From: an uncultured Carboxylicivirga sp.
GTDB lineage: Bacteria > Bacteroidota > Bacteroidia > Bacteroidales > Marinilabiliaceae
Direction of reading: 5' to 3'
Assembly: GCF_963668385.1 (NCBI RefSeq)
Contig: NZ_OY764327.1
Coordinates: forward strand, 5,584,724 to 5,648,723
Length of the DNA: 64,000 nucleotides
The notes beneath the pieces were generated by a model. The model ran no database searches and had not been told where the DNA came from. It saw only the letters and a list, made by a program, of their open reading frames with translations. The position numbers and the translations under genes were made by a program. Shown here in pieces: positions 1 through 64,000 of the stretch; the first letter of the stretch is position 1, and each line of letters begins with the position of its first letter.

Positions 1-1589
1 AAACAAGTAAAACGCACTGTATTTTCAGGAATCTTGTACATGATAATAGATTGACTATGAGTACCAATTCCATTTTCGTATTCAACACCTTTTACATTTA
101 AAGCAGTACCTGAAACGTTTTTGTTTACTGTAGCTTTACTCCATCCGGCAGTGGCATATTCCCACTCGAGATCTGTTAACTTGATTGTTTTTCCTGAAGC
201 AAGTTCAATTTGTGGGTTAATCCAATCCGCATGATCCCAGCTAATTCCGTCACCTCCGTCATTCACAATTAAATAAAGTTCGGTGCTTCCTTCCGGAATT
301 TTAACATCGATATCTTCACCAAAACCATCTGTTAATTGCGAAACAGTTCCGCTTCGATACAACAAACTTTGTGTTTTGATAAAACCATCTCCTTCGTTAT
401 TAAACAATGCAAGGAACAAATCACCATTAACAGGATCATTAGCAGTCCAGATGGTAATATTATCATCAGCCTTGTATTGCCTATTATTTTCGGAATATTT
501 ATTTACATACAACACCTCTTCATTGGTAATCAAATCATTGGTAAATTGATCGTTATCGGGTAAATTACCACCAAACATCAACGGAGATTTGAACATAGAC
601 CACAATGTCATCAATGAGTATTGCTCATCTTTGGTAAAGTTGGTGTAGCGATTCGTTGCTCTCTCACCGCGAATAAATTTACCCAATGGAAGCATATCTG
701 CATCAGGCCATGCACCTTTTGTAATATAAGGAGCCCATTTAGCACACATTCCGAATGAGTAGTTTAGTTGTGCCCAGTTATCCCAAAAATCGTCAATTGT
801 ACGCCACATATTTGCATGATTAGTAGCATGCTCATGCTGATCGATAGGAGTTGCACCAGGCGACATACTTAATACAATTGGACGACCACAACCATCAATG
901 GCATTACGTAACATTTCAATTTCATCGCTATGATATGGACGAGATAAATCATCAACCTTGATGTAATCTACCCCCCACGAAGCATATAAATCTAAAATTG
1001 AATTATAGTATTCCTGACTACCTTTTTTACCTTTAACCACAGTGTAATTATCCTGTAACCAGGTACACTCCGATTCGGTTGAATAAATCTGGTCAGCTGT
1101 AACATCTGTTCCGGCAATTGGCATCTTATTAAACACGGCTTCTTTAGGTACTCCGCGCATAATATGTATACCAAATTTAAGACCTAAACCATGTATATAA
1201 TCAGCCAAAGGTTTAAATCCGGCACCATCAACCGATGATGGAAAACGCTTTGGAGATGGCATATATCGTCCATACTCATCCAACACAAAATCGGTTTTAT
1301 CATATGGATTATAATGGCCTGTTGTTTGATTATCGGCATACCAACGAATATCAACAATAATATATTCCCAGCCTGCCTCTTTAAGATATTGTGCCATATA
1401 ATCGGCATTGGCTTTAACCTCATCTTCAACTACCGATGGTCCAAAACAATCCCAGCTATTCCAACCCATTGGTGGGGTTTCGGCCCATTTATGAAACTCT
1501 TTTCTATCATCTGTATTTTTCTTACCAGGAGCTTCACAAGAGCATAACAGAATGACAGACAACAGATAAACAAAACTTGATTTTCTCAT
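1..1589 (-). CDS. GH27 alpha-galactosidase-like lipoprotein with C-terminal NPCBM-type domain (partial)
   Basis: The gene is cut by the left window edge, so its C-terminus is missing; about 529 residues are visible from an ATG at 1589. A short hydrophobic signal ends in LLCSC (likely lipidated Cys18), which suggests a membrane-anchored lipoprotein. The classic GH27 opening TPPMGWNSWDCFG starts near residue 38. KVDD near residue 212 fits the nucleophile strand, and WPDADML near residue 295 fits the acid/base loop. After the barrel and a beta domain, a stretch with GIGTHS resembles NPCBM domains. GH27 enzymes release terminal alpha-galactose or alpha-N-acetylgalactosamine; which one cannot be told here. 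It is the last visible gene of a minus-strand carbohydrate cluster with an esterase and a GH2 enzyme. Confidence 0.88.
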   Translation of the reverse strand, partial: MRKSSFVYLLSVILLCSCEAPGKKNTDDRKEFHKWAETPPMGWNSWDCFGPSVVEDEVKANADYMAQYLKEAGWEYIIVDIRWYADNQTTGHYNPYDKTDFVLDEYGRYMPSPKRFPSSVDGAGFKPLADYIHGLGLKFGIHIMRGVPKEAVFNKMPIAGTDVTADQIYSTESECTWLQDNYTVVKGKKGSQEYYNSILDLYASWGVDYIKVDDLSRPYHSDEIEMLRNAIDGCGRPIVLSMSPGATPIDQHEHATNHANMWRTIDDFWDNWAQLNYSFGMCAKWAPYITKGAWPDADMLPLGKFIRGERATNRYTNFTKDEQYSLMTLWSMFKSPLMFGGNLPDNDQFTNDLITNEEVLYVNKYSENNRQYKADDNITIWTANDPVNGDLFLALFNNEGDGFIKTQSLLYRSGTVSQLTDGFGEDIDVKIPEGSTELYLIVNDGGDGISWDHADWINPQIELASGKTIKLTDLEWEYATAGWSKATVNKNVSGTALNVKGVEYENGIGTHSQSIIMYKIPENTVRFTC

Positions 1590-1751
1590 TAATTAGTTTC
1601 TTTATTTTATATTGATTTCGATACTATTTGATACCTTTTTTAAAATGAGCCTTGAAGATATAAACTTTTCGTGTTTTCGTATCAATCATATGTTTATAAT
1701 ACTTACACTCTCCCCAATATCAAATCATTAAAAATAAAAAACAATTCATTT

Positions 1752-3260
1752 TTATAGTCCATCTCTTACATCTGTACGGAATGGTATGGCGGGTAATTGA
1801 GCTTCGTTAATTAAATTGCCGTGAGTGATGTCGTTAAAATCGTAACGGGCAACCTGTGGATTTTTAACCTGATCATTGCTAAGAATAATTGTTTCTCCAT
1901 CAATAATTGCATTTGCTTTATATAATTTGCCATCCTCACCTGCAATCTGAAAACTTTTTAATGCTTTGCCATCCGATGCTTTTAAACCTTTGGCATGGTC
2001 AAACCATATTCGCAAGGTATTTCCTTCAATGGTCATTTGCCTGAAAAGAGGACCCGAAGCCACAATATCTTCACCGTACACCAATTTACGGGCAGCTAAT
2101 AAAAAGCGCTCACCCACATCTTGTTTATTTCTGAAATGAGCATTGGTTGAGTCACCAATATCGTAGGTGGCTATCATTGCTGTATTGTACAATTTTAAAG
2201 CTTCGGTTTGAGATTCGCGTAAAACCGGCCAATAGGGGTGCTCCCACAGCGTTGACAATTGAGCATAAATAAATGGGAATTGCCCCTGGTTCCATTCTTC
2301 TCTCCACGCATTAATCATTTCAGAAAACAAATAACGATAACGGAAAGCCTGCTCTTTGTAGGCATTATTCTCGCCCTGATACCAAATTACACCTTGTATT
2401 GTATAATGACTGATGGGTGCCACTACCCCATTATAAATAGATGAGGGTTGATTTTTATTCTTACGTTTGGGTTCACGTGGTTCTTTAGGAATTTCCATGC
2501 CAGCTTTCTTCGCTTCTTTTGCCTTAACTTTCCAATCTGTCATCTGCTTTTCGTACTTGGCATATGCTTCAGGAAAATCATGCTGATACTGTTTCCATTC
2601 ATCCTGCCAGAATTTCAGACGAGGATCTCTTTCGTATGAAAAAGCAGGAGTCCAGGCCTCGCAACGGGTTGCACCCCACGATGCATCAATTAATCCAACC
2701 GGAACCTTTAATTGTTGATGCAATCCTCTGGCAAAAAAATAACCACCACCTGTCATTTGGGCTACTGTTTTGGGCGAACAAAGCACCCACTCGCCTTCAA
2801 TATCCTCTTGCGGAAAATCTCTAAAACTTCTTTTTGCATCAAAAAAACGGATTTCAGGATAATCTGCACTCGCGATCTCTTCATCTGAATTATTAGATTT
2901 TTGTACCGACCATTCCATGTTTGACTGACCGGCAGCAAACCATACTTCACCAATAAGTATATTTTTAATGGTTAATTTGTTCTTTCCGGTAATTGTCATT
3001 GTAACCGATTCCGAAGCTTTTAACGGATGCAACCAAACCTGCCAGTTTCCATCAGCATCGGCCTCTACTTGTTGGGTTTGATTAAGAATACTTACGGTTA
3101 CTGTTTCTCCAGCATCGGCTTTTCCCCAAATATGAACGGGCTTGCCTTGCTGAAGTACCATATTGTCTGATATTAAAGAGGGTAATGTAACTTTTGCCTG
3201 AGTAACAAAAGTGGATACAAAAAATAATGATACAATTGTTAGGATTTGATTACGATTCAT
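1752..3260 (-). CDS. Sialate O-acetylesterase-like SGNH carbohydrate esterase, secreted
   Basis: This is a 502-residue protein with a Sec signal peptide (about residues 1-22, ending TQA). An N-terminal beta-sandwich is followed by the SGNH block GQSNMEW with the probable nucleophile Ser113. GVIWYQGE lies at 290-297. A late NAHFRNKQ/VGERFLLAA stretch matches the region that supplies the catalytic His in 9-O-acetylesterases. The family removes O-acetyl groups from sialic acids or from plant and algal polysaccharides. With GH27 and GH2 neighbours and no sialidase visible, polysaccharide deacetylation is at least as likely as sialate deacetylation. A lysine-rich insert (about 245-272) is charged and probably surface exposed. 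It is separated by 122 bp, containing a hairpin, from the upstream GH2 gene. Confidence 0.85.
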   Translation of the reverse strand: MNRNQILTIVSLFFVSTFVTQAKVTLPSLISDNMVLQQGKPVHIWGKADAGETVTVSILNQTQQVEADADGNWQVWLHPLKASESVTMTITGKNKLTIKNILIGEVWFAAGQSNMEWSVQKSNNSDEEIASADYPEIRFFDAKRSFRDFPQEDIEGEWVLCSPKTVAQMTGGGYFFARGLHQQLKVPVGLIDASWGATRCEAWTPAFSYERDPRLKFWQDEWKQYQHDFPEAYAKYEKQMTDWKVKAKEAKKAGMEIPKEPREPKRKNKNQPSSIYNGVVAPISHYTIQGVIWYQGENNAYKEQAFRYRYLFSEMINAWREEWNQGQFPFIYAQLSTLWEHPYWPVLRESQTEALKLYNTAMIATYDIGDSTNAHFRNKQDVGERFLLAARKLVYGEDIVASGPLFRQMTIEGNTLRIWFDHAKGLKASDGKALKSFQIAGEDGKLYKANAIIDGETIILSNDQVKNPQVARYDFNDITHGNLINEAQLPAIPFRTDVRDGL

Positions 3261-3289
3261 GAATTTATTGGATTTATTAAACTAAAAAT

Positions 3290-3319
3290 AAAAAGGCAGG
3301 TCAAAGAACCCACCCTTTT
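3290..3319 (-). terminator. Putative terminator hairpin between GH2 and esterase genes
   Basis: On the minus strand a 12-bp imperfect stem (with G-U pairs) and a 6-nt loop are followed by T-rich sequence. It lies 64 bp past the GH2 stop and may limit read-through into the esterase gene. Confidence 0.45.
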
Positions 3320-3382
3320 ATATCAGCTAAAATTAACATTTTAAACTTAATTCAGTCAGGTAACAGTTATAAAACTCTACCC

Positions 3383-6300
3383 TTAGTTATTTACATATTT
3401 CGAAAATTCTACTTCGATAATGCGTAATTCACCTTTTACTTTTGCACCATTCGGGTCGCGATACAAATCTAATTCCTGATTATTATTAGCCGGATCCAGC
3501 TCTGTAATTTGACTAAAAGCATCATTCTCGGTATTGGCTCCAATGAGTTTAATAGTTACCTCATCGCCTTTTTTACCTTTTAATGGTAACCTTACATAAC
3601 CCAGACTCAAAGGTGTTTTTGCTGAATAGGCCAATTCTCCATTCACCAAAATTTCAATTGGATATTGACGCCTTCTCCAACCGGTTAGTTTAATACAACA
3701 CTCATCCAATTCAGTTTCTTTTTCGAGTTTATATTTCACCCAAGCTGTTTCGATGATGCCATCATTTCGCCATTCCGATAATTCATTATCATCATAGCTT
3801 AAAGCAACATTATCATTGTTGTATCCGGCAACAGCACTTATAATCGGAACGGTTATGCGCGAAGGTGTAAATGATGCTCCTTTGGGAGTTGGACCTCTGT
3901 CAAGAAATACATTTAAACCATCAGATGAAAGCTCGGTTGATAAACCATCTTTCTCTTCAAACATTTTAGTACTGAAACTTATTTCATTAGAAATCAATCC
4001 TTTGGCATTTGCTTTTACTTGAACTAACCCAGCTTTTGTTGTTGAACGAATCAATGCACGGTTAATACCACATTCAACCGGCAACGACTGCGATAAGATA
4101 TAGTTATCTTCACCTTGAGCAATGCCTCCCAACCACTGGCCTTCGCCAGATAATTCGAACCGAATCAAATCATTCGCTAACGGACATCTTCTTCCTTTTT
4201 CATCTACTACTTCCACCTGAATCATAGCCATATCAGCACCATCCGCTTTTGTGCCGGAAGGATTTTGGATAAGGCTCAATTGAATTTTAACGGGTACACC
4301 GACCGTTTCGATAGAATCCTGGCTTAAAACCTTACCTTCTTTATCGTACGAAACGGCTTCAATTACGCCTTCTTCCCACTGAATGTCTTTAAATGTGTAT
4401 AGAAAACGATAATCTTGTATACCCTTACCCATCGATTTATCGTTGATAAATAACTCGACCTCATCGCCTGACGAGATTACATAAATAGCTTTTTTAACCG
4501 AATCGGTATAATTCCAATGCCCTACAATATGAGTTCGAGGCTTTTCTGTTTCAACCCATCCATCCCACATTACCTGATGGGCGTAATAATTATCCTTTGG
4601 AATACGCATGGCATCTACCTCTCCACTTCGGCGATAATTTTCGGCACCTCTAAAATGCGTATTCGTATCAGAAAAGATAATATTGACACCACCGGAACTA
4701 ACACGTGTTCCTGTACCCGGACGCATTTCCCAAAACTCGTACCAGCGAATAATATTCTCTATGGCATGCGAATCCTGATTGCGGTTGTAAGCAGTGGCAT
4801 CTTTAATTTTGCTACCGCTCACATTCTCGCCATTCGTTCCTCCATCTCCATCTTTATGAAATGGATATGAATAATTATCCCAATATTTCCTAAGGCCTTC
4901 GTCGCGCGAGTATTCCATTGCCCACATGGGTATATGAGCACTTTTGTTAATATAGAGCATTTCGCCACCATATTCGGCAACCTTACTATCCAACATTTCG
5001 CGCGAACCAATGGCTCGCCCTCCATGAGGATCGTAAAGATCTCTCACTTTCTTCAGCTCAGCCATATGTTCTTCGCTGATGGATTCATTTCCTCCCTCAT
5101 AAAAAATAATACTCGGATTATTTCGATTATAGATAATAGCGTCTCTCATCAGTTCGACACGTTGATCCCAACGCCGACCTTCCACATCTTTTTCGGCATC
5201 GCCGGCAGGCATTGCCTGAATTAATCCCACCCTGTCGCAACTCTCAATATCCTGCTTCCAGGGTGTAACGTGCATCCATCGAACCGTATTACCATTACTT
5301 TCCACCATCATATGGTTGGTGTAATCGCTCATCCACGGCGGACACGACATACCAATGGCAGGCCACTCGTTACTGGTTCGTTGGGCATATCCTTTCACCA
5401 TCAGAACTCTATCGTTCAGATAAAACATACCATCTTTAAAAGCTGTTTTTCTGAAACCCGTACGCGTAAATAACTCATCAACACTTTTACCATTAATCAA
5501 AACGGATGTTTTAACATCGTATAAGTAACCATAACCCCAACTCCAGAAATGGATATTATCAACATCGTTTGATGCTTTTAAGACAGCTGTTTGATCTTTC
5601 TTTAAATTAGAACTTTCACCTATAAAGCTGCTTAACAATGTTCCATCCAACTCATATAAATCAACTTTTAACTGTACGGTTTGATCTTTATCAGAAGCAT
5701 TTTTAACCTCGGCTTCTGCATTTAGGTTGATGGTTTGCTTATCAATATTTATATCAGAAGCATAAATATATGTACCGGTGGTTTTTAAGTTAGAATATAA
5801 TGGTAGTGTTTGATACACATCAGACATCACATGCAAATACACATTTTTAGGAATTCCTCCGTAATTAGCATTGAAATTATCGTTATTCCACTGAAAATGG
5901 CTACCTGTTTCTCGTTCTTTATACTTCCAGTCGTTATCGGTTTTTACTGCAAAAATATTTTCTTTTTTACCGTAATGAAGGTACTCTGTAATATCAAAAC
6001 CTACAGCCATCACACCATTCTCGTGATAACCCAGATAATGACCATTAATATAAAAGTCACCACCTTGCCTCACTCCCTCAAACTCGATAAAAACCTTTTT
6101 ACCTTTTGCTGATTTTGGCATTTGAAAATGCTTGCGATACCACGCAATACCAGTTGATAAATCGTGGATTGATTTTTTATAAGCTTCCTCTTGATTCCAG
6201 GCATAAGGCAATGTTACTTTTTTCCAATCATTATCAGCCAAATTGATTAATTGGCCATTTGTAACATCGCCAACATTGATGAGCCATTGCGAGTTAAAGT

Positions 6301-6394
6301 TGTATTTAATTCTATTAATGTTTTCCGGTTTTGATTTACCCAGAACATTAAAGGTTGTAATCACTACAGTTAGCAGTAAAAGAAGGTATTTCAT
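3383..6394 (-). CDS. Glycoside hydrolase family 2 enzyme (beta-galactosidase/beta-glucuronidase-like), secreted
   Basis: The 1003-residue protein has a signal peptide (residues 1-19). A GH2 N-terminal sugar-binding jelly roll follows (WYRKHF, FEGVRQGGDFYINGHYLG, about 60-190). Next come an immunoglobulin-like domain and a TIM barrel with NGNTVRW near 368. YEGGNES at 432-438 provides the acid/base Glu437, and a Glu in WAMEYSRDEG near 494 is a candidate nucleophile. After the barrel lie an Ig-like/DUF4982-type region and a C-terminal beta domain, giving a length typical of Bacteroidota GH2 multidomain enzymes. Substrate cannot be read from the sequence. Its neighbours suggest it removes beta-linked sugars from a galactose-containing, partly acetylated glycan. 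It probably shares a transcript with the SDR gene 46 bp upstream. Confidence 0.87.
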   Translation of the reverse strand: MKYLLLLLTVVITTFNVLGKSKPENINRIKYNFNSQWLINVGDVTNGQLINLADNDWKKVTLPYAWNQEEAYKKSIHDLSTGIAWYRKHFQMPKSAKGKKVFIEFEGVRQGGDFYINGHYLGYHENGVMAVGFDITEYLHYGKKENIFAVKTDNDWKYKERETGSHFQWNNDNFNANYGGIPKNVYLHVMSDVYQTLPLYSNLKTTGTYIYASDINIDKQTINLNAEAEVKNASDKDQTVQLKVDLYELDGTLLSSFIGESSNLKKDQTAVLKASNDVDNIHFWSWGYGYLYDVKTSVLINGKSVDELFTRTGFRKTAFKDGMFYLNDRVLMVKGYAQRTSNEWPAIGMSCPPWMSDYTNHMMVESNGNTVRWMHVTPWKQDIESCDRVGLIQAMPAGDAEKDVEGRRWDQRVELMRDAIIYNRNNPSIIFYEGGNESISEEHMAELKKVRDLYDPHGGRAIGSREMLDSKVAEYGGEMLYINKSAHIPMWAMEYSRDEGLRKYWDNYSYPFHKDGDGGTNGENVSGSKIKDATAYNRNQDSHAIENIIRWYEFWEMRPGTGTRVSSGGVNIIFSDTNTHFRGAENYRRSGEVDAMRIPKDNYYAHQVMWDGWVETEKPRTHIVGHWNYTDSVKKAIYVISSGDEVELFINDKSMGKGIQDYRFLYTFKDIQWEEGVIEAVSYDKEGKVLSQDSIETVGVPVKIQLSLIQNPSGTKADGADMAMIQVEVVDEKGRRCPLANDLIRFELSGEGQWLGGIAQGEDNYILSQSLPVECGINRALIRSTTKAGLVQVKANAKGLISNEISFSTKMFEEKDGLSTELSSDGLNVFLDRGPTPKGASFTPSRITVPIISAVAGYNNDNVALSYDDNELSEWRNDGIIETAWVKYKLEKETELDECCIKLTGWRRRQYPIEILVNGELAYSAKTPLSLGYVRLPLKGKKGDEVTIKLIGANTENDAFSQITELDPANNNQELDLYRDPNGAKVKGELRIIEVEFSKYVNN

Positions 6395-6440
6395 AATTGA
6401 ATTCAGGTTTATTATGTAAGGGATTTTTATTTAGTTGTTT

Positions 6441-7187
6441 TTATTCTTCATAAATCATTTTTCGTGTCATTCCACCATCAATAATCAGATTAGCACCATT
6501 AACAAAATTATTATTGGGCTGAGTAAGATAGATGCATGCGTTTGCTATATCCTCTGGCTTACCAACTCTTCCGGAAAAGTGCTGAGTATGATCTTCTTTT
6601 GTTAATTGTGAATAATCGCCTGTTTCGATCCATCCCGGGCTAATGCAATTAACCTGAATTTGATCTGAAGCAAAAGAAGCAGCCATAGCATGAGTTAATG
6701 CAACAATTCCTCCTTTAGTGGCCGCATATGCCTCGGTGTTTGGTTCGGACATTAATGCTCGTGTAGATGCTATATTAACTATGGAACCACCTCCTGTTGT
6801 GCGCATGATTTTTGCAGCTTCGCGCGAACATAAAAACACACTTCGTAAGTTAGTGTTAATGATTTGATCCCATTCATCAATTGCTAATTCATAAGGTGAT
6901 TTCCATTTTGAAATGCCGGCATTGTTTATCAACACATCCAAAGACTTATATTGCTCAGCAACTTGTTTAAACAACACCTCTATTTCATGTGCTTTGCTAA
7001 CATCTACCATAAAAGCCTTTGCCCCACCTCCTGCACTTGTAATTTGTACAGACGTAGAATTGGCCAATTCAATATCTATGTCTACCACAATTACAGAGGC
7101 TCCTTCGGCTGCATACCCCAATGCAACAGCTCTACCAATACCTTTACCTGCTCCGGTAACCAATACCGTTTTATCTTTAAAAACCAT
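6441..7187 (-). CDS. Short-chain dehydrogenase/reductase (SDR), probably a sugar or polyol dehydrogenase
   Basis: A classical 248-residue SDR. The Rossmann motif TGAGKGIG is at 11-18, NNAG at 88-91, and the catalytic triad is Ser141, Tyr154 and Lys158 (YAATK). VVDID after beta-2 has an acidic residue, so NAD(H) rather than NADP(H) is favoured. There is no signal peptide, so it is cytoplasmic. FabG-like and glucose/galactose dehydrogenase-like SDRs share all these motifs. Its position at the head of a glycoside-hydrolase cluster argues for oxidation of a released sugar, but that is inference. The ATG at 7187 is preceded by a purine-rich GAAAGG, a better than usual ribosome site for this genome. 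Confidence 0.85.
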   Translation of the reverse strand: MVFKDKTVLVTGAGKGIGRAVALGYAAEGASVIVVDIDIELANSTSVQITSAGGGAKAFMVDVSKAHEIEVLFKQVAEQYKSLDVLINNAGISKWKSPYELAIDEWDQIINTNLRSVFLCSREAAKIMRTTGGGSIVNIASTRALMSEPNTEAYAATKGGIVALTHAMAASFASDQIQVNCISPGWIETGDYSQLTKEDHTQHFSGRVGKPEDIANACIYLTQPNNNFVNGANLIIDGGMTRKMIYEE

Positions 7188-7399
7188 CCTTTCAAAAAAA
7201 TAATACTACCATCTGAATTCTATATCTAATAATAGACACAGATCATATATATAGTTAATATCCAATAATAAATACATAACGAACTTTAATAAAGAATTAT
7301 TACACTAATGATACAATCAAAATCAGAATATTAAATGTTGTACCTTTTCATTCCTCCAAACTTATACTATCTTACCTTCAACAATAAAATCCCTTAATA

Positions 7400-8638
7400 A
7401 TGAAAAAACTACTATTCTTATTTATTATTGGCATAATGTGTCAATGTCAACCACCACAAGGTATACCTGTAGCATTGCCCGAAGAGGTTGGACTAAATTC
7501 TTCTATTATCAACTCCATCGATACTGCTATGCAAAAGTATATTGATACCAAACAACTGGCAGGTATTACAACGATGTTGGTTAAAGATGGTAAAGTGGTT
7601 CAGAACAAAGCATATGGATGGGCGGATATCGAGCATCAAAAACCCATGACTACCGAAAGTATTTTTCGCATCTATTCGATGAGTAAGAGCATTACCTCAC
7701 TTGCTTTAATGCAATTGTATGAAAAAGGACTGTTTCAATTAGATGATCCGGTTTCGAAATACATACCCGAATTTGCAGATACAAAGGTATATTCAGGCAT
7801 GCAAGATGGGCAGCCAGTATTAGTTGATCAGAATCCGGTGATGACCATTCGTCATTTAATCACGCACACATCAGGCCTTACCTATGGTTGGACACCTCAC
7901 TCATATGTCGATTCTATCTATAGAGCCGATTCATTACTACTTTGGAACGAATTATTGGCACCTAAGGTGAGACGCCTGGCAAAAGCTCCTTTGAAGTTTC
8001 AACCCGGCGAAAAATGGGAGTACAGTGTTTCGATTGATGTATTGGGGTATTTGATTGAAGTACTATCGGGCCAAACACTTGACCAATACTTAACTGAAAA
8101 CATCTTTATTCCTTTAAAAATGAATGACACTGGTTTTATGGTTCCTGAGGATAAGATAAATAGATATACAGCTGTGTACCGGCCAGACAGTACCAATGGT
8201 ATTCAAGTTTTAGAAACCATTGAAGAAAGCAGATTTACCAAACCGGCCGTATTTTTAATGGGGGGCGGTGGCCTGCAATCGACCATGATGGACTATGCCC
8301 GTTTTTGTCAGATGGTTCTTAATAAAGGAGAATTGGATGGTGCAAAAATTCTTAAACCCGAAACCATTGCCTTATTATATCAAAACCAGATGCCCGACAA
8401 CAAAAATGCCTGGAACAATACCGGATGGACAATCGGAAATAAATTACAATTGGTTGACGATACTGAAGGGAGTTTCCCTTATGCAGGTGAAATATCGTGG
8501 AGTGGAGCTGCCGATACTCATTTTTGGATTGATGTTAAAAACAACCTTTTTGGACTGGCGTTCACTCAAATGATGCCCAACAACCGCATACCATTTGACA
8601 GAGATTTTAAACACATTGTATATGAATCATTTAATTAA
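7400..8638 (+). CDS. Serine hydrolase of the class C beta-lactamase/EstB family, lipoprotein
   Basis: A 412-residue protein with an N-terminal hydrophobic segment and Cys-rich MCQCQPP, consistent with a lipoprotein. The S-x-x-K motif SMSK (93-96) and a Tyr motif YSV (208-210) define the penicillin-binding/beta-lactamase fold. The Asn of the canonical YxN is replaced by Val, which is common in esterase-type members. A GGGGLQSTMMDYARF segment fits the family's late conserved loop. These proteins are usually esterases, D-aminopeptidases or of unknown substrate rather than resistance enzymes. It is transcribed alone, divergent from the carbohydrate operon across 212 bp and followed by an A/T hairpin. 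Confidence 0.85.
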   Translation: MKKLLFLFIIGIMCQCQPPQGIPVALPEEVGLNSSIINSIDTAMQKYIDTKQLAGITTMLVKDGKVVQNKAYGWADIEHQKPMTTESIFRIYSMSKSITSLALMQLYEKGLFQLDDPVSKYIPEFADTKVYSGMQDGQPVLVDQNPVMTIRHLITHTSGLTYGWTPHSYVDSIYRADSLLLWNELLAPKVRRLAKAPLKFQPGEKWEYSVSIDVLGYLIEVLSGQTLDQYLTENIFIPLKMNDTGFMVPEDKINRYTAVYRPDSTNGIQVLETIEESRFTKPAVFLMGGGGLQSTMMDYARFCQMVLNKGELDGAKILKPETIALLYQNQMPDNKNAWNNTGWTIGNKLQLVDDTEGSFPYAGEISWSGAADTHFWIDVKNNLFGLAFTQMMPNNRIPFDRDFKHIVYESFN

Positions 8639-8670
8639 ATAAAATATTAATTTTCAATATTTTATTAATT
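8638..8670 (+). terminator. Weak A/T-only hairpin after the serine hydrolase gene
   Basis: An 11-bp inverted repeat (AATAAAATATT and its complement, 7-nt loop) starts at the last base of the stop codon. It is all A/T, so it is a weak terminator at best. Confidence 0.3.
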
Positions 8671-8674
8671 ATTC

Positions 8675-8703
8675 TTGATAATCGAAATATTAGATTATCT
8701 TAG
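8675..8703 (+). promoter_or_regulatory. Predicted Bacteroidota promoter of the cold-shock gene
   Basis: TTG at 8675-8677 is followed after 18 nt by TATCTTAG (8696-8703), one mismatch from TAnnTTTG. The start codon is 23 bp downstream, leaving a short A/T-rich leader. Confidence 0.5.
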
Positions 8704-8726
8704 CGCCATATTTTAATAAACAAACA

Positions 8727-8915
8727 ATGAATAAAGGAAAAGTAAAATTCTTCAATGAAGCTAAAGGTTTTGGTTTTATCACTGAAGACAATGGTAAAGA
8801 ACATTTTGTACACGTAACTGGTTTAATCGACGAAGTTCGCGAAGGTGACGAAGTAGAATTTGAACTTACCGAAGGTAAAAAAGGTTTGAATGCTGTAAAT
8901 GTGAAAGTAATATAA
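8727..8915 (+). CDS. Cold-shock domain protein (CspA family)
   Basis: A 62-residue single cold-shock domain. It opens with GKVKFFNEAKGFGFI, which contains the RNP1-type motif. The RNP2-type motif HFVHV replaces the more common DIFVHFS, a variant frequent in Bacteroidota. The protein ends in NVKVI as usual for the family. Such proteins bind single-stranded RNA or DNA and act as RNA chaperones. It has its own predicted promoter and a strong terminator, so it is monocistronic. Confidence 0.93.
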   Translation: MNKGKVKFFNEAKGFGFITEDNGKEHFVHVTGLIDEVREGDEVEFELTEGKKGLNAVNVKVI

Positions 8916-8946
8916 TATCATATATCGTATTTACTTACAATACCTT

Positions 8947-8980
8947 AAAAGCGTATCTGATTATCGGATACGCTTTTTTT
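8947..8980 (+). terminator. Rho-independent terminator of the cold-shock gene
   Basis: Arms GCGTATC (8951-8957) and GATACGC (8967-8973), flanked by A and T runs that extend the pairing, are followed by a T-tract. It begins 32 bp past the stop codon. Confidence 0.85.
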
Positions 8981-9334
8981 ATTATAATGCTTATCTATTC
9001 AATTTAAGATAAGCGTTATCGTACTTTAGAAAATACTTGCTCAAGCCGCAGGGCTTCAACTTTTTGCCTCCAGCTCAAAAAGTTGTCAAAAAAGCCGCCG
9101 CCTAAACCACTCACTTACCCACTACACAACGCTTCAGGAAAAATTTAAAGATTCATAGAAAGCTTACCAAATTTTTCTACCCTTCGCTTATGTAATTGGG
9201 ACCCAAACTACGTTGCTTATGGCGGAATAACACAAACTTATTAATGGCATAGAAATAGTTGCCACCTTCAAATAAAGATAAACGCGAGTTGTTTATTAAT
9301 ACGTTACCACTCTTTATGAAGAGATTTGTCGGAA
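8981..9334 (-). other. Gene-free 354-bp stretch with decayed open frames on the minus strand
   Basis: No complete gene is present. On the minus strand, two stretches read as protein-like but lack a start codon. One spans about 9341-9180 (contains GGNYFYAINKF and GPNYISEG, then a stop). The other spans about 9114-9019 (contains GGGFFDNFLSWRQ and EALRLEQVF, then a stop). They are in different contexts and separated by stops. They could be the remains of a gene or parts of a dispersed intergenic repeat; neither is proven. Confidence 0.4.
9043..9085. repeat. Two adjacent inverted repeats in the gene-free stretch
   Basis: AAGCC/GGCTT (9043-9056, 4-nt loop) is followed directly by CAACTTTTTG/CAAAAAGTTG (9057-9085, 9-nt loop). 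Both are perfect, giving two tandem hairpins with no adjoining T-tract. Confidence 0.6.
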
Positions 9335-9826
9335 TTACTTAAACCGATCGTCTGATCGTAACTTATCAACCTTAAGATTAGTTTGCCTATCGAGCCAACC
9401 CGCCTTGGTATTTTCGCGATTATCGAACTTGGCAAAGAAGGGTTTGATATCCAGCAGAGGAGTTCCATCAAGCACATCAATCATTTTAATATGAATAATG
9501 TTGTTTTCGACCGAAAGCAACTCTACTGTTGATAGTCCAATGGCATTAGGGCGTTTGGGCGATTTAGTTGCAAAAATACCATGCTCTACAGTATCCATAA
9601 ATGGTTTTACTTTAAGCTGGTACCCTTCTATTTTATGAAAATGATAAAACAAGGTAATGTGCGAAAACTCTTCCAAATCAAGTAATCCTTCGGCATACTC
9701 CGGAAAAACTTCTATACTTCCAACCACTTCTTTGGCAGCCATCGGCTGAATAGGCATGTTTGCAATATTGGTAAAAGGGGTATGAATAAGCCCAATAGGC
9801 TTCATTTCGATGCTTGATGTATTCAT
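9335..9826 (-). CDS. trmO: tRNA (N6-threonylcarbamoyladenosine(37)-N6)-methyltransferase TrmO (TsaA/YaeB family)
   Basis: A 163-residue protein that fits a single TsaA/YaeB beta-barrel domain. It opens with IGLIHTPF and has a GSIEVFPEYAEGLLDLE strand-loop. The family signature SPKRPNAIGLS is followed by VLDGTPLLDIKPF. TrmO uses SAM to methylate t6A37 in tRNAs that read ACY codons. It lacks the C-terminal extension found in E. coli TrmO, as do many bacterial and archaeal homologues. There is no co-directional neighbour closer than 243 bp. Two copies of a 12-bp palindrome lie upstream. Confidence 0.88.
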   Translation of the reverse strand: MNTSSIEMKPIGLIHTPFTNIANMPIQPMAAKEVVGSIEVFPEYAEGLLDLEEFSHITLFYHFHKIEGYQLKVKPFMDTVEHGIFATKSPKRPNAIGLSTVELLSVENNIIHIKMIDVLDGTPLLDIKPFFAKFDNRENTKAGWLDRQTNLKVDKLRSDDRFK

Positions 9827-9987
9827 AGATTAAAATTTAGGGTACAAAACAGGATTTATTGCCGAAAGGAATGACAATTTAATAAAACTGCGTAATACTT
9901 TGTAAAAGGAGATAGAGATTATTTAAAAAACTTGCATCAATAATTGCAAACAGCACATCTGAAGGCCCTATTGTTATTGACATACAG

Positions 9988-10021
9988 AGATGCGCATCTT
10001 TTTTCATTCTGATGCGCATCT
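9988..10021. repeat. Paired palindromes GATGCGCATC upstream of trmO
   Basis: AGATGCGCATCT (9988-9999) is a perfect 12-bp palindrome. GATGCGCATCT recurs at 10011-10021, 23 bp further on. Each copy is itself symmetric, so this could be a pair of protein-binding sites or a hairpin. On the minus strand no T-run follows, which argues against a terminator. Confidence 0.6.
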
Positions 10022-10069
10022 AATTTAATCACCCCTTTTAAGGTTAGCTTTACGTCGATTTAATGAACA

Positions 10070-10726
10070 TCAGGCAAAATCAAAAATACGATCCAGACTG
10101 ATGGTATTGACTCTATTTTTTAATGGTTGTTTGGCAACCGATACCATAGCACGTGCCACCGCAGAAGCTTCTATACCCCGATACTTTTTTAAACCGGGAA
10201 TAATTTTTACAACAGCATTCACCATCGAAATTCCTATTTCTTCTCTTCTTCGACGATTTTGGCGTTTACCTAACAAACCACTGGGTTGAAAAACAGTTAT
10301 GTTTTCGAATTCTAAAGACCGAACGGCTTCTTCTAGTTGGCCTTTGATGCGCAGGTAAAAAGCTTTTGATTGAGCATTGGCCGACATGGACGAAACCAAA
10401 ACATATTGCTTTACTTCATTTTGAGCAGCTAATTTGGCAAACTCGTATTGATAGGTGTAATCAACCTTATATTGTTGTTCCTTGCCTCCGGCCTGTTTTA
10501 ACGTTGTTCCCATGGCCGAAAACAAAACGTCGCCCGTTATATCCCTTTCAACTTCTTTCAATTGATCAAAATTGCAGATGTATTCTTTTAACTTAGGATG
10601 AGAGTAATTAATTGATCTGCGAACAAATATTTTCACTTCAGAAAATGTCTCATCGTTCAATAATTGTTTTACCAAATACGAACCAACCAAACCTGTTGCA
10701 CCAATAACGATTGCTGTTTTTGCCAT
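10070..10726 (-). CDS. NAD(P)-binding atypical SDR (TIP30/HTATIP2-like oxidoreductase)
   Basis: A 218-residue Rossmann protein. It opens with GATGLVGSYLVKQL (the GxxGxxG dinucleotide motif) and has VSSMSANAQSKAFYLRIKGQLE, an S-x(n)-YxxxK-like arrangement of atypical SDRs. PSGLLGKR follows the active site. It resembles TIP30/HTATIP2-type and NmrA-like proteins, which are often redox sensors rather than catalysts; the substrate is unknown. It has no signal peptide and stands alone on the minus strand between trmO and the export operon, 103 bp from the latter. Confidence 0.78.
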   Translation of the reverse strand: MAKTAIVIGATGLVGSYLVKQLLNDETFSEVKIFVRRSINYSHPKLKEYICNFDQLKEVERDITGDVLFSAMGTTLKQAGGKEQQYKVDYTYQYEFAKLAAQNEVKQYVLVSSMSANAQSKAFYLRIKGQLEEAVRSLEFENITVFQPSGLLGKRQNRRRREEIGISMVNAVVKIIPGLKKYRGIEASAVARAMVSVAKQPLKNRVNTISLDRIFDFA

Positions 10727-10829
10727 AAAAAAGTAATTATATTCTCATCATAAGATTCGATTTCTATTCAACTCAATGTCCAATTGTTAATCGACAAATT
10801 GATTCATCGAAAATTAAGCCATAGCAACG

Positions 10830-12260
10830 TTAGTTTCCGCTCTGAAAAATAGGAATACCTGCTGCATAACCCACTCCTACAATCGAAACATTGTATTTAG
10901 CCAATAAGGATATCATTTTCAAGCGAGCATCAATCAGATAGTTTTCGCGGGCATTAACCACAAACAACGAACTCTCTCCCGACTCAAATCGCTGCTTTTC
11001 GGCATCGAGCATACGATTATAATTCTTCACTACATCGGCATACAAGTCAACCTGCTCCGATAAAGTAATTTGGGTATTATAGTATTTAAGCAATTTATTT
11101 TGCAAGTTTAATAACTTAGCACTCTGCTTTAATTCGGCATCCTGTAATTTAAGCTTAGCTTGCTGATAGGCACCCCTCTCCTCGCGTAAAAACAAAGGCA
11201 TGCTAAAATTAAACCCCCATTTATAATTATTGATTGAATAACTTTGAAAGACATTGCCTCCATTAGGTTCGTTCAAAAAATTATAATTGAGGTTCAGATT
11301 AGGCTTAAAACTTTCGCGCTTCAGCTTACGATCTACCTCTAACGATGCCAACCTATAATCCATCAATTGCATCTCGGGATGCGAAAAGCCCAATTCATTA
11401 ACCAGGTTATTGATTGAATCAGCAGAAATAACCGGTGCTTTATCGGCAACAGTGTATATTGGCGGATGTATTTCTTCACTAATATTTAATGGTACACCAT
11501 TTTCGAACCAAAGATAATTGGATAGCTCAAGGGTAACATTATCGTACTTAAGCTTTGCTTCCTTCATATTTAACTGCCTGTTCTGAACTACAATATGAGC
11601 TTCTAAGGTATCAATAGCAGAACGATCGCCAAACTCATGACTTCCTTTAATGGCACGTAAGCGAATTTGTGCCAGCTCAACCGCTTCGTTATACACTTGC
11701 AATTCGTTATATGCTGTCACCCAGTCCCAGTATTTCTTCACGGCATCGAAATACAGGCTCAGCATCATCTTTTCCTGTTCGGCTTTAGTCGATTCGGCAT
11801 ACAGTTTGGCCTGTTTTAGTTCAGCTCTGCGCTTATCAATAACCAAACCCTTACCTACCGGAACCGAAATACCAGCATACCAAAGGCCATCGTCAGGTAC
11901 ACGATTCTGTGGGTTCAGGTTATACCCTCTGTTTTGATCATATCCTGTTTTTAGCTCAATACCGTACCAGGTAGGTACTTTTAAACCAGTACCCAACAGA
12001 CTGTAATACTCCTTATCATCGTAATATTTCTGATCGAGCCCGGCAAACAGGTATGGATCGAAATTACCACGGGCTTTGCGTATCTCACTAGCGCCCTGCT
12101 TCACAACCAACTGGCTTTGAATGCTCACAGGATGATATTGCTCGACATACCAAAGCAATTGTTGTAAAGTAAAAACCGTAGTGTCAGTTTGCGCCTTCAG
12201 CCACAAGCTATTATACACTATTAATACTGCTAATACGATTTGTTTGCGGGTCATATTCAA
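10830..12260 (-). CDS. TolC-family outer membrane channel of a type I export operon
   Basis: A 476-residue protein with a signal peptide (cleavage near residue 23, LKAQ). The remainder has the long amphipathic helices and repeat symmetry of TolC-type efflux proteins, including AKLYAESTKAEQEKMM and the late MLDAEKQRFESGESSLFVVNARE segment. It is the third gene of an ABC-HlyD-TolC set, starting 3 bp after the HlyD stop. It would form the outer-membrane exit duct for whatever the ABC/HlyD pair exports. No substrate gene with a recognisable C-terminal or double-glycine signal is visible nearby. Confidence 0.85.
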   Translation of the reverse strand: MNMTRKQIVLAVLIVYNSLWLKAQTDTTVFTLQQLLWYVEQYHPVSIQSQLVVKQGASEIRKARGNFDPYLFAGLDQKYYDDKEYYSLLGTGLKVPTWYGIELKTGYDQNRGYNLNPQNRVPDDGLWYAGISVPVGKGLVIDKRRAELKQAKLYAESTKAEQEKMMLSLYFDAVKKYWDWVTAYNELQVYNEAVELAQIRLRAIKGSHEFGDRSAIDTLEAHIVVQNRQLNMKEAKLKYDNVTLELSNYLWFENGVPLNISEEIHPPIYTVADKAPVISADSINNLVNELGFSHPEMQLMDYRLASLEVDRKLKRESFKPNLNLNYNFLNEPNGGNVFQSYSINNYKWGFNFSMPLFLREERGAYQQAKLKLQDAELKQSAKLLNLQNKLLKYYNTQITLSEQVDLYADVVKNYNRMLDAEKQRFESGESSLFVVNARENYLIDARLKMISLLAKYNVSIVGVGYAAGIPIFQSGN

Positions 12261-12263
12261 ATC

Positions 12264-13625
12264 TTATTTCTTCTTTTTTGCTGATGCATCTTTTTTATCC
12301 TGAACGGTATAGTAATCAGGTGGAAAACCGTTCATCTGACGCCATATCTCATACCATACCGGAACATCTTTCAATAAAGCAATACCATCGGCCCCTGCTC
12401 CAATACGCAATTGCTCGGGCCAGGCTGGTTCATCTTTATCCTGCTCGACCAAAATTCGGTATTTACCATTATCGCTGATAAAATTATCGATGGCAAAAAC
12501 CTTACCTCCAAAAGTACCAAAAGATATGTTAGGCCAGCCACTAAATACAATAGATGGCCATCCATCAAACATAAAACGCACCTGATCGCCCACATGAAGC
12601 AAAGGTAAATCTATGGGATCGACATACATCTCAACTGCCAATTCAAAATCGGCAGGCATAATACTAACCAACGGATCGCCTTCTTTGATGGTTTCACCAA
12701 TACCGCTGCGTATAGTTTTGGTAATGTAGCCATCCTGAGGTGCAGTAACATAATAGTTACCAGTACGAACCGAATAGTTCATATATTGGTTTTGCATCTT
12801 ACTTAAAGTAGCTTCAGCATCATATAATGCCGACATAGCTGAGTATTTATCAGATTCTGATTTACTCAATTTCTCGCGATACTGGTTGCGAATTGATGAT
12901 AATTCAACCTTGTAATTAATCAGGTTATTTCTGCTGGTCAACAACTTATTTTCAGCACTAACCATCTTTGCCTGAGTCTCCTGCATTTTCAACTTACGCG
13001 ATTCTAATTCTGTAAGCGAATTCAAACCATCGGCATACAATTTTTGCGTTCTCTCGTACTGACGTTGAGCAATATCGTAATTGGTTTTGCTGGCCTCGTA
13101 CTCAATACTGTCCGACTCAATCTTCAACCCTGCCTGTTTAACGTAATTTTGTGTTTGCTCCATTTTCAAACGTTGGGTTTGCGATAAAGCTCTAATCTGC
13201 TCATCCAATGCCTTTACCTTCTCCATATAACTCTGTACCGCCATCTCTTTGGCTTCAATCTGATGCTGAGTACGGCTTAGCAATTCCGGATCCATATATT
13301 CGGCCTTGGTCTCAGACAAAAACAATATGGTATCTCCGCGTTTCACAAAATCACCTTCCTGAATAAACCAACTTTCTATTCGTCCACCAATAATGGAGTG
13401 GATGGTTTGTGGACGTTGATCAGGTTTAAGAGCAGTTACATACCCGGTTGAACGAATATTCTGCGTCCATGGTAAAAACATAGATAAAATAAGCACAAAG
13501 AAAAACAGGTACAACAAACGTGTAAATAATTTACCTGCCATATAATTTTTAACCAAAGTAAACGACTTCAACTTGTTCTTATCAATTTTTGAAGCCACTT
13601 CTATATTTTGAGATATATTCAGCAT
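12264..13625 (-). CDS. HlyD-family membrane fusion protein of a type I export operon
   Basis: A 453-residue protein with one N-terminal transmembrane helix (about 36-55) after a cytoplasmic start. A lipoyl-like half follows (GGRIESWFIQEGDFVKRGD), then a long coiled coil (about 100-260, with QTQRLKMEQ and REKLSKSESD). The second lipoyl half has APQDGYITKTI and GETIKEGDPL, and a beta-barrel domain completes the protein. This is the HlyD/EmrA layout that bridges an inner-membrane ABC exporter and TolC. The C-terminus ends in a run of lysines. It is packed 3 bp from both neighbours, so all three genes are one operon. Confidence 0.88.
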   Translation of the reverse strand: MLNISQNIEVASKIDKNKLKSFTLVKNYMAGKLFTRLLYLFFFVLILSMFLPWTQNIRSTGYVTALKPDQRPQTIHSIIGGRIESWFIQEGDFVKRGDTILFLSETKAEYMDPELLSRTQHQIEAKEMAVQSYMEKVKALDEQIRALSQTQRLKMEQTQNYVKQAGLKIESDSIEYEASKTNYDIAQRQYERTQKLYADGLNSLTELESRKLKMQETQAKMVSAENKLLTSRNNLINYKVELSSIRNQYREKLSKSESDKYSAMSALYDAEATLSKMQNQYMNYSVRTGNYYVTAPQDGYITKTIRSGIGETIKEGDPLVSIMPADFELAVEMYVDPIDLPLLHVGDQVRFMFDGWPSIVFSGWPNISFGTFGGKVFAIDNFISDNGKYRILVEQDKDEPAWPEQLRIGAGADGIALLKDVPVWYEIWRQMNGFPPDYYTVQDKKDASAKKKK

Positions 13626-13628
13626 AGT

Positions 13629-15350
13629 TTATTTTGTTTGAAAAACGTTTTTATACCAACCCAGATGTTTCATTTTCTGATGAGTACCATCAGCAATCAA
13701 TTCACCGGCGTTTAAAACCAAAACCCGGTTAAACATATCGGCAACAGCCGGATTATTGGATGTAACAATGACGGTTGATTTCAAGCTCAATAAATAGGTA
13801 ATAAACTGTTCGCGATCTGTTTCATTCAAATGATTAATTAAATCACCCAAAAGAATTAATCTACTATCGCCCACAATACTACGGGCCATTATTATTTTCA
13901 ATCGGACACTCTTGGGAATATTCTTACCTTCTGCAATCAATACTGTATCATACCCCTCTTCTAACGAATCAACATATGTATTAAATCCCATAATGGCAGC
14001 CACCTTTTCTACATCAATCTTTGAAAATCCGGATTTACCCAAGGTAATGTTTTCAAAAATCGAACCTGCAAAAATCTCTTCTTTTGAAAAACACGAAGCA
14101 ATTTCGGATCGTAACTCATTATTCTTCCAGTTTTTCAGCGAAACCTGATTGAATAAAATATTTCCGGTATAACTATCATACATACCACCAAGATGCTTCA
14201 ATAACATTGATTTACCCGAACCATTAAATCCAGCCAAACAAATCTTCTCACCCGGCTTAATAGTTAAATTCAAATCTTTCAACACTTCGTTGGTTGAATC
14301 TTTGGTAAAAGAGTAACTTAAATTTTCAATATCAATATGAAATCCTTCTGATTTTGATAAATCAATATCTTCACCCAAATCACAATCCAAAGGCATATCT
14401 GTTATCGATCCCATCTTTTCAACAGAAGTAAGCACATCATAAACAGTTTCGATAAGTGTCATCAGTTTTTCAACAGATGTAACAATCATCAATATAATAA
14501 TTTCGGCTGCCACAAACTGGCCAATATTCATCTGCTGGTTAATTACCAATAAACCTCCAACAATTAATAGCCCGGCAATCATTATCACCTTAAAACTAAT
14601 CAAATTAATAAGCTGAATAACCAGAATTCGGAAGTGACTTTTACGATATTTTAGATAACCAAAAACAGATTCATCTGTTTTTTCCAATGGCAGGTTAGAA
14701 CTTGCTGCCATTTTAAATGTATCCTGAGCTCTTGCCAGCTCCTGCAACCAATGAGCTACCTTATATTTGTAAGTTGATTCCTTTAAGCTGGTTAGCAAAC
14801 CATTCTTAGCCGTATACCTGAATATTACGAATACAATTACCAATAATACAGCACTATACAAAATAAAGTAGGAATGATAAATAGATAATAAGATCATCCC
14901 GAACAGAACCTGAAGAATAGCTGAAGAAAAATCAAGCAATATTTTAGATAATCCTTTTTGAATTGTCAAGGTATCAAAAAAACGATTCATCAATTCAGGA
15001 GCATAATGTCCGTCTAAAGCACTCAGCTTGATACGCGGAATACGAAAGGCAAAATCAAAGGCTGAACGAGCAAACAGTTTCTGTTGTATATTTTCTGAAA
15101 TACTCATCTGCATTACCTGCATTACTCCATTAAGTATTACTCCTAACACCACAATGGTAACCAATACAATCCATGAAGTAGAAACCTGGCCTCCTGTTAT
15201 CAGATTAATTATTGCTTGTACTCCCAATGGAAGTGATAAGGAAACCAGACCATTAAAAATAGCATATATATAAATACTGAAAATATCTTGTTTATCTACT
15301 TTCAGCATCTTAATAAAACGCCTAAATGGCAATTTAACGTTGTATTCCAT
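13629..15350 (-). CDS. ABC exporter (fused membrane and ATPase domains) with degenerate ATPase motifs
   Basis: A 573-residue half-transporter: six-helix exporter domain (about 25-310), then a nucleotide-binding domain. There is no N-terminal C39 peptidase. Walker A is intact (GFNGSGKS, 374-381). At the expected ABC signature the sequence is NIPKSVRLK (477-485) instead of LSGGQ. Walker B reads LILLGDL (498-504) without the normal Asp-Glu pair. The switch region reads TSNN (530-533) with no His. ATP hydrolysis by a standard mechanism is therefore doubtful. I recall similarly altered motifs in related Bacteroidota proteins, so this may be a subfamily trait rather than decay. It is first in the ABC-HlyD-TolC operon. 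Confidence 0.85.
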   Translation of the reverse strand: MEYNVKLPFRRFIKMLKVDKQDIFSIYIYAIFNGLVSLSLPLGVQAIINLITGGQVSTSWIVLVTIVVLGVILNGVMQVMQMSISENIQQKLFARSAFDFAFRIPRIKLSALDGHYAPELMNRFFDTLTIQKGLSKILLDFSSAILQVLFGMILLSIYHSYFILYSAVLLVIVFVIFRYTAKNGLLTSLKESTYKYKVAHWLQELARAQDTFKMAASSNLPLEKTDESVFGYLKYRKSHFRILVIQLINLISFKVIMIAGLLIVGGLLVINQQMNIGQFVAAEIIILMIVTSVEKLMTLIETVYDVLTSVEKMGSITDMPLDCDLGEDIDLSKSEGFHIDIENLSYSFTKDSTNEVLKDLNLTIKPGEKICLAGFNGSGKSMLLKHLGGMYDSYTGNILFNQVSLKNWKNNELRSEIASCFSKEEIFAGSIFENITLGKSGFSKIDVEKVAAIMGFNTYVDSLEEGYDTVLIAEGKNIPKSVRLKIIMARSIVGDSRLILLGDLINHLNETDREQFITYLLSLKSTVIVTSNNPAVADMFNRVLVLNAGELIADGTHQKMKHLGWYKNVFQTK

Positions 15351-15793
15351 AGTTTATAATTGTTTTCAATGTAGGTTCAACAAAACAAAGCCTTGATTAA
15401 ACAAATTTTATACCAAGATTTAACATATTTTCAAACCTAAAGTTCATAACAAAACTTAATGTTTTCGGGAAATGTTAGGTACTTCTATCTATTTTTTAAG
15501 CTTAAATACATTTCATAGATGCATTTACAAAAAAACACCCCACTGAATATTTTATGTCAATCCCAATAAAAGGTTAAAGTTGAAAACTATCCTCAACAAT
15601 AACAAAAGAACTTTTAACTATATTTAATAATGTCTTGTGCAAATACCCGAACCATTGTGTCGATAAAAACATAAAAACAGAATCGATAGAAACACTAAAC
15701 AGTTTTTAAAATAGTATGATTTAACAGGCATTTAACAACTCCACCAAACTTTTCCCTACCAGATGTGTTAACTTTGTAATCAGGTTTAATTTT
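15351..15793. other. Divergent intergenic region (443 bp), no gene seen
   Basis: It lies between the type I export operon (minus) and the metal-efflux operon (plus), so it must hold both promoters. It is A/T rich. A near-consensus element for the minus direction is present near 15400 (TTTG, then TA, three bases, TTTG). No convincing open frame, structured RNA or repeat was found. Confidence 0.5.
15769..15776 (+). promoter_or_regulatory. Minus-7 element ahead of the metal-efflux operon
   Basis: TAACTTTG matches TAnnTTTG 17 bp before the ATG of the HYC_CC_PP gene. No good TTG element is seen at the expected distance, which would fit a regulated promoter. Confidence 0.4.
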
Positions 15794-16168
15794 ATGATCC
15801 GAAAAATCGTACATATAATAATGGCATTGCTACTGCTGACTTCCACTATGGGATTTACAGTATCGAAACATTATTGTGGTGCGCATTTAATAGACGTAAG
15901 CATTAATAAGGAAGCTAAAAGCTGTTGTGGTGATGAAGGAATTTGTAAGTCCTGTCATAACGAAACCCATCATTTTCAAGTGGAGAATGATTTCAATATG
16001 GTAACAGATTTCCAATTAAATATTCCTTTTGTTTATGTAGCTCCAATAATATTTCTGTTATCTGATGTTATTGAGAAAGATACTGAAGATTTCGTTGAAA
16101 TTGTAGCTTCTCCACCACCGCCTGATCTAGGCATTCGCCTTTCTTTTCTTCAAAGTTATTTGAATTGA
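15794..16168 (+). CDS. HYC_CC_PP family small exported protein, metal-efflux associated
   Basis: A 124-residue protein with a hydrophobic signal or anchor (about 5-24). It carries all three parts of the family signature: HYCGAH near residue 31, the cysteine cluster CCGDEGICKSC with CHNETHH, and a late SPPPPD. Cys, His and Met are unusually concentrated, which suggests periplasmic metal binding. A second hydrophobic stretch (about 77-92) may be a membrane segment. Function is not established for the family. Its place directly ahead of a CusA-type pump suggests a copper or silver chaperone or sensor role. It is separated from cusA by 154 bp. Confidence 0.82.
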   Translation: MIRKIVHIIMALLLLTSTMGFTVSKHYCGAHLIDVSINKEAKSCCGDEGICKSCHNETHHFQVENDFNMVTDFQLNIPFVYVAPIIFLLSDVIEKDTEDFVEIVASPPPPDLGIRLSFLQSYLN

Positions 16169-16191
16169 TTCTCACTAGTTTATTAGTTTTT

Positions 16192-16207
16192 AGGCAGTAG
16201 GCAATAG
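16192..16207 (+). repeat. 16-bp repeat copy 1
   Basis: AGGCAGTAGGCAATAG. Related 16-mers occur at 21476-21491 and 41329-41344, each in an internal gap of an efflux operon. Confidence 0.5.
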
Positions 16208-16322
16208 ATTGTTATAACACATTGTTTATACACTTAAAATTAAGGCTTTATAATGAATTTACATGTTCTATTATTTGGTCCGTAGGTTAAAATCAATTCA
16301 ATAACCATGTTATCATTTTGAA

Positions 16323-19300
16323 ATGCTAAATAAAATTATCCGCTTTTTTCTGGAAAATAAGCTGGTAACATTCCTGGTATTAGTGGTATTTATCAGCTGG
16401 GGAATCATCACTTCCCCTTTTGGTTGGAATACGGGCTTTTTACCAAGCGATCCGGTACCCGTTGATGCCATTCCAGATATTGGCGAAAACCAGCAAATAG
16501 TTTATACAGAATGGCCCGGACGGTCACCACAGGATATTGACGATCAGATCTCATATCCACTAACATCGGCTCTTTTGGGTATGCCCGGCGTTAAAACCAT
16601 TCGAAGTAACTCCATCTTCGGATTATCCAGCATCTATATTATTTTCGATGAAGATGTTGAGTTTTATTGGAGTCGAACACGAATTTTAGAAAAGCTGAAT
16701 TCTTTACCATCCGGAACATTACCCGATGGAGTAGCACCGGCATTGGGGCCTGATGCCACTGCTTTAGGCCAGATTTACTGGTATACTTTGGAAGGACGTG
16801 ATGAGCAAGGCAATCCTGTGGGTGGTTGGGATCCGCAGGAATTAAGAACTGTGCAGGACTACTATGTAAGATATTCTTTATCATCTGCCGAAGGGGTTGC
16901 CGAAGTAGCTTCCATAGGTGGATTTATTAAAGAATATCAGGTGGATGTGGATCCGTTTGCCATGAAGGGTTACGACGTTAATCTGTCGCAAATAATTGCA
17001 GCTGTAAAAAACAGTAACCTCGATATTGGTGCACGGACTCTGGAGGTGAACAGGGCTGAGTACCTCGTACGAGCCATCGGTTACATTAAAAATATTGAAG
17101 ATCTTGAGAACAGTGTGGTAACCGTTAGAAATCATGTTCCGGTAAAATTAAAAGACGTTGCTAAAGTCAACCTCGGTCCTGCTAACCGACGTGGAGGATT
17201 GGATAAAGACGGTGTTGAAGCTGTTGGTGGTGTTGTGGTTGCCCGATATGGTGCCAACCCCATGAAAACCATCGACAACCTGAAAGAAAAGATAGCTGAG
17301 ATAGCTCCCGGCCTTCCTTCTAAAACATTAGACGATGGAACAATTTCGAAGGTAACTCTGGTTCCATTTTACGATCGTACGGGGTTAATCAAAGAAACAC
17401 TGGGCACATTGGAAGAAGCTATCAGCCTGGAATTACTCATCAGCATACTGGTTGTAATTGTATTGGTCTTCAACCTGAGAGCTTCCCTACTAATATCCAG
17501 CTTACTGCCGTTAGGTGTGCTCATCACATTTATAACCATGCGGCACTTTGGTGTTGATGCCAATATTGTAGCACTATCGGGTATTGCCATTGCCATTGGT
17601 GTAATGGTTGATGTGGGCGTTGTCTTTGTCGAAAACATTATAAGGCATCTTGATTTACCTGAAAACAAAGGGGCAAAGGGAAAACAACTCCGTCAGGTAA
17701 TTTACGTTGCCACAACAGAGGTAGCCGGAGCGGTTATCACTGCGCTGGCCACTACAATTATTAGTTTTTTACCGGTGTTTGCCATGGAGGCAGCCGAAGG
17801 TAAATTATTCAAGCCATTGGCTTACACCAAGTCGTTTACCATGCTTTCGGCTCTATTAATTGGATTGATTATCATTCCAAGTCTGGCAAATCTGATTTTT
17901 TCTTTAAGAACAGATAAGAAGAAACATAAAACATTTACCAACATTGCTTTAATAGGAGCCGGAGTTGTATTGGCTATTATTTCAGGTAATTTAATTGCCT
18001 TGGCTATTTCTGCCTATGGTATTAATGGCTTACTATCAGAAGTAAAACCTGCCATTTATGAGCGGTGGGGCAATTTTGCAAACATTGCCATCAGTTTGGT
18101 AGTAGTTGTCTTCTTCCTTACAAAAATTTGGATGCCATTAGGTGCCCAGAATTCTACATTTGCCAATTTCCTATTTGTGATATTAATTGTATCAGCCATT
18201 TTGGGCGTATTATCAATGGTTATTCGTTATTACGAAAGAATATTAGGTTGGTGCCTGAATCACATTGTCGCTTTCATTTCTCTTCCCATTACTATTATCC
18301 TATTCGGATTGATGGTGTGGCAAGGCTTTGGAAAGATATTTGGTTTTATGCCAAAGTTTATTCAAAACACCGGAGCATATACTTATTTGAATGAAGAATT
18401 TCCAGGCATTGGTAAAGAATTTATGCCAACACTCGACGAAGGTTCATTCTTGTTGATGCCAACAACCATGCCTCATTCAGGCATTGCTGAGAATCTGGAT
18501 GTAATTCGCTTGCTCGATCAAAGAGTTAGTTCCATCCCCGAAGTTGAGTCGGTAGTTGGTAAATGGGGACGTGTAAATTCAGCCCTCGACCCTGCTCCAA
18601 CTTCCATGTACGAAAATGTAATCAATTATAAATCGGAGTATATTCTTAACGATAAAGGACATCGTGAACGTTACAAGGTTGATAAGTACGAAAAATTTCT
18701 CTTGGATCTTCAACAATTGGGTAAAGACTCACAATACAGATACGATAAGGATACACATCAAATAGAATCATCCAATAATGATAAGTGGAAAAATGCTTCC
18801 TTATCAGAAAAAGAAGTAAAACGAATTGAGGCTAATATTGCTGATTACCTGATACCCGATATAAACGGTGAGTATTTCAGACAGTGGCGCGATGAAATAA
18901 AATCGCCCGATGATATCTGGAATGAAATCATATCAAAAAGTCAGATTCCGGGATTAACATCAGCGCCCAAGTTACAGCCTATTTCAACACGTTTGGTGAT
19001 GTTACAAACCGGAATGCGAGCCCCCATGGGAATTAAAGTCTTTGGGCCTAGTCTGGAAAGCATTGAACAAACGGGTTTGAAACTGGAGAGTCTTCTAAAA
19101 AATGTTGAAGGGGTAAATCCACAGTCGGTATTTGCCGATCGTGTAGTTGGTAAACCCTACCTTGAAATGAAGATAGATCGTGATGCCATTGCCCGATATG
19201 GCATGAGCATTAGTCAGCTTCAAATGGTGATAGGAAGTGCTATTGGCGGAATGCCGTTAACTAACACAGTAGAAGGTCGCGAACGTTATCCTGTTCGATT

Positions 19301-20210
19301 GCGTTACGCACGTGAGTTTCGTGATAACCCCGAAGATCTGAAAAACATCCTGATACCGGTAAATAATGGAGCTCAGGTGCCACTCGGAGAATTGGTAGAT
19401 ATCCAGTATACCAGAGGGCCACAGATGATTAAAAGTGAAGACACCTTTTTAGTTGGGTATGTCATCTTTGATAAAAAAGATGGTTTTGCCGAAGTGGATG
19501 TGGTAGAACAAGCTCAGGCTTATCTTAAAGATCAAATTGCTAAGGGTAATTTTGTATTACCGGCAGGTGTCAACTATAAATTTACGGGTAATTATGAGAA
19601 TCAGATAAGAGCAACCAAACGATTAAGTCTGGTGATTCCCATTTCGCTTATCATCATCTTCCTGATTCTGTATTTTCAATTCCGATCTGTCATTTCAACT
19701 GCGTTGATATTCTCAGGAATTATTGTAGCATTCTCAGGTGGTTTTATCATGCTTTGGTTGTACGCTCAGCCCTGGTTTATGGACGCTACTCTCGCCGGTA
19801 TTAGCCTGAGGGATTTATTCCAGATAACACCCATCAACCTAAGTGTGGCTGTGTGGGTAGGATTTATTGCCTTGTTTGGTGTAGCCACCGACGATGGTGT
19901 GTTGATTAGTACCTATATTCAGCAATTACTGGAAAAACACAATCCTCAAAACAAAGCGGATTTGAAGAAGGTGATTCTCGAAGCCGGTTCCAAACGAGTT
20001 CGTCCGGCTATTATGACCACAGCAACCACCATTATTGCACTACTTCCGGTTCTTACCTCAACCGGTAAGGGATCAGATATTATGGTGCCTATGGCCATTC
20101 CGCTATTTGGAGGAATGACCATCGAAGTCATCACCATGTTTGTGGTTCCGGTTCTGTATTACTTATGGAAATCAAAAACGATGAAAGGAGAAAGCCATGA
20201 AACCAAATAA
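16323..20210 (+). CDS. cusA: Heavy-metal efflux RND pump, CusA/SilA type
   Basis: A 1295-residue inner-membrane proton-driven pump. It has the N-terminal helix and pore region (EWPGRSPQDIDDQISYPL) and two porter/TM repeats. The TM4 proton-relay motif is IGVMVDVGVVFVEN, and the C-terminal half has GVATDDGVLISTY. VMLQTGMRAPMGIKV corresponds to the CusA region that carries a copper-binding Met. These features favour monovalent Cu/Ag over the divalent CzcA group, though substrate assignment stays provisional. It is longer than E. coli CusA (about 1050 residues) because of a hydrophobic insert near 540-690 and a charged periplasmic insert near 770-880; such length is usual in Bacteroidota homologues. 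Its end overlaps the next gene by 14 bp. Confidence 0.92.
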   Translation: MLNKIIRFFLENKLVTFLVLVVFISWGIITSPFGWNTGFLPSDPVPVDAIPDIGENQQIVYTEWPGRSPQDIDDQISYPLTSALLGMPGVKTIRSNSIFGLSSIYIIFDEDVEFYWSRTRILEKLNSLPSGTLPDGVAPALGPDATALGQIYWYTLEGRDEQGNPVGGWDPQELRTVQDYYVRYSLSSAEGVAEVASIGGFIKEYQVDVDPFAMKGYDVNLSQIIAAVKNSNLDIGARTLEVNRAEYLVRAIGYIKNIEDLENSVVTVRNHVPVKLKDVAKVNLGPANRRGGLDKDGVEAVGGVVVARYGANPMKTIDNLKEKIAEIAPGLPSKTLDDGTISKVTLVPFYDRTGLIKETLGTLEEAISLELLISILVVIVLVFNLRASLLISSLLPLGVLITFITMRHFGVDANIVALSGIAIAIGVMVDVGVVFVENIIRHLDLPENKGAKGKQLRQVIYVATTEVAGAVITALATTIISFLPVFAMEAAEGKLFKPLAYTKSFTMLSALLIGLIIIPSLANLIFSLRTDKKKHKTFTNIALIGAGVVLAIISGNLIALAISAYGINGLLSEVKPAIYERWGNFANIAISLVVVVFFLTKIWMPLGAQNSTFANFLFVILIVSAILGVLSMVIRYYERILGWCLNHIVAFISLPITIILFGLMVWQGFGKIFGFMPKFIQNTGAYTYLNEEFPGIGKEFMPTLDEGSFLLMPTTMPHSGIAENLDVIRLLDQRVSSIPEVESVVGKWGRVNSALDPAPTSMYENVINYKSEYILNDKGHRERYKVDKYEKFLLDLQQLGKDSQYRYDKDTHQIESSNNDKWKNASLSEKEVKRIEANIADYLIPDINGEYFRQWRDEIKSPDDIWNEIISKSQIPGLTSAPKLQPISTRLVMLQTGMRAPMGIKVFGPSLESIEQTGLKLESLLKNVEGVNPQSVFADRVVGKPYLEMKIDRDAIARYGMSISQLQMVIGSAIGGMPLTNTVEGRERYPVRLRYAREFRDNPEDLKNILIPVNNGAQVPLGELVDIQYTRGPQMIKSEDTFLVGYVIFDKKDGFAEVDVVEQAQAYLKDQIAKGNFVLPAGVNYKFTGNYENQIRATKRLSLVIPISLIIIFLILYFQFRSVISTALIFSGIIVAFSGGFIMLWLYAQPWFMDATLAGISLRDLFQITPINLSVAVWVGFIALFGVATDDGVLISTYIQQLLEKHNPQNKADLKKVILEAGSKRVRPAIMTTATTIIALLPVLTSTGKGSDIMVPMAIPLFGGMTIEVITMFVVPVLYYLWKSKTMKGESHETK

Positions 20211-21456
20211 ATTACGATATCAAACATTAGTAAAAAGTACATTGAGTATTCTTTTGATTCTATTGGGATGGACGGGCAATAATATATTGGCTCAGGACAA
20301 TCTGGATCATTACCTGACGCTGTCGGCCGAAAACAATCCATCGTTAAAAGCTGCATTTAATAAATATATGGCAGCCTTGGAAAAAGCACCGCAGGTATCT
20401 GCTCTGCCCGATCCACAAATTGCTTTTGCCTATTTTATTCAACCTGTTGAAACCCGCGTGGGGCCTCAGGAATTCAAAATATCGGCATCTCAAATGTTTC
20501 CATGGTTTGGAACTTTACAGGCTCGCGAAAATGCCGCCATAAGCAATGCAAAGGCTCAATATGAAATGTTTGAACAACAAAAATCAAAGTTGTTTCAGGA
20601 AGTAAAAGCCAACTGGTACAATCTCTATTTCAATCAAAGGGCCCTTTATATTACAATGGAGAATATGACTCTTCTACAATCCTTTCAACGCCTGGCAACG
20701 GCTAAAGTAGAAGCCGGAAAGGTATCGGCTGCTGATCAATATAGGATTGAGATGAATATGAATGATCTTGAAAATGAATTGGCTCAACTTAGAGATGCAC
20801 AATCATTATTGACAACCAGCTTCAAGAACTTGATTGGCACCACATCTGAAATAGCTGTTGGCGATACTATTATTTCAACAGATTTACTTTTGAGTAAAGA
20901 GGCCATTATGGATTCCATCAAAGCTAAAAACCATGTTTTGCTTTCGATGGATTTAAAAACATCAGCCCTTGATTACCAAAAAGAAGCAGCCCAAAAAGCC
21001 GGTGGTCCCAATTTCAATGTTGGTATCGACTACACTTTTATAGGTAAAGGAGAAAATAATCTATCAGGTAAAGATGCCATACTTTTTCCAAAGATTGGTT
21101 TTAGCATTCCGCTGTATCGAAGAAAATACAAGAGTATGGTACAGGAAGTAGTTTATCAACAAGAAGCTGTAACCAACGATAAAAGCAATCAGACCAATAT
21201 TCTGGAAAATATTCTGGAAAAAAGCTACAACGAAATGACTGATGCAGAACGTCGAGTAAGGCTTTTCGAAAAGCAGCTATTACTATCATCCAAGTCATTG
21301 CGAATTATTGAGACCGAATATGCCAATCAAAACAGCAATTTTGAAGAGATGCTACGGATGCAAAAACGTATGCTAAAATATCAATTGGAACTGGAAAAAG
21401 CCAGAACAGACAAACTGGCTTCTATTGCTTTTATATACTATTTAATGGGCAAATAA
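20197..21456 (+). CDS. cusC: CusC-like TolC-family outer membrane protein of the metal-efflux operon
   Basis: A 419-residue TolC-family protein with a signal peptide ending near residue 32 (NNILAQD). It has the helical duplications typical of metal-efflux outer membrane factors (NPSLKAAFNKY, ALPDPQIAFAYF, QMFPWFGTLQARE, LEKARTDKLASI). PWFGTLQAR-type motifs are characteristic of CusC/CzcC-like members in Bacteroidota. The start lies inside the cusA tail, so the two genes are translationally coupled. It would form the outer channel for the CusA-adaptor assembly. Confidence 0.88.
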   Translation: MKPNKLRYQTLVKSTLSILLILLGWTGNNILAQDNLDHYLTLSAENNPSLKAAFNKYMAALEKAPQVSALPDPQIAFAYFIQPVETRVGPQEFKISASQMFPWFGTLQARENAAISNAKAQYEMFEQQKSKLFQEVKANWYNLYFNQRALYITMENMTLLQSFQRLATAKVEAGKVSAADQYRIEMNMNDLENELAQLRDAQSLLTTSFKNLIGTTSEIAVGDTIISTDLLLSKEAIMDSIKAKNHVLLSMDLKTSALDYQKEAAQKAGGPNFNVGIDYTFIGKGENNLSGKDAILFPKIGFSIPLYRRKYKSMVQEVVYQQEAVTNDKSNQTNILENILEKSYNEMTDAERRVRLFEKQLLLSSKSLRIIETEYANQNSNFEEMLRMQKRMLKYQLELEKARTDKLASIAFIYYLMGK

Positions 21457-21475
21457 GATTAGTATGTTAGTAATT

Positions 21476-21491
21476 AGGCAGTAGTCAGAAG
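21476..21491 (+). repeat. 16-bp repeat copy 2
   Basis: AGGCAGTAGTCAGAAG, 20 bp after the cusC stop. It is related to copies at 16192 and 41329. Confidence 0.5.
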
Positions 21492-21615
21492 CAAATTAAG
21501 ATTCAGATAAATAACAAGCAGCTAACGGCTAATAGCTTTTTATCATTAGGAATGAGTTCTTAATAAAAAATGTAATTGTACTATCAATAGTAACAATCAA
21601 TTGAAAAAAGAAATA

Positions 21616-23451
21616 ATGAAAAAGATACTTCAATATATAAAATCGAATTACAAAGCGGTATTCATCACTTTGTTGGCCGGCTTGCTAATTGGCTGGATCA
21701 TTAAGCCATCTCATTCAGAAGAAACGCAGCAACATCAACACAATCATGCTGAAGAATCAACTACATGGACCTGTTCGATGCACCCACAAATTAAACAGGA
21801 AGAGCCTGGTTCATGCCCCATTTGCGGAATGGATCTGATTCCTTTAAAATCGATGCAAGGCAGTGATGAAGCAAATCCTGATGAAATTGCCATGAGTGAA
21901 GCCGCCATAAAACTGGCCGATATTCAAACTGTGAAAGTGGCGAAGAAACAAGCCATAAGGAAAGAATATTTACAAGGTAAGATTGAACCTGACGAAAGAA
22001 AAATAGCTCAGCTTACGGCTCGTTTTAACGGAAGAATTGAAAAGTTAAACATCAATTTTACCGGACAAAATGTACGTAAAGGGCAAGCTTTGGCAACCAT
22101 TTATTCACCGGAATTGGTGAGTGCACAGCGCGAATTGATAGAAGCCACTGCTTTAAAAGAAACCAATCCGGCTCTTTACAAAGCTGCAAAAGCCAAGTTA
22201 CTGGCATGGGATTTAACACCTCAACAAATCAGTGAGATTGAAAATGCGAGTGATCCGATTGTACATTTTAATATTCTTTCGCCTGTAAGCGGCACTGTAA
22301 CATCACGAAAAATAGCCCAAGGTGATTATGTGAAAGAAGGAACGGATATGTTTCAGATTATTGACCTTAGTAAAGTATGGATTCAACTGGATGCTTATGA
22401 GACAGACCTTCCTTGGATTGCACAAGGTGATAAAATCAGCTTCAACACCCAATCGCAACCGGGTAAAACCTTCGAAGCTAAAGTGAGTTTTATCGATCCT
22501 ATTTTGAATCCACAAACAAGAGTTGCCAATGTAAGAGCTGAGGTGAATAATCCGGATGGAAACCTAAAACCCGGAATATTTGTCACCGCTTATGTGGAAT
22601 CAGAATTATCGAAGGATGACGCATTAATTATTCCAAAATCGGCTGTGCTTTGGACTGGCAAAAGAGCCGTTGTATATGTAAAAGTAGAAGGCCGTGAACA
22701 ACCCACTTTCCTGTATCGTGAAATTGTGCTGGGGCCAGAGGCTGGTGATTCATATATAGTGGCTGATGGACTTAAAGTAGGTGAAGTCATAGCTGCCAAC
22801 GGAGTATTTAAAATTGATGCAGCCGCTCAATTAGAAGGAAAACAAAGTATGATGAATTCATCCAAAAGTGATATGCACCATATGGATATGAGCATGAATA
22901 TGAAAGAGGATTCGTTTCAGGTAGCGGGTAATTGTGGAATGTGCAAAGAAACCATCGAAACAGCTGCTAAAAGTGTTAATGGCGTTCATGTGGCTGAATG
23001 GAATAAAGAAACCAAAACATTCAAAGTTAGTTACATGGCAAACGAAACAGATTTATCGAGCATTCACAAGGCAATAGCAGCTGCCGGCTATGATACTGAA
23101 CTAGAGAAGGCTTCAGCAGATGTATACAACAAACTACCTGAATGTTGCCATTACGATCGTAACTATTTCGATAAAGCAAATACACAGAGTCAGACCTATT
23201 CTTTTAAAGTATTTGGCAACTGTGGAATGTGTAAAGACCGAATTGAAGAAGCAGCTGCAAAAGTGGAAGGCGTTAATAGTGCTGAGTGGAATGAAGAAAC
23301 CAAGATGATAACCATTGAAGGCAGCCCATCATTGAACATTCATATGGTGCATAAAGCTATTGCAGCTGTTGGTCACGATACCGAAATGGCAAAAGCACCA
23401 GATTCAGTCTACAATAATCTTCCAGAGTGCTGTCTATATGAAAGACAATAA
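21616..23451 (+). CDS. cusB: CusB-type periplasmic adaptor with heavy-metal-binding domain and two C-terminal HMA modules
   Basis: Starting at the ATG (611 residues) rather than an in-frame TTG 15 bp upstream, it has a membrane anchor (about 15-30) and a His-rich linker. The heavy-metal-binding domain TCSMHP...CPICGMDL (about 52-75) comes next, followed by the adaptor core with lipoyl (KLNINFTGQNVRKGQ), hairpin and beta-barrel parts. Met/His-rich sequence then leads into two HMA-like domains, each with GNCGMC (438-443 and 534-539), and each ending in a YN-LPECC-Y-R motif. Ordinary CusB lacks these two modules. They could capture Cu(I) and pass it to the pump, which is inference. It is preceded by a 159-bp gap containing a 16-bp repeat. 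Confidence 0.9.
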   Translation: MKKILQYIKSNYKAVFITLLAGLLIGWIIKPSHSEETQQHQHNHAEESTTWTCSMHPQIKQEEPGSCPICGMDLIPLKSMQGSDEANPDEIAMSEAAIKLADIQTVKVAKKQAIRKEYLQGKIEPDERKIAQLTARFNGRIEKLNINFTGQNVRKGQALATIYSPELVSAQRELIEATALKETNPALYKAAKAKLLAWDLTPQQISEIENASDPIVHFNILSPVSGTVTSRKIAQGDYVKEGTDMFQIIDLSKVWIQLDAYETDLPWIAQGDKISFNTQSQPGKTFEAKVSFIDPILNPQTRVANVRAEVNNPDGNLKPGIFVTAYVESELSKDDALIIPKSAVLWTGKRAVVYVKVEGREQPTFLYREIVLGPEAGDSYIVADGLKVGEVIAANGVFKIDAAAQLEGKQSMMNSSKSDMHHMDMSMNMKEDSFQVAGNCGMCKETIETAAKSVNGVHVAEWNKETKTFKVSYMANETDLSSIHKAIAAAGYDTELEKASADVYNKLPECCHYDRNYFDKANTQSQTYSFKVFGNCGMCKDRIEEAAAKVEGVNSAEWNEETKMITIEGSPSLNIHMVHKAIAAVGHDTEMAKAPDSVYNNLPECCLYERQ

Positions 23452-23491
23452 AATATTGAATGAAATTATTAATCAAAAAAATATATAAAAC

Positions 23492-23839
23492 ATGAAAACA
23501 AAAATGAGCTTAATCGCAGTAATGATGGTAGCTTCCATCTCCTTATTTGCAAAAAACACCGATAAAACTTTTAAGGTATACGGCAATTGTGGCATGTGCG
23601 AAAAAACCATTGAAAAAGCTGCCAATTTGGTTGACGGAGTGATCAAAGCCGATTGGAACAAAGAAACCAAAATGATGAATCTGACTTTTGATTCGGCTAA
23701 AACCACCGACGAAAAAGTTCAGGAGGCCATTGCCAAATCGGGCTACGATACAGAGAAAAAAACAGCCCCGGATGAAGCTTATAATAAACTTCCAGGCTGC
23801 TGTAAATACGACAGAAAACCTAAAACAGAAAAAGAATAA
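23492..23839 (+). CDS. Small periplasmic HMA-domain protein (copper-chaperone-like)
   Basis: A 115-residue protein with a signal peptide (about 1-20, ending LFAK). One heavy-metal-associated domain has GNCGMC at 31-36, where the two Cys replace the usual CxxC. The C-terminal tail reads YNKLPGCCKYDRK. Both the domain and the tail closely match the two modules at the end of the adjacent adaptor, pointing to tandem duplication. Such proteins bind Cu(I) and deliver it to pumps. It lies 40 bp downstream of the adaptor and is presumably its last co-transcribed partner. Confidence 0.88.
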   Translation: MKTKMSLIAVMMVASISLFAKNTDKTFKVYGNCGMCEKTIEKAANLVDGVIKADWNKETKMMNLTFDSAKTTDEKVQEAIAKSGYDTEKKTAPDEAYNKLPGCCKYDRKPKTEKE

Positions 23840-23846
23840 TTTTGAA

Positions 23847-24188
23847 CTAAGAAGCATTTCTGATTGCCGGAGATGCCTCTTTCTTTTTCAAATATCGGGC
23901 ACATTGCACCACCTGATTATAGCCTAACAAAGTACCCAAAATATAATCTTCTTCGGGCGATAATTCATTCAGGCTTTTATGGCAAAAGCAGTTGATTACA
24001 TTCACACATTCTTTGGCACCAAAATAAATATTCACCTTATTAACACTAACTGGTTGAATCAGATAATCAATACCATTCGATTCTAATTTTTTAATGGCTA
24101 AATCAACATCCTTCGATGCCATGGTGTGTAAAATAAGATTTCTCAAACCTTTTTTATACTCATATATATGATGACAAAATACTCTCAT
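23847..24188 (-). CDS. DUF2023-family protein next to flavodoxin
   Basis: A 113-residue cytoplasmic protein starting MRVFCHHIYEYKKGLRNL, a pattern I associate with DUF2023. It contains VNIYFGAKECVNVI and LGTLLGYNQVVQCARY, and is rich in Cys and Tyr, with no signal peptide. Function is unknown. In Bacteroidota it commonly sits beside flavodoxin, as here (145 bp downstream on the same strand), suggesting a role in flavodoxin-linked electron transfer or iron limitation. It converges with the HMA gene, whose stop is 7 bp away. Confidence 0.72.
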   Translation of the reverse strand: MRVFCHHIYEYKKGLRNLILHTMASKDVDLAIKKLESNGIDYLIQPVSVNKVNIYFGAKECVNVINCFCHKSLNELSPEEDYILGTLLGYNQVVQCARYLKKKEASPAIRNAS

Positions 24189-24333
24189 ATTAAATAATTT
24201 AAAAAGAACAGATCAGATTCAACTTTTGAGAAATCAGAAATGGAAAACACAAAACACTGATTCATCAATACGAAGTATTTTCTAACCTGCTCTTTAATTA
24301 TGGATAAAAAAATAATTACAATGGTTAGTTATT

Positions 24334-24837
24334 TCAATTCAGGTAATTTCTAATACCCTCAATCCATTTACTAACTCGTTCATCGGTTTTATCACTTTCA
24401 TTATCCACATCAATAGCCAATCCCACAAAGCTATCTTCAACAAGTGCAGTTGAAGCGTCAAAGGTATATTCATCTTTTGCAACTTGTCCTATTATTTGAG
24501 CTTCACTGTTAGCAATCGCCTTGTAAATAGTACCCATTCCATCAACAAATGTATCCGGGTACGACTCTGCATCACCTAAACCAAAGAGAGCAACCGTTTT
24601 TCCCTGTAGATTAGCATTCTCTAATTCGGTAATAAAATCTTCCCAATCGTCTTGTAAATCCCCATAGCCCCATGTACTGGTTCCTAAAAACAATACTTCA
24701 TATGTATCCAATTCTGCCACATTAATTGCAGCTACATCTATTAATTTGGCTTCGTTACCGAGTTTGGTATTGATTAGTTTTGCTACGGCTTCGGTATTTC
24801 CCGAGCTTGATCCGTAAAGTATTGCTGTTTGCTTCAT
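24334..24837 (-). CDS. fldA: Flavodoxin (long-chain)
   Basis: A 167-residue flavodoxin. The phosphate-binding loop GSSSGNTEAVA follows the first strand. FLGTSTWGYGDLQDDWEDF contains the FMN-flanking Trp, and ALFGLGDAESYPDTFVDGMG has the second isoalloxazine loop with Tyr. The roughly 20-residue insertion in the last strand marks the long-chain type. It carries low-potential electrons, often replacing ferredoxin under iron limitation. A good predicted promoter lies just upstream (24866-24896), and no Fur box was recognised by eye. Confidence 0.93.
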   Translation of the reverse strand: MKQTAILYGSSSGNTEAVAKLINTKLGNEAKLIDVAAINVAELDTYEVLFLGTSTWGYGDLQDDWEDFITELENANLQGKTVALFGLGDAESYPDTFVDGMGTIYKAIANSEAQIIGQVAKDEYTFDASTALVEDSFVGLAIDVDNESDKTDERVSKWIEGIRNYLN

Positions 24838-24865
24838 CCGGTTAATTTTAAGTATGATTACATCA

Positions 24866-24896
24866 CAAAACTAACCGACTAGCCATCACTATACAA
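24866..24896 (-). promoter_or_regulatory. Predicted Bacteroidota promoter of flavodoxin
   Basis: On the minus strand, TTG (24896-24894), 20 nt, then TAGTTTTG (24873-24866), an exact TAnnTTTG. It is 29 bp upstream of the ATG. Confidence 0.6.
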
Positions 24897-25037
24897 TCGC
24901 CAATATTGGGGTTTTTATGCAGATAAAAGTATAAACAATCAACTTCACAAAAGTCACATTCCCTTGCTAATCCGATCATTAACTACTACACATCCCAATA
25001 ATTGGTTACTAATAATTAGGTAATGATGCTTAAAAAT

Positions 25038-25415
25038 CTAGTTGGCTATAATGGGTACTCCTATTTCTTTCAGAGACAGAAAACAATCGGTTCGACCATA
25101 AAAGTATCGACTTGCTAATAACGATTGAAGTTCATTTAATTCTTTTCGATTTAATAACATTGACACATTACGATGCCCTAATGGTACAATTATCTTTCTT
25201 CGGTAATCAAGATCAGCATTGATACTTTCATAATACGACCCATCAATTTTCGAGATATTATCTTTAAAAAAGCAGTAAGCCTCTTCGTCAAAAGAAAAAA
25301 GAAAATGATAGAATTCAATGTGAATTTTATCGCAACTAGAGCATAAAAAAACTCTTCCATTACGGGTTTGACTGATTATCTTTTCCATAAGCAATTTATT
25401 TACCCGAAATTGCAT
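25038..25415 (-). CDS. Small conserved hypothetical protein with CxxC (DUF6686-like)
   Basis: A 125-residue cytoplasmic protein with LCSSCDKIHIEFYHFLFSF near residues 24-42, where CxxC is followed by an aromatic strand. A later conserved-looking stretch is RKIIVPLGHRNVSMLLNRKEL. I associate this layout with a short Bacteroidota family (DUF6686), but could not confirm it. An internal ATG at 25388 (residue 10) gives a start closer to the CxxC and could be the real one. The single CxxC could bind metal as a dimer or be redox active. No operon partner within 60 bp shows a linked function. Confidence 0.6.
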   Translation of the reverse strand: MQFRVNKLLMEKIISQTRNGRVFLCSSCDKIHIEFYHFLFSFDEEAYCFFKDNISKIDGSYYESINADLDYRRKIIVPLGHRNVSMLLNRKELNELQSLLASRYFYGRTDCFLSLKEIGVPIIAN

Positions 25416-25479
25416 ATAATCCGTTTATCAGTCCATCCCCAATAATGGTGAAACTGAACTCAAATCTATTTATCGTGTA

Positions 25480-26292
25480 TTAAAAGCACCAGCCAACGCG
25501 TACCCCCATACTCAAGGCCAATGGAAATTCATCTATACCTCCAATAAAAGCTTTGTGCATACCGTATTGATCATCGTCTTTACCAAAACCATACCCTATC
25601 CCCACAAAGGTATCTACGATAAAGCCATTATCAATTACCCATTGTTTACCAAAATTCAATAGAACTGCAAACATCACATTCGTCTCTCTTTCAACCGTTT
25701 CATAATCGGAATACCAATCCCACATTTCAAAATCATAATGATAATACGAGAAAGCTAATTCGGGTCGTATATAAGCACCTTTTAAAATATGTGCATAACG
25801 CTGCCCGCGTATGTAATAATCAGGACTCTTAATAAATTTACAACCTAGCTTTAAAAACATACCTTTCTCATCGGTAGCATAAATATCATTTCCCACACCA
25901 ATCAAACCAAGTGTTGCTTCAATACTTCTGCCGGGTTTTATGCTGCGCTCGTATCCTATATTAAAACTATTAAATAAGGGCGATAAGAAATTTACCTTAA
26001 TGGCATTTTTGTGATTAGTAATATACTTTTGAGGATCGTATAATGTTGGGCTAAACTCAAGTACATTGCCATTAGCCAGTATTATTTTAGAAACATCTTC
26101 TTTATCAACACCAAACAAAATAGTTTCGCTAACTGCCGGATTGGTATATTTAATTTCCAGATCGCCAATCTCTTTTATAACACAGTTGATAGTATCACTA
26201 TTGACTTTAATAAGTTTGTCCTGAGCTTTTATTGATGTAATGATGCATAACGCGCTTAACAGACAGAATACTGTTTGAAGTAAATTTTTCAT
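25480..26292 (-). CDS. Predicted outer-membrane beta-barrel protein, function unknown
   Basis: A 270-residue protein with a clear signal peptide (residues 1-23, IKAQD). A small N-terminal domain (about 24-80; KVNSDTINCVIKEIGDLEIKY, VSKIILANG) follows. From about 95 onward, alternating hydrophobic and aromatic strands end in the aromatic WCF, typical of outer-membrane barrels. Segments such as NIGYERSIKPGRSIEATLGLIG resemble Bacteroidota barrel proteins of unknown role. No ligand or partner can be inferred, and the downstream small gene is 64 bp away. Confidence 0.65.
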   Translation of the reverse strand: MKNLLQTVFCLLSALCIITSIKAQDKLIKVNSDTINCVIKEIGDLEIKYTNPAVSETILFGVDKEDVSKIILANGNVLEFSPTLYDPQKYITNHKNAIKVNFLSPLFNSFNIGYERSIKPGRSIEATLGLIGVGNDIYATDEKGMFLKLGCKFIKSPDYYIRGQRYAHILKGAYIRPELAFSYYHYDFEMWDWYSDYETVERETNVMFAVLLNFGKQWVIDNGFIVDTFVGIGYGFGKDDDQYGMHKAFIGGIDEFPLALSMGVRVGWCF

Positions 26293-26329
26293 TAGAGTTG
26301 GTTTAGTTTTGAATCACTCTAATGACAAG

Positions 26330-26749
26330 CTAAAACAAACCAACACGTATTCGCAATTGATTTAATTTTTCGAGATCCAACTGACGGCTAAATGAAAAAC
26401 TCTGAAATCGTTGCTCCGCTTCACTAAAGCAAAACTTTGCCAACTCAATATGATGAATCGCTTCTTCATCTTTCTCCATACATAAACACACATCGGCTGA
26501 AGTCATAAAGTATCGGCCCAAGGTATCTAAGTAAGTATCTGATATCTCACTCTCATCAAGCTTTTGCTTAAAATCATCAATACTCATTTGTAAAAACTCA
26601 TCATAGCTTAAACCCGTAACCCTTGCTGATTGATTGATTAAAAAATCGTATGCCTGCTCGGCTTTATCTTCTTGCTGAAGCTTTAATAGCTTAGAAATAA
26701 ACTGTGCAATTTGCTCTATTATTCGAAGTATGTAATCACGCCTGTACAT
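26330..26749 (-). CDS. Small helical protein, possibly DUF6483 family
   Basis: A 139-residue, all-helical acidic protein opening MYRRDYILRIIEQIAQFISKL. It has a TPR-like pair of helices later (YLDTLGRYFMTSADVC, AIHHIELAKFCFSEAEQRF). The opening resembles DUF6483 proteins, an uncharacterised cytoplasmic family; I am only moderately sure. There are no catalytic motifs or membrane segments. An exact TAnnTTTG element (TATCTTTG) lies at 26797-26790, 41 bp upstream, supporting a promoter. The barrel gene follows 38 bp downstream and may be co-transcribed. Confidence 0.6.
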   Translation of the reverse strand: MYRRDYILRIIEQIAQFISKLLKLQQEDKAEQAYDFLINQSARVTGLSYDEFLQMSIDDFKQKLDESEISDTYLDTLGRYFMTSADVCLCMEKDEEAIHHIELAKFCFSEAEQRFQSFSFSRQLDLEKLNQLRIRVGLF

Positions 26750-27055
26750 ATATTGATGTTTTATTTTTAATGATCAAAATTATCACTACCAAAGATACAA
26801 TGATTATTTTGCTCTTTATTCCATCAACTGATAAAACAGCAGAATTACCCTGTTATTTAATTACATATAACAGCTACTACGTAACAATTTATCACCACAA
26901 ACAGTATACAGCAATCTGAGGTATAAAGCTAAGCTATTCGCGAATATCGGTCTATATAATAACTTTATTTATACTCTTTTGTTTTTATAAGTTAAATAGA
27001 CGATATTTGATTATTAAAACACAGGGACTGGAGAGAAACAACCAAATTACGTACA
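26750..27055. other. Divergent intergenic region (306 bp), promoters only
   Basis: It separates the DUF6483-like gene (minus) from the SiaC gene (plus). It contains TATCTTTG (26797-26790, minus) as a minus-7 element for the former. No matching element for SiaC is clear. No open frame or stable hairpin was noticed. Confidence 0.45.
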
Positions 27056-27436
27056 ATGAATAAAACGATTCTTAAAGAACCGACCAGAACTACTCCGTAC
27101 ATCAAATTGGATCATAATCATGGTTTAATTGAGTTCAAAGGAAAGCTAACACCTGAGAATTGTTCTGATTTGTTTGATCCGATTATTCAGTGGATTGATG
27201 AATACCTTACTCAACCACTAGAAAAAACAGAACTTAATATCCAGTTAGAATATTTTAATACCCGATCGTCGGTTTACTTATTGGATATTTTTAGAAAATT
27301 TGAACAAATCCTGGATCATAATCGAAAGATCACTATCAACTGGATATGCGAAAGCGATGATTTTGATATGATTGAAGCAGGCGAAGATTATCAGGCAATC
27401 ATTAACGTTCCGATTAACATTGTTGAATACAATTAA
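27056..27436 (+). CDS. siaC: SiaC-family regulatory phosphoprotein (DUF1987)
   Basis: A 126-residue single-domain protein. It shows the family order: TPYIKLDHNHGLIEFKGKLTPEN at the start, then LEYFNTRSSVYLLDIF, then IEAGEDYQAI near the end. Thr69 in YFNTRSS aligns with the phosphorylated Thr68 of Pseudomonas SiaC, and the adjoining serines are alternative sites. In Pseudomonas, SiaC binds and activates the diguanylate cyclase SiaD and is controlled by a kinase/phosphatase pair. No diguanylate cyclase, SiaA-like phosphatase or SiaB-like kinase is encoded nearby, so the partner here is unknown. It has its own terminator. Confidence 0.85.
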   Translation: MNKTILKEPTRTTPYIKLDHNHGLIEFKGKLTPENCSDLFDPIIQWIDEYLTQPLEKTELNIQLEYFNTRSSVYLLDIFRKFEQILDHNRKITINWICESDDFDMIEAGEDYQAIINVPINIVEYN

Positions 27437-27457
27437 AATACACCTTTATAATAACAG

Positions 27458-27487
27458 AGGCTCTTCTATAAAAAGAGCCTTTTTTTA
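27458..27487 (+). terminator. Rho-independent terminator of siaC
   Basis: Perfect arms AGGCTCTT (27458-27465) and AAGAGCCT (27473-27480) are followed by a run of seven T. It starts 21 bp past the stop codon. Confidence 0.88.
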
Positions 27488-27589
27488 TGCCTACACCCTA
27501 TAATTGTATCATATCAGAACAAATAATTGCTAAAATCTTATCTCAAATTGATTACTTTGTGCCATCATCAATATAAAAAACAATCAGAT

Positions 27590-29203
27590 ATGATAAAACA
27601 ATTTTCTGTTATTGCTATAGGCATCCTAACTGCAACTATATCAATAAGCGCACAGAACATCAAAGATCAAAAAAATGATCCTTTCTTTGGCGAAAGTTGT
27701 ACCTCAATAATGGTAAGTAAAGGTGCCACCACCGACGGATCGGTTATCACCAGTCATACTTGCGACGGACGATACAGAACCTGGGTAACCATGGAAAAAG
27801 GCGTATCTTATAAGAACGATACCGTTACATCAATTTTTAAAGGGAAACTAAGAACCGAAACGCCCTGGGACATGCGTGGCGTTAAAGAAGCAGGGCAAAT
27901 TCCACAGGCTAAACAAACGTATGCCTTCTTAAATACAGCTTATCCTTGCCTTAACGAAAAGCAGTTAGCCATTGGCGAAACCACAACTGTAGGCCCCGAA
28001 GAATTAGTTAACGAGAAAGGAATGTTCCTGATTGAAGAATTGGAGCGAATTGCTTTGCAACGTTGTTCTACCGCCCGCGATGCTATTCAACTTATTGGCA
28101 AGCTAATAAAAGAATACGGATATGGCGACTGGGGCGAGTGCATTACCATTGCCGACAAAAAAGAAGTGTGGCAACTCGAGATATTTGGCGAAGGACCTGA
28201 TAATATTGGCGGTGTTTGGGCAGCTCAGCGAATACCTGACGGTCATGTGGGTGTGTCGGCAAATATATCGCGTATTGGCGAACTTAAATTGAAAGACAAA
28301 GACCATTATATGGCTTCGGATAATGTATTTAAAGTGGCTAAAAAGCTGGGACGTTGGGATGGCAAAGAGCCGTTTAAGTTTTGGAAAGCATATGGCGATA
28401 ACGAAAAACCATTTAACATTCGCGAGTACTTTATTTTTAACACACTGGCTCCGTCTTTACACCTAAGTTACGATGCCGACGAACTTCCATTTTCGGTTAA
28501 ACCCGATCATCCGGTAAGTGTTGAGGATGTTATGGCTTTGTACCGTCAAACCTACGAAGGTACGGCGTTTGACATGACCCAAAATATTAAGATAATAAAA
28601 AAGAAGAGAGACGATGATGGAAAAGTGATAGGACAGGACACCATTACCTCACCTATTGCCAATCCCTGGCCAACAGGATCGGCCCGCAACACCTACAATT
28701 ATCTCGATAGCACAGCCATAACTTATCAACGTACGGTTGCTGTTTCGTGGTGTTCATATTCCGAAATTATTCAGCTTCGCGATTGGTTACCTGATGAAGT
28801 AGGTGGTGTTGCCTGGTTATCGTTCGACAATCCGGCCGAAAGTCCTCGTATTCCAGTATATGCAGGTACTACTGAGTTACCCGAAAGCTTTAATTATTGC
28901 GGACAAAAACGTTATAGAGATGATGCTATTATCTGGAAATACCGAAAAGCTAATAAGCTGGCAACATTAGCCTGGCAAGAAACCAAAGGCGATGTGTTAA
29001 AGGAGGTATTGCATTTCGAAAACAAAGGTTTGAAAAACGGAACTTTGCTCGAACAGCAAGTTGAATCGCTTATAAAAGATGGTAAAAAAGAAGAAGCACA
29101 AGAGCTTCTTAATAGATATACTTTTGACTTTACAGGCGAAACCATTTATAAATGGAAAAATCTGGAAGATCGTTACTGGAGTCGTTTTGGCTTGGGATTT
29201 TAA
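27590..29203 (+). CDS. Peptidase family C69 (U34) dipeptidase, secreted
   Basis: A 537-residue protein from the ATG at 27590. An in-frame TTG 63 bp upstream is rejected because the signal peptide (MIKQFSVIAIG to ISAQ) begins at the ATG. After the signal comes GESCTSIMVSKGATTDGSVITSHTCD, where the Cys of SCTS is the expected N-terminal nucleophile exposed by processing, as in the Ntn-hydrolase fold. GYGDWGECITIADKKEVW and NISRIGEL are further family blocks. It cleaves dipeptides, probably in the periplasm or at the surface, supporting amino-acid scavenging. It is monocistronic with a strong terminator. Confidence 0.9.
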   Translation: MIKQFSVIAIGILTATISISAQNIKDQKNDPFFGESCTSIMVSKGATTDGSVITSHTCDGRYRTWVTMEKGVSYKNDTVTSIFKGKLRTETPWDMRGVKEAGQIPQAKQTYAFLNTAYPCLNEKQLAIGETTTVGPEELVNEKGMFLIEELERIALQRCSTARDAIQLIGKLIKEYGYGDWGECITIADKKEVWQLEIFGEGPDNIGGVWAAQRIPDGHVGVSANISRIGELKLKDKDHYMASDNVFKVAKKLGRWDGKEPFKFWKAYGDNEKPFNIREYFIFNTLAPSLHLSYDADELPFSVKPDHPVSVEDVMALYRQTYEGTAFDMTQNIKIIKKKRDDDGKVIGQDTITSPIANPWPTGSARNTYNYLDSTAITYQRTVAVSWCSYSEIIQLRDWLPDEVGGVAWLSFDNPAESPRIPVYAGTTELPESFNYCGQKRYRDDAIIWKYRKANKLATLAWQETKGDVLKEVLHFENKGLKNGTLLEQQVESLIKDGKKEEAQELLNRYTFDFTGETIYKWKNLEDRYWSRFGLGF

Positions 29204-29213
29204 AATGATATTT

Positions 29214-29251
29214 AAAAGCTCCCCTCGGGAAACTATTAATGGGGAGCTTTT
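29214..29251 (+). terminator. Terminator between convergent dipeptidase and HU-related genes
   Basis: Perfect 11-bp arms AAAAGCTCCCC (29214-29224) and GGGGAGCTTTT (29241-29251) lie between two convergent genes. It can serve both strands because the arms end in A and T runs. Confidence 0.82.
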
Positions 29252-29272
29252 AAGTATTAATAACAAATATCT

Positions 29273-29656
29273 TTATACCGAAGACTTTTGGAAACTAGCA
29301 TCAGCTAATTTCTTTTTCAAATCTTTACCCGGTGTAAAAATGATTTTTACATTTTTAATCATAGAAGCATTAAACGCTTCGGCACTTTCAACCCCCTCGC
29401 TGCTAAACGATAGGCGGAGTGTACCTAAATCGCCTAGATTGACAGAATTACCATCCAACAAGTACTTTGGAATCTGATCTACCAAATTATCCAATGTACT
29501 ATTAACATCTCCTCTGGTTAACGAGGATTTTTCAACAATATCGACACTTATTGCTTTGAGTGTTTTCTTTCCCGATAAAACAGGTGTTGCATATAACTTC
29601 TTTGCTGCCTCTGGTTTACTTGGATTTCTTCTTTCAACTAACTTGTATTTAATCAT
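29273..29656 (-). CDS. HU-related DNA-binding protein
   Basis: A 127-residue protein from the ATG at 29656; an earlier in-frame ATG (29731) would add 25 hydrophobic residues with no family match and is rejected. It begins MIKYKLVERRNPSKPEAAKKLYA, characteristic of the HU-related histone-like family of Bacteroidota. ISSLTRG-like helices are followed by the VNLGDLGTLRLSFSS beta arm and KIIFTPGKDLKKKLADASF. It binds DNA, probably as a dimer, in nucleoid organisation. Upstream it has a predicted promoter (TTG, 19 nt, TATCTTTA) and a remarkable 22-bp-periodic motif array starting about 150 bp before the start codon. Confidence 0.85.
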   Translation of the reverse strand: MIKYKLVERRNPSKPEAAKKLYATPVLSGKKTLKAISVDIVEKSSLTRGDVNSTLDNLVDQIPKYLLDGNSVNLGDLGTLRLSFSSEGVESAEAFNASMIKNVKIIFTPGKDLKKKLADASFQKSSV

Positions 29657-29803
29657 CTGAATAAATATTAAAGGTGAATTATTATACTTATTAAAGATAA
29701 TAATATTCCTTACAATTACAATATCCCCCACGGGTTATACACCCAACTTTTATTAACCTTAGCTATTAAGATGTTAAGATACATATAGTACTTTTTTTAT
29801 CTC

Positions 29804-29903
29804 CATAGTTATGGAATTATACTTTCATAGTTATGAAAATAAATTTTGATAGTTATGAAAAAATATTTTCGTAACTATCAAAATTTATTTTCGCAACTAT
29901 ATA
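29804..29903. repeat. Five 10-bp motif copies at exact 22-bp spacing upstream of the HU-related gene
   Basis: CATAGTTATG (29804), CATAGTTATG (29826) and GATAGTTATG (29848) are followed by the reverse-oriented CGTAACTATC (29870) and CGCAACTATA (29892). All five start exactly 22 bp apart, about two helical turns, with A/T-only 12-bp spacers apart from one C or so. The array flips orientation after the third copy. Confidence 0.85.
29835..29892. repeat. 27-bp near-perfect inverted repeat within the motif array
   Basis: Positions 29835-29855 are the exact reverse complement of 29872-29892 (21 bp). The match continues inward with one T-G pair and five more pairs, leaving a 4-nt loop. It would form a very long A/T-rich hairpin or cruciform. 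Confidence 0.85.
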
Positions 29904-29907
29904 TTTT

Positions 29908-30117
29908 TCATTTCTTACCTATTACCTGCATTCGACGTAAACTTTTAAACTGAGAACGCTTACCAATGGTGAATTTCAAGTGTATATTAACGAAAGAATA
30001 GCGGGCTATTTTGGGTCGATTGCACGAAGCAAATTGCTGTTTGTAAGTGGAAATTAGCACGCTTTGAATAAAAGTGGGTGTCCAAAAAAGTAATTCGGCA
30101 AATGCGGAATTTTTCAA
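29908..30117 (-). other. Unsupported 69-codon open frame, possible gene remnant
   Basis: A minus-strand open frame begins MKNSAFAELLFW and ends in a basic RRMQVIGKK. It has no recognised domain, no signal peptide, no good ribosome site and borders the motif array. It may be a remnant or chance frame and is listed only to record the content of this otherwise gene-free 760-bp stretch (29657-30417). Confidence 0.2.
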
Positions 30118-30140
30118 ATTGTAATTTTGTTTTCAATTAA

Positions 30141-30222
30141 CCCCACCAAACCTCCCCTAAAAGGGAGGCTTAAGTCCCCTGCAGGGGAATCGAAGATCGG
30201 CAAAGCCAATTAGGGATAACTA
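30141..30222. repeat. REP-like GC-rich palindromic cluster
   Basis: A local island of higher GC holds CCTCCC/GGGAGG (30151-30168, 6-nt loop) and the perfect palindrome TCCCCTGCAGGGGA (30175-30188), followed by an AATTAGGG element. Tandem hairpins of this kind are typical of dispersed intergenic palindromes in Bacteroidota. Only one copy is visible in this window. Confidence 0.55.
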
Positions 30223-30373
30223 TTTAACTTATGATACAAGCCCGAAAGTGGGTTGAACTTTGCTATAAAACAATTTGAACTATTGATTCGCATTATTAAC
30301 AAATACTTAAAGCGTGAGTAAAAGCTTAACCTTTCGTTCAGTTTCAACTTAAATTAACTTCATGTTGGGTTAA

Positions 30374-30381
30374 TACATTTG
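30374..30381 (+). promoter_or_regulatory. Minus-7 element of the secreted-protein gene
   Basis: TACATTTG is an exact TAnnTTTG match 36 bp before the ATG at 30418. No TTG is seen at the standard upstream distance. Confidence 0.45.
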
Positions 30382-30417
30382 TGTAAATGAGAAACAGGAA
30401 TTATTAATCTAACACAA

Positions 30418-30981
30418 ATGAAAAAGAAAGCAATTTTTAAACTAAGTCTGTTGGTAGCACTTACCATTGGGCTATATGGTCCTTTGAAAGCACAGGACGC
30501 ATTAACTTACACCAAAGAGATAAAGGCTAAAACGCCACAAGAAATTAATACAGCTATCAGTAATTTAACTTTAACACTGGTTGAAAAAACCAACGCCAAT
30601 GTATGCGCACAATGCAAAGACAAAAACGTTGTTATTTTCAAAGGGCAAATACCATTAACCTTAACCAACAATCCGTACGATGTAGCTTATAATTTTAATG
30701 GCTATATCAATTATCAATTAGAAGTGAATTACAATAATGGTATTGAATTAACTTTTAAAAACCTGAAACACGAATCGAAAAACTCGATTAATGGTTTTGA
30801 TCTTAACTATGGCCAGTTATTATCCAATGGTTCTACTTCAAAAAATGCGGTTTACAACAATTATAACTTTTTGCTGGAAGATTATCGAAAAATAACTCTT
30901 TTTCAAACCGATAAAGACATGGAAAAACGAATCCAACAAAAAGTAATTGATAATATTGATGAGTTGATAGCAGAAAAATAA
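30418..30981 (+). CDS. Secreted protein of unknown function
   Basis: A 187-residue protein with a signal peptide (about 1-25, LKAQD). The mature part has CAQCKDKN, a CxxC that could bind metal or form a disulphide. A beta-rich middle with repeated Asn/Tyr (NNPYDVAYNFNGYINYQLEVNYN) resembles small outer-membrane or periplasmic beta proteins. A charged helical C-terminus follows (KDMEKRIQQKVIDNIDEL). I do not recognise a family. It is transcribed alone, with a minus-7 element upstream and a strong terminator downstream. Confidence 0.72.
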   Translation: MKKKAIFKLSLLVALTIGLYGPLKAQDALTYTKEIKAKTPQEINTAISNLTLTLVEKTNANVCAQCKDKNVVIFKGQIPLTLTNNPYDVAYNFNGYINYQLEVNYNNGIELTFKNLKHESKNSINGFDLNYGQLLSNGSTSKNAVYNNYNFLLEDYRKITLFQTDKDMEKRIQQKVIDNIDELIAEK

Positions 30982-31003
30982 CTGCTGCTTTAATAAAAGG
31001 TTT

Positions 31004-31040
31004 CCCGTATAGGTGTATTAATCTCTATACGGGATTTTTT
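31004..31040 (+). terminator. Terminator between convergent secreted-protein and antiporter genes
   Basis: Perfect arms CCCGTATAG (31004-31012) and CTATACGGG (31025-31033) are followed by A and six T. It sits between convergent genes. Confidence 0.85.
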
Positions 31041-31066
31041 ATGAATAAAGGTAAGTTTTAAATCTA

Positions 31067-32287
31067 TTATTCAGCTTTCTCCAATAAATGAGGACCAAAT
31101 ACTTTAATGCCTATTGCACCAATAGGAGCTGTAACCACAATACTTAATACAGCTAATGCCAATATGGTTTGTCCGGTTTGAGTAGTAACATCACCCAATC
31201 GTCCCTCTCCTATCATTGTTAACGGTACTGCCCCAATAGCAGCCTGCACCGTTGCTTTAGGTAAATAGGCAATTACACTAAAAATACGTTCTTTATTATT
31301 AAGTTTTGACCCCAATAACGAAAGCCACACTCCAATACTTCGAGCCGTTAAACCTAACAAAAGAATTAACAAACCGCTACCTATTAACGATGCATTTAAT
31401 TGCGATATTTGCACTTCGGTTCCGATATAAACAAACAATAAAATTTCGGCCAACACCCATACTTTATTAAACTTAGCCGATAAGCGATTGGCCAGCTTGT
31501 CGTATTTTTCCAATATCATAAAACCAATGCCCATAATACCAAGCAGTCCGGCCAGCGGAACAATCTCTTTCAGACTTTCCCACTCGGTAAACTCGTAAAA
31601 CATAACTGCTATAATCATGAAGATGATTACTTTTTTGGTATCGCGAATATGATATCGTTTAAAAAACCAGACTAAAACCAAACCAATCAAAGCACCCAAT
31701 AAAGCACCTAAGGCAATTCCAATAGGTACGCTCCACAAAATATGGGTGTAATCAATGGCATTTCCGGCTGCTAATCCGGTAAACACGCCAAATATGGTAA
31801 TGGCAAATACATCGTCAACCGATGCTCCGGCCAGCACCAAAGTAGGAACATCCTTTTTAGCACCGTATCCCTTATCCTTTAAATCGAGCATGGCCGGAAC
31901 TACCACTGCCGGCGAAACAGCAGCAATAATAAAGCCTAACATTCCGCCTTCGATAAAAGAAAATCCAAGTATATAATGAGCAATCAACAACACGGTTGTA
32001 CCTTCTAAAACCCCTGGAATAAAACTAAGGTTGATAGCCGGTCGTCCAACATTGTGCAATGTTTTTTTATTGATACCCAATCCAGCTCGTATTAAAATAA
32101 CAATCAAAGCAGCCGTTTTAAACTCTTTCATAAAAACAGCAACCTCCGGATCAACCAAATTAAACACACTCGGCCCCAATAATATTCCAGTAAATATCAT
32201 TCCTAAAATACCAGGTAACTTAACTAGTGTAAAAAGATAATTTAATAAAAGCGCAGTAAGAATAATTAGTGCGAAATCGATTAACAT
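31067..32287 (-). CDS. Cation/proton antiporter (CPA2 type)
   Basis: A 406-residue integral membrane protein with about 12-13 predicted helices and no cytoplasmic RCK/TrkA domain. The signature AAVSPAVVVPAMLDL lies near residue 122-136. The ion-binding GASVDD has adjacent Asp158-Asp159, the DD form found in electrogenic CPA2 exchangers. It would exchange Na+ or K+ for H+ for pH and salt balance, which fits a saline habitat. It has a well-formed promoter (TTG, 19 nt, TATCTTTG) and is monocistronic. Confidence 0.88.
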   Translation of the reverse strand: MLIDFALIILTALLLNYLFTLVKLPGILGMIFTGILLGPSVFNLVDPEVAVFMKEFKTAALIVILIRAGLGINKKTLHNVGRPAINLSFIPGVLEGTTVLLIAHYILGFSFIEGGMLGFIIAAVSPAVVVPAMLDLKDKGYGAKKDVPTLVLAGASVDDVFAITIFGVFTGLAAGNAIDYTHILWSVPIGIALGALLGALIGLVLVWFFKRYHIRDTKKVIIFMIIAVMFYEFTEWESLKEIVPLAGLLGIMGIGFMILEKYDKLANRLSAKFNKVWVLAEILLFVYIGTEVQISQLNASLIGSGLLILLLGLTARSIGVWLSLLGSKLNNKERIFSVIAYLPKATVQAAIGAVPLTMIGEGRLGDVTTQTGQTILALAVLSIVVTAPIGAIGIKVFGPHLLEKAE

Positions 32288-32307
32288 GATGCGTGAGTTT
32301 AGAGCAA

Positions 32308-32337
32308 CAAAGATAATTCAATATATTAATGAGTCAA
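32308..32337 (-). promoter_or_regulatory. Predicted Bacteroidota promoter of the antiporter
   Basis: On the minus strand, TTG (32337-32335), 19 nt, then TATCTTTG (32315-32308), an exact TAnnTTTG. It ends 21 bp from the ATG. Confidence 0.65.
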
Positions 32338-32661
32338 TTTTCGATTTAACAATTATCGATTGATCGATGTGGCAATTTGCGATTATTTGATAATAAAAAG
32401 ACTAATCTATTGATGTTTTTGACTTTTAAACTTTGACTTAAAACAATCCAGTCGCGCAGGAACGACTATAACAGCATAGTAGGCAAGTGTTATGTTAATA
32501 AAAATAATGCAAATCAAAGCCCGAAAGGTTGTCTGTAGTATTTTATCAATTAAAACCATCATTGAACTAAAGTTATCAATCTAATTCACGAGTTAAACAT
32601 CTCAGCAACTATACAATAGACGCTTTCGAATATTATCCCCTTAATATTAGGGCAAAAATTG

Positions 32662-32669
32662 TATTTTTG
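32662..32669 (+). promoter_or_regulatory. Minus-7 element of ligA
   Basis: TATTTTTG matches TAnnTTTG 30 bp before the ligA ATG. The upstream TTG element is not evident. Confidence 0.4.
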
Positions 32670-32695
32670 TTTGAAAGCAAGCGATTAGATAATAG

Positions 32696-34699
<2,004 letters not shown>

Positions 34700-34721
34700 G
34701 AACAGACTTTAGTATTAACAT

Positions 34722-35270
34722 ATGAGCAACATCATCGATAATTTCAGAGAAACAATAGGCGCTTATTTTCTTAAACGCGAAATAAAGAAGCAGCCTCATA
34801 AAGCCTCTGTTCACAATCTTCAAACGGCCGAAACAGCCGGAATATTATTTGATGCTACCCAACCCGAAAACCTGAAAATTGTTAAAGAACTAATTAGCGA
34901 ACTAAAAGAGTTTAATATCAAAAGTCAGGCACTTGGATACATCAACCAAAACAAACGCGACGATGATTATATTGGCGATAGCACCTACAGCTTTGCCTGC
35001 AAAAAAGACTTTAGCTTTTTTTATACGCCTAAATCTGAAAATATCATCACGTTTATGAATACACAGTATCATTTACTTATTATATTGGTAAATGATTTGA
35101 CGTTTCCGGTTGATTATATTGGATCCTTATCGAAGGCACAATTTAAAGCTGGACGTGCCAATGTAGATAACGAACTATTAGATTTTATGATCGAATTGAA
35201 AGAAGGTGACACAATAAGAGATTTAAAAAAACATATTATTCACTACCTTTCAATTATCAACAATAAATAA
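34722..35270 (+). CDS. Conserved hypothetical protein, DUF6913-like
   Basis: A 182-residue cytoplasmic protein between ligA (22 bp) and dapA (6 bp). It has an N-terminal basic helix (FLKREIKKQPHK), a TAGILFDATQPENLKIV strand-helix unit and a KDFSFFYTPKSENIITFMNTQYHLLI core. The position immediately before dapA and this pattern fit a small Bacteroidota family I know as DUF6913. It has no catalytic motif and its function is unknown. Tight spacing implies co-transcription with both neighbours. Confidence 0.7.
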   Translation: MSNIIDNFRETIGAYFLKREIKKQPHKASVHNLQTAETAGILFDATQPENLKIVKELISELKEFNIKSQALGYINQNKRDDDYIGDSTYSFACKKDFSFFYTPKSENIITFMNTQYHLLIILVNDLTFPVDYIGSLSKAQFKAGRANVDNELLDFMIELKEGDTIRDLKKHIIHYLSIINNK

Positions 35271-35276
35271 CGGGCC

Positions 35277-36161
35277 ATGCTAACACCCTATCAAATAGGC
35301 GGCACAGGAGTAGCTTTGGTTACTCCATTCGATAACAAAAGCGATATAGATTTTGAATCGCTCGATCGTTTGGTGCATTTTGTTATTCAAAATCAAGTCG
35401 ATTTTTTAGTGGCTTTGGGTACCACTTCCGAAGCTGCAACCCTGAGTGATATCGAAAAAAGAGAAGTTGTTCGACAGATAATAGCTGCCAATGCAGGTCG
35501 CAAACCTTTAATTGTTGGAATGGGTGGAAACAATACTGCTCAGGTGGTTGATACCATAAACAAAACCAATTTTGAAGGCATCGATGGTATTTTATCTGTG
35601 GTACCATTTTACAACAAACCCAATCAAGAGGGTATTTACCAGCATTTTGCCGAAATAGCAAAAGCCTCTCCGGTTCCTGTTATAATCTACAATGTACCAG
35701 GTCGGACTTCGTGTAACATTAAAGCAGAAACAACTCTTCGACTGGCGCATGAATTTGATAATATCATAGCAGTAAAAGAAGCATCGGGTAATTTAATGCA
35801 GATTATGAATATCATCCATAAAAAACCTGATAATTTCATGGTTTTAAGCGGTGATGATGCATCTACCCTACCTTTACTTGCCTTAGGTGCCGATGGTGTT
35901 ATTTCGGTAACTGCCAATGGTTTTCCATTTGAGTTTAGCGAAATGGTTCGTGATGTTATGGATGAATCGTTAGACGAGGCCTGCGAAATTCATTATAAAC
36001 TACTGGATATGATTCAGCTTCTGTTTAAAGAAGGAAATCCGGCTGGAATCAAAGCTCTTTTGCATGCTCGTGGTTTAGTTGATAATCAATTAAGACTACC
36101 TCTTGTACCTGTTTCTTTAGAAACTTATACTGCTATTGAAAATATTTTAAACAATTTTTAA
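35277..36161 (+). CDS. dapA: 4-hydroxy-tetrahydrodipicolinate synthase
   Basis: A 294-residue TIM-barrel aldolase. GTGVALVTPF is at the start, GTTSEAATL near 48-56 and YNVPGRT with Tyr138. Lys167 in IAVKEASG forms the Schiff base. LSGDDA and GADGVISV close the barrel. It condenses pyruvate with aspartate semialdehyde in lysine and diaminopimelate synthesis. Length and all catalytic residues match the family. It lies in a dense plus-strand group after ligA. Confidence 0.96.
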   Translation: MLTPYQIGGTGVALVTPFDNKSDIDFESLDRLVHFVIQNQVDFLVALGTTSEAATLSDIEKREVVRQIIAANAGRKPLIVGMGGNNTAQVVDTINKTNFEGIDGILSVVPFYNKPNQEGIYQHFAEIAKASPVPVIIYNVPGRTSCNIKAETTLRLAHEFDNIIAVKEASGNLMQIMNIIHKKPDNFMVLSGDDASTLPLLALGADGVISVTANGFPFEFSEMVRDVMDESLDEACEIHYKLLDMIQLLFKEGNPAGIKALLHARGLVDNQLRLPLVPVSLETYTAIENILNNF

Positions 36162-36211
36162 TCTTTTGGTCTGTTTTTTGTTAATCAATACCAGAAAATA
36201 AACTTCATACT

Positions 36212-36805
36212 ATGAAAACTAGAATTTATCTAAGCCTGACATTAGTTTTTGCTCTTAGCATCCTAAGCGGATGTATGACTCATAAAGTAGAACGTGTCGA
36301 TACCAAAGAAACAATTGATTTAAGCGGACGATGGAACGATACCGACTCGCGTTTGGTTGCCGAAGAAATGGTTAATCAAGTTTTGGGTGGCGCATGGATC
36401 GATAATCATCTACAAAGTTCGGGCGGCGAAAAACCAGTTGTGGTGGTTGGTTTGGTATATAACAAATCGCACGAACACATTAATGCCGAAACTTTTGTAA
36501 AAGATGTTGAACGTGCCTTTATTAATAGTGGACGCGTACGCTTAGTACAAGCCGGAGATAAAAGAGAAGAGCTTCGCAAAGAAAGAGCTGCTCAACAAGA
36601 ATTTGCTAGTATGGCTACTGCTAAACAATGGGGTAAAGAATTGGGTGCCGATTTCATGTTAAACGGCGATATCAACTCCATTGTTGATACATACAACAAA
36701 GAACGTGTTAATTTCTACAAGGTTAATCTTGAATTATCCAATCTTGAAAGCAACGAAGTTGTTTGGATTGGTGATAAAGAAATCAAGAAATACATTAAAA
36801 AATAA
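36212..36805 (+). CDS. lpoB: LpoB-like lipoprotein (penicillin-binding protein activator)
   Basis: A 197-residue lipoprotein with lipobox LSGC (acyl Cys21). The mature part contains DLSGRWNDTDSRLVAEEMVNQ, VVVVGLVYNKSHEHINAETF and GADFMLNGDI, the typical LpoB-like order. In enterobacteria LpoB reaches from the outer membrane to activate PBP1b; the Bacteroidota homologues are less studied. The next gene encodes a TPR-type lipoprotein that commonly accompanies it. A perfect UUCG hairpin separates the two. Confidence 0.85.
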   Translation: MKTRIYLSLTLVFALSILSGCMTHKVERVDTKETIDLSGRWNDTDSRLVAEEMVNQVLGGAWIDNHLQSSGGEKPVVVVGLVYNKSHEHINAETFVKDVERAFINSGRVRLVQAGDKREELRKERAAQQEFASMATAKQWGKELGADFMLNGDINSIVDTYNKERVNFYKVNLELSNLESNEVVWIGDKEIKKYIKK

Positions 36806-36813
36806 CATTACAC

Positions 36814-36840
36814 AGAAGAAGCTTCGGCTTCTTCTTTCTC
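36814..36840 (+). terminator. UUCG-tetraloop hairpin between lpoB and the downstream lipoprotein gene
   Basis: A perfect 9-bp stem AGAAGAAGC/GCTTCTTCT closes a TTCG tetraloop (36814-36835), followed by TTCTC. The tract is short, so it may partly terminate or protect the lpoB mRNA end while allowing read-through. Confidence 0.65.
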
Positions 36841-36855
36841 TTACGAACCCTTCCT

Positions 36856-38238
36856 ATGATCCGAAGATTTCTGCTCCTTTCCATAATAAGTGTTGTACTA
36901 AGCTCTTGCCTCACCTATTACGAGAAAAACATTCAGTTACAAAACATGATTTCAGCTGGTAATTTCGAATCGGCTGATAAAATACTGCAAAACGATAAAA
37001 AAGGTTCTGAGGGAAAAAATCGTATGCTGTACTTTTGTAATCGAGGTGTTGTTTCTTTTATGAATGGCGAATATCAGCAAAGTATCGACTACTTAAATCA
37101 GGCCGATTATTATGTTGAAGACTTTAAGCGAAATTTAGGAAGCGAAGCGTTGGCGCTGATTACCAATCCGGGCATTAAACCTTATCGACCTGAGGATTTT
37201 GAAGCGGTAATGGTGCATTATTACAAAGCACTCAATTTCATTTACCTTAACGATTACGAAGGAGCTTTAGTTGAATGTAGAAGAATAGATATTTTACTTC
37301 AGCAATTAAACGAGAAATACAAAGAAGGAAAAAACAAATACACCCGCGACGCATTTGCTCATAACTTAATGGGTTTGATTTACGAAGCTTCGGGCAATGT
37401 AAACGACGCTTTTATTGCATACCGCAATTCTTTGGAAATTTATGAGCAGGATTACACCAAACTATTTGGTGTTAAACCTCCTGAACAATTAAAGAAAGAT
37501 ATCCTGCGTACAGCTTACGAACTGGGTTTTGGAACAGAGCTTCATTTTTACGAGAATAAATTTGGTATGACCTACGAACCTGAAGAAGGCGAAAATGGCT
37601 ACCTGGTATTTCTATGGATGAATGGCTTTGGGCCTATCAAAGATGAGTGGAGCATCAATTTTGTTAACACCGGTTACAACGATGGTTGGATAACTCTGGC
37701 AAATGAAGAGTACAATCTGACTTTCCCCATCTACATCGGAAAATACTCCGATGAACAAAAAAATTCATTAAAAAACCTATCTGTTCTGCGGGTTGCTTTT
37801 CCAAAATATGTTGAGCGTAAACCTTTATTTCAAAATGCCTACATATCGGCTAATGGAGAGCAATATCCACTTGAGTTATCAGAAAACATTAATGCCATTG
37901 CCTTTCAGTGTTTGAAAGATCGTATGCTTCGCGAAATTGGTGCTGGTATCGCTCGTTTAGCAGCTAAAAAAGCAATGGAAGCTGCCGTGAGAAATGAAAA
38001 CGAAAACCTTGGCGCGGTTCTTAGTATTTTAAATGCAGCAACCGAACAAGCAGATACCAGAAACTGGCAATCCCTTCCGTACAGCATTTCATATTGTCGT
38101 ATTCCTCTTGGAGAGGGAACTCATCAAGTAAATTTAACTACAACCGGAAATGCTCAAAACCAGGTTCCATTTACTTTTAATATCAAAAAAGGACAAACTA
38201 CATTTTTTGCATTTCACAACCTCGAAAGTCTAAAGTAA
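36856..38238 (+). CDS. TPR-type lipoprotein (COG3014-like), partner of lpoB
   Basis: A 460-residue lipoprotein (LSSC, acyl Cys18). An N-terminal helical repeat region has YFCNRGVVSFMNGEYQQSIDYLNQADYY and NLMGLIYEASGNVNDAFIAYRNS, typical TPR units. A beta-rich C-terminal half (about 220-330) and a predicted helix with alternating Ala/Lys near 365-385 follow. It resembles COG3014 proteins found next to lpoB. A role in cell-wall synthesis or envelope assembly is inferred only from the pairing. Confidence 0.78.
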   Translation: MIRRFLLLSIISVVLSSCLTYYEKNIQLQNMISAGNFESADKILQNDKKGSEGKNRMLYFCNRGVVSFMNGEYQQSIDYLNQADYYVEDFKRNLGSEALALITNPGIKPYRPEDFEAVMVHYYKALNFIYLNDYEGALVECRRIDILLQQLNEKYKEGKNKYTRDAFAHNLMGLIYEASGNVNDAFIAYRNSLEIYEQDYTKLFGVKPPEQLKKDILRTAYELGFGTELHFYENKFGMTYEPEEGENGYLVFLWMNGFGPIKDEWSINFVNTGYNDGWITLANEEYNLTFPIYIGKYSDEQKNSLKNLSVLRVAFPKYVERKPLFQNAYISANGEQYPLELSENINAIAFQCLKDRMLREIGAGIARLAAKKAMEAAVRNENENLGAVLSILNAATEQADTRNWQSLPYSISYCRIPLGEGTHQVNLTTTGNAQNQVPFTFNIKKGQTTFFAFHNLESLK

Positions 38239-38542
38239 GATTTACATCCATCATAAAAGGAGAATAATTGCACATTCATCCAAATATAATTCTATAGCAA
38301 AGAAAGAGTTCTTCCCTTCCATAAAAGATATTACTCTAATATTGAGAAATAAAAAAGAAGGAGCTACTAAACCATGGAAGGGCTCTACCTGCGAAAAAGA
38401 TAAAAATCTTGATGGAACAAGCCCTTCCATGAAATCCTGAAATTTATCAGAATAGTTTAGAGTAAAACAAATAAAAACAATGTGATTTAAAATAATATGA
38501 ACTGAATGTTAATTCAATCTGAATTAATTATTATTGTGCTTT
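38239..38542. other. Convergent intergenic region (304 bp) with nested dyad structure
   Basis: It lies between the end of the lipoprotein gene (plus) and the end of the NlpC/P60 gene (minus). Apart from the nested inverted repeats at 38331-38465 no feature was found, and there is no open frame. Confidence 0.55.
38331..38465. repeat. Three nested inverted repeats (possible structured RNA or MITE)
   Basis: Outer arms are TTACTCTAA (38331-38339) and TTAGAGTAA (38457-38465). Middle arms are CATGGAAGGGCT (38373-38384) and AGCCCTTCCATG (38420-38431). The inner hairpin AAGAT-AAAA-ATCTT is at 38397-38410. All arms are perfect. A third copy of CCCTTCCAT at 38314-38322 could compete for the middle left arm. 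Confidence 0.7.
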
Positions 38543-39070
38543 TTAACGAGTTCCAAAAACGAACAAATCACTCCAATATTCATCATCAATTGAAGTATAA
38601 ACACAGCCTTTAGTACTGGATACATGAATAAATTCAGACTTATTAATCATGATACCCACATGATTGATAAAACGATGTCCGGTTCCTTTAAAAAACACCA
38701 GATCACCCTTTCGTAAACGTCCTTTGGTTGGTACAACTTCTCCAAATCTGGCTATATCAGCTGATTTATGGGGTAATTTTAAACCAACATCACGCGCTGC
38801 CAGATAAACCAAGCCAGAACAATCCAAACCTTTAGTGTTAATTCCGCCAGATCGATATGATACACCAAGATAGTTCTTTGCCGCTTCAACAAAATCTTTC
38901 TTCTTAAATTCATTAGGCCATGGTTTTTCTATGCCCTCCGAAGCAAAATCTTTAAGCTGACCTTTTAGCGTTGGATCGATGGTTTTATCCAATAGTAAAT
39001 CGTATCCCGACACATGACAGGTAACCAGCAATAATGAAATTGGAATATATAACATCCATCGATAAAACAT
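38543..39070 (-). CDS. NlpC/P60 (C40) family cell-wall peptidase
   Basis: A 175-residue protein with a signal sequence and possible lipid-anchor Cys18 (LLVTC). The C40 domain has catalytic Cys84 (GLDCSGLV), His137 (INHVGIM) and His149 (FIHVSS). These are the family's Cys-His-polar residue triad. It should cut stem-peptide bonds in peptidoglycan. It begins 5 bp after the stop of the last exporter permease gene, so it is the final gene of the TetR-controlled export operon, an unusual partner. Confidence 0.88.
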   Translation of the reverse strand: MFYRWMLYIPISLLLVTCHVSGYDLLLDKTIDPTLKGQLKDFASEGIEKPWPNEFKKKDFVEAAKNYLGVSYRSGGINTKGLDCSGLVYLAARDVGLKLPHKSADIARFGEVVPTKGRLRKGDLVFFKGTGHRFINHVGIMINKSEFIHVSSTKGCVYTSIDDEYWSDLFVFGTR

Positions 39071-39075
39071 AGTAA

Positions 39076-40185
39076 TCAGGAAGTTTTACGGTAGCTTACA
39101 ACTGCTAAAGATACCGAAACACAAGCTATTATAAAAGTAGATCGCAATTCGTATAAGATATCGTTAAAACCTGCTCCTTTGATTAGTACCATTCGTATTA
39201 CATTCATAAAATAGTACAGAGGATTCAAACGATTTAGTTTTTGAGCTAAATCTGGCATGTTATCAACCGACGTAAAGGCTCCACTCATTAAAAGAAAAAC
39301 CATCAAAAAGAAAAAGCTCATCATCATAACCTGTTGCTGAGTCTGACTTTGGGTTGAAATAAACAAGCCAATGCCCAATACAGCAACTAAATAGATAAAA
39401 GCATATAAATAAAGCACCCATAAGCTACCATTAATTGGCAAATTATAGATGATTTTAGCTACAGTTAGAGCCAGTGTTAACTCAAACAATCCGATTATTA
39501 AGAAGGGAACCAGTTTTCCAATAATAAAATGCGACTTACGAATAGGTGTAACATTTATTTGCTCAGCTGTTCCTATCTCTTTTTCGCGCACAAGATTAAG
39601 TGCAGATAGAAACATTCCGATGATGGTTACCAAAATTGCCATAATAGCAGGAAGCATAAAATACTTATAATTTAAATCGGGATTAAACCAATATAAAGCA
39701 TCTGATTTAACTTGCTTAATATTAGGAAGCATTTGCTGATCAACGGCTATCTCTATATTCAACTCGCGAATTATATTACTCAAATAACCAAACGACAATT
39801 GTGCTTTTGAAGCATCAATGGCATCTGTTATGATTTGTATTTTAGCAGCCCCTTCCCTGTTGGTTGCCGATTCCATTTTATGCGGAATAAAAATTACCAC
39901 ATCCGTTTTATTATCCAGTAATCTATCAATTGCATCTTCTTTGCTCACCGCCAGATCTTCCAATTGAAAAAATGGCGAAGCATCCAATTTACTAATGAGC
40001 AATCGTGATGTGCTCGAAAGGTCATGATCAGCCACCGTTACACTGATATTTTTCATATCCATAGTAGCTGCATTCACCAACACAATCAACTGAACCAATG
40101 GCAAAACAAATATGAGAGGTAACATGGTTCTGTTTCGAAAAACCTGCAAAAACTCTTTTTGTAATATAGCTAGTAGTATTCTCAT
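39076..40185 (-). CDS. ABC-2 type exporter permease 2 (YbhR/YhhJ-like)
   Basis: A 369-residue inner-membrane permease. One N-terminal helix is followed by a large periplasmic loop (about 45-165), then five helices. It carries the ABC-2 hallmark NLVREKEIGTAEQINVTPIRKSHFIIGK. It pairs with the permease encoded 3 bp upstream and with two ATPases, matching the YbhFSR arrangement. The system likely exports a drug, lipid or other hydrophobic molecule; the substrate is unknown. Confidence 0.87.
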   Translation of the reverse strand: MRILLAILQKEFLQVFRNRTMLPLIFVLPLVQLIVLVNAATMDMKNISVTVADHDLSSTSRLLISKLDASPFFQLEDLAVSKEDAIDRLLDNKTDVVIFIPHKMESATNREGAAKIQIITDAIDASKAQLSFGYLSNIIRELNIEIAVDQQMLPNIKQVKSDALYWFNPDLNYKYFMLPAIMAILVTIIGMFLSALNLVREKEIGTAEQINVTPIRKSHFIIGKLVPFLIIGLFELTLALTVAKIIYNLPINGSLWVLYLYAFIYLVAVLGIGLFISTQSQTQQQVMMMSFFFLMVFLLMSGAFTSVDNMPDLAQKLNRLNPLYYFMNVIRMVLIKGAGFNDILYELRSTFIIACVSVSLAVVSYRKTS

Positions 40186-40188
40186 GAC

Positions 40189-41280
40189 CTATTGTAATCT
40201 AATTTTGAATTTGCGAACACTCAATGAGATGAAAAACACAGCAAAACCAATCAAAATCAGTGTTTCTTTCCATATATAATGCAAACCACCGCCTTTCAGC
40301 ATAATGGTTTTAACAATGATAATAAACCATTTGGGAGGTATTATATTACTCAAGATACGAAGTGGTAGTGGCATATTTTCAACCGGAAAAATAAAACCCG
40401 AGAGCAATATAACCGGGAGCATTAGCGCAAACATACTCATAAACATAGCCACCATTTGATTTTTAGCTACGGTTGATATTAGTATACCTAACGACAAGGC
40501 CAAAATGGTAAATAACAAACACTCGAGCAACAACAAAGCAACACTTCCTTTAACCGGAACGCCAAAAACAAAATATCCGAGAGCGATGATTGAAACTGCA
40601 TTAATCAAGGCCATCATTACATAAGGAGTTACTTTACCAAGTATGATTTGCAACGGTTTAAGCGGTGATATTAATAACACCTCCATTGAGCCAAACTCCT
40701 TTTCGCGGGTGATAGAAATGCTAGTCATCATAGCCGAAACCAACATCAGTATCATAGCCATAATACCCGGAATTGACATATATACTCCATCAAGGTTTTC
40801 GTTATAAAACATACGAACTTCGGGCTGAATACCAACAACGTTACCAGTGCTGGTGTAAGAGGTAAAAATTCCTTCAGCAAATTGAGACAGCATACGAGCC
40901 TGATTTGGATCAGATGCATCGCACACCAACTGCACATTAGCTTTCCCATATTTTTCGAGGTTCGTACTAAAATTAGGCTCGTAAACCACAACCATTTTAA
41001 CGCGCTGTTTATTAAAAGCTGGTTCAATTTCTGCCTCATCATTTAAATAGGCATTGGCATTAAAATAACCCGACGATAATAGTTTTTGAGTTAATTCACG
41101 CGTAACCTCATCTTTCGATTTATCTAAAATAGCAATCGAAGCATCCTTGATTTCAGTAGTAATGGCGAAACCAAATATGAGGATTTGCGCTATCGGCATG
41201 ATAAATAAAATAAGCATGGTACGATAGTCGCGGAATATATGTAGAAACTCTTTCTTTACAAATGCTATAAACCGATTCAT
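40189..41280 (-). CDS. ABC-2 type exporter permease 1 (YbhS-like)
   Basis: A 363-residue permease with the same topology as its partner: an N-terminal helix, a periplasmic domain and five C-terminal helices. The cytoplasmic motif SITREKEFGSMEVLLISPLKPLQIILGK is near 195-220, and LLSGFIFPVENMP fits the family's late segment. Together with the next permease it would form the heterodimeric channel. A 196-bp gap containing repeats separates it from the ATPase genes, but no terminator or promoter was identified there. Confidence 0.87.
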   Translation of the reverse strand: MNRFIAFVKKEFLHIFRDYRTMLILFIMPIAQILIFGFAITTEIKDASIAILDKSKDEVTRELTQKLLSSGYFNANAYLNDEAEIEPAFNKQRVKMVVVYEPNFSTNLEKYGKANVQLVCDASDPNQARMLSQFAEGIFTSYTSTGNVVGIQPEVRMFYNENLDGVYMSIPGIMAMILMLVSAMMTSISITREKEFGSMEVLLISPLKPLQIILGKVTPYVMMALINAVSIIALGYFVFGVPVKGSVALLLLECLLFTILALSLGILISTVAKNQMVAMFMSMFALMLPVILLSGFIFPVENMPLPLRILSNIIPPKWFIIIVKTIMLKGGGLHYIWKETLILIGFAVFFISLSVRKFKIRLQ

Positions 41281-41328
41281 AGGTTTTGTTTTAGGCTTAA
41301 TTAATATCCATATAGTTCTTAAGTTATA

Positions 41329-41344
41329 AGGCAGAAGACAGTAG
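41329..41344 (+). repeat. 16-bp repeat copy 3
   Basis: AGGCAGAAGACAGTAG, in the gap between permease and ATPase genes. It is related to copies at 16192 and 21476. Confidence 0.5.
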
Positions 41345-41408
41345 TATATTCCGTATAAATAGAAAAGACAACCACTTTAAATTTAACTACATAAACTTCA
41401 ACTATTTC

Positions 41409-41468
41409 ATCTAAATTCTAATGATCTATTGATCTACTCATCTAACAGTCTATCAGACTAGTATCTCA
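41409..41468. repeat. Degenerate short tandem repeat
   Basis: On the minus strand about six imperfect 7-9-bp units, each containing TAGA or close variants, follow one another. It looks like a decayed microsatellite within the operon gap. Confidence 0.35.
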
Positions 41469-41476
41469 CTTTCTAT

Positions 41477-42202
41477 TTATCTTGCCAAAGCCAGAAAAAC
41501 ATCATTCATACTTGCTGCATTATACTGCCGTTTTAATTCGGCCGGAGTATCCAAAGCATCAATGCGTCCGTCAACCATAATGGTTACACGATCGCAATAT
41601 TCGGCTTCGTCCATATAATGAGTAGTTACAAAAACAGTTATTCCATTATTAGCAGCTTCGTAAATCATTTCCCAAAACTGACGTCGTGTTATAGGATCAA
41701 CACCTCCTGTTGGTTCATCTAAAAAAACTATCGAGGGCTGATGCAAAATAGCCACACTAAAAGCCAGTTTTTGTTTCCAACCAAGCGACAAGGTTGAAAC
41801 CAAACGTTTTCGCTCATTCCACAATTGAAGCTTATGTAGAAGCATTTCTCCACGTTCTTTAAATTGCTTAGTAGGAATTCCATAAACAGTAGCGAAAAAG
41901 CGCATGTTTTCCCAAACGCTTAAATCCTCGAACAACGAGAATTTCTGACTCATATAACCAATTCGCTTTTTGACTTCTTCAGGTTTATGTGCCACATCAA
42001 ATCCGGCTACTTCTACTTTACCCGATGTTGGAGACGACAATCCGCATAAAATTCGCATTGCTGTTGTTTTACCAGCTCCGTTGGCTCCTAAAAAACCAAA
42101 TATTTCACCTTTATCAACATGGAAATTCAAATGATCATTAGCCACAAAATGACCAAATTTCTTCACCAGATTTTCAACTGTAATCACTTTCTCTTTTTCC
42201 AT
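41477..42202 (-). CDS. ABC exporter ATP-binding protein 2
   Basis: A 241-residue ATPase. Walker A GANGAGKT and a Q-loop YMSQKFSLFEDL are followed by a signature LSLGWKQKL (slightly off LSGGQ). Walker B is VFLDEPTGGVDP and the switch is TTHYMDEAEYC. Motifs are intact enough for hydrolysis. It starts 1 bp after the preceding ATPase gene. The pair corresponds to the two halves of YbhF, which is a single fused ATPase in E. coli. Confidence 0.9.
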   Translation of the reverse strand: MEKEKVITVENLVKKFGHFVANDHLNFHVDKGEIFGFLGANGAGKTTAMRILCGLSSPTSGKVEVAGFDVAHKPEEVKKRIGYMSQKFSLFEDLSVWENMRFFATVYGIPTKQFKERGEMLLHKLQLWNERKRLVSTLSLGWKQKLAFSVAILHQPSIVFLDEPTGGVDPITRRQFWEMIYEAANNGITVFVTTHYMDEAEYCDRVTIMVDGRIDALDTPAELKRQYNAASMNDVFLALAR

Positions 42203-42203
42203 T

Positions 42204-43112
42204 TCAATCTTTGGTTTGAGTTAAAGCAATAAAACAATCTTCAATATCGGGTTTAATGATTTCAACCTTATTGACAGATAATTCACTGGCATTTAAATAG
42301 TCTTCGATATGCGAAACCTTAACATCGGATCTTTTATCCAGGTAATGAATATACTCGCCAAAAGGATACACGTTTTTACAATACTGCCATTGACGCAAAG
42401 TCTGCAAAGCCTGATAGTTATTGTCAGCACCAATAGCGAACAAATCAGAGGTAAAATCAGCTACAATATCAGAAGGAGGTGCAACTGCATGTATCTTTCC
42501 GTTTTGCATCAAAGCTACTCTATCGCACAATCCGGCTTCATCCATATAAGGAGTAGAAACCACAATGGTTATTCCTTTCTCTTTCAGTTTCTGAAGCATC
42601 TCCCAAAACTCACGGCGCGAAACAGCATCGACCCCTGTGGTTGGTTCATCTAACAATAACAAACGTGGTTTATGAATTAAAGCACACGACAATGCCAGTT
42701 TTTGCTTCATCCCTCCCGACAACTTGCCCGCTGGTCTGTTCTTAAAAGGCTCAATTTGCTTGTATATATCTTCAATCAGATGATAATTCTCTTGGATGGT
42801 AGTGCCAAATACGGTGGCGAAAAACTTCAGATTCTCTTCGATGGTTAAATCGTAATACAGTGAGAATTTTCCTGGCATATAACCAATTATCTGACGGACT
42901 TTTCGATATTGTTTTACCGGATCCAATCCAAACAAATTAATGGTTCCCTCATCCGGAATAAGCAACGAATTCAGCATACGAAACAGCGTTGTTTTTCCGG
43001 CGCCATCAGGACCAATAAAGCCAAACAACTCACCTTCTTCGATGCACAACGACACGTCATTAACGGCATGCACATCGTCAAATGATTTATGTATGTTTTT
43101 AAATTCAATCAT
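42204..43112 (-). CDS. ABC exporter ATP-binding protein 1
   Basis: A 302-residue ATPase with all motifs. Walker A is GPDGAGKT, the signature is LSGGMKQKL and Walker B is LLLLDEPTTGVD. The switch region TPYMDEAGLCD lacks the usual His (Tyr at that place). A 60-residue C-terminal extension (about 235-302) follows the core. It energises the exporter with the second ATPase. It starts 1 bp after the HlyD gene, so translation is coupled. Confidence 0.9.
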   Translation of the reverse strand: MIEFKNIHKSFDDVHAVNDVSLCIEEGELFGFIGPDGAGKTTLFRMLNSLLIPDEGTINLFGLDPVKQYRKVRQIIGYMPGKFSLYYDLTIEENLKFFATVFGTTIQENYHLIEDIYKQIEPFKNRPAGKLSGGMKQKLALSCALIHKPRLLLLDEPTTGVDAVSRREFWEMLQKLKEKGITIVVSTPYMDEAGLCDRVALMQNGKIHAVAPPSDIVADFTSDLFAIGADNNYQALQTLRQWQYCKNVYPFGEYIHYLDKRSDVKVSHIEDYLNASELSVNKVEIIKPDIEDCFIALTQTKD

Positions 43113-43113
43113 C

Positions 43114-43995
43114 TTAAAACTTCACTTCGCCAGGCATTCCTATTTTTACTCTACCATCATTTTCGATGGCAACCTTTATGGCATAAACCAAATCTACACG
43201 CTCTTCTTTGGTTTGCACAATTTTAGGCGTAAACTCAGCCAATGATGAAATCCACGATATAGTGCCATTCATGGTCTGGTTCGAATCTTCTGATTTATCA
43301 AAACGAACTACCACTTTTTGGCCTATTTTAATATTTGGCAGTTGACTACCCGAAACAAAAGCACGCAAATACATCTGGTTTAAATCAGCAACTTTAATAA
43401 CCGGCTTTCCCATCACTGCAATTTCACCTTGCTCAACAAATTTTTGTAACACCGTTCCATCAGAAGGCATAATAAGCGAACATCGCCTCAACTGATCTTC
43501 TATTTCGGTAAGTTGAGCATCGGTTACAGCCACCTCGGCATTGATACTTTCAATCTGTGCTCTATAACCAATCAATTGCTTATCCATCACCTGCTCCTGC
43601 CCTTGAAGATCATCCAATTGCTTTATAGTAGCTGCGTTTTCTTTGTACATATTACTTACTCGCTGAAGATCTTTCTTCACCACCTCTTTCTGAGCATTTA
43701 GTACACCCATCGAAGCTTTTACCTGATCAATTTTACTAAGAGCAGCTTTTCGCGATGCAAATAACTGATTGCGTTTTATTGTAAGTTGAACAGTATCAAT
43801 CAAGGCAATTAAATCGCCTTGTTTCAATTGCTGCCCTTCATCAACTTTTAACCGAAGAACCCTTCCGCTTACCTCCGAACTAATTAATTTATCTGTAGCT
43901 TCAAAATTTCCATAAGCATCCGAAGCATCATCACCATTACTACAGGCACTTGCAAGTAATACAACTACCATAATTAATGCGTATTTTATTTTCAT
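43114..43995 (-). CDS. HlyD-family adaptor lipoprotein (YbhG-like)
   Basis: A 293-residue lipoprotein (ASAC, acyl Cys18) with a lipoyl half (SEVSGRVLRLKVDEGQQLKQGD) and a coiled coil (about 75-175). The second lipoyl half SLIMPSDGTVLQKFVEQGE and a beta-barrel domain follow. This is the layout of periplasmic adaptors that work with ABC-2 exporters. It links the inner-membrane complex to the TolC-like protein encoded directly upstream. Confidence 0.87.
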   Translation of the reverse strand: MKIKYALIMVVVLLASACSNGDDASDAYGNFEATDKLISSEVSGRVLRLKVDEGQQLKQGDLIALIDTVQLTIKRNQLFASRKAALSKIDQVKASMGVLNAQKEVVKKDLQRVSNMYKENAATIKQLDDLQGQEQVMDKQLIGYRAQIESINAEVAVTDAQLTEIEDQLRRCSLIMPSDGTVLQKFVEQGEIAVMGKPVIKVADLNQMYLRAFVSGSQLPNIKIGQKVVVRFDKSEDSNQTMNGTISWISSLAEFTPKIVQTKEERVDLVYAIKVAIENDGRVKIGMPGEVKF

Positions 43996-44008
43996 AGGAT
44001 GGTCTTTA

Positions 44009-45256
44009 TTAATTCTGTTTTATTCCTAATTCTTGCAATTCTATTCGTGCTTTACTTTTCTCTATCAGATGAATTTCTTTGGCTAATCGCGACATGCTTT
44101 CAGCATTAAATTCTTTTATATAATCGGCCGCAGTTACTGTTCCATTGTTCATTTGCGACTGTCGGGCTTCTGTAATTTTCTGACGCAAAGCGATAATAGC
44201 ATCATCTTTTTCTAAAACTTTATCCAACTTTCTAATGCGCGACTCTATCTCTTTTTCTGCCAGTGAAAGATTCTTGGTAAAAGTGGCTTCCTGGGTTTGA
44301 ACACTCTGCGATTGTAATTGAATGATTTGCTTTTCGTTTGACGTTGATTTCCAATCCCAGATATTCCATTTTAAAGTGACTCCTACCATATAAAAAGTAG
44401 CTAATTCATCTTTCAACATATTATAACCTGGATTACCGTAACCAACCTGTCCAAAGCCTGCAATAACAGGTATTCGTTGCCGACCTTTAAGATATTCGTA
44501 ATCACTCAATTGATTTTGTTGAGCCTCAAATAAAGTATACTCGGGTCGCAATCCATTATTCATAGCCACAGGAACCATCCATTCTTGATCAATAGTAAAA
44601 TCCTTACCGGTTAGCTCCACTAATATCTCAATGGCAGCCTTCTCTCCCTCCTCTAAAGCATACTTATCTTGTTCAACCTTTAGCAACTCAACTTCGAATA
44701 AATCAGCTTCGCTTTGCAAAATTGCCCCATTTTCAACAGCAACTTTCATCTCGCTCAGGCGTTTTTGCAATATCTCCTGAGAATAATTTAATTGCTTTTG
44801 TTGTTCTTTTAATGTCAGCAAAAGAAAATAACTATCAATCACCTTTGTTCGAAGCGAATACAATTGTACCTCTACATTTAACTTGTCAGTTGCTTTTTTA
44901 CTCTCTTCAAAATGCTTGGCAGCTTTTGTCATTCCTCCATCGTAAATTGTTTGCTGTAAATCGACATAGGCTTTATACTGCTGTTTAGGAGCTTGCGGAA
45001 TTTCCAATCCTGGCATAGGCGAATCCAAACCGGGTACATCATTTTGCCAACTGTACTTCAGCGAAGCATCCAACTTTGGGTAGTAATTTGCATTTAACGA
45101 CTTCAACTTAAGATCGAGCTGTTTATCCAGATTTTCGAAATCAGTTATGAGCGGATAATTCTCTCGGGTAAGTTGCAGACATTCATCCAAAGTAACTGTT
45201 TGGGCTTTTGTAAGTACACCTACCAAAACTAGAATCAATAAAAGTAAAATTCTCAT
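44009..45256 (-). CDS. TolC-family outer membrane channel of the TetR-controlled exporter
   Basis: A 415-residue TolC-family protein with a signal peptide (1-18, TKAQ). It shows the duplicated helical hairpin pattern (LQQTIYDGGMTKAAKHFEESKKATDKL; LQSEADLFEVELLKVEQDKYALEEGE). The late MNNGTVTAADYIKEFNAESM segment is typical of these channels. It follows tetR by 1 bp and precedes hlyD by 13 bp, so it is the first structural gene of the export operon. Confidence 0.87.
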   Translation of the reverse strand: MRILLLLILVLVGVLTKAQTVTLDECLQLTRENYPLITDFENLDKQLDLKLKSLNANYYPKLDASLKYSWQNDVPGLDSPMPGLEIPQAPKQQYKAYVDLQQTIYDGGMTKAAKHFEESKKATDKLNVEVQLYSLRTKVIDSYFLLLTLKEQQKQLNYSQEILQKRLSEMKVAVENGAILQSEADLFEVELLKVEQDKYALEEGEKAAIEILVELTGKDFTIDQEWMVPVAMNNGLRPEYTLFEAQQNQLSDYEYLKGRQRIPVIAGFGQVGYGNPGYNMLKDELATFYMVGVTLKWNIWDWKSTSNEKQIIQLQSQSVQTQEATFTKNLSLAEKEIESRIRKLDKVLEKDDAIIALRQKITEARQSQMNNGTVTAADYIKEFNAESMSRLAKEIHLIEKSKARIELQELGIKQN

Positions 45257-45257
45257 A

Positions 45258-45887
45258 TTATTCGGGTTTGATAAAATAACATTGTTTAACGATATCCATT
45301 ACCGAGGTTTTACGTTTTTGAATAAATTGATCCCATGCCTCAGCATCATTATTCATTAACAAACGAATCATCAAAGGTCTGGCTGCAAACGGGAAAACAC
45401 ATAGTGATATAATATTTACCATCATTTCTTGTGGATCTGTTTTTTTCAAAAATCCCTTCTCCATTAAGGTTTCTAAAAATGTGATAATTACAGTTGGAGT
45501 AATTCCTACTTCTTTCATTAAAACCTCGAAGCGTTCGGGTGTGCGATGTAATTCACCCAAAATAAAATTGGGCAAAAAGGGCTTTTTAACAAATGTATCG
45601 ATATATGCTTCTACTATAGATTGAATTGCCAAATAGGGAGAATCAATAGTCATTGCATCTTCAACCTGAGGCCAAAACTCTTTAAACGCTTCAATAAATA
45701 CTTTATTAAATAGCTTTTCTTTCGAACGGAAATAATAATGCAACATGGCTTTATTAATACCTGCCTTATCTGCAATCTCTTGCATTCGGGCACCATCCAT
45801 GCCTTTTTGAATAAAAACATCACGAGCTGCATTTAAGATAACTTGCTCGCTTACATTTTCTGTGTGTTTATTTTCTAATTCATCCAT
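45258..45887 (-). CDS. TetR-family transcriptional regulator of the export operon
   Basis: A 209-residue regulator with an N-terminal helix-turn-helix of TetR type (ILNAARDVFIQKGMDG through MLHYYFRSKEKLFNKVF, about 18-65). A helical ligand domain containing ALPFAARPL-like segments follows. It is the first gene of the operon it probably represses. Two matching palindromes TTAACC-4-GGTTAA lie at 45893 and 45940, one between the promoter and the start codon and one over the minus-33 element. This strongly suggests autoregulation. The ligand is unknown. Confidence 0.9.
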   Translation of the reverse strand: MDELENKHTENVSEQVILNAARDVFIQKGMDGARMQEIADKAGINKAMLHYYFRSKEKLFNKVFIEAFKEFWPQVEDAMTIDSPYLAIQSIVEAYIDTFVKKPFLPNFILGELHRTPERFEVLMKEVGITPTVIITFLETLMEKGFLKKTDPQEMMVNIISLCVFPFAARPLMIRLLMNNDAEAWDQFIQKRKTSVMDIVKQCYFIKPE

Positions 45888-45892
45888 TTAGT

Positions 45893-45908
45893 TTAACCAT
45901 TTGGTTAA
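45893..45908. promoter_or_regulatory. TetR operator 1 (TTAACC-N4-GGTTAA)
   Basis: TTAACCATTTGGTTAA is a perfect 6-4-6 palindrome lying 5 bp upstream of the tetR start codon and downstream of its minus-7 element. Binding here would block transcription. Confidence 0.75.
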
Positions 45909-45916
45909 TTATGCCC

Positions 45917-45948
45917 CAAAACTAAATTAATCATTTGGATTAACCAAA
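45917..45948 (-). promoter_or_regulatory. Predicted promoter of the tetR export operon
   Basis: On the minus strand, TTTG (45948-45945), 20 nt, then TAGTTTTG (45924-45917). Both elements are exact. The TTTG lies inside operator 2. Confidence 0.7.
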
Positions 45949-45955
45949 CGGTTAA
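45940..45955. promoter_or_regulatory. TetR operator 2 (TTAACC-N4-GGTTAA)
   Basis: TTAACCAAACGGTTAA repeats the same arms, 47 bp from operator 1. An overlapping weaker dyad TTAATC-N5-GATTAA spans 45927-45943. It covers the tetR minus-33 element and lies upstream of the divergent carboxylase promoter. Confidence 0.75.
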
Positions 45956-45984
45956 CGCCATTTTATTATTTCAAATAGTTATCA

Positions 45985-45992
45985 TACTTTTG
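45985..45992 (+). promoter_or_regulatory. Minus-7 element of the leucine/mevalonate operon
   Basis: TACTTTTG is an exact TAnnTTTG, 93 bp before the ATG at 46086, implying a leader of about 85 nt. The upstream TTG element is weak. Confidence 0.5.
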
Positions 45993-46085
45993 TATCTGTT
46001 TTTCTTTATTTGTATAATTAAATGGTAAAAAAGCTGAACAATTAACCCTTTTCAAGGTTATAATTCATAACTCAACAAAACCAAT

Positions 46086-47681
46086 ATGTTTCAGTTAAGA
46101 AGTGAAATAAACAACAACGAAGAGTTTCAATATAATCAGAAAACAAACCTACAACTCGTACAAGAGTACTGGGGAAAATATAATATTGTAAGCAAAGGTG
46201 GCGGCGAAAAAGCGTTACAAAAACATACTGAAAGAGGTAAATTACCTCCTCGCAAACGAATAGAATTGCTATTGGATAAAGACTCTCCTTTTCTTGAGTT
46301 ATCGCCTTTAGCAGCCAACGGGCAATATAAAGATTCATTTCCATCAGCAGGAATCATAACCGGCATTGGAAAGGTGCATGGGCTCGATGTGATGATTGTA
46401 GCGAATGACGCTACTGTTAAAGGCGGCACCTATATTGCCGAAACCATTAAGAAACATTTACGGGCCCAGGAAATAGCTGAGCAAAACGATTTACCCTGTA
46501 TCTATTTGGTTGATAGTGGTGGAATTTTCCTTCCTGAACAAGCGAATGTATTTGCTGATAAAAATGATTTTGGACGCATTTTTTACAATCAATCCCGCAT
46601 GTCGGCAAAAGGTATTTCGCAAATTGCCATTGTGATGGGATCGTGTACTGCAGGTGGAGCTTATGTTCCGGCCATGAGCGACGAAACAATCATTGTAAAA
46701 GATCAGGGTACAATTTTCTTGGCAGGCCCTCCACTGGTTAAAGCTGCAACTGGCGAAGAGGTGACAGCAGAAGAGCTTGGTGGAGGCTACGTACACACGC
46801 ATATATCGGGTGTTGCCGATCATTTGGCCGATGACGATATACATGCTTTACACATTTGCCGTAACATAATTGAATCGTTACCCGAAAAAAAACAGCATCA
46901 AAAAGAATTTAAAAGTCCACTATATTCATCCGAAGATTTATACGGACTCATTCCTACTGATGGTATGCCTTTTCCGGATATTAAGGAAATTATTGCCCGA
47001 TTAACAGACAATAGCGAGTTTCACGAATTTAAAAAGGATTACGGTTCAACGCTTGTTACAGGCTTTGGTGAAATTCATGGTCAAAAAGTTGGTATTTTGG
47101 CTAATAACGGAATCCTATTCTCCGAATCGGCACAAAAAGGTACTCATTTTATTCAGCTATGCAACGAGAGAGAAATACCCATGCTTTTTCTTCAAAACAT
47201 TACCGGTTTTATGGTTGGTAAAGAATATGAGCACAAGGGAATTGCAAAAGATGGAGCTAAAATGGTGAACGCCTTGGCTAACTCAAAAATGCCCTATTTC
47301 ACATTTATCATTGGGGGCTCTTATGGTGCCGGAAATTATGCTATGGCAGGCAGAGCCTATGAGCCTCGGTTTTTATTTATGTGGCCCAACGCCCGCATTT
47401 CGGTTATGGGAGCAAAACAAGCGGCTGAGGTTTTAATAACCATAAAGAGAGATCAGGCTAAAGCGCTAAAGCAAGAAATTGATGAATCGGAACTTGAGGT
47501 AATTCGCGAACAGATTGTAAAAAAATACGAGGAAGAAGGATCACCTTATTACAGCACCAGTCGTCTTTGGGACGATGGGATCATCGATCCCGCAACCAGT
47601 AGAGAAGTTGCAGCCCGGGTGTTGCAAATAATTTCAAAACCAAACAAAGAAAAAACGGGATATGGAGTATTTAGAATGTAA
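46086..47681 (+). CDS. mccB: 3-methylcrotonyl-CoA carboxylase, carboxyltransferase (beta) subunit
   Basis: A 531-residue carboxyltransferase, the usual MCC-beta length. It opens with the MCC-type N-terminus ([32 protein letters not shown]). The acyl-CoA half has [16 protein letters not shown] near 185-200 and the biotin half has [18 protein letters not shown] near 409. It carboxylates 3-methylcrotonyl-CoA to 3-methylglutaconyl-CoA with the biotin subunit encoded two genes on. Geranyl- or propionyl-CoA specificity is possible but less likely given the hydratase neighbour. It is the first gene of a nine-gene operon and overlaps the next gene by 20 bp. Confidence 0.88.
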
Positions 47682-48480
47682 AACATATCAAACTATAGAA
47701 GTCGCTCACAACAATGAGATTAGTTGGATTACATTAAATAATCCGACTAAAAAAAATGCATTATCAAAACTGATGATTATTGAGTTGATTAATGAATTAA
47801 AACACATTATTGATAATGACGAACAAAGAGTTGTTGTGATAAAAGGTGCTAATGAAATGTTTTGCTCCGGTGCTGATCTGGATTGGATGCGTATAGGTAT
47901 TAAACAAAATATACAAGAAAACATTGAAGATGCCAACCTGTTCTTCCGTTTATATTCAACACTGTATTATTATCCGAAGCCAGTTATTGTTTGGGCTGAA
48001 AAATTTGCCTTTGGTGGAGCCACTGGACTGTTAGCTTGCGCTGATTATTCGCTTGCTGATAAAAACTGTCTATTTGGATTCCCTGAAGTTAAATTAGGAT
48101 TAGTTCCGGGTACAATCGCGCCTTTTATCGTTAAAAAACTAGGCTTTAATCAAAGTAAAGCTCTAATGTTAAGTGGCGAAACTTTTACCGCTAAAAAAGC
48201 AAAGAAAATTGGTTTAATCAATGAGGTTGTGAAGACTGAAAAATCTCACGAACGCATCTTTGCATTAGCTCAGCAATTTAAACGAAACAGTCCCGAAGCA
48301 ATAACATCAACCAAACACCTATTGAATCGGATTGTCGATAATGGAGAACTCAACGGTGAGTTAATCGACTTGTGTTGTAGAACCATTGCCTCTGCCCGTA
48401 TATCAAATGATGGCCAGGAAGGCGTTAATGCCTTTTTCGAAAAAAGAAAACCCAATTGGATTAAAGAAGCAGAAGAATGA
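47662..48480 (+). CDS. liuC: Enoyl-CoA hydratase, probably methylglutaconyl-CoA hydratase
   Basis: A 272-residue crotonase-fold protein. The oxyanion-hole segment [10 protein letters not shown] lies near 68-77. [16 protein letters not shown] and [11 protein letters not shown] near 139-150 carry a catalytic Glu. Sandwiched between the two methylcrotonyl-CoA carboxylase subunits, it should hydrate 3-methylglutaconyl-CoA to HMG-CoA, as LiuC does in Pseudomonas. Sequence alone would allow other enoyl-CoA substrates. It overlaps both neighbours (20 bp and 4 bp), so stoichiometric co-translation is likely. Confidence 0.83.
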
Positions 48481-50423
48481 AGAGAGGGAATAAAATTAGA
48501 AAGGTATTAATTCCGAACAGGGGGGAAATTGCTGTACGAATCATCAAAGCAGCTCATGATTTAGGGATAAAAACGGTTGTAACTTTATCTGAATTGGAGA
48601 AAGACACAATCCCCGCTAAATTGAGTGATGAAGTCCATTTTTTCAACGACTTATCTTTAGCTTCCACCTATTTAAATATTCCTTTAATTGTTGATATAGC
48701 TCAACAATACGGAGCTGATAGTATTCACCCGGGCTACGGTTTTCTGGCCGAAAATCACCAACTGGTGCTAGCTTGCGAAGAAGTCGGAATCACCTTCATT
48801 GGCCCATCGGCAGATAATTTGTTGCAAATGGGCGATAAACAAACGGCTCGTAACATTGCCCGTCAATGCAAAGTACCTGTTACCCCATCGTGGGAAGGAT
48901 CGGTTGATGAAATATTACAACAAGCCTCATCAATGGACTTTCCGGTATTAATTAAAGCAGCATTGGGCGGTGGTGGAAAAGGAATGGTAATTTGTAATGA
49001 TGAACAATCACTGCAACTTCAGTTACCTGCCGTGGCTCGTCAGGCACTTAGCTTTTTTGGTGACGATCGGGTGTATGTTGAAAAATACATTGCTTCGCCT
49101 CGTCATATAGAAGTTCAGGTTCTAGCTGACGATTTTGGTAACACACTCCATCTTTTCGAGCGGGAATGTTCCATTCAACGTCGTTTTCAAAAAATTATTG
49201 AAGAAGCTCCGGCCGCCAACCTTTCTGATCAAAAGAGAAATGAGCTATGCTCCGATGCAATTAATTTGTGCAAACAAATTGCTTACAAAAGTGCCGGCAC
49301 AATAGAATTCCTTTTAGATGATGATGGAAAGCATTACTTTTTGGAGATGAATACCCGCATTCAGGTAGAGCATTGTGTAACGGAAGAAATAACACATATC
49401 GACCTGGTAAAGTGGCAATTTAAAATTGCGAACGAAGAGGAATTAGACTTCTCTCAAAATGATATTCAGAGAATGGGGCATGCTATACAGGCTCGCATTT
49501 ACGCTGAAGATCCGGAATCTGATTTTACTCCATCTCCGGGCACTATCAATCACTTGAACGTACCCGATAACCATGGTTTAAGAATAGAGATGGCATTCGA
49601 CGCACCAGATGAGATACATCCTCAGTTTGATCCTATGATTGCCAAATTCATTGTTCATCAGCCTAACAGAGAAAAAGCAATTAAAAAACTATCAGCACAT
49701 CTTGCGGATACTTCATTCAGGGGCATCAAAACGAATCTTTCTTACCTTCAGAATATTTTAAATCACAAACTGTTTAAAGAAGGTAAAATTCATACACATT
49801 TTTGCCAGACAGAAAGAGAATTGCTGCTGGCAAAAAATAAACTTATTACAGAACAAGCAATCATTGCCTATGCTCTGATCAGGTTTAAACCCGATCACTC
49901 ATTAAAAGGCTTTTGGCGCTTGTATCCAAGCATTGATTTTACTTATAACAATGCAGTTTTTAATGCCTCGTATCGTAAAGGAATTAATCAAATTCATTTA
50001 ATAATCAATGGTAATGAATATACAATATCGAAAATTCAATTAACTGATTATACCATTGAATTCGAATACAAAAATCAAATTATAAAAGCCTGGTATTTTG
50101 ATGATCACCAAACCTATTCGATCATCATTAATAATCAGGAACACAATATCGAGGCTCAGGACTTACTACCTGAATATCAGCAAAAAGAAGAAACGAGTAA
50201 TAACCTAAACGGTTCGACACTGCATTCACCACTACCCGGACAAGTGGCTAAAATACTGGTAAAAGAGGGACAGGAAGTTAAAGCAGGAGATGTATTAGTC
50301 ATTTTAGAAGCCATGAAAATGGAAAACCGCCTTAGTGCATGGAAAGACTCAATGATTGAACAAATTCATGTTTCAAGTGGCGATCAGGTAAAATCGAACC
50401 AACTATTAATCACAACAAACTAA
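48477..50423 (+). CDS. mccA: 3-methylcrotonyl-CoA carboxylase, biotin carboxylase/biotin carrier (alpha) subunit
   Basis: A 648-residue two-part protein. The biotin carboxylase has ATP-grasp motifs (VLIPNRGEIAVRI, HPGYGFLAEN, AALGGGGKGM near 160, ECSIQRRFQK, EMNTRIQVEH). A linker domain leads to a C-terminal biotinyl domain with EAMKMEN (biotinylated Lys near 613). Length and layout match MccA/LiuD. Propionyl-CoA carboxylase alpha looks similar, so the assignment leans on the beta subunit and hydratase beside it. The start overlaps the hydratase stop by 4 bp. Confidence 0.9.
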   Translation: MKRGNKIRKVLIPNRGEIAVRIIKAAHDLGIKTVVTLSELEKDTIPAKLSDEVHFFNDLSLASTYLNIPLIVDIAQQYGADSIHPGYGFLAENHQLVLACEEVGITFIGPSADNLLQMGDKQTARNIARQCKVPVTPSWEGSVDEILQQASSMDFPVLIKAALGGGGKGMVICNDEQSLQLQLPAVARQALSFFGDDRVYVEKYIASPRHIEVQVLADDFGNTLHLFERECSIQRRFQKIIEEAPAANLSDQKRNELCSDAINLCKQIAYKSAGTIEFLLDDDGKHYFLEMNTRIQVEHCVTEEITHIDLVKWQFKIANEEELDFSQNDIQRMGHAIQARIYAEDPESDFTPSPGTINHLNVPDNHGLRIEMAFDAPDEIHPQFDPMIAKFIVHQPNREKAIKKLSAHLADTSFRGIKTNLSYLQNILNHKLFKEGKIHTHFCQTERELLLAKNKLITEQAIIAYALIRFKPDHSLKGFWRLYPSIDFTYNNAVFNASYRKGINQIHLIINGNEYTISKIQLTDYTIEFEYKNQIIKAWYFDDHQTYSIIINNQEHNIEAQDLLPEYQQKEETSNNLNGSTLHSPLPGQVAKILVKEGQEVKAGDVLVILEAMKMENRLSAWKDSMIEQIHVSSGDQVKSNQLLITTN

Positions 50424-50424
50424 C

Positions 50425-51576
50425 ATGTCAGTATTAACAAACGAACAACACGAAGCTTTTCGCAAGGAAGTAAGAGCTTTTGCCGAAAAAGAAATTAAAC
50501 CAGTTGCCGCTCAACTCGACGAGGAAGAATCATTCTCGGTTGAGCTAACAAAAAAAATGGGCCAGGCAGGTCTTTTCGGAATCGATATTCCTAAAAAATA
50601 TGGCGGACGAGAATTGGATACGCTTTCATACATCATCGCCGTTGAAGAGATTGCACGTATCGATGGATCGCAAGGAGCAACTATGGCAGCTCATAATAGT
50701 TTAGGAATAGCTCCCATTTTTAATTTCGGCACAGAGGATCAACGTCAGAAATATTTACCAGAACTTACCAATGGCGAAGGTTTATGGGCATTTGGCCTTA
50801 CCGAAGTGATGGCCGGATCAGATGCTAAAGGAGTACAAACCATTGCCGAAGAAAAAGAAGATTATTGGTTGGTAAATGGTACTAAACGATACATAACCAA
50901 TGGAAGTAACGAGCTATTGAAAGGCATGACAGTGCTTGCATTAACGGATGAAGAAAATGGCAAAAAACGTTATTCTACTCTTTTGGTTGATAGAGCTTCG
51001 GAAGGATTTCAGACTCACAGTATGAAAGGCAAAATGATGTGGCGAGCATCTGATACTGCCCAAATCAAGATGAACAATGTAAAAGCACCAAAAAATAGCC
51101 TATTAGGAGAAAAGAACAGAGGCTTAGGACAGATGCTCAAGACTTTGGATTCAGGCCGATTATCCATTGCAGCAATGGGATTAGGTTTAGCGCAGGGTGC
51201 TTTTGAAATGGCGATGAATTATGCTCAAAAACGCGAACAATTTGGCAAAAAGATTGGTTCTTTTCAGGTAACACAATTTAAATTAGCCGATATGGCTCTG
51301 AAAATTGAGTTGGCCCGAAACACTCTTTACAATGCCTGTGTTTTAAAAGATAGTGGTTTGCCTTTTGGAAAAGAAGCAGCCATGTCGAAACTATATTGCA
51401 GCGAAGTAGCCAAAGAAGTTTCTGACGAAGCCGTACAGATATTCTCAGGTCAAGGTTTATTCAAATCTTCAGCCATCGAGCGCTTTTATCGCGATCAACG
51501 AATTTTACAAATTGGCGAAGGAACATCAGAAATACTGCGCATTGTAATCAGTAAGCATTTGGGATTGGAAGAATAA
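50425..51576 (+). CDS. Acyl-CoA dehydrogenase, predicted to act on isovaleryl-CoA
   Basis: A 383-residue FAD flavoprotein of the acyl-CoA dehydrogenase family (FGLTEVMAGSD; REQFGKKIGSFQ; FSGQG; YRDQRILQIGEGTSEI). Context points to isovaleryl-CoA oxidation, the step just before carboxylation. However, the catalytic base is Glu365 in IGEGTSE, the position used by short- and medium-chain enzymes, while authentic isovaleryl-CoA dehydrogenases have Gly or Ala there and a Glu in the helix where this protein reads SGRL. It may therefore be a broad short or branched-chain dehydrogenase recruited to the pathway. It starts 1 bp after mccA. Confidence 0.85.
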   Translation: MSVLTNEQHEAFRKEVRAFAEKEIKPVAAQLDEEESFSVELTKKMGQAGLFGIDIPKKYGGRELDTLSYIIAVEEIARIDGSQGATMAAHNSLGIAPIFNFGTEDQRQKYLPELTNGEGLWAFGLTEVMAGSDAKGVQTIAEEKEDYWLVNGTKRYITNGSNELLKGMTVLALTDEENGKKRYSTLLVDRASEGFQTHSMKGKMMWRASDTAQIKMNNVKAPKNSLLGEKNRGLGQMLKTLDSGRLSIAAMGLGLAQGAFEMAMNYAQKREQFGKKIGSFQVTQFKLADMALKIELARNTLYNACVLKDSGLPFGKEAAMSKLYCSEVAKEVSDEAVQIFSGQGLFKSSAIERFYRDQRILQIGEGTSEILRIVISKHLGLEE

Positions 51577-51610
51577 GCCGTAAATTTGCTATATCGAAAC
51601 ACACATTAAT

Positions 51611-52606
51611 ATGGAAGACCGCAAAAAAGATCACATAGACTTAGCATTTAGTTCGCGCCTTGACAGCAAACTGGTTGATAATCGGTTTGATTATGAACCT
51701 ATGCTGGGCACTCATAGCAAAAATGATTTAAGCGTTGATTTTGCGGGTAAGCAAATGAAGCTACCTATTTGGGTTTCGAGTATGACTGGCGGAACAAAGC
51801 GAGCCGGCACCATCAATAAAAACCTGGCTCAGGCTTGTGCCGAATTTGGCTTGGGCATGGGGCTTGGTTCGTGCAGAATTCTGCTTGACTCACCTGAGTA
51901 TTTCGACGATTTTAACGTTCGTCCTATTATGGGAAACGAAGTTCCACTTTTTGCCAATATTGGTATTTGTCAGTTGGAACAAATGCTGGAAAAAGGTACC
52001 GAGCATCAAATCGATGAACTGGTTCATAAGCTGCAAGCCGATGGACTGGCAGTTCACGTAAATCCAATGCAGGAAGCTTTTCAGCCCGAAGGTGATTTAT
52101 TGAAGACCTCTCCCATCAAGATTTTAAAAAAATATCTGGATAAAACTGATCTCAAAATAATAGTAAAAGAGGTTGGTCAAGGCTTTGGTAAAGAAAGTTT
52201 GCGACAATTGCTTTCTCTTCCATTAGAGGCAATTGAATTTGGAGCATTGGGTGGAACTAACTTCTCCTTAGTGGAGCTAAACCGCTCCGAGTCAATGGCA
52301 GCTGAAGTATACAATCCATTTATTCATATTGGACATACGGCCGATGAAATGACCCAAATGGTTAACCAATTGGTTGATAAAATGGGGTACAAAGTAAAAG
52401 TCAACAACATCATTATTTCAGGAGGAATTTCCTCTATTCTGGATGGTTATTACCTAACCGAAATTTCGAAAATGCCAGCCATTTTTGGAATGGGTTCTGC
52501 TTTTCTTCGCCACTCAATGGGCAGTTACGAAAAACTACAAAACTACGTTCAGAAATTAGCTGATGGACTACAGTTGGCCAATAACTTTTTACGAGTAAAA
52601 CAATAA
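51611..52606 (+). CDS. fni: Type 2 isopentenyl-diphosphate delta-isomerase
   Basis: A 331-residue FMN-dependent TIM barrel with family marks RKKDHIDLAF, SSMTGGT near 57-62, HVNPMQE at 149-155 and GGISSILDG. It interconverts IPP and DMAPP using reduced FMN. It sits 34 bp after the acyl-CoA dehydrogenase gene and 1 bp before HMG-CoA reductase. This gene marks the switch from acyl-CoA chemistry to isoprenoid chemistry inside the same operon. Confidence 0.93.
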   Translation: MEDRKKDHIDLAFSSRLDSKLVDNRFDYEPMLGTHSKNDLSVDFAGKQMKLPIWVSSMTGGTKRAGTINKNLAQACAEFGLGMGLGSCRILLDSPEYFDDFNVRPIMGNEVPLFANIGICQLEQMLEKGTEHQIDELVHKLQADGLAVHVNPMQEAFQPEGDLLKTSPIKILKKYLDKTDLKIIVKEVGQGFGKESLRQLLSLPLEAIEFGALGGTNFSLVELNRSESMAAEVYNPFIHIGHTADEMTQMVNQLVDKMGYKVKVNNIIISGGISSILDGYYLTEISKMPAIFGMGSAFLRHSMGSYEKLQNYVQKLADGLQLANNFLRVKQ

Positions 52607-52607
52607 T

Positions 52608-53924
52608 ATGCAAGATAATCTGATCATCAAAGGCTTTTCGAAATTAAACCGGGAAGAAAAAATAGAGTTAATTACTGAGAAGTATGGGCTTTCAGTTCAG
52701 GTTCAATCCAACCTGAATCGTTATTTACACCCTACCGATCAATCTTTATTTAATGACATTTCAGAGAATGTCATCTCTAATTATTATTTACCTTTTAGTT
52801 TGGCTCCTAACTTCCTGATCAACGATCGGATGTACGTTATACCAATGGTTATCGAAGAGAGTTCGGTGGTAGCTGCAGCATCCAAATCAGCTTCATTTTG
52901 GGCTAAGAATGGAGGCTTTAAAACAAAGGTGATTAATAATCAGAAGAATGGTCAGATTTTTTTTAAATGGAATGGCTCAGCTTCTCTCCTGCAAAAATTC
53001 AATAGCGAAATTACTTCATTGATCGATGAAAGCACTAATGACATAACTGCAAACATGCAGGCTCGTGGTGGTGGAATTACCGGTTTTGAAATCAAATCGA
53101 TTGAAAACATGGAAAATACACATCAGTTGCTAGTTCATTTTGATACTGTAAACTCCATGGGTGCGAATTTCATCAACACATGCCTCGAAAAGATTTCAAT
53201 GCCATTTATCGATTTTATTAATAATCAAAGCGAATTGCAGTCTTTTGGAAAGTCCGAGCATATCATGTCTATTTTAAGTAATTATACGCCCGAGTGCCTG
53301 GTCGAGTGCACTATATCTTGTAATATCGAAGATTTGGCGGCTTATTCAGCCACGTACTCGCCCAAAGAATTTGCTCAGCGTTTTAAAACAGCAGTTGACA
53401 TTGCTATTAACGATCCATACAGAGCAGTTACTCATAACAAAGGTATTTTCAATGGGATTGATGCAGTAATACTGGCCACAGGAAACGATTTCAGGGCCGT
53501 TGAAGCCGGAGCACAGGCTTATGCTTCTCAATCGGGTCAATACCGTTCGTTAACTTCATGTGAAATAAGTGACGATCATTTCTCCTACACTTTAAAAGTG
53601 CCATTGGCAATAGGAACGGTTGGAGGATTAACCCAGCTTCACCCGATGGTTAAAACTGCTTTCGAGATATTGAATAATCCCAATGCAGATGAACTAATGC
53701 AAATAGTTGCAGCCGCCGGAATGGCTAATAACTTCAGCGCTGTTGCGGCATTGGTTACAACAGGCATTCAAAAAGGACACATGAAATTACATCTTGGCAA
53801 TATTCTCACAACACTTAATGCATCTGACAATGAAAAAAGAAATGCTACAAAATATTTCAAAGATAAAACAGTGAGTTATGCAAATGTTCAAACCTATTTA
53901 GAAGAAAGCAGACAAAAGGTATGA
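52608..53924 (+). CDS. mvaA: Hydroxymethylglutaryl-CoA reductase, class II
   Basis: A 438-residue class II HMG-CoA reductase. ENVISNYYLPF has catalytic-type Glu53 and MVIEESSVVAAAS has Glu83/84. A cofactor segment NSMGANFINTCLE follows, and NKGIFNGIDAVILATGNDFRA (about 272-295) carries the catalytic Lys and Asp. GHMKLH near 391 provides the general acid. Class II enzymes work in either direction depending on the organism. Mevalonate kinase and decarboxylase genes downstream argue for the biosynthetic direction here. It starts 1 bp after fni and overlaps the following kinase gene by 4 bp. Confidence 0.92.
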   Translation: MQDNLIIKGFSKLNREEKIELITEKYGLSVQVQSNLNRYLHPTDQSLFNDISENVISNYYLPFSLAPNFLINDRMYVIPMVIEESSVVAAASKSASFWAKNGGFKTKVINNQKNGQIFFKWNGSASLLQKFNSEITSLIDESTNDITANMQARGGGITGFEIKSIENMENTHQLLVHFDTVNSMGANFINTCLEKISMPFIDFINNQSELQSFGKSEHIMSILSNYTPECLVECTISCNIEDLAAYSATYSPKEFAQRFKTAVDIAINDPYRAVTHNKGIFNGIDAVILATGNDFRAVEAGAQAYASQSGQYRSLTSCEISDDHFSYTLKVPLAIGTVGGLTQLHPMVKTAFEILNNPNADELMQIVAAAGMANNFSAVAALVTTGIQKGHMKLHLGNILTTLNASDNEKRNATKYFKDKTVSYANVQTYLEESRQKV

Positions 53925-54850
53925 ACAAAACCGTAACGCAGAAATTTCATGCCAACGGTAAATTACTAATTACCGCCGAATATTTGGTTCTAAAAGGAGC
54001 CAAAGCATTGGCTGTACCTTTAATCCAAGGTCAGAGCTTAACTATCTCTCCAGCTAATGAGTTTACATGGGAAGCGTATACACCAAAGGATATATGGTTT
54101 AAAACCAGTTTTGATCATCTTCTAAATATAACTCATAGTAATAGTACATCAGAAGCAGAGAAATTAAAGAATATTCTGCATAAAGCAGTACAAATTAAAC
54201 CCTCATTAGTAAATGAATTAAAGGAGAAGAGAGTTATTACCCATCTTGAATTCAATAAAGACTGGGGCTGGGGAAGCAGCTCAACCTTAATTGCTCTTCT
54301 TTCAAAATGGCTTGATGTTAATCCTTATGAATTATTGACAAATACTTTTGGAGGATCCGGTTACGATATTGCTTGCGCCATAAAAAACTATCCAATTATT
54401 TATCAAACTATTGACGATAAAAACATTGTTCAAAAATCAACCTTCAATCCGGCTTTTAAAGATCATATTTACTTTGTTTACAGCGGCAAAAAACAAACAA
54501 GTAGCAATGAAGTAAAACGCTTTTTAAAAGAAGGTAAAATAAGTAATGATGTTATTCAATCGATAAACCATATCACCAACGAAATGTCTTTATGTAATAA
54601 TATAAATGACTTTGGAAGATTAATGCATTTGCATGAAGATATTATCGGAAAATGCGTTCAACAAATGCCAATAAAAACTAAACATTTTAAAGATTTTAAA
54701 GGTTATATAAAGAGTTTGGGTGCCTGGGGCGGCGATTTCTTTATGGTTGTAACAGAGCATGATGATAATTACATCGACCATTACTTTCGAAGCAAAGGAT
54801 TGAAAACTTTTTTCAAATACAATGACATCGTATTAAATAGTAACAATTAA
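53921..54850 (+). CDS. GYDIA-type GHMP kinase, candidate phosphomevalonate kinase
   Basis: A 309-residue GHMP-fold protein with an N-terminal HANGKLLITAEYLVL and a P-loop-like GWGSSSTL at 116-123. The defining GSGYDIA is at 145-151. The family is named for that motif and has no settled function. The operon supplies mevalonate kinase and diphosphomevalonate decarboxylase separately, so the missing phosphomevalonate kinase step is the natural assignment. This is inference from context. It overlaps HMG-CoA reductase by 4 bp and the decarboxylase by 1 bp. Confidence 0.85.
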   Translation: MNKTVTQKFHANGKLLITAEYLVLKGAKALAVPLIQGQSLTISPANEFTWEAYTPKDIWFKTSFDHLLNITHSNSTSEAEKLKNILHKAVQIKPSLVNELKEKRVITHLEFNKDWGWGSSSTLIALLSKWLDVNPYELLTNTFGGSGYDIACAIKNYPIIYQTIDDKNIVQKSTFNPAFKDHIYFVYSGKKQTSSNEVKRFLKEGKISNDVIQSINHITNEMSLCNNINDFGRLMHLHEDIIGKCVQQMPIKTKHFKDFKGYIKSLGAWGGDFFMVVTEHDDNYIDHYFRSKGLKTFFKYNDIVLNSNN

Positions 54851-55878
54851 TGAATCAAACTATTACAACATATCAAGAAGCACCTACCAACATAGCTATT
54901 GTAAAATATTGGGGTAAAAAAGGCATACAGGAACCGATGAATCCGAGTTTAAGTTTTACTTTAAAAAAATCTATTACAAAAACCAATGTTACCTACGAGG
55001 TTACAGATCATGAGTTATCCATTGATTTTTTGTTCGAAGGAAAGCAAAAAGAAAGCTTTATTCCTAAACTCACTCAGTTTATTAAGAATATCATTCATCT
55101 TTTACCCTATTTACAGTCCGGTAAATTATTGATTGAAAGCGAGAATACATTTCCTCATTCGAGTGGTATAGCATCATCAGCCAGTTCGATGGCTACATTG
55201 GCAAAATCGTTGGTTGATATTAGTGAGAAAATGGGTAATGTCCACTCCAACAAAGAATATCTGATTTCTGAAATTGCCCGTTTAGGATCTGGTAGCGCCT
55301 GTCGTTCAACTCAAAACGGATGGATAGAATGGGGAACAAGTAAAATATTTGACCAATCGTCTAACAAATATGGTATTTCAGTAAATCAAATTATTCACAA
55401 AAACTTCACTGAATTACATGACAGTATTTTAGTTATCCGAAAAGGAGCTAAAGCAGTTAGCAGTACAGTTGGGCATTCTTTAATGAATAATCACCCATAT
55501 CAACAAGGCAGAATAGATCAGGCAAATCAGAATCTGTCAAAACTTCAAACAGCTCTTCAAACAGGTGATTTTTCACTATTTGCAGAAGTTTGCGAAGAAG
55601 AAGCTCTAAGCATACATGGATTAATGATGAGTTCTTCCCCAGGCTATACCTTAATGGCACCCGAATCGTTAAAAGCAATTGAATTAATTAAACAATTCAG
55701 GAAAGATCACGATATACCTCTAACCTACACATTAGATGCCGGACCAAATATTCATATTATTTATCCTAAAGAGCATAAAGAAAAAGTATTACCCTTTATT
55801 CAAAAAGAGCTGAGCACGCTTTGTGAGGATCATACCGTTATATACGACGAAATATCAATGCATACAAATTCATTATAA
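54850..55878 (+). CDS. mvaD: Diphosphomevalonate decarboxylase
   Basis: A 342-residue GHMP-fold enzyme opening EAPTNIAIVKYWGKKG, the decarboxylase signature. NPSLSFTL follows, then the phosphate loop PHSSGIASSASSMATL (102-116), GSGSACRS near 147 and LDAGPNIH late in the chain, which carries the catalytic Asp. It converts mevalonate diphosphate to IPP with ATP. Neighbouring genes provide the steps before and after. It starts on the stop of the kinase and abuts mevalonate kinase, so all three kinases/decarboxylase are translationally linked. Confidence 0.93.
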   Translation: MNQTITTYQEAPTNIAIVKYWGKKGIQEPMNPSLSFTLKKSITKTNVTYEVTDHELSIDFLFEGKQKESFIPKLTQFIKNIIHLLPYLQSGKLLIESENTFPHSSGIASSASSMATLAKSLVDISEKMGNVHSNKEYLISEIARLGSGSACRSTQNGWIEWGTSKIFDQSSNKYGISVNQIIHKNFTELHDSILVIRKGAKAVSSTVGHSLMNNHPYQQGRIDQANQNLSKLQTALQTGDFSLFAEVCEEEALSIHGLMMSSSPGYTLMAPESLKAIELIKQFRKDHDIPLTYTLDAGPNIHIIYPKEHKEKVLPFIQKELSTLCEDHTVIYDEISMHTNSL

Positions 55879-56858
55879 TGGGCATAAAAAAGGAGAAAAA
55901 AGAGATCTATTATTCTAAAATAATGCTGTTTGGAGAGTATAGCATTATACTTGGTTCGATGGGATTAACTATTCCGTATGCCCATTTCAATGGTGAACTT
56001 AAATTCATCAACAAAACCAGTTATACAGATTTGAACTTTGCACAAAACTCTAATCAACAAATAAGAGAACTTAATGAGTATATTTCTGATTTAAAACAAA
56101 CAAATCAGCTGCTTCACGATTTTGATTGCGAACGATTAAACAAAGACCTTAGTAAAGGCTTGTATTTCGAGTCAAGTATTCCCGAAGGATACGGATTAGG
56201 GAGCAGTGGCGCATTGGTAGCTGCTTTGTATAACGAATATACTTTAGACCGGATTGAATCGCGTGCGGGTATTCAAATGGATGAAATGTTAGAGTTAAAA
56301 AAGAATTTTGCTCAAATTGAATCCTTTTATCACGGTACTAGCTCTGGCATCGACCCTTTAATCTGTTATTTAAAGCATCCTCTGGTATTACAAAATAAAC
56401 AACAGATTTCGTCGGTTGGAATTCCACGAAAAGATATTTTGGTTGATGATGCTATTTTTTTAATTAATAGTGGTAAACCGGGAAAGACAGCTCCTTTGGT
56501 AAAGCTATTTATGGATAAGGTAAAAGATTCAAATTACTTAAAAGCCATAGAAGAAAAAATGATTCCACTTACAAATTTTTGTATAGAGAGTATGCTAATC
56601 GGAGATTTAAATGGGATGTTTAACACACTAAAAGATCTATCTGCCTTTCAATTAAGATTCTTACCAGAAATGATTCCGGATACCATTAAACCCATATGGG
56701 AACATGGGCTAAGCAGCCAGAATTTCACGCTCAAATTATGCGGATCAGGTGGTGGAGGTTTTGTTCTGGGTTTTACACGAAACTATTCAGAAACAAAGGA
56801 TTTTTTTAAGAAACTAGAAATGGAAATGATACCTGTTTATCGAGAGATGATAAAATAA
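55878..56858 (+). CDS. mvk: Mevalonate kinase
   Basis: A 326-residue GHMP kinase. KIMLFGEYSIILGS is the first motif, PEGYGLGSSGALVAAL (102-116) the P-loop, and HGTSSGIDPLICY carries the catalytic Asp. LCGSGGGGFVLGF is the third motif. The SIVH motif of typical mevalonate kinases is not exact, and homologues of this type are common in Bacteroidota. It phosphorylates mevalonate to 5-phosphomevalonate. It is the last gene of the operon, and a strong terminator follows. Confidence 0.88.
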   Translation: MGIKKEKKEIYYSKIMLFGEYSIILGSMGLTIPYAHFNGELKFINKTSYTDLNFAQNSNQQIRELNEYISDLKQTNQLLHDFDCERLNKDLSKGLYFESSIPEGYGLGSSGALVAALYNEYTLDRIESRAGIQMDEMLELKKNFAQIESFYHGTSSGIDPLICYLKHPLVLQNKQQISSVGIPRKDILVDDAIFLINSGKPGKTAPLVKLFMDKVKDSNYLKAIEEKMIPLTNFCIESMLIGDLNGMFNTLKDLSAFQLRFLPEMIPDTIKPIWEHGLSSQNFTLKLCGSGGGGFVLGFTRNYSETKDFFKKLEMEMIPVYREMIK

Positions 56859-56880
56859 AATTGACACCCCTTAAAAAATG

Positions 56881-56914
56881 AATTCCCTCGCTTAAAAAAC
56901 GAGGGAATTTTTTC
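56881..56914 (+). terminator. Rho-independent terminator of the leucine/mevalonate operon
   Basis: Perfect arms AATTCCCTCG (56881-56890) and CGAGGGAATT (56900-56909), with a T-tract after. It lies 23 bp past the mevalonate kinase stop. Confidence 0.9.
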
Positions 56915-57034
56915 ATAGATATAGGAGGTTATACATGGTATCTAAACTTTTTCTAACGTTTAACAAACGTAGTAATAATTGAGTGAGAATTACTCAACAT
57001 TTCGAATTGTTTGATAAACAGGTTAAAATTTTAC

Positions 57035-57385
57035 TTAAATAGCACTCCCGCCACGTTCTCCTGTGCGAATACGAATACACTCTTCGAGATTGGTTATAAA
57101 GATTTTTCCATCTCCAATTTCTCCTTCAATTTCACTTTCGGAGCGGGCTGCGTCAATAATTGCATTTACTGCCGTATCAACAAACTGTTCATTTACTGCA
57201 ATTTCAACACGCATTTTAGGTATTAAACCAGGAATTACTTTTTTACCACGATAAACTTCTTCCTGTAATTGTGCTCCATGACCAGAAACACGACTCACTG
57301 TTATACGGGTAATACCGGCTGCAATCAAACTTTCGCGAACCTGATCTAATTGGTATGATCTTATAATAGCTGTAATTAATTTCAT
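57035..57385 (-). CDS. glnK: PII nitrogen-regulatory protein (GlnB/GlnK type) without the T-loop Tyr
   Basis: A 116-residue PII protein. MKLITAIIRSYQLDQVRESL matches the first strand and helix, and IGDGKIFITNLEECIRIRTGERG covers the C-terminal ATP/2-oxoglutarate loop. In the T-loop, E. coli has RGAEY with uridylylated Tyr51; here RGKKV puts Val at that place, so uridylylation is not possible there. The B-loop side has a four-residue insert (SESEIEGE). It lies 40 bp downstream of the ammonium-transporter gene and presumably blocks that channel in response to 2-oxoglutarate and ATP. Confidence 0.92.
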   Translation of the reverse strand: MKLITAIIRSYQLDQVRESLIAAGITRITVSRVSGHGAQLQEEVYRGKKVIPGLIPKMRVEIAVNEQFVDTAVNAIIDAARSESEIEGEIGDGKIFITNLEECIRIRTGERGGSAI

Positions 57386-57425
57386 CGTTACTTGTTTTAA
57401 AAATAAAAAATGTCTGTAATCATTT

Positions 57426-58754
57426 CTAGTTTGGATTCAACATACCGTAACCACGTTCGCCATGGAAAGTATGATCCAATCCCTGCATTTCTTCTTCAGG
57501 TGTTGTTTTTAATCCAAATAGTTTTTCTATTACAACTAATATAATTATTGTAAGAACAACGGCGTATACAATTGCGATAGCCACGGCTGCAACCTGTACA
57601 CCTAATTGTTGCCACACAGTCCAGACTCCACCTACTTTTTCAGCAGCATCAGCCATCCAGCTATCTCTGATAAAGAAAGTTAAAGCAACTGCACCAACAA
57701 TTCCTCCTACCCCATGAATACCAAATGCATCCAATGAATCGTCGTAACCTAACTTATCTTTTACAATCAACATATAATAACAGATTACGGTTGCAATAGC
57801 TCCTAAAGCCATTGCTCCGGCGGGTTGAACCACTCCGGCAGCTGGCGTTACAGCAACCAATCCTGATAAAATCCCGGAAGCAAAACCTAACGCTGTCATT
57901 TTGCCCTGATGAAATCCTTCAATAATAATCCAGGTTATAGCACCAGCTGCTGCTGCTACTTGGGTTGCTGTTAATGCCTGAGCTGTTGCCAATCCACTTG
58001 AAATACTACTTCCGGCATTAAAACCAAACCAGCCAACCCATAAAAGACCAGCTCCCATCATTGTCATAACAAGATTATTAGGTTTCATCTGGCGTTGAGG
58101 GTAACCTCTACGTGCACCTAAATAGATAGCTGCCACTAATCCACTAACTCCAGCAGATATATGAACTACCGTACCTCCAGCAAAATCAATCGCACCATCA
58201 GCTCCCATATTAAATAAGAAGCCATCTTCAGCCCACACCCAGTGACAAAGAGGATTATACACTAAAAGCCCCCAAACTGTAATGAAAATTAAATATCCTC
58301 TGAACTTTACCCGTTCAGCAAATGCACCAGCAATTAAGGCAGGTGTAATAATGGCAAATTTTCCCTGAAACATTGAAAATACATATTCAGGAACTCCCCC
58401 ATCTATAACACTTTGGTCGATACCTCTTAAGAACACATAATCTGAATTCCAACCAAACCATCCACCTAAAACATTCTCGCCAAAACACATACTATAACTA
58501 ACTGCTACCCAAAGCACACTCATAACACCCATAGCAGCAAAACTATGCATCATTGTTCCCAATACATTTTTGGAGCGTACCAATCCACCATAAAACATGG
58601 CCAAACCTGGGATCATTAGCAATACCAGTGCAGTTGATGTCAACATCCAAGCAGTGGCACCTGTATCGACATTCGGTTGTGCCTGAGTGCTCATAAGCCC
58701 CCCAGCACCTAATAACAGACTTAAAGTCAGTAGGATTTTTCTTTTACTCTTCAT
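57426..58754 (-). CDS. amt: Ammonium transporter (Amt family)
   Basis: From the ATG at 58754 the protein has 442 residues with a signal-like leader (ending near 26, TQA) and about 11 helices. TAWMLTSTALVLLMIPGLAMFYGGLVRSKN and GLVRSKN-type motifs are at the start, the pore-lining HWVW near 168 and GIHGVGGIVGA near 350. An earlier in-frame ATG at 58784 lies at the predicted transcription start, so the later ATG is preferred. It imports ammonium, controlled by the PII protein encoded next. Confidence 0.93.
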   Translation of the reverse strand: MKSKRKILLTLSLLLGAGGLMSTQAQPNVDTGATAWMLTSTALVLLMIPGLAMFYGGLVRSKNVLGTMMHSFAAMGVMSVLWVAVSYSMCFGENVLGGWFGWNSDYVFLRGIDQSVIDGGVPEYVFSMFQGKFAIITPALIAGAFAERVKFRGYLIFITVWGLLVYNPLCHWVWAEDGFLFNMGADGAIDFAGGTVVHISAGVSGLVAAIYLGARRGYPQRQMKPNNLVMTMMGAGLLWVGWFGFNAGSSISSGLATAQALTATQVAAAAGAITWIIIEGFHQGKMTALGFASGILSGLVAVTPAAGVVQPAGAMALGAIATVICYYMLIVKDKLGYDDSLDAFGIHGVGGIVGAVALTFFIRDSWMADAAEKVGGVWTVWQQLGVQVAAVAIAIVYAVVLTIIILVVIEKLFGLKTTPEEEMQGLDHTFHGERGYGMLNPN

Positions 58755-58786
58755 TTGTTTATGACATTTATCAGTTTTTCTCATCG

Positions 58787-58817
58787 CAAAGATATAAAAC
58801 AGGGGTTTACTTGCAAA
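58787..58817 (-). promoter_or_regulatory. Predicted Bacteroidota promoter of amt-glnK
   Basis: On the minus strand, TTTG (58817-58814), 19 nt, then TATCTTTG (58794-58787). Both elements are exact. The start would fall at about 58780, just past the first possible ATG. Confidence 0.75.
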
Positions 58818-59110
58818 TAGTATACTTTTCCAATATCATCAACTACAAATTAACACCCCACCCAACAATTATTTTCAACATTTAACATTCAATCCCCCAT
58901 AAATATTACAATCTACTATTATTATAACTTTAATATATCATCAAAAAAATCATCATTAATTAATACAAGATTTATAAGAACCTATTATTTTAGCTAAAAA
59001 AAATAAACCCCTCACCATCAGTAATTTTCAAAAAACATTATCTTTTTTTCACTTTTCGTGCATCCTTTAATTTTCTTTCTTGTCATTATGAATGTTAACA
59101 ATTTTAGAAC
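58818..59110. other. Divergent intergenic region between amt and the ECF sigma operon
   Basis: A/T-rich 293 bp with several runs of A and T. No clear promoter for the sigma gene was found. An 8-codon ATG frame ends in a TGA that overlaps the TTG start at 59111. No other gene was recognised. Confidence 0.45.
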
Positions 59111-59674
59111 TTGACAGAACAAACCGACATACATAAACCTATTATCCAAAAGGCAGCCAAAGGCAGTGCAAAGGCTCAGAAACAGCTTTATGAGTTGTAT
59201 TCCAAGGCAATGTTTAATATCTGCTATCGTATGATGAATAACCTTCATGATGCAGAAGATATGCTTCAGGAGATATTTTGTGATGCTTTTAATCGTCTTC
59301 ACACTTTTAGGTTTGATTCTACCTTTGGAGCATGGATTAAACGTATAACAATCAATAAATGTATTAATGAACTTAAAAAGAAGAAGATTGCTCTGGAATT
59401 AAAGGAGGAAATAACACCTGATTATATTGCTGATGATTATGAAGACACTGATTTTATGCAATTAAGTGTTAACCATATAAAACATGCAATGGCACTTCTA
59501 CCCGATGGATATCGAATTATTTTTTCGCTTTATATGCTGGAAGGATATGATCATCAGGAAATATCAGAAATTATGAATATCACGGTTTCGACTTCCAAAT
59601 CGCAATTGGCACGAGCCAAGAAAAAACTGATTGAAGTATTGAAAGCCGGTTCAATGCAATACAATTTAAATTAA
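59111..59674 (+). CDS. ECF RNA polymerase sigma factor
   Basis: A 187-residue sigma-70 family factor. Region 2 (LYSKAMFNICYRMMNNLHDAEDMLQEIF, about 30-60) is followed by a WIKRITINKCINELKK segment. Region 4 is the HTH around EGYDHQEISEIMNITVSTSKSQLARAKKKL (about 142-172). The start is TTG, because an in-frame TAG lies just upstream and no ATG occurs before region 2. It is followed 6 bp later by a likely membrane anti-sigma factor, so it probably responds to an envelope signal. Confidence 0.9.
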   Translation: MTEQTDIHKPIIQKAAKGSAKAQKQLYELYSKAMFNICYRMMNNLHDAEDMLQEIFCDAFNRLHTFRFDSTFGAWIKRITINKCINELKKKKIALELKEEITPDYIADDYEDTDFMQLSVNHIKHAMALLPDGYRIIFSLYMLEGYDHQEISEIMNITVSTSKSQLARAKKKLIEVLKAGSMQYNLN

Positions 59675-59679
59675 ATATC

Positions 59680-60213
59680 ATGACTGATCGCCTCAAAGAA
59701 TTTATCGAAAGCAATGCGGATAGTTTCAATGATTTGGAACCGTCGAAAGATAGCTGGAACAAGATAGCGAATCGAATTGGTCATACTGAAAAAGCCCGCA
59801 AACGGAGAATAAGATATATTAGTATTATATCAGCTGCATGTTTTGCCGGAATAGCAATGTTGAGTCTGCTTTTTGTGACACCGCCAAAAGACACCCCACA
59901 GCTCGCCGAAGTAAAGGAGTTAAACGAAGCCGAGGCCTATTATACAAGTCAGATTAACCTAAAAAAAGAACAGGTTTATCAAATGGCTAACAATTTTCCG
60001 GATTTAAAAGAAGAAATGGACATTGATCTGGCTCAATTAGATACCATAATGATTCAGTTAAAAAACGACCTAAAAGATGATGTTTCAAATAATGAAGTTA
60101 TAGAAGCTATGATTCAGAACTATCGAATGAAACTATCAATATTGGAAGAAATAAAAGTATTTCTGGACGAAAAGAATAAAGATTCGCAAAAAACAACATC
60201 ATATGAACTATAA
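59680..60213 (+). CDS. Putative membrane-anchored anti-sigma factor
   Basis: A 177-residue protein with a cytoplasmic N-terminal helical region (about 1-43, rich in charged residues). A single transmembrane helix (about 46-67, ISIISAACFAGIAMLSLLF) and an acidic periplasmic helical C-terminus (about 95-165) follow. It lacks a classic zinc-binding HxxxCxxC motif. The layout and its position 6 bp after an ECF sigma gene suggest anti-sigma function. The function of the periplasmic helices is unknown. It overlaps the next gene by 11 bp. Confidence 0.72.
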   Translation: MTDRLKEFIESNADSFNDLEPSKDSWNKIANRIGHTEKARKRRIRYISIISAACFAGIAMLSLLFVTPPKDTPQLAEVKELNEAEAYYTSQINLKKEQVYQMANNFPDLKEEMDIDLAQLDTIMIQLKNDLKDDVSNNEVIEAMIQNYRMKLSILEEIKVFLDEKNKDSQKTTSYEL

Positions 60214-61291
60214 ATTAATAAATATACTGGTATTGTTTTGTTTATTATCAGGCCAATGGCTTTGGGCACAAAGCTATACTGAAACCATTAAACATCATCG
60301 TACCTTTTATGTAACACCAGCAGCTACGCTGGAGATTATTAATAAATATGGTAATATTCATATTTCAACCTGGAGTGAAGATTCGGTAAGTATTAACGTT
60401 GAATTTTACATTGCCGAAAAAAACGAAACAAAGTACAATAAAATAAAAGAAAACGTTGATTTTAAATTTAGTGGAAATTCATCGTTCCTATCAGCCGAAA
60501 CTGTTTTTGGAAGTAAGTACGCATCATTCTTTTCAAATATTAAAGAAGCTACTAACCTGTTAACTCCCAATAAAAGTACACACATCGACTATTTCATTAA
60601 AGTGCCTGAGTATATTAGTTTAAAAATTAATAATCGATATGGTAATGTTTTTATTCCCGACTTTCAGGGTAGTCTAAATGTAGAACTTTCCAATGGTGAT
60701 TTTCAGGCTAAAAAGATAACAGGTTCCAACAATCTTAATTTGTCGTTTGGTAATGTATTAATCGAACAATTAGAACAAGCTACTTTAAATCTTAATTTTT
60801 GCGATACTCAAATAAACAAAGCCATGCAACTCGACCTTTCATCCAAATCTTCAACAGTATCGATACTAGAATGTAATTTGATTAAACTACAATCGAAGCG
60901 GGATGAATATCAAATTGATCATATTAAATTTCTGTTTGGAGATACCTATTTCAGTAAGATGAACATTTTAAGCTTAGACAATGAATTTAATATGGTTATA
61001 AAGTATGGTGAATTAACCAACCTGATTATAAACCCAGCATTTAAACTAATACGAATCAACTCTGAATATGCTAATTGCAACTTATTACTTAATAATCCGA
61101 CAGCTTATAAAGGATCGATTAAGGGACCCAAAAGCACCATTGAACTAGCCAGCTCAATTAGCGAAACCAATCCTAACTGGCAAGAAATTATTCAATCTCA
61201 GCCAGTGGTATTTTACTACAAAGAAAAGAGTGCCAAAGAAAAAATTCAAATCAACATTAACAATGCCACACTTAAACTCTACCACAAATAG
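60203..61291 (+). CDS. Secreted DUF4097-like beta-helical protein
   Basis: A 362-residue protein with a signal peptide (about 1-22, LWAQ). The mature part shows repeated short beta strands with Asn-Gly-rich turns: LEIINKYGNIHISTW, LKINNRYGNVFIPDF, LSNGDFQAKKI and IKYGELTNL. This is the pattern of DUF4097/GIN-domain proteins, surface proteins often placed next to ECF sigma genes in Bacteroidota. No enzymatic residues are evident. It overlaps the anti-sigma gene, so it is part of the regulon and may be its sensor or effector. Confidence 0.72.
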   Translation: MNYKLINILVLFCLLSGQWLWAQSYTETIKHHRTFYVTPAATLEIINKYGNIHISTWSEDSVSINVEFYIAEKNETKYNKIKENVDFKFSGNSSFLSAETVFGSKYASFFSNIKEATNLLTPNKSTHIDYFIKVPEYISLKINNRYGNVFIPDFQGSLNVELSNGDFQAKKITGSNNLNLSFGNVLIEQLEQATLNLNFCDTQINKAMQLDLSSKSSTVSILECNLIKLQSKRDEYQIDHIKFLFGDTYFSKMNILSLDNEFNMVIKYGELTNLIINPAFKLIRINSEYANCNLLLNNPTAYKGSIKGPKSTIELASSISETNPNWQEIIQSQPVVFYYKEKSAKEKIQININNATLKLYHK

Positions 61292-61306
61292 ATTGAAACC
61301 TTAATC

Positions 61307-61810
61307 ATGAAACAAGTACTTTTTATTATATTATTTGTGACTGCAGGTACATTATGTAACGCTCAGGATTACACTAATGCACTTCGCCTATCTTATGGAG
61401 ATTATACCGGCTTTCAATACAAACGGATGTTTTCTCAGGAAAAAGGTTTAACAGCAAACTTTCAATTTAATTCAAAAGGTGCCCAAATAACAGGACTTCG
61501 GGTATTTCATACGCCTGCCTTTCCTGCCAAATCAAGTCAATGGTTTTTTGGATATGGCTATGGAGGTCATCTTGCATATCGTACCAAAATTGAATCGCGA
61601 AATATGCTACGCCCCTTTTCTCCGGCGGTAATTAATGAGGGACAGTTCTTCTCGCCCGGAATTGATGGTTATCTCACTCTGGAATATCGATTTTTAAAAT
61701 ATCCGTTTACACTCTCAGCTGATTATATACCTGGATTTGAGTTTTTTGGTCCTGATTTTTTCAGACTTAATATGAATAATCTTTCAATTAGTGCAGCCTT
61801 TACCTTTTAA
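61307..61810 (+). CDS. Small predicted outer-membrane beta-barrel protein
   Basis: A 167-residue protein with a signal peptide (about 1-19, CNAQD). Aromatic and glycine-rich strands follow, such as LRLSYGDYTGFQYKRMF, WFFGYGYGGHLAYR and TLEYRFLKYPFTLSADYIPG. It ends in alternating hydrophobic SISAAFTF with a terminal Phe, the usual barrel insertion signal. I cannot assign a family. It is 15 bp downstream of the DUF4097-like gene and co-transcribed with it. Confidence 0.68.
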   Translation: MKQVLFIILFVTAGTLCNAQDYTNALRLSYGDYTGFQYKRMFSQEKGLTANFQFNSKGAQITGLRVFHTPAFPAKSSQWFFGYGYGGHLAYRTKIESRNMLRPFSPAVINEGQFFSPGIDGYLTLEYRFLKYPFTLSADYIPGFEFFGPDFFRLNMNNLSISAAFTF

Positions 61811-61848
61811 ACTTGTCATTAAATAAAAAATAATTAAAACCTGATAAT

Positions 61849-62532
61849 ATGAAACGTTTACTTTCCATCCTACTTATATCAATAGTAGTTTTGAGCTTAA
61901 AAGCTCAGGACACCAATGAGGTAAAAACTCTTTTTGGAGGAAATAAAGATCAATCAAACGGAGGATATGGAGCTGTTATGATTGGATATAGTCAAATATG
62001 GGATCGCGATGCAATTTTAATCGGCGGACGTGGAGGCTGGATAATCAATCACAACTTTGCATTAGGTATGGGAGGTTATGGTTTTATGACAGATCCCAAA
62101 ACAGATCCTTTTATTATGGATGCGACAACTAATCTAAATTCGAAATACCAAATAACAGGAGGTTATGGAGGCTTACTCTTCGAACCTATTCTTGGAGCTA
62201 AAAAACCGGTACATTTATCTTTTCCGATATTAATTGGAGCAGGAGGCATTGCTTATACCAAACATTGGGAAAATAACGACTACAACAACGATTACCGGGA
62301 AATATATGAAGATAGCGATGCATTTTTTGTGCTAGAACCCACTATAGAACTTGAATTTAACATGTTGAAATTTTTCAGATTAGCTTTTAGTGCCAGCTAC
62401 AGATACACAAGTAACATTAACTTAAGCTATCAGGATTATAGAGATCCTAAACCAGACCCCAATGTAATTGGCACACAAGATATGCTTAGAGGAATGAATT
62501 ATGGAATTACCCTTAAATTTGGAAAATTCTAA
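61849..62532 (+). CDS. Predicted outer-membrane beta-barrel protein with glycine-rich strands
   Basis: A 227-residue protein with a signal peptide (1-19, LKAQD). Glycine-rich barrel strands include GGYGAVMIGYSQIWD, LIGGRGGWIINHNFALGMGGYGF and QITGGYGGLLFEPILGA. It ends in YGITLKFGKF with terminal Phe. An acidic loop (NDYNNDYREIYEDSD) probably faces the exterior or periplasm. It may be a structural or binding outer-membrane protein controlled by the ECF sigma factor upstream. It is the last gene of that operon; a strong terminator follows. Confidence 0.7.
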   Translation: MKRLLSILLISIVVLSLKAQDTNEVKTLFGGNKDQSNGGYGAVMIGYSQIWDRDAILIGGRGGWIINHNFALGMGGYGFMTDPKTDPFIMDATTNLNSKYQITGGYGGLLFEPILGAKKPVHLSFPILIGAGGIAYTKHWENNDYNNDYREIYEDSDAFFVLEPTIELEFNMLKFFRLAFSASYRYTSNINLSYQDYRDPKPDPNVIGTQDMLRGMNYGITLKFGKF

Positions 62533-62551
62533 TTTGTTTCTTTATCCAATA

Positions 62552-62582
62552 TTATCCCCTTTAGTAAAGGGGATAAATTTTA
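62552..62582 (+). terminator. Terminator of the ECF sigma operon
   Basis: A perfect 11-bp stem TTATCCCCTTT/AAAGGGGATAA with loop AGT spans 62552-62576, followed by T-rich sequence. It begins 20 bp after the last stop. Confidence 0.8.
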
Positions 62583-62671
62583 TTCAAAAATTTTCACACT
62601 ATTAATCAACTGTATCCTAATACCATACTTACACGCCATAAAAAAACCTTCAATTTTTGCCTCTATTTTAT

Positions 62672-62701
62672 TTTGCAATTAAAAAATTTAGTCTACTTTT
62701 G
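62672..62701 (+). promoter_or_regulatory. Predicted promoter of tRNA-Ser
   Basis: TTTG (62672-62675), 18 nt, then TACTTTTG (62694-62701), both exact. Transcription would start about 100 nt ahead of the mature tRNA. Confidence 0.7.
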
Positions 62702-62808
62702 CATCCGTTATCGAAAGAGATAAACATTTCAAAAAGCCCGTCAATAAAGGGTTTTAAACTTATTTAAAGAATCAAAAGCGTTTAAATACGCTTCACGTAT
62801 ATCGACTT

Positions 62809-62893
62809 GGAGAGATGGCAGAGTGGTCGAATGCGGCGGTCTTGAAAACCGTTGTACCGCGAGGTACCGGGGGTTCGAATCCCTCTCTCTCCG
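62809..62893 (+). tRNA. trnS-UGA: tRNA-Ser (anticodon UGA)
   Basis: An 85-nt sequence folds as a class II tRNA. The acceptor stem is GGAGAGA/TCTCTCC with discriminator G. The anticodon loop CTTGAAA contains TGA. A long variable arm (stem GTACC/GGTAC) and a T arm with GGTTCGAAT are present. The CCA end is not encoded. It is followed by a terminator and an integrase gene, a common integration target. Confidence 0.97.
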
Positions 62894-62917
62894 CTGAAAG
62901 CGAAAGCAATTTAAAGT

Positions 62918-62952
62918 AAAACCCTGTAAGTCAATACTTACAGGGTTTTTTA
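62918..62952 (+). terminator. Terminator after tRNA-Ser
   Basis: AAAACCCTGTAAG and CTTACAGGGTTTT form a 13-bp stem with a 6-nt loop, followed by T. It separates the tRNA from the integrase gene. Confidence 0.85.
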
Positions 62953-63002
62953 ATGCGCAATATTTTGCAAAAAGAAGCAAAAAAACGCAGTTTTTCGGTG
63001 GA

Positions 63003-63045
63003 TTTCTGGTGGACTAAAAAAGTCCTCATTTTAGTCCACCAGAAA
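63003..63045. repeat. 17-bp perfect inverted repeat ahead of the integrase
   Basis: TTTCTGGTGGACTAAA (63003-63018) and TTTAGTCCACCAGAAA (63030-63045) are perfect complements; one further A/T pair extends the arms to 17 bp. The loop is 9 nt. It has no T-tract immediately after. It may be an integrase/excisionase binding site or control structure. Confidence 0.8.
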
Positions 63046-63141
63046 CGGTTAAAAAAGCTCTGTATTACGCTGTATTGCTCGGTTTTAGATTGCAACAAAA
63101 TGAACTCATAAAAATAATTTTAACATCAAAAATTTATTATT

Positions 63142-64000
63142 ATGAGTGGACTTGAGACCATCAAAATCAACTTCTTTATCAAGAAGACAAAATTGCTTAA
63201 AAACGGAGAAGCTCCAATCTTCGTTAGAATCATCATTAACAAAGAAAGAGACGAATATGCCTTAAAGAAAAGTATTCTACCTAAACAGTGGAACGAAACA
63301 AAACAATTAGCAAAAGGCAGTTCTGAAAAATCACAGGAAGTTAATCAGCTAATAGAACTTCACTCTTCAAAAATTAAATCTTACTTTGATTTCCTCATTA
63401 TGGACAATCAACAAGTATCTCCCAGAATTATTAAAGAAAAAATAGTTGGCAAAAAAGAAACCAGACGCACCATCCTAAAAGTATTCCAGGAACATAACGA
63501 CAATGCCAGAAAGCTAATTGGCATAGACTTCGCTCCTGACACAGTTCAGCGCTACGAAACCTGTTACACACATACTAAAGATTTTATTCGTTGGCAATAT
63601 AAACGTGAGGATATGGCCTTGGAAGACCTGAATCATCAGTTTGTACGTAATTATGAGTTATACCTAAAAACTGAGCGTAAATGTGCCCACAACACTGCCA
63701 TTAAGTATTTGAAGAACTTCAAAAAGATTGTTCGCATTGCATTGGCTAATGGTTGGATGAAGAAAGATCCATTTGCTACCATTAAATTCAAACTTAAGCC
63801 TGTTGATGCTGTATATCTTACCAAAGAGGAATTGGATACAGTTATCAATAAAGAAATAGGCATAGAACGTTTAAGACAGGTACGTGATGTTTTTGTGTTT
63901 TGTTGCTTTACCGGATTAGCCTTCTCCGATGCAAAGTCTTTAAAACGTGAACATATCACAACTGATGGAAACGGAATTACCTGGATTCATAAAAAACGTA
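63142..64000 (+). CDS. Tyrosine recombinase (phage integrase, Bacteroidota mobile-element type), partial
   Basis: The gene runs off the right edge; 286 residues are visible from ATG 63142. An arm-binding domain (IKINFFIKKTKLLKNGEAPIFVRI, ILPKQWNE) and a SAM-like core-binding domain (FIRWQYKREDMALEDLNHQFVRNYELYL) lead into the catalytic domain (VYLTKEELDTVIN, VFVFCCFTGLAFSDAKSL). At the first catalytic Arg position the motif reads FTGLAFSD, with Ala instead of Arg, as is common in IntDOT-like enzymes. The remaining catalytic residues lie outside the window. Sitting beside a tRNA-Ser gene, it probably directs integration of a mobile element that extends to the right. Confidence 0.93.
   Translation, partial: MSGLETIKINFFIKKTKLLKNGEAPIFVRIIINKERDEYALKKSILPKQWNETKQLAKGSSEKSQEVNQLIELHSSKIKSYFDFLIMDNQQVSPRIIKEKIVGKKETRRTILKVFQEHNDNARKLIGIDFAPDTVQRYETCYTHTKDFIRWQYKREDMALEDLNHQFVRNYELYLKTERKCAHNTAIKYLKNFKKIVRIALANGWMKKDPFATIKFKLKPVDAVYLTKEELDTVINKEIGIERLRQVRDVFVFCCFTGLAFSDAKSLKREHITTDGNGITWIHKKR

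Follow-up and report, generated by a model that had tools for sequence, protein, structure and literature searches.

A conserved nine-gene cluster in an uncultured Carboxylicivirga sp. suggests a leucine shunt into the mevalonate pathway

In this study, a 64,000-nucleotide stretch (the window) of the genome of an uncultured Carboxylicivirga sp. was analyzed. Nine open reading frames lie on its plus strand at positions 46086-56858, as originally claimed. They are as tightly spaced as the original prediction had it, with measured intergenic distances of -20, -4, +1, +34, +1, -4, -1 and -1 bp in gene order (range, -20 to +34 bp). Gene names were checked against NCBIfam, Pfam and PDB sequences. 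The leucine side comprises mccB, encoding methylcrotonyl-CoA carboxylase (MCC) beta, the carboxyltransferase (46086..47681; 531 aa; PF01039, 494 bits); a methylglutaconyl-CoA hydratase-like crotonase whose function is suggested by context (47662..48480; 272 aa; PF00378); mccA, with Pfam biotin carboxylase and biotinyl (biotin carrier) domains (48477..50423; 648 aa); and an acyl-CoA dehydrogenase placed by Pfam and PDB comparison in the butyryl/short-chain type, with isovaleryl-CoA as its presumed substrate (50425..51576; 383 aa). The mevalonate side comprises idi2, encoding type 2 isopentenyl-diphosphate isomerase (IDI2; 51611..52606; 331 aa); HMG-CoA reductase (HMGR) of the class II/degradative-type family (52608..53924; 438 aa); a GYDIA-family GHMP kinase (53921..54850; 309 aa); mvaD, encoding diphosphomevalonate decarboxylase (54850..55878; 342 aa); and a mevalonate kinase-like GHMP kinase (55878..56858; 326 aa). 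A probable intrinsic terminator, a hairpin followed by a T run, comes directly after the last gene (56881..56917, plus strand); its 13-pair stem is listed on the opposite strand, with the T run on the plus strand.

By family assignment, the dehydrogenase, both MCC subunits and the hydratase make up a set leading from isovaleryl-CoA to HMG-CoA, and their substrates are probably those of leucine catabolism. Among PDB chains, the mccB product scored 667 bits to Pseudomonas aeruginosa MCC beta, 665 to mitochondrial MCC beta, 434 to geranyl-CoA carboxylase, and no more than 256 to most chains named propionyl-CoA carboxylase. Its top two chains (673.5 bits each) are 9tps, labelled propionyl-CoA carboxylase beta, and 4q0g, labelled AccD1; the MCC name therefore rests on clade and context. 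The mccA product carries an EAMKM motif at residue 611 and has no NCBIfam model above cut-off; its MCC role is suggested by its position adjoining mccB. The best NCBIfam model of the hydratase is gamma-carboxygeranoyl-CoA hydratase, at 198 bits against a cut-off of 426. Acyclic-terpene catabolism was rejected as the role of these genes, both on this score, far under the AtuE cut-off, and on the preference of MCC beta for MCC over geranyl-CoA carboxylase (667 vs 434 bits). The dehydrogenase, one of two relatives in the genome at E<=1e-20, scored 334 bits to butyryl/short-chain dehydrogenases in the PDB, compared with 216-231 to isovaleryl-CoA dehydrogenases (IVD), and also resembles the NCBIfam acryloyl-CoA reductase model. 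It contains Glu365 within an EGTSEI motif, and LDSGRLS at what we take to be the position where IVD carries its catalytic base. Judged from its sequence, it is not of the classical isovaleryl-CoA dehydrogenase type.

HMGR and a complete lower mevalonate pathway are also present, with HMGR, IDI2 and mevalonate kinase assigned by best matches below cut-offs. HMGR scored 250 bits to TIGR00532, a model named degradative (cut-off 260), 293 bits to PF00368 and 431 bits to PDB 7n7s, and contains E83, K278, D294 and H391, presumably its catalytic residues. The idi2 product scored 201 bits to TIGR02151 (cut-off 281) and the mevalonate kinase-like protein 70 bits to TIGR00549 (cut-off 163); mvaD exceeded its cut-off (TIGR01240, 193 vs 171 bits), as did the GYDIA kinase (NF040656, 346 vs 225 bits). 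The proteins under NCBIfam cut-offs are thus the hydratase, MCC alpha, IDI2, HMGR and mevalonate kinase. Neither IDI2 nor the GYDIA kinase was matched by Pfam. The latter has no relative among PDB sequences, and a literature search on it found no relevant paper. The best fold matches of its predicted structure (pLDDT 92.4) include mevalonate and phosphomevalonate kinases, with galactokinases and heptokinases close behind; by elimination, it is the presumed phosphomevalonate kinase.

The original prediction had pointed to the absence of HMG-CoA synthase (HMGS, mvaS) and HMG-CoA lyase from the operon; this absence extends to the whole genome, a single contig of 6.27 Mb with a completeness of 100%. 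Genome-wide searches for the synthase with PF08540, PF01154 and a Bacteroidota HMGS profile gave no match; PF08540 and PF01154 were positive in 4/14 and 7/14 control genomes, respectively. The HMG-CoA lyase model, positive in 5/14 control genomes, found nothing in this genome at E<=1e-40. Only four proteins matched PF00682, and the idea of a lyase hidden among them was rejected: three best match LeuA, NifV-type homocitrate synthase and CimA, and the fourth (637 aa) is OadA/pyruvate-carboxylase-B-like by length and sequence. The genome thus has neither a recognized synthase, as in the canonical acetyl-CoA-fed mevalonate pathway, nor a recognized lyase, as in canonical liu-type leucine degradation. 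It does have the MEP genes dxs, dxr and ispG and, on these, belongs to the dual-pathway (MEP plus mevalonate) type, so the cluster would be a second route to IPP and not the sole one. Elsewhere in the genome are an ETF-like gene and three fused two-subunit oxoacid dehydrogenases; these are candidates for the branched-chain enzyme, with none assigned as a dedicated one, and their best model, below cut-off, is named pyruvate dehydrogenase E1.

The gene-order comparison suggested by the original prediction recovered the complete nine-gene order in 13/80 HMGR loci (L046, L047, L048, L050-L054, L056-L059 and L123), with protein identities of 33 to 84%; this conservation argues against chance adjacency of the two gene sets. 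In a family draw of 60 genomes, 36 of them with HMGR, the dehydrogenase stands immediately before idi2-HMGR in 25 of the 30 loci listed. Several unnamed family loci come from genomes of named ones (e.g. L187 = L046) and are not independent of these. On an HMGR tree computed without L053 and L075 (stop in the translated stretch), MCC-linked loci cluster, requiring 6 changes vs 14.7 in shuffles.

HMGS (by profile), MCC, lyase and DXR were surveyed in 80 genomes: 42 from a phylum draw plus the genomes of 38 of the 80 named loci. The 42 loci omitted include L057, L049, L055 and L072, which have a whole or partial cluster. PF01154 was applied to the 42 phylum-draw genomes only, and DXR was sought with PF02670 alone, which would miss the DXR-II type (PMC3847144). 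The lyase family was found at E<=1e-40 in 0/16 genomes with MCC genes beside HMGR (this one and 15 relatives) and in 52/64 others, where 12 of the 52 proteins exceed the curated cut-off (Fisher p 1e-9, relatedness ignored). For HMGS, the corresponding figures were 0/16 and 15/64 (p 0.03). HMGS is missing in 32/42 HMGR-positive phylum-draw genomes, mostly without the nine-gene operon, so its absence is hardly specific to MCC-HMGR genomes. Fifteen HMGR-positive phylum-draw genomes have neither DXR nor HMGS, and 13 of these have MCC. The complete, DXR-less genomes G057 and G088 have HMGR and a lyase-family protein but lack HMGS, and MCC is not matched in them at 1e-100; this hints at an HMG-CoA source of an unrecognized kind in the phylum. 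In four Bacteriovoracaceae-like draft genomes, the lyase lies ~3 kb from MCC beta, and neither DXR nor HMGS is recognizable.

Judged by their spacing, the nine genes may be co-transcribed. An internal promoter or terminator was named at the outset as evidence that would split the operon. A candidate Bacteroidota-type promoter (TTTG-N19-TAnnTTTG; 51558..51588, plus strand) was indeed seen 22 bp upstream of idi2, and the two halves of the cluster could be uncoupled there. It recurs at the identical position in L046 (=L187), L047 and L186, with an exact match in 4/40 loci tested; the motif count across the window is at chance level, and position and conservation are what speak for this candidate. 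Sigma-70-type and terminator-like sites are at or below chance level. A divergent TetR gene was rejected as the regulator of the cluster, since it was not found in 8/14 loci searched and looks like part of the efflux operon. The TetR gene adjoins mccB in L046 and L047 and lies farther away in L051, L053, L054 and L056.

We propose, with a probability of about 0.75, that the cluster is a leucine shunt that carries the intact isovaleryl C5 skeleton to IPP. Genes outside the cluster would supply the aminotransferase and the branched-chain oxoacid dehydrogenase that turn leucine, or the keto acid derived from it, into isovaleryl-CoA. The cluster dehydrogenase would then form 3-methylcrotonyl-CoA, MCC would carboxylate it to 3-methylglutaconyl-CoA, and the hydratase would yield HMG-CoA for reduction to mevalonate by HMGR. 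Mevalonate may be phosphorylated by mevalonate kinase and then by the GYDIA kinase, after which the decarboxylase would give IPP and IDI2 would convert IPP to DMAPP. By the established chemistry, the carboxyl added by MCC is the one lost at the decarboxylase step; leucine would thus contribute its five isovaleryl carbons as one intact isoprene unit. The two oxidations, by the oxoacid and acyl-CoA dehydrogenases, would offset the two reductions by HMGR. Since no lyase is recognized, there would be no exit to acetoacetate; since no synthase is recognized, there would be no entry from acetyl-CoA. The shunt may serve as a second IPP supply alongside MEP, plausibly when leucine is plentiful or when oxygen impairs the iron-sulphur enzymes of MEP, which in principle makes the leucine route dispensable. 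The earlier proposal that leucine carbon passes through HMG-CoA into mevalonate is thus partly supported: mvaS and lyase were not found in this genome or in the 15 relatives with MCC beside HMGR, but against it stand the coexisting MEP genes, the frequent absence of HMGS in the phylum and the candidate promoter before idi2. The butyryl/short-chain type of the dehydrogenase, the propionyl-CoA carboxylase label on a top chain of MCC beta and the five scores under NCBIfam cut-offs also count against the shunt. A stronger form seems to us tentative and has less than an even chance: leucine breakdown in these bacteria would have to end in isoprenoids, with a mevalonate pathway rewired to accept only leucine-derived HMG-CoA, and DXR-less, HMGS-less, MCC-bearing lineages (the four Bacteriovoracaceae-like drafts and 13 of the 15 phylum-draw genomes) may depend on the leucine feed for all their essential isoprenoids.

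The main rival is a non-homologous, unrecognized HMG-CoA synthase that feeds the mevalonate block from acetyl-CoA, with the MCC genes only adding to or balancing HMG-CoA. The 32/42 HMGR-positive phylum-draw genomes without HMGS, together with the 15 that also lack DXR, speak for it, and G057 and G088, in which MCC is not matched either, need some other HMG-CoA maker. However, those two genomes possess a lyase-family protein that is absent here, so their solution need not apply; no candidate was seen beside HMGR in the ORF listings of three flavobacterial loci, inspected by eye; and MCC and HMGR are physically linked in this genome and its relatives. We consider this rival unlikely. Less probable still is the view that two separately expressed neighbor modules share the locus with no metabolic link, one for leucine/isovalerate catabolism and one running on imported mevalonate. 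The candidate promoter and the IDI2-to-MvaK blocks found without adjoining MCC (e.g. L061-L063, L073, L076 and L078) are consistent with it, but the leucine half would dead-end at HMG-CoA without a recognized lyase, and the joined order is kept in 13/80 loci down to low identity.

About as improbable is a reversed first half, in which mevalonate or HMG-CoA would, as in myxobacteria, give rise to isovaleryl-CoA as a precursor of iso-branched lipids. The original prediction kept this direction as an alternative, and it fits the degradative name of the HMGR model and the similarity of the dehydrogenase to butyryl-CoA dehydrogenases and acryloyl-CoA reductase. It is disfavored because no synthase or other source of HMG-CoA besides leucine is recognized. 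Moreover, the myxobacterial isovaleryl-CoA route uses AibA/B and AibC, whereas MCC is found here; the gene run also holds the kinases, the decarboxylase and IDI2, which indicates IPP as the product; and isovaleryl-CoA is already one step from the leucine keto acid.

The known Liu leucine-degradation cluster consists of MCC, hydratase, dehydrogenase and HMG-CoA lyase. The cluster described here likewise groups both MCC subunits with a hydratase and an acyl-CoA dehydrogenase, but the mevalonate block stands in place of the lyase. The proposed route is the same as the leucine shunt described for Halobacterium salinarum, Leishmania mexicana and Trypanosoma brucei, in which five steps convert leucine to HMG-CoA, which then feeds the mevalonate pathway without an acetyl-CoA stage (PMC8791446, PMC5993337). 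Direct use of leucine in trypanosomatids, cited in the original prediction, is therefore on record, but it extends to Halobacterium and myxobacteria. T. brucei is described as possessing HMGS as well, along with a putative HMG-CoA lyase (PMC5993337), whereas genome-wide searches recovered neither enzyme here. Further differences are the arrangement of the present genes in one cluster and the MEP genes carried beside them. In the myxobacteria Myxococcus and Vitiosangium, dimethylacrylate label enters a sesquiterpene and acetate label does not significantly do so, indicating that 3-methylcrotonyl-CoA feeds isoprenoids there, as proposed here; they have an additional alternative isovaleryl-CoA biosynthesis, and the parts of that report consulted describe no joined MCC-mevalonate operon (PMC7321100). 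Streptomyces, Listeria and Mycobacterium marinum also combine genes for the two IPP routes within a genome, a combination reported for 2.42% of species (PMC13001223), and in M. marinum MEP is described as essential and the mevalonate pathway as dispensable (PMC12632256). Those bacteria make mevalonate from acetyl-CoA via HmgS, whereas the sole recognized start here is isovaleryl-CoA-derived HMG-CoA. No MCC-mevalonate operon in Bacteroidota was found described in the open-licence literature searched, a scope outside which most subscription papers fall.

In sum, the best reading is that a leucine shunt already known biochemically in Halobacterium, Leishmania and myxobacteria is here hard-wired in a gene cluster. 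The nine genes would constitute a ready cassette for isoprenoid production from leucine; according to a review, the leucine shunt had not yet been built in E. coli to its authors' knowledge (PMC8791446). If the reading is true, annotations that call such mevalonate pathways incomplete need correcting, and a working mevalonate pathway would be accounted for in at least some of the HMGR-positive, HMGS-lacking genomes of the phylum. A bacterial mevalonate pathway would then be wired directly to an amino acid and need no acetyl-CoA start; with isoprenoids as the endpoint of leucine catabolism, leucine supply would be tied to quinones and cell-wall carrier lipids.

The cluster is real and conserved among the loci compared. 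The ORF listing placed all nine genes of the original prediction on the plus strand at 46086-56858, and the claimed close packing (gaps of at most 34 bp, with overlaps) agreed with the measured spacing of -20, -4, +1, +34, +1, -4, -1 and -1 bp. When genome contigs were scanned with the HMG-CoA reductase (HMGR), the complete order recurred in 13 of 80 loci, these being the best 80 of 588 confirmed relatives. They came from Carboxylicivirga, N1Y90, Saccharicrinis, SZUA-609, Thermophagus, UBA5488, three Marinilabilia (L053, L054, L056), AS08, Breznakibacter, Marinilabilia rubra and Tangfeifania; partial clusters, cut by a contig end or missing a gene, were seen at L049, L055, L072, L074, L079 and L115. 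HMGR was present in 36 of 60 genomes drawn from the window's family and in 9/9 drawn from its genus, the window's own genome (G000) counted. The acyl-CoA dehydrogenase gene lay immediately 5' of idi2 in 25 of the 30 loci returned from the family draw, and was absent or outside the stretch covered in the other five. In the HMGR tree, loci linked to methylcrotonyl-CoA carboxylase (MCC) were grouped without forming one clade (6 changes vs 14.7 in shuffles), which fits an old MCC-mevalonate linkage with later losses. No description of such a joined operon in Bacteroidota was found in the literature searched.

Domain and family searches agreed overall with the predicted enzyme names, but several proteins fell under curated cut-offs and the dehydrogenase was not a classical isovaleryl-CoA dehydrogenase. 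Diphosphomevalonate decarboxylase and the GYDIA kinase exceeded their NCBIfam cut-offs; HMGR (250 vs 260 bits), IDI2, mevalonate kinase, MCC alpha and the hydratase did not. HMGR nevertheless aligned along its length with PDB 7n7s (431 bits) and contains E83, K278, D294 and H391, which we take to be the catalytic residues. Against PDB sequences, MCC beta scored best (673.5 bits) with 9tps, a propionyl-CoA carboxylase beta, and 4q0g (AccD1), followed by the MCC beta of P. aeruginosa (667 bits), mitochondrial MCC beta (665) and geranyl-CoA carboxylase (434); chains named propionyl-CoA carboxylase mostly reached 256 bits or less. Because of the labels on the two top chains, the MCC beta assignment rests on clade and context. 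The dehydrogenase was nearest to butyryl/short-chain enzymes (334 bits, vs 216-231 bits for isovaleryl-CoA dehydrogenases, PDB sequences) and holds Glu365 in an EGTSEI motif; therefore, its sequence is not that of a classical isovaleryl-CoA dehydrogenase. Two relatives were found in G000 at E<=1e-20, itself and a 578-aa protein with 33% identity over part of its length that adjoins an ETF-like gene. The GYDIA kinase was modelled at pLDDT 92.4. Among its fold matches, mevalonate and phosphomevalonate kinases ranked best, followed closely by galactokinases and heptokinases, which belong to the same superfamily. By its modelled fold, this protein would fit the missing phosphomevalonate kinase. 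A GYDIA-family GHMP kinase lay directly 3' of HMGR in 66 of the best 80 loci of 588, an arrangement that spans Bacteroidota and Bdellovibrionota, and the family likely supplies the missing phosphomevalonate kinase. A literature search under the family name found nothing relevant; the portion of PMC4026382 available describes phosphomevalonate kinase as missing in Flavobacteriaceae and possibly replaced by another GHMP kinase.

The absence of HMG-CoA synthase (HMGS) and HMG-CoA lyase, pointed out for the operon in the original prediction, extended to all of G000, a single 6.27-Mb contig with a listed completeness of 100% and contamination of 1.46%. HMGS was not found there by PF08540, PF01154 or a profile (A1) built on nine of the phylum's HMGS-like proteins, three of which were scanned and best matched HMGS models below cut-off. 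The lyase model NF004283 found nothing at E<=1e-40. Four proteins matched PF00682; three have their best matches in LeuA, NifV-type homocitrate synthase and CimA, and the fourth (637 aa) is OadA/PycB-like by length and sequence. Thus, HMGR has no recognised HMG-CoA source except the leucine half of the cluster, and leucine-derived HMG-CoA has no recognised exit except HMGR.

The main rival explanation is that an HMG-CoA synthase of the phylum has escaped recognition and supplies HMGR. We surveyed 80 genomes, many of them MAGs: 42 HMGR-positive ones came from a draw of 198 across the phylum, and 38 of the 80 named loci contributed theirs. HMGS was found in only 15 (10/42 of the phylum draw), and in 0/16 genomes with MCC beside HMGR (G000 and 15 relatives) vs 15/64 others (p 0.03), so its absence is hardly specific to the operon. 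The lyase family (E<=1e-40) was found in 52/80, 12 of these passing the curated cut-off, and was divided far more sharply: 0/16 vs 52/64 (Fisher p 1e-9, kinship ignored). MCC beta matched at 1e-100 in 73/80 genomes with bimodal identities. Identity to the window protein was 60-81% in the 15 relatives and in two further sets of four, one of other Bacteroidota (G216, G220, G222, G232) and one of Bacteriovoracaceae-like genomes; the remaining matched genomes stood at 45-50%. Neither HMGS nor lyase was found in two of the high-identity genomes, Alkalitalea (G216) and Plebeiobacterium (G220); in the latter, HMGR sits at a contig end, so that MCC linkage is not visible.

Some HMGR-positive lineages also lacked DXR, a marker of the separate MEP pathway to isoprenoid precursors. 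Among 25 such genomes of the phylum draw, 15 were also without recognisable HMGS (G029, G037, G053, G057, G064, G088, G103, G107, G118, G130, G134, G154, G158, G162, G182). An MCC-beta-like protein (46-49%) occurred in 13 of these, with no match at 1e-100 in G057 and G088; all 15 had a divergent lyase-family protein (about 157-202 bits, cut-off 246), and IspG was not found in the 6/6 tested. The four Bacteriovoracaceae-like draft genomes, all MAGs (L061, L062, L073, L082 = G214, G215, G221, G226), carry IDI2-HMGR-GYDIA-MvaD-MvaK plus a separate MCC cluster with lyase, and gave no match for HMGS, DXR or IspG. Leucine may be their only isoprenoid route.

DXR was present in 38/80 surveyed genomes, including all 16 with MCC beside HMGR. 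IspG was found in G000 and 13/15 relatives, the two without a match both being MAGs, and Dxs scored 752 bits in G000. The operon genomes therefore have MEP genes, and supply from leucine would come on top of these as a second route. The ispG of G000 (G000:C1:953455-955218) is a 634-aa form in which an insert, common to many of the relatives, splits the GcpE match in two.

The proposed single operon was qualified by a candidate internal promoter, while internal terminator-like sites stayed at chance level (9 vs 8.1 expected in the cluster region). Sigma-70-type sites were below chance (33 vs 39.9). The Bacteroidota promoter consensus matched at 51558-51588, 22 bp 5' of idi2, one of 4 matches in the window vs 3.9 expected. 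The site is equally placed in L046 (=L187), L047 and L186 (exact match in 4/40 loci tested), and by eye a TATTTTTA variant stands there in six more genus loci (L188-L193). Given this conservation, the mevalonate half may be started separately as well as by read-through. A terminator probably follows the last gene directly. Between the divergent tetR and mccB, at 45888-45960, there are two TTAACC/GGTTAA elements that resemble palindromes, and the minus strand carries a match to the Bacteroidota promoter consensus; the elements are probably operators of the TetR-efflux operon and possibly overlap control of mccB. After the cluster come glnB and amtB (57035-58784), likewise in 8/14 relatives' loci. 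At L002 (G000:C1:4379354-4380121), a NifV-type homocitrate synthase follows what by eye looks like nifB, and the organism may fix nitrogen.

In the established chemistry, the carboxyl introduced by MCC goes onto the gamma methyl group of 3-methylcrotonyl-CoA. The thioester end is what HMGR reduces, and the decarboxylase takes off the free carboxyl; the CO2 lost is therefore that fixed by MCC. The isovaleryl skeleton would thus reach IPP intact. The oxoacid dehydrogenase and the acyl-CoA dehydrogenase would each carry out a two-electron oxidation, balancing the two reductions at HMGR, and MCC would spend one ATP and the lower pathway three. Three oxoacid dehydrogenases of G000, each a fusion of two subunits, are candidates for the upstream steps; their best NCBIfam match, under cut-off, is to pyruvate dehydrogenase E1. 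In the portions of the sources available, a "leucine shunt" straight to isoprenoids is described for Halobacterium and Leishmania (PMC8791446), direct leucine-to-isoprenoid flow for T. brucei (PMC5993337) and myxobacteria (PMC7321100), and both dual MEP/mevalonate bacteria and Legionella species without HmgS are on record (PMC13001223). The best explanation for the cluster is a leucine shunt that is hard-wired and runs alongside the MEP pathway; if this is true, uniformly labelled leucine would give M+5 isoprene units.
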